Origin: Clostridia bacterium
GTDB lineage: Bacteria > Bacillota_A > Clostridia > Oscillospirales > CAG-272
Assembly (NCBI GenBank): GCA_017472105.1
Contig: JAFUQY010000269.1
Coordinates: forward strand, 1 to 5,561
Direction: 5' to 3'
Length of the DNA stretch: 5,561 nt
The notes below the pieces were generated by a model. It was not told the DNA's origin and did not search any database. It was given only the letters and a program-made list of their open reading frames with translations. Position 1 is the stretch's first letter, and each line of letters begins with the position of its first letter. Shown here piece by piece: positions 1 through 5,561 of this stretch. Made by a program: the position numbers and the translations under genes.

Positions 1-100
1 AAAGCTCGTTTCTCGCTTCGGGGAACCCCTACCACAACGCTCGTGTCACCAAACAGATTGAATAAGCAATGAGAGAACGGATGGAATCCCATCGCAAATA
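1..100 (+). other. IS110 left-end non-coding segment, candidate 3' part of a bridge RNA
   Basis: This stretch precedes the transposase ribosome binding site and has no convincing ORF or promoter. It contains a GGGG-AA-CCCC palindrome (20-29), a GATGG/CCATC hairpin (80-93, 4-nt loop) and an imperfect direct repeat, GCTCGTTTC at 4-12 and GCTCGTGTC at 39-47. In IS110-group elements such as IS621, the non-coding end upstream of the recombinase encodes a structured bridge RNA of roughly 170-180 nt that pairs with target and donor DNA. Position and structure fit this, but the 5' part is missing here, so no guide loops can be assigned. In the IS1111 subgroup the RNA lies downstream instead. Confidence 0.3.
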
Positions 101-121
101 CAAAAAGCAGGAGTTATCTTT

Positions 122-1339
122 ATGAACGCAGTAGGAATCGACGTATCCAAAGACAAAAGCATGATCACTGTCATACAGCCGCTTGGCGTTGTGGTTGCTG
201 AACCTTATGAAGTCCGCCACACCGAAAGTGAACTCAGAGAACTGGCAGGGTTTCTGAAAAGCCTTTCCGGTGAAACAAAGGTAATCATGGAATACACGGG
301 TCACTACTATGAACCGATTGCACGGTATCTCCACGATGCCGGACTGTTTGTTTCCGTAGTCAATGCCATCCTCATTCATGACTACAACGAAAACACGAAA
401 GTAAGAAAAGGCAAAACCGATGAAAAAGATGCTGTCAAGATCGCTTCATGGGGGCTTTCTCACTGGCTGGATCTGCCGAAGTACACACCGGAAGATACCA
501 TCCGGCAGGAACTCAAAATCTGCAATCGGCAGTACATACAGTACAACAAGATCAAGACCATGATGAAGAACAACCTGATCTCCCTTCTCGATCAGACCTT
601 TCCGTGGGTAAATACCCTGTTCTCATCTCCAGCCCGTAAAGAAGACGGTCATGAGAAATGGGTGGATTTTGCTCTGTATTTCTGGCACAGGGAGTGTGTC
701 AGCGGGATTTCAGAGAATGCTTTCAAGAAGAAATACGAAGCATGGTGCCACAAACATGGCTATCAGTACCGTGAATCAAAAGCATCCGAAATCCATACTA
801 AAGCAAGAGCAAGTGTTTCTGACCTGCCGAAGGATGAAACCGTCAAGTTCCTGATCACACAGGCAATTACGCAGCTGAATACCGTTACCGAAACGTTGGC
901 AGCCTTCCGCAAAGAAATGGAGCGTTTAGCATCCCTTCTGCCGGAATACGATACCGTTATGCAGATGTACGGCTGCGGTCCCGTTCTCGGTTGCCAGCTT
1001 ATGGCTGAGATCGGGGATATCCGCCGGTACACTTCCAAGAAAGCTCTGGTCGGGTATGCGGGCATCGATGCTCCTCCGAATCAGTCCGGTAAGGTAGATG
1101 TTTCCTCCCGAAGCATATCAAAGCGTGGTTCTGCCAGCCTCCGTAAAACGCTGTTTCAGATCATGACTGTTATTCTTCAGAACAGTCCGCCTGATGAGCC
1201 TGTTTACCAGTTCCTTGATCGAAAACGAGCGGAAGGCAAGCCATACAAGGTGTACATGATCGCTGCCGCCAACAAGTTTCTCAGAATCTACTATGCCAGA
1301 GTAAAAGCCTGTGTTGAATCTACCGCTGCTTCGGACTGA
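122..1339 (+). CDS. IS110-family transposase (DEDD recombinase)
   Basis: This 405-residue protein catalyses movement of the insertion sequence, in this family guided by a bridge RNA. The N-terminal RuvC-like DEDD domain (about 1-160) shows Asp7 in GIDVSKD, Glu57 in VIMEYTG, and Asp100 and Asp103 in KTDEKDA, so all four acidic residues are present. A helical, probably coiled-coil linker follows (about 235-272). The C-terminal IS116/IS110/IS902 domain carries a helix-hairpin-helix-like stretch (YGCGPVLGCQLMAEIGDI, 283-300), then YAGIDAPPNQSG with Ser322 as the likely catalytic serine, and SISKRGSASLRKTLF. The length is normal for the family and the frame is intact, so the protein may be active. 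The start is set by GCAGGAG (107-113), 8 nt before the ATG. No promoter is visible just upstream, which fits elements transcribed from outside or from a circular junction. Confidence 0.96.
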   Translation: MNAVGIDVSKDKSMITVIQPLGVVVAEPYEVRHTESELRELAGFLKSLSGETKVIMEYTGHYYEPIARYLHDAGLFVSVVNAILIHDYNENTKVRKGKTDEKDAVKIASWGLSHWLDLPKYTPEDTIRQELKICNRQYIQYNKIKTMMKNNLISLLDQTFPWVNTLFSSPARKEDGHEKWVDFALYFWHRECVSGISENAFKKKYEAWCHKHGYQYRESKASEIHTKARASVSDLPKDETVKFLITQAITQLNTVTETLAAFRKEMERLASLLPEYDTVMQMYGCGPVLGCQLMAEIGDIRRYTSKKALVGYAGIDAPPNQSGKVDVSSRSISKRGSASLRKTLFQIMTVILQNSPPDEPVYQFLDRKRAEGKPYKVYMIAAANKFLRIYYARVKACVESTAASD

Positions 1340-1428
1340 CCGTTTCGGTCTGTTCGGAGCAGTGGAACGCAGCATCGCAATGCTGCGAAACTCCTGACCG
1401 GCGTGAAATTTTATACTTCACGGTGGTC
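1338..1428 (+). other. Hairpin cluster after the transposase, possible structured RNA
   Basis: Three hairpins follow one another from the stop codon onward. The first is GACCG-TTT-CGGTC (1338-1350), overlapping the TGA. The second is GCAGCAT-CGCA-ATGCTGC (1369-1386), a perfect 7-bp stem. The third is a longer stem (1396-1428) of GACCG and CGTGAA paired with TTCACG and TGGTC around one G-G mismatch, with a 9-nt AT-rich loop. CTGACCG occurs both at 1336-1342 and at 1394-1400, so the stems can pair in alternative ways. None is followed by a T-run, so these are not ordinary terminators. They could be part of a bridge RNA of the IS1111 arrangement, or protect or regulate the transposase transcript. 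Confidence 0.4.
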
Positions 1429-1527
1429 TCGTTGTGTTGCTTTCAATTCACTGAAAACAATTTCAACTTTTTTCGATTTACCTATTGACTTTTATTAGCA
1501 GGTCTTTCGGTTTTTCTCGCTGTCCGG
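1429..1527. other. AT-rich right end of the IS and junction with chromosomal DNA
   Basis: No gene is visible. The part up to about 1500 is AT-rich and includes a small hairpin, TTTCA-ATTCAC-TGAAA (1441-1456). TTGACT at 1485-1490 resembles a -35 box but has no -10 partner downstream: positions 1508-1513 read CGGTTT. After about 1500 the sequence AGGTCTTTCGGTTTTT (1500-1515) looks like the second half of a terminator, but its complementary arm is not found next to it. The edge of the insertion sequence probably lies here. Confidence 0.35.
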
Positions 1528-1556
1528 ATTATACCACATCCCGCCGCATTTGTCAT
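1528..1556 (-). promoter_or_regulatory. Leftward promoter with no gene behind it
   Basis: Read on the minus strand there is ATGACA (1556-1551), a 17-bp spacer and TATAAT (1533-1528), preceded by TGG to give an extended -10. Transcription would start near 1521 and run into the right end of the insertion sequence, antisense to the transposase. No minus-strand gene follows before the transposase. The original target gene was probably separated from the promoter by the IS insertion. Upstream of the -35 box are three loose repeats of the type CCGCATTT (1544-1551, 1557-1567, 1568-1578), which could be binding sites or chance. I see nothing else in 1585-1647. Confidence 0.5.
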
Positions 1557-1647
1557 CCGCGCATTTTCCCGCATATTTCCCGCGGTATTCTCACAGAAAT
1601 CCCGTCGTTTTCCCATGACCCACAGCATCTCGTTCACAAATTCCCCC

Positions 1648-1676
1648 TTGCGCATGACGGCGGATTGTGATATAAT
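1648..1676 (+). promoter_or_regulatory. Promoter of the zinc-ribbon membrane protein gene
   Basis: TTGCGC (1648-1653), a 17-bp spacer and TATAAT (1671-1676) with the extended TGA in front (1668-1670) form a strong housekeeping-type promoter. Transcription would begin near 1683, about 27 nt before the start codon. Confidence 0.85.
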
Positions 1677-1699
1677 GTAATAAATATCGACACAATCCG
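1661..1699. promoter_or_regulatory. Perfect 9-bp inverted repeat around the -10 box, operator-like
   Basis: CGGATTGTG (1661-1669) and its exact reverse complement CACAATCCG (1691-1699) are separated by 21 bp, with centres 30 bp apart, about three helical turns. The left arm covers the TG of the extended -10, the spacer holds the -10 and the start point, and the right arm touches the ribosome binding site. A dimeric or tetrameric repressor bound here would block transcription. In RNA only the right arm would certainly be present, so a DNA operator is more likely than an RNA hairpin. Confidence 0.5.
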
Positions 1700-1709
1700 A
1701 GGTGAGATC

Positions 1710-2297
1710 ATGGCGAAATGCTACAACTGCGGGATCGAAATCCCCGCTGACGACAAAACCAGATTATGCGACCGGTGCAAGGGGATCCTGCTTCCCTTTG
1801 TCAAGCTCACGGACGCGTCCACTTCCTCCGCAGTCCGGCGTCTGATCAGCAACGAACGGAACCTCAGAAACGCAGGTGTAACCGACAGCGGCATGGAATA
1901 TCTCCTGCGGATCTGCGAACTGCGCGACAAAAAGAAGATGCAGGAAAAGGCCGAACGAGAAGCCGCACGCAATGCGAAAATGCAGACGCCGCCCCAGCCC
2001 CAGCCGGATCTCACACAGGACGAGGACGCCGGCTACATGGAGATCGAGCTGCCCATGGACGAGCCGCTGGCACTTCACCGGGAACCGTACGGAAAGATGC
2101 TCGGTGTGTGTGCCGTTCTGCTCATCCTCTGCGGCGCAGGTCTGATCGCGTACTTCGCCGTGCAGTGGCTCCTTCACGATGCGCTTGAAATTCCCTGCGT
2201 GATTGCGGCAATCGCGTGCTTTGCGGCGGCGGGCATTGTGTCTCCGCTGAAAAAGGTGATTCACGACCTTGACGAGATCAAGACGCGGCTGAGATAA
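1710..2297 (+). CDS. Zinc-ribbon, two-helix membrane protein of unknown function
   Basis: I do not recognise a named family for this 195-residue protein. Its N-terminus has a CxxC...CxxC zinc ribbon (Cys4, Cys7, Cys20, Cys23). Residues 37-75 look helical, and 72-92 form a highly charged Lys/Glu/Arg helix. A Pro/Gln stretch (PPQPQPD, 94-100) and an acidic linker follow. Two hydrophobic segments (about 130-152 and 160-178) should span the membrane as a hairpin, leaving both the zinc ribbon and the charged C-terminal tail in the cytoplasm. The start is supported by GAGG (1699-1702), 7 nt before the ATG, and by its own promoter. It is a single-gene unit ending at a terminator just downstream. Membrane-anchored zinc ribbons often act as adaptors or sensors, but no such role is shown here. 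Confidence 0.85.
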   Translation: MAKCYNCGIEIPADDKTRLCDRCKGILLPFVKLTDASTSSAVRRLISNERNLRNAGVTDSGMEYLLRICELRDKKKMQEKAEREAARNAKMQTPPQPQPDLTQDEDAGYMEIELPMDEPLALHREPYGKMLGVCAVLLILCGAGLIAYFAVQWLLHDALEIPCVIAAIACFAAAGIVSPLKKVIHDLDEIKTRLR

Positions 2298-2306
2298 GAC
2301 AAAACG

Positions 2307-2338
2307 AAATCCCCCTGATTGATTCAGAGGGATTTTTT
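2307..2338. terminator. Intrinsic terminator shared by convergent genes
   Basis: AAATCCC and CTGA (2307-2318) pair with TCAG and GGGATTT (2324-2335) around one mismatch and a 5-nt loop. On the plus strand a T-run follows (2333-2338). On the minus strand the stem is followed by TTTCGTTTTG, so it can also end the operon coming from the right. It lies between the two stop codons, 9 bp after one gene and 14 bp after the other. Confidence 0.88.
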
Positions 2339-2351
2339 GTTTTCGGTTGAT

Positions 2352-3251
2352 TTATTCCTCAAAGCATCCGTAGGCTTCAAGAACGCATCTGCCGAGGTCG
2401 TAGAGATACCGTTCGTACGAGCATCGCAGGGCAAGAGGAGCGGATGCCAGCCGGGTATCGCGTTCGTACTGCCGTCTCTTTGCCGCAGGCGTGTAGACTC
2501 CGCCGACTTCAAACGTGAAGTATCCGCCGTAGCCGATGTCGAAGAGTCCGTTCATCACGGCGTCAAGATTCAGCGTTCCGAGAAACGGCGTCAGGTGCGA
2601 GTCGCTCCCTCCCATGTTGTCCTGAATGTGCAGGGCGCGGATATGACTGCCGAGCATGCGGAGAGCTTCGTCCTGCGGCATTTCCTGCATGTTCGCGTGT
2701 CCGACGTCCCATACAGCGTGGAACAGCGGGTGATTCACGTGCTCGATCATGGCGAGAAGATCCGGTGCGTTGTCGATCCAGTACAAACCGTCGACGCACA
2801 TTTTGTTGAAATTCTCCACAAGGATGTTCACGCCGTACTTCTCCGCGCGCTCGAGGATGGGCTTGAAGAACTCGCCGTTCTCGCGGAAGGTTTCCTCCTT
2901 CGTCAGTCCCGGTGTGTAGCCGGAATGCACGACGAGATTCGGAATTCCCCATGCACCGCAGGCGTCCACGCACCGGATGGTGTCTTCAATGAACGCGGCA
3001 TTGTCCTCGGCGAGCGGTCTGCCCATCGGAGAATGCCCCTGAATCAGCCGGATGCCGAGTTTGTCCGCTTCTTCCGCGATCTCATCGAAATATGCGCGCC
3101 AGTTTTCGGAGTACACACCCGTTCTGCCGCCGAGATCACAGCCGAAGGAGTAGTCCGCGTAACGGAATCCTGCCTCCCGGATGTGCCGGAGCGACGCTTT
3201 CTGGCATTTCGTATAGCCGTAAAAATCCCCTGTTGTGGTTGCGAGTTTCAT
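2352..3251 (-). CDS. Sugar phosphate isomerase/epimerase-type TIM barrel protein
   Basis: This 299-residue protein belongs to the xylose isomerase-like TIM barrel superfamily (AP endonuclease 2 type, PF01261), cytoplasmic metal-dependent enzymes that usually interconvert sugars or sugar acids. Candidate metal and active-site residues appear in the expected order along the barrel: His73 (QGHSP), His109 (VVHSGY), Glu146 (ILVENFNK), Asp182 and His185 (WDVGHAN), His208 (ALHIQDN), His219 (DSHLTPF) and Glu248 (FTFEVGG). The length is typical. GGAG lies 8 nt before the ATG. The gene starts 18 bp after the metallophosphoesterase stop codon and has no promoter of its own in that gap, so the two are cotranscribed and probably work on the same compound. 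The substrate is not deducible. An endonuclease role is unlikely, as DNA-repair members have a different set of histidines. Confidence 0.88.
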   Translation of the reverse strand: MKLATTTGDFYGYTKCQKASLRHIREAGFRYADYSFGCDLGGRTGVYSENWRAYFDEIAEEADKLGIRLIQGHSPMGRPLAEDNAAFIEDTIRCVDACGAWGIPNLVVHSGYTPGLTKEETFRENGEFFKPILERAEKYGVNILVENFNKMCVDGLYWIDNAPDLLAMIEHVNHPLFHAVWDVGHANMQEMPQDEALRMLGSHIRALHIQDNMGGSDSHLTPFLGTLNLDAVMNGLFDIGYGGYFTFEVGGVYTPAAKRRQYERDTRLASAPLALRCSYERYLYDLGRCVLEAYGCFEE

Positions 3252-3269
3252 GGCAAATTCTCCTTTCCC

Positions 3270-4268
3270 TTACTGCTTCACGTAGGACATATAGGTTTCG
3301 ATTTTGTCCGGTGTCTCTTCGCGGATGACGAAGACTCTGCCGCCCATCATGTCGTCGTGGTGGTAGGTGTCGTAGCCGATGTTCGCCGCGTATGCGAGAC
3401 AGATGCCGCAGAACGTACCCGCGTAGTCGTTGCAGTGGTCGTGTCCGCAGCAGACGGCTTTGATATCGCCGCGTTCGATCATGGCGGTGAACATGCCGGA
3501 ATTGAGCGGTCCCGCGCAGACTTCCTCACGCATCTCGCCGGTCATGCCGGTCTCTTCGGGATTGAGCGCGACCTCGTAGAACTCCTGAAGCGGGATGTGG
3601 AAATACGCCAGTCCCGGAACCTTATGCCCCGCGTACCGTTCGATTTCCTCGGAAGTGTCAAAGTACCACAGAATCTGCGAGAACGGCATGTAGGCGTAGT
3701 TGGACTCCGGCTGACCGCGGTACATGGTATGCCCGAGACGCGCCTGATACCCTGCCAGACCCTCGTCATCCACGTACGCCCCGGAGTCCAATCCCCATAC
3801 GGCAAACACGGGATCACTCCGGCTCTCATCCGCGGGATACACGGGAAGGACGTAATTGCCGACGCCTTTGACTTCCGCGGGGCCTGCCTTGGAGATGCAG
3901 TACGGGAACGCTTCGTAGACGTCCTGCTGCTGTGCACGGGTGAGGGTATTTTCGCCTTCGTCGTCGTGATTGCCGTAAACATGCGCCCACGGGATCTTCT
4001 TTTCCTCAAGATGCCCGACGAGGACGGCAAGATAGTCGTGAAGCTCGCGGTCCGATTTGCATGCCTTCGCATTGTCGCCGCAGAAGAGCACCAGATCGGG
4101 GTCTTCCCTGTCGATGACGGCGTTCATGTCGGTCACGGTCCGTTCCTGCGGCGCGGGAGGACATGCCTGCACATCGGTGAACACGAGCACGCGGAACTGC
4201 CCGTCTCTGCGGAAACGGAGGGTATGCTTCTGATCCCGGATGATATCGGGACATGCTGTCTTTTCCAT
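3270..4268 (-). CDS. Calcineurin-like metallophosphoesterase
   Basis: This 332-residue enzyme, predicted to be cytoplasmic with no signal peptide, should hydrolyse a phosphate mono- or diester using two metal ions. The family motifs appear in order: Asp32 in FTDVQ, Asp65 in FCGDN, Asn100 and His101 in YGNHDDEG, His224 in YFHIPLQEF, and His276 and His278 in CCGHDHCND. The layout resembles the Dcr2/PAP29-like branch. The usual DxH of the first motif is DVQ here, with Gln34 in place of His, which may change metal binding or may be a trait of this branch. GAAGG lies 8 nt before the ATG. It is the first gene of a two-gene operon with the TIM barrel protein, suggesting dephosphorylation linked to sugar handling. 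The physiological substrate is unknown. Confidence 0.9.
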   Translation of the reverse strand: MEKTACPDIIRDQKHTLRFRRDGQFRVLVFTDVQACPPAPQERTVTDMNAVIDREDPDLVLFCGDNAKACKSDRELHDYLAVLVGHLEEKKIPWAHVYGNHDDEGENTLTRAQQQDVYEAFPYCISKAGPAEVKGVGNYVLPVYPADESRSDPVFAVWGLDSGAYVDDEGLAGYQARLGHTMYRGQPESNYAYMPFSQILWYFDTSEEIERYAGHKVPGLAYFHIPLQEFYEVALNPEETGMTGEMREEVCAGPLNSGMFTAMIERGDIKAVCCGHDHCNDYAGTFCGICLAYAANIGYDTYHHDDMMGGRVFVIREETPDKIETYMSYVKQ

Positions 4269-4300
4269 AGCTGAAACCTTCTTTTTCTGAGTTTTTCTTT

Positions 4301-4329
4301 ATTCTACACCACTCTTCCGCCCGTGTCAA
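4301..4329 (-). promoter_or_regulatory. Strong promoter of the phosphoesterase-isomerase operon
   Basis: On the minus strand TTGACA (4329-4324), a 17-bp spacer and TAGAAT (4306-4301) match the housekeeping consensus at 11 of 12 positions. Transcription would start near 4294, about 26 nt before the start codon. The -35 box lies only 3 bp beyond the T-run of the terminator of the preceding gene, so the two units are packed tightly. Confidence 0.88.
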
Positions 4330-4332
4330 GAC

Positions 4333-4363
4333 AAAAAAACAGACACCGACCGAAGCCGATGCC
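4333..4363 (-). terminator. Terminator with UUCG tetraloop after the membrane protein gene
   Basis: On the minus strand GGCATCGGC (4363-4355) pairs with GTCGGTGTC (4350-4342) over 9 bp, three of them G-U, closing a C(UUCG)G tetraloop of exceptional stability. It is followed by TGTTTTTTT (down to 4333). It sits 12 bp after the stop codon of the membrane protein gene and insulates the next operon from read-through. Confidence 0.9.
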
Positions 4364-4375
4364 TGCATTTTGGGA

Positions 4376-5059
4376 TCAACTGAAATATTTCCGCCACGGA
4401 AGCGCATCCGCAAAGGTATAGGTTTTCTTCAGCCACGCGGAGATTGCACCGATCATGGAGCCGTTGACGAGCGCGCACACCACGGTACCCCAGCTGACAC
4501 CGACGAATCTGCCGAAGCCGAAGAACGCGAAGGACATGAGGATGCTCACACCGAGGCTGACGCAGTCGTAGACGGTCTTGAATTTGCCGATGTCCCAGCC
4601 TCTGGACTGCGCAATGGTCTTGACGAACAGCTCATACGCCTCCGGTGCGATGTAGGTATAGAACAGGAGCGCAACGCCGAGGGAGCAGACGGGCATGCCG
4701 AGAAGGTACCACACGATCCGCCAGACAAGACCTTCCGCCGGCAGGAACGAGCACAGCCAGATGCATCCGTCGAGCGTGAAGCCGTAGATCACCGCGGTGA
4801 CGAAGGAGAACAGGAACATGAGCTTGAATTTCCGCATCACGACGGCAAGCAGGATCAAGAGAAACGCCTGGAAGGTGTACTCCGCCATGCCGAAGGAGAA
4901 GAACGGCAGAAATTCCGAAATTTTCACGTGCAGGATGTACGCCGGAGAGACGACCATGGACATCCCGAAGCCTGCGCGCTCCATGAATGCGGTGCCGAGT
5001 GCGAGAATGATGATGCCGAGTATGTATGCCGCTTCGGCGTAAAGGGTGCGTTTTTTCAT
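4376..5059 (-). CDS. YczE/YyaS/YitT-like integral membrane protein
   Basis: This 227-residue, very hydrophobic protein has about six predicted membrane helices (roughly 7-27, 52-75, 80-104, 112-136, 165-185, 190-210). The segment GTAFMERAGFGMSMVVSPAY (22-41), placed after the first helix, and the overall size resemble the YczE/YyaS/YitT group (also labelled DUF6198 in clostridia). Members are assumed to be transporters but their substrates are unknown. The start is set by GGAGG (5068-5064), 4 nt before the ATG. The gene is alone between its leader and a UUCG terminator. The leader of about 175 nt with two terminator hairpins suggests that expression is normally off and is switched on by a signal during transcription. 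Family assignment is by pattern only. Confidence 0.7.
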   Translation of the reverse strand: MKKRTLYAEAAYILGIIILALGTAFMERAGFGMSMVVSPAYILHVKISEFLPFFSFGMAEYTFQAFLLILLAVVMRKFKLMFLFSFVTAVIYGFTLDGCIWLCSFLPAEGLVWRIVWYLLGMPVCSLGVALLFYTYIAPEAYELFVKTIAQSRGWDIGKFKTVYDCVSLGVSILMSFAFFGFGRFVGVSWGTVVCALVNGSMIGAISAWLKKTYTFADALPWRKYFS

Positions 5060-5068
5060 ATTTCCTCC

Positions 5069-5120
5069 AAAAAAACAAAAGCAGCCCTGCGTGTTTGATA
5101 AAGAAACACGAAAAGCTGCT
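5069..5120 (-). terminator. Second leader terminator, touching the ribosome binding site
   Basis: On the minus strand AGCAGC (5120-5115) pairs with GCTGCT (5085-5080), and inside it CGTGTTT (5110-5104) pairs with AAACACG (5096-5090) around a 7-nt loop, with a 4-by-4 internal loop between the stems. The T-rich tail TTTGTTTTTTT (5079-5069) leads directly into GGAGG at 5068-5064. Folding would end transcription just before the gene. Confidence 0.75.
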
Positions 5121-5131
5121 GAATTTCAAAC

Positions 5132-5164
5132 AAAAAACCCTCGAAACTGTTGCTTCAAGGGTTT
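5132..5164 (-). terminator. First leader terminator
   Basis: On the minus strand AAACCCTTGAA (5164-5154) pairs with TTCGAGGGTTT (5145-5135) over 11 bp with one G-U pair and an 8-nt loop, followed by a run of T (down to 5132). It lies about 70 nt into the leader and directly follows the CATAGAC arm of the upstream stem, so the two could stack. Confidence 0.82.
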
Positions 5165-5241
5165 GTCTATGCGGGACGTTAAAGATGTTTTCACGTTTTT
5201 TCTTCATAGACACGAACTCTGTCGGCTCGTTTTGCAGAAAT

Positions 5242-5270
5242 ATTATAACATACATCCTTGGCTATTTCAA
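5242..5270 (-). promoter_or_regulatory. Promoter of the membrane protein gene and its leader
   Basis: On the minus strand TTGAAA (5270-5265), a 17-bp spacer and TATAAT (5247-5242) with an extended TGT in front form a strong housekeeping-type promoter. A short inverted repeat, TGGCT and AGCCA (5259-5274), overlaps the -35 box and could be a protein site, though arms of 5 bp are weak evidence. Confidence 0.87.
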
Positions 5271-5280
5271 GCCATACACG

Positions 5281-5317
5281 AAAAATAATCGACCACAGTA
5301 TTTCATGTGATCGACCA
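5281..5317 (-). terminator. Terminator of the serine recombinase gene
   Basis: On the minus strand TGGTCGATCACA (5317-5306) pairs with TGTGGTCGATTA (5297-5286) over 12 bp including three G-U pairs, with an 8-nt loop, followed by TTTTT (5285-5281). It lies 20 bp after the recombinase stop codon and 10 bp before the -35 box of the next unit. Confidence 0.87.
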
Positions 5318-5337
5318 TTTCCGTTATACCGAACTTC

Positions 5338-5561
5338 TCAGCTCAGCTCCTGTTCCACCTCCATCCCACCGATGAATACCACCTTGATCTTTTCTTTCGA
5401 TTCCACGATCACGCATTCAAGTATCTGCCGAACGATCTTGTAATCGCAGGTCAGCGGATGATTCTTCAGCCCTTCCATCACTGTGAAGATTTCATCAAGG
5501 CGGGACTTGGTATTTTCCCGTTTTTGTTTCGTATCCTCATAGTGGGAAAGCTGCTGTTCCA
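5338..5561 (-). CDS. Serine recombinase, C-terminal end only
   Basis: Only the last 73 codons and the TGA are in the window; the catalytic and DNA-binding parts lie beyond the right edge. The visible part has a charged, coiled-coil-like helix (KQKRENTKSRLDEI), then NHPLTCDYKIVRQILECVIV and ESKEKIKVVFIGGMEVEQEL. This pattern, a short helix with an Ile-rich strand and a final F-x-G-G-hydrophobic-E strand, is typical of the end of large site-specific serine recombinases of conjugative and other mobile elements in clostridia. Such enzymes insert or excise the element carrying them. The open frame continues to the window edge without a stop. The stop is followed by a strong terminator. Whether the gene is complete cannot be seen. 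Confidence 0.75.
   Translation of the reverse strand, partial: EQQLSHYEDTKQKRENTKSRLDEIFTVMEGLKNHPLTCDYKIVRQILECVIVESKEKIKVVFIGGMEVEQELS

What the first reader, a model, noticed from the sequence alone, without database searches (positions are those of the whole stretch)
5060..5240. Leader with two tandem terminators before a YczE/YitT-like membrane protein
Between a strong promoter and the gene lie two good intrinsic terminators in series, the second ending exactly at the ribosome binding site. The gene can be expressed only if both are prevented. I recognise no known riboswitch motif. It may be an undescribed ligand-, drug- or translation-responsive attenuator, and could reveal what this poorly understood membrane family handles.
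Basis: partly seen in the sequence, partly recalled or inferred. Interest (0 to 1): 0.7.

Follow-up and report, generated by a model that had tools for sequence, protein, structure and literature searches.

The report
Conserved leader hairpin before YczE-like gene
Just upstream of a gene for a poorly understood bacterial membrane protein lies a small RNA hairpin, often also a transcription stop signal, whose shape and loop sequence recur before related genes in other bacteria, which suggests an undescribed switch for this gene; the second stop signal beside it is a local addition.

Summary
On the minus strand a strong promoter (5270-5242) is followed by two intrinsic-terminator hairpins, T1 (5164-5128) and T2 (5120-5069); T2's U-run touches the ribosome binding site of a DUF6198/YczE gene (5059-4376). 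Only T2 is conserved. It recurs as a hairpin with core GUUUCUNUAUCAAAC, 17-50 nt before the start codon and on the coding strand, in 17 DUF6198 leaders from 16 genomes, with compensatory changes around the core (eight seeds alone). In 9 of 16 leaders with a scored promoter it directly follows the promoter. In 8 genomes chosen for carrying it, 9 of 9 motif matches are at DUF6198 genes; in an order-wide model scan 8 of 18 genomes with a match have it there, 6 of 10 at 35 bits or more. At least 14 related genes lack it. No Rfam family matches. T1 was found only in the window's species, beside serine-recombinase genes, and looks like a recent addition. Best reading: a small RNA-level regulatory hairpin, an attenuator in most copies; in five leaders its core instead folds onto the Shine-Dalgarno region. 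What it senses is unknown.

The parts
5242..5270 (-). sigma-70-type promoter TTGAAA-17-TATAAT, extended -10; predicted start near 5235
   Evidence: start inferred from the -10 position
5164..5212 (-). P1, 8-bp outer stem UGUCUAUG/CAUAGACA; found in the window species only
   Evidence: z -2.8
5128..5164 (-). T1, intrinsic-terminator hairpin with U-rich tail; found in the window species only
   Evidence: z -5.6
5069..5120 (-). T2, conserved leader hairpin plus U-run
   Evidence: z -6.8
5093..5107 (-). core GUUUCUUUAUCAAAC (consensus GUUUCUNUAUCAAAC) at the tip of T2
5100..5110 (-). stretch of the 5' arm and loop able to pair with the Shine-Dalgarno to start-codon region (5067-5057); candidate anti-SD
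   Evidence: -9.9 kcal/mol; role inferred
5064..5068 (-). Shine-Dalgarno GGAGG
4376..5059 (-). DUF6198 (YczE-like) membrane protein, 227 aa
5338..5559 (-). C-terminal part of a serine-recombinase gene (full frame at L346:4200-5840 in the same species); end of a mobile element inferred
5283..5317 (-). terminator-like hairpin after the recombinase gene; a second copy lies elsewhere in the same species

Best explanation
T2 is a small cis-regulatory RNA hairpin of a DUF6198/YczE clade. Shown: its tip is conserved in sequence and the stem below it in structure; it lies on the coding strand close to the start codon; in 11 of 17 leaders at least 6 of 8 bases within 30 nt after the core are T, so that it has the form of an intrinsic terminator, in nine leaders right after the promoter. 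Inferred: much transcription stops at T2 and the gene is made by regulated read-through; the loop and the 5' CUUU tract are read by a trans-acting factor (an RNA-binding protein or small ligand, not identified) that shifts the balance, in a direction that I cannot tell. Where the hairpin is weak and no U-run follows, the same sequence would act on translation. P1 and T1 in the window are a recent addition that came with a new promoter at the edge of a mobile element, so that here the gene sits behind two terminators.
For: Eight seed leaders covary (score 0.314 against 0.134 shuffled, 0 of 500; slid controls at most 0.157). Twenty copies: 82.5% of cells paired, 9 pairs with changes on both sides (23 of 500 shuffles reach that), covariation 0.358 against 0.190 (0 of 500), slid 0.06-0.17. 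Core to start codon is 17-50 nt in 17 of 17, while -10 to core runs from 10 to 134 nt in the 16 with a scored promoter. In 8 genomes chosen for carrying the element, 9 of 9 pattern matches are at DUF6198 genes. On the tree 16 of 18 labelled rows lie in one 31-row clade, support 99/93.
Against: 14 rows of that clade lack the element though the gene is there (a fifteenth, L007, has no upstream sequence). Four strong copies (43 to 52 bits, one of 35) precede something else, and three of those four genomes have no DUF6198 match. L035, L036 and L080 have no U-run, L081 none after the stem. The seeds were picked by eye because the core recurs, and the later copies were found with a model that holds the core, so its invariance is partly ascertained. 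The number of further pair types is no higher than shuffled (131 of 500; 452 of 500). No factor, ligand or expression data.
Confidence: 0.5

Rival explanations
1. Constitutive hairpin: a partial terminator or 5' mRNA stabiliser that sets a steady level, with no sensing.
For: In nine of 16 leaders the hairpin starts near the predicted transcript 5' end, a usual place of protective hairpins (general knowledge); in L072, L076 and L092 it lies directly after a tRNA gene, where it could serve as that gene's terminator.
Against: A stabiliser or plain terminator needs no fixed loop, yet loop and 5' UUU tract are nearly invariant while flanking pairs swap, with the ascertainment caveat.
Confidence: 0.25
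2. Bistable translational switch: the 5' arm and loop are an anti-Shine-Dalgarno, either locked in the hairpin or paired with the ribosome binding site.
For: In 7 of 17 leaders the core pair of the hairpin has probability 0.24 or less; in five of them (L035, L036, L037, L040, L071) the favoured fold pairs the core with the SD region. Own core-SD duplexes are stronger than exchanged ones (-7.7 against -6.6 kcal/mol, p 0.01; best L040 -16.3, L036 -14.1).
Against: The test was made after seeing the folds. In 8 of 17 leaders the own partner ranks ninth or worse of 17; the weak-hairpin subset alone gives p 0.06. In ten leaders, the window's species among them, the hairpin has probability near 1; in the window it is -20 kcal/mol against -9.9 for the alternative. 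Of the other two weak ones, L081 pairs otherwise and L080's favoured fold keeps the hairpin.
Confidence: 0.15
3. DNA operator: an inverted repeat bound by a repressor next to the promoter.
For: In several loci its core lies about 20 bp after the -10; YczE genes elsewhere are tied to MocR regulators (PMC4944035, passages).
Against: Same orientation in 17 of 17 although its centre is asymmetric; stem positions swap instead of keeping a sequence; promoter distance varies up to 134 nt, in L072 and L092 across a tRNA gene.
Confidence: 0.06
4. P1 and T1 with the overlapping small frame form a leader-peptide attenuator acquired with the promoter.
For: An open frame with an ATG inside P1 runs through T1.
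Against: No recognisable ribosome binding site before that ATG (read by eye); only two near-identical sequences exist, so coding constraint cannot be tested.
Confidence: 0.04

Closest known systems
Protein-controlled terminators of the RAT/BglG-LicT-SacY type (recalled, no call)
   Same: A short leader hairpin tied to an intrinsic terminator that could be read by an RNA-binding protein
   Different: I see no alternative antiterminator hairpin beside T2; sequence resemblance to a RAT was not tested; the target is mostly a single DUF6198 gene
LoaP and the dfn hairpin
   Same: Bacillota leader hairpin plus intrinsic terminator; factor binding to the hairpin relieves termination (PMC12691694, passages)
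   Different: dfn is a UNCG-type hairpin separate from the terminator, before long polyketide operons; here a 7-nt loop, and hairpin and terminator in one
MocR (YczR) control of yczE genes
   Same: Regulation of the same broad membrane-protein family (PMC4944035, passages)
   Different: There a transcription factor with DNA sites and divergent genes, mainly in Actinobacteria and Gammaproteobacteria; here an RNA-level hairpin, in Clostridia where the genome is named

Membership tests
Any Rfam release 15 family | covariance-model match at the leader | tested here: not met
   Searches (window, E up to 1; ten related loci, 34,359 bases, E up to 5): no match overlaps the hairpin
DUF6198 (PF19700, YczE-like) | Pfam profile match over cut-off | tested here: met
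   66.1 bits, cut-off 27, residues 3-216
Intrinsic terminator | stable stem directly followed by a U-run | tested here: met
   window T1 and T2; 11 of 17 leaders have 6 or more T in 8 bases within 30 nt after the core, 6 of 17 do not
Intrinsic terminator | actual termination in vivo or in vitro | not testable with these tools
   no RNA data
LoaP-responsive dfn hairpin | UNCG-type loop | tested here: not met
   loop is CUNUAUC, 7 nt, with few exceptions; dfn is described as UNCG-type
Riboswitch | aptamer apart from the expression platform | tested here: inconclusive
   no room in nine of 16 leaders (core 19-27 nt after the -10); the window has room, but that part was found in one species only
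Riboswitch | ligand binding by the RNA | not testable with these tools
   no binding data
Leader-peptide attenuator | translated small frame with ribosome binding site, conserved in coding sense | tested here: inconclusive
   a frame exists in the window without a clear ribosome binding site and with only two near-identical copies; for the T2 core no start codon position is shared, and 4 of 16 leaders have no start codon reaching it
RAT/BglG-type antitermination | RAT sequence and a BglG-type protein | not tested
   recalled only

The most novel reading that the evidence does not exclude
An undescribed class of minimal leader switch: one hairpin of about 45 nt, starting at or near the transcript's 5' end, is sensor, terminator and anti-Shine-Dalgarno store at once. 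Its core GUUUCUNUAUCAAAC is read by a factor or ligand tied to what DUF6198/YczE proteins handle; in some lineages the same core controls termination, in others ribosome access.
Probability: 0.2. Interest if true: 0.7.

Novelty: new member of a known kind. Interest (0 to 1): 0.5.

Why it matters
YczE/DUF6198 proteins are widespread and their substrate is unknown. A conserved RNA element that sits mostly before this one gene gives a handle: whatever makes the leader read through should point to the function of the protein. It also adds a covarying motif, absent from Rfam 15, to the leader RNAs of uncultured gut Clostridia, with a very small design.

Tried and rejected

Limits: one search scored only the 16 best first-look candidates of a genome, only 15, only 6, so their counts are lower bounds. 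In one search I looked at the wrong side of minus-strand loci; corrected. Upstream stretches of 58 more DUF6198 genes (57 listed, one), not of all listed, were scanned with R2. Start codons were chosen by script. The bootstrap of the tree had not settled. On recount I lowered the probability of the novel case from 0.25 to 0.2, because the core pairs with the SD region in five leaders and not in seven, and corrected the codon argument above.

Full report
What is there. On the minus strand an 11-of-12 promoter (5270-5242) is followed by stem P1, terminator T1, terminator T2, GGAGG and the start of a 227-aa DUF6198 protein. T1 and T2 fold far better than shuffles (z -5.6 and -6.8, 0 of 200 each). 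T2's U-run (5079-5069) abuts GGAGG (5068-5064).

Which part is conserved. One scan of the genome collection with the protein gave 11 loci. L001 is the window's species (1656 bases at 99.6%) and has the whole leader. L002 (79% protein identity), L004 (66%) and L005 (54%) have T2 only, directly after their promoter. L003, L006, L008, L009 and L010 do not have it, L011 has a decayed copy (18.9 bits), and L007 has no upstream sequence. T2 as a DNA query also pointed to a second place in the window's species, which proved to be the leader of a second DUF6198 gene, L063. A family-level protein search (34 of 146 genomes with a match) gave more leaders: L035, L037 and L040 carry it, and L036. From L001, L002, L004, L005, L035, L037, L040 and L063 I built model R1. 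It matched in 18 of 394 genomes of the order. Reading these left DUF6198 genes in L069, L071, L072, L074, L075, L080 and L081 besides G002 itself, and other neighbours in four strong copies: L070 (no clear gene), L073 (NT5C plus guanylate-kinase domains), L076 (after tRNA-Ser, barstar-like frame by eye) and L077 (MatE). A class-level scan of 391 genomes added L092. In all, 17 DUF6198 leaders in 16 genomes, L011 not counted.

The element. Twenty copies (A3; 16 DUF6198 leaders and the four others) share the core GUUUCUNUAUCAAAC with loop CU-N-U-A-UC and few exceptions, a nearly invariant 5' CUUU tract, and a stem whose outer and middle pairs change together: 82.5% of cells paired, nine pairs with changes on both sides (23 of 500 shuffles reach that), covariation 0.358 against 0.190 shuffled (0 of 500) and 0.06-0.17 for slid partners, while further pair types are no more than shuffled (131 of 500). 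Since later copies were found with a model that already held the core, the fairer test is the eight seeds: 88.8% paired, four pairs with double changes (115 of 500), covariation 0.314 against 0.134 (0 of 500) and at most 0.157 slid, further types 452 of 500. The seeds too were picked by eye because the core recurs; the flanking pairs were not a criterion. The controls have the limits that the tool states.

Where it sits. In 17 of 17 DUF6198 leaders it is on the coding strand, 17-50 nt before the start codon. From the -10, the core begins 19-41 nt downstream in eleven of the 16 leaders where a promoter was scored (19-27 in nine), at 10 in L081 and 74 in L069 (poor promoter scores), and at 113-134 in the window's species, L072 and L092; in the last two a tRNA gene lies between. 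Eleven of 17 have at least 6 T in 8 bases within 30 nt after the core; L005 and L063 have five, L081 five but within the arm, L035 and L080 three, L036 two.

Specificity. In 8 genomes that were chosen for carrying the element the pattern has 9 matches, all at DUF6198 genes. In the order-wide model scan 8 of 18 genomes with a match have it before a DUF6198 gene; at 35 bits or more it is 6 of 10. Of the four genomes with strong copies elsewhere, three have no DUF6198 match and one (G462) has the gene without the element next to it (L283 and L345). DUF6198 itself is in 93 of 315 order genomes, and most of those read have no element: R2 over 93 loci and upstream stretches found clearly only the four known ones (L307 borderline at 20.9 bits). 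On a tree of 78 proteins 16 of 18 labelled rows (L011 counted) lie in one clade of 31 (99/93), and two, L074 and L092, in a six-row group of another clade. The label needs 10 changes, shuffled mean 16.4, 0 of 500 as low. So it is old in one clade with many losses, or it moves with the gene.

P1 and T1. A DNA search for the promoter-P1-T1 part in 118 family genomes found it whole only in the window's species; 11 other genomes had short weak matches, none over 50 bases. Upstream lie serine-recombinase frames, a PemK-like gene and a terminator hairpin that has a second copy elsewhere in that species. I infer that an insertion replaced the original promoter, which left T2 about 110 nt further from the new one and added T1.

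Mechanism. The hairpin most likely works as RNA: same orientation, compensatory pairs, near-fixed place relative to the start codon and not to the promoter. In most leaders it is a ready terminator. Loop and CUUU tract are kept as sequence even where CUUU has little or no partner (L035, L036, L080, L081), which points to recognition by something. A further hint came late: in 7 of 17 leaders the core pair of the hairpin has probability 0.24 or less, and in five of these the favoured fold pairs the core with the SD region. Own partners pair better than exchanged ones (-7.7 against -6.6 kcal/mol, p 0.01). That test was made after seeing the folds; it is carried by L040, L036, L071, the window, L074, L081 and L002; 8 of 17 own partners rank ninth or worse; the weak-hairpin subset alone gives p 0.06. 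I keep it as the boldest reading.

What is known. No Rfam family matches. Searches for YczE, YitT, DUF6198 or DUF161 with riboswitch or RNA-motif terms showed no paper on such a leader (listings only, listing 25 of 395, in an open-licence library). PMC4944035 (passages) ties some YczE genes to MocR regulators and suggests transport of metabolites linked to PLP; PMC4634765 (passages) reports a start site of yczE in Bacillus. PMC12691694 (passages) describes LoaP and its UNCG hairpin, which differs. The predicted protein structure gave no telling match.

Noticed in passing
window 5283-5317; L346 5866-5887; L359 around 2602: A terminator-like hairpin with core GATCACATGARATACTGTGGTC occurs twice in the window's species, after a recombinase gene and after an unrelated gene; up to 3 mismatches, none in three related genomes.
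   Followed up: partly
L346 1579-5840: PemK-like gene and several serine-recombinase frames directly upstream of the leader, a presumed mobile-element end.
   Followed up: partly
window 122-1339: IS110-family transposase gene at the other end of the window.
   Followed up: no
L256, L272, L277, L278 upstream of the start codon: Another DUF6198 subfamily shares a different leader sequence with the words CTAAACTATTTTTAG and ATTTTTTGGAGGCG over four loci.
   Followed up: no
L073 826-2049; L077 reverse strand around 1515: Copies of the hairpin before a gene with NT5C and guanylate-kinase domains and before a MatE transporter gene; the MatE one has a deviating loop and may be chance.
   Followed up: partly
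L072, L076, L092: The hairpin directly follows tRNA-Met, tRNA-Ser and tRNA-Trp genes and could serve as their terminator; in L072 and L092 DUF6198 comes next, and L008 has tRNA-Ser before DUF6198 with another terminator.
   Followed up: no
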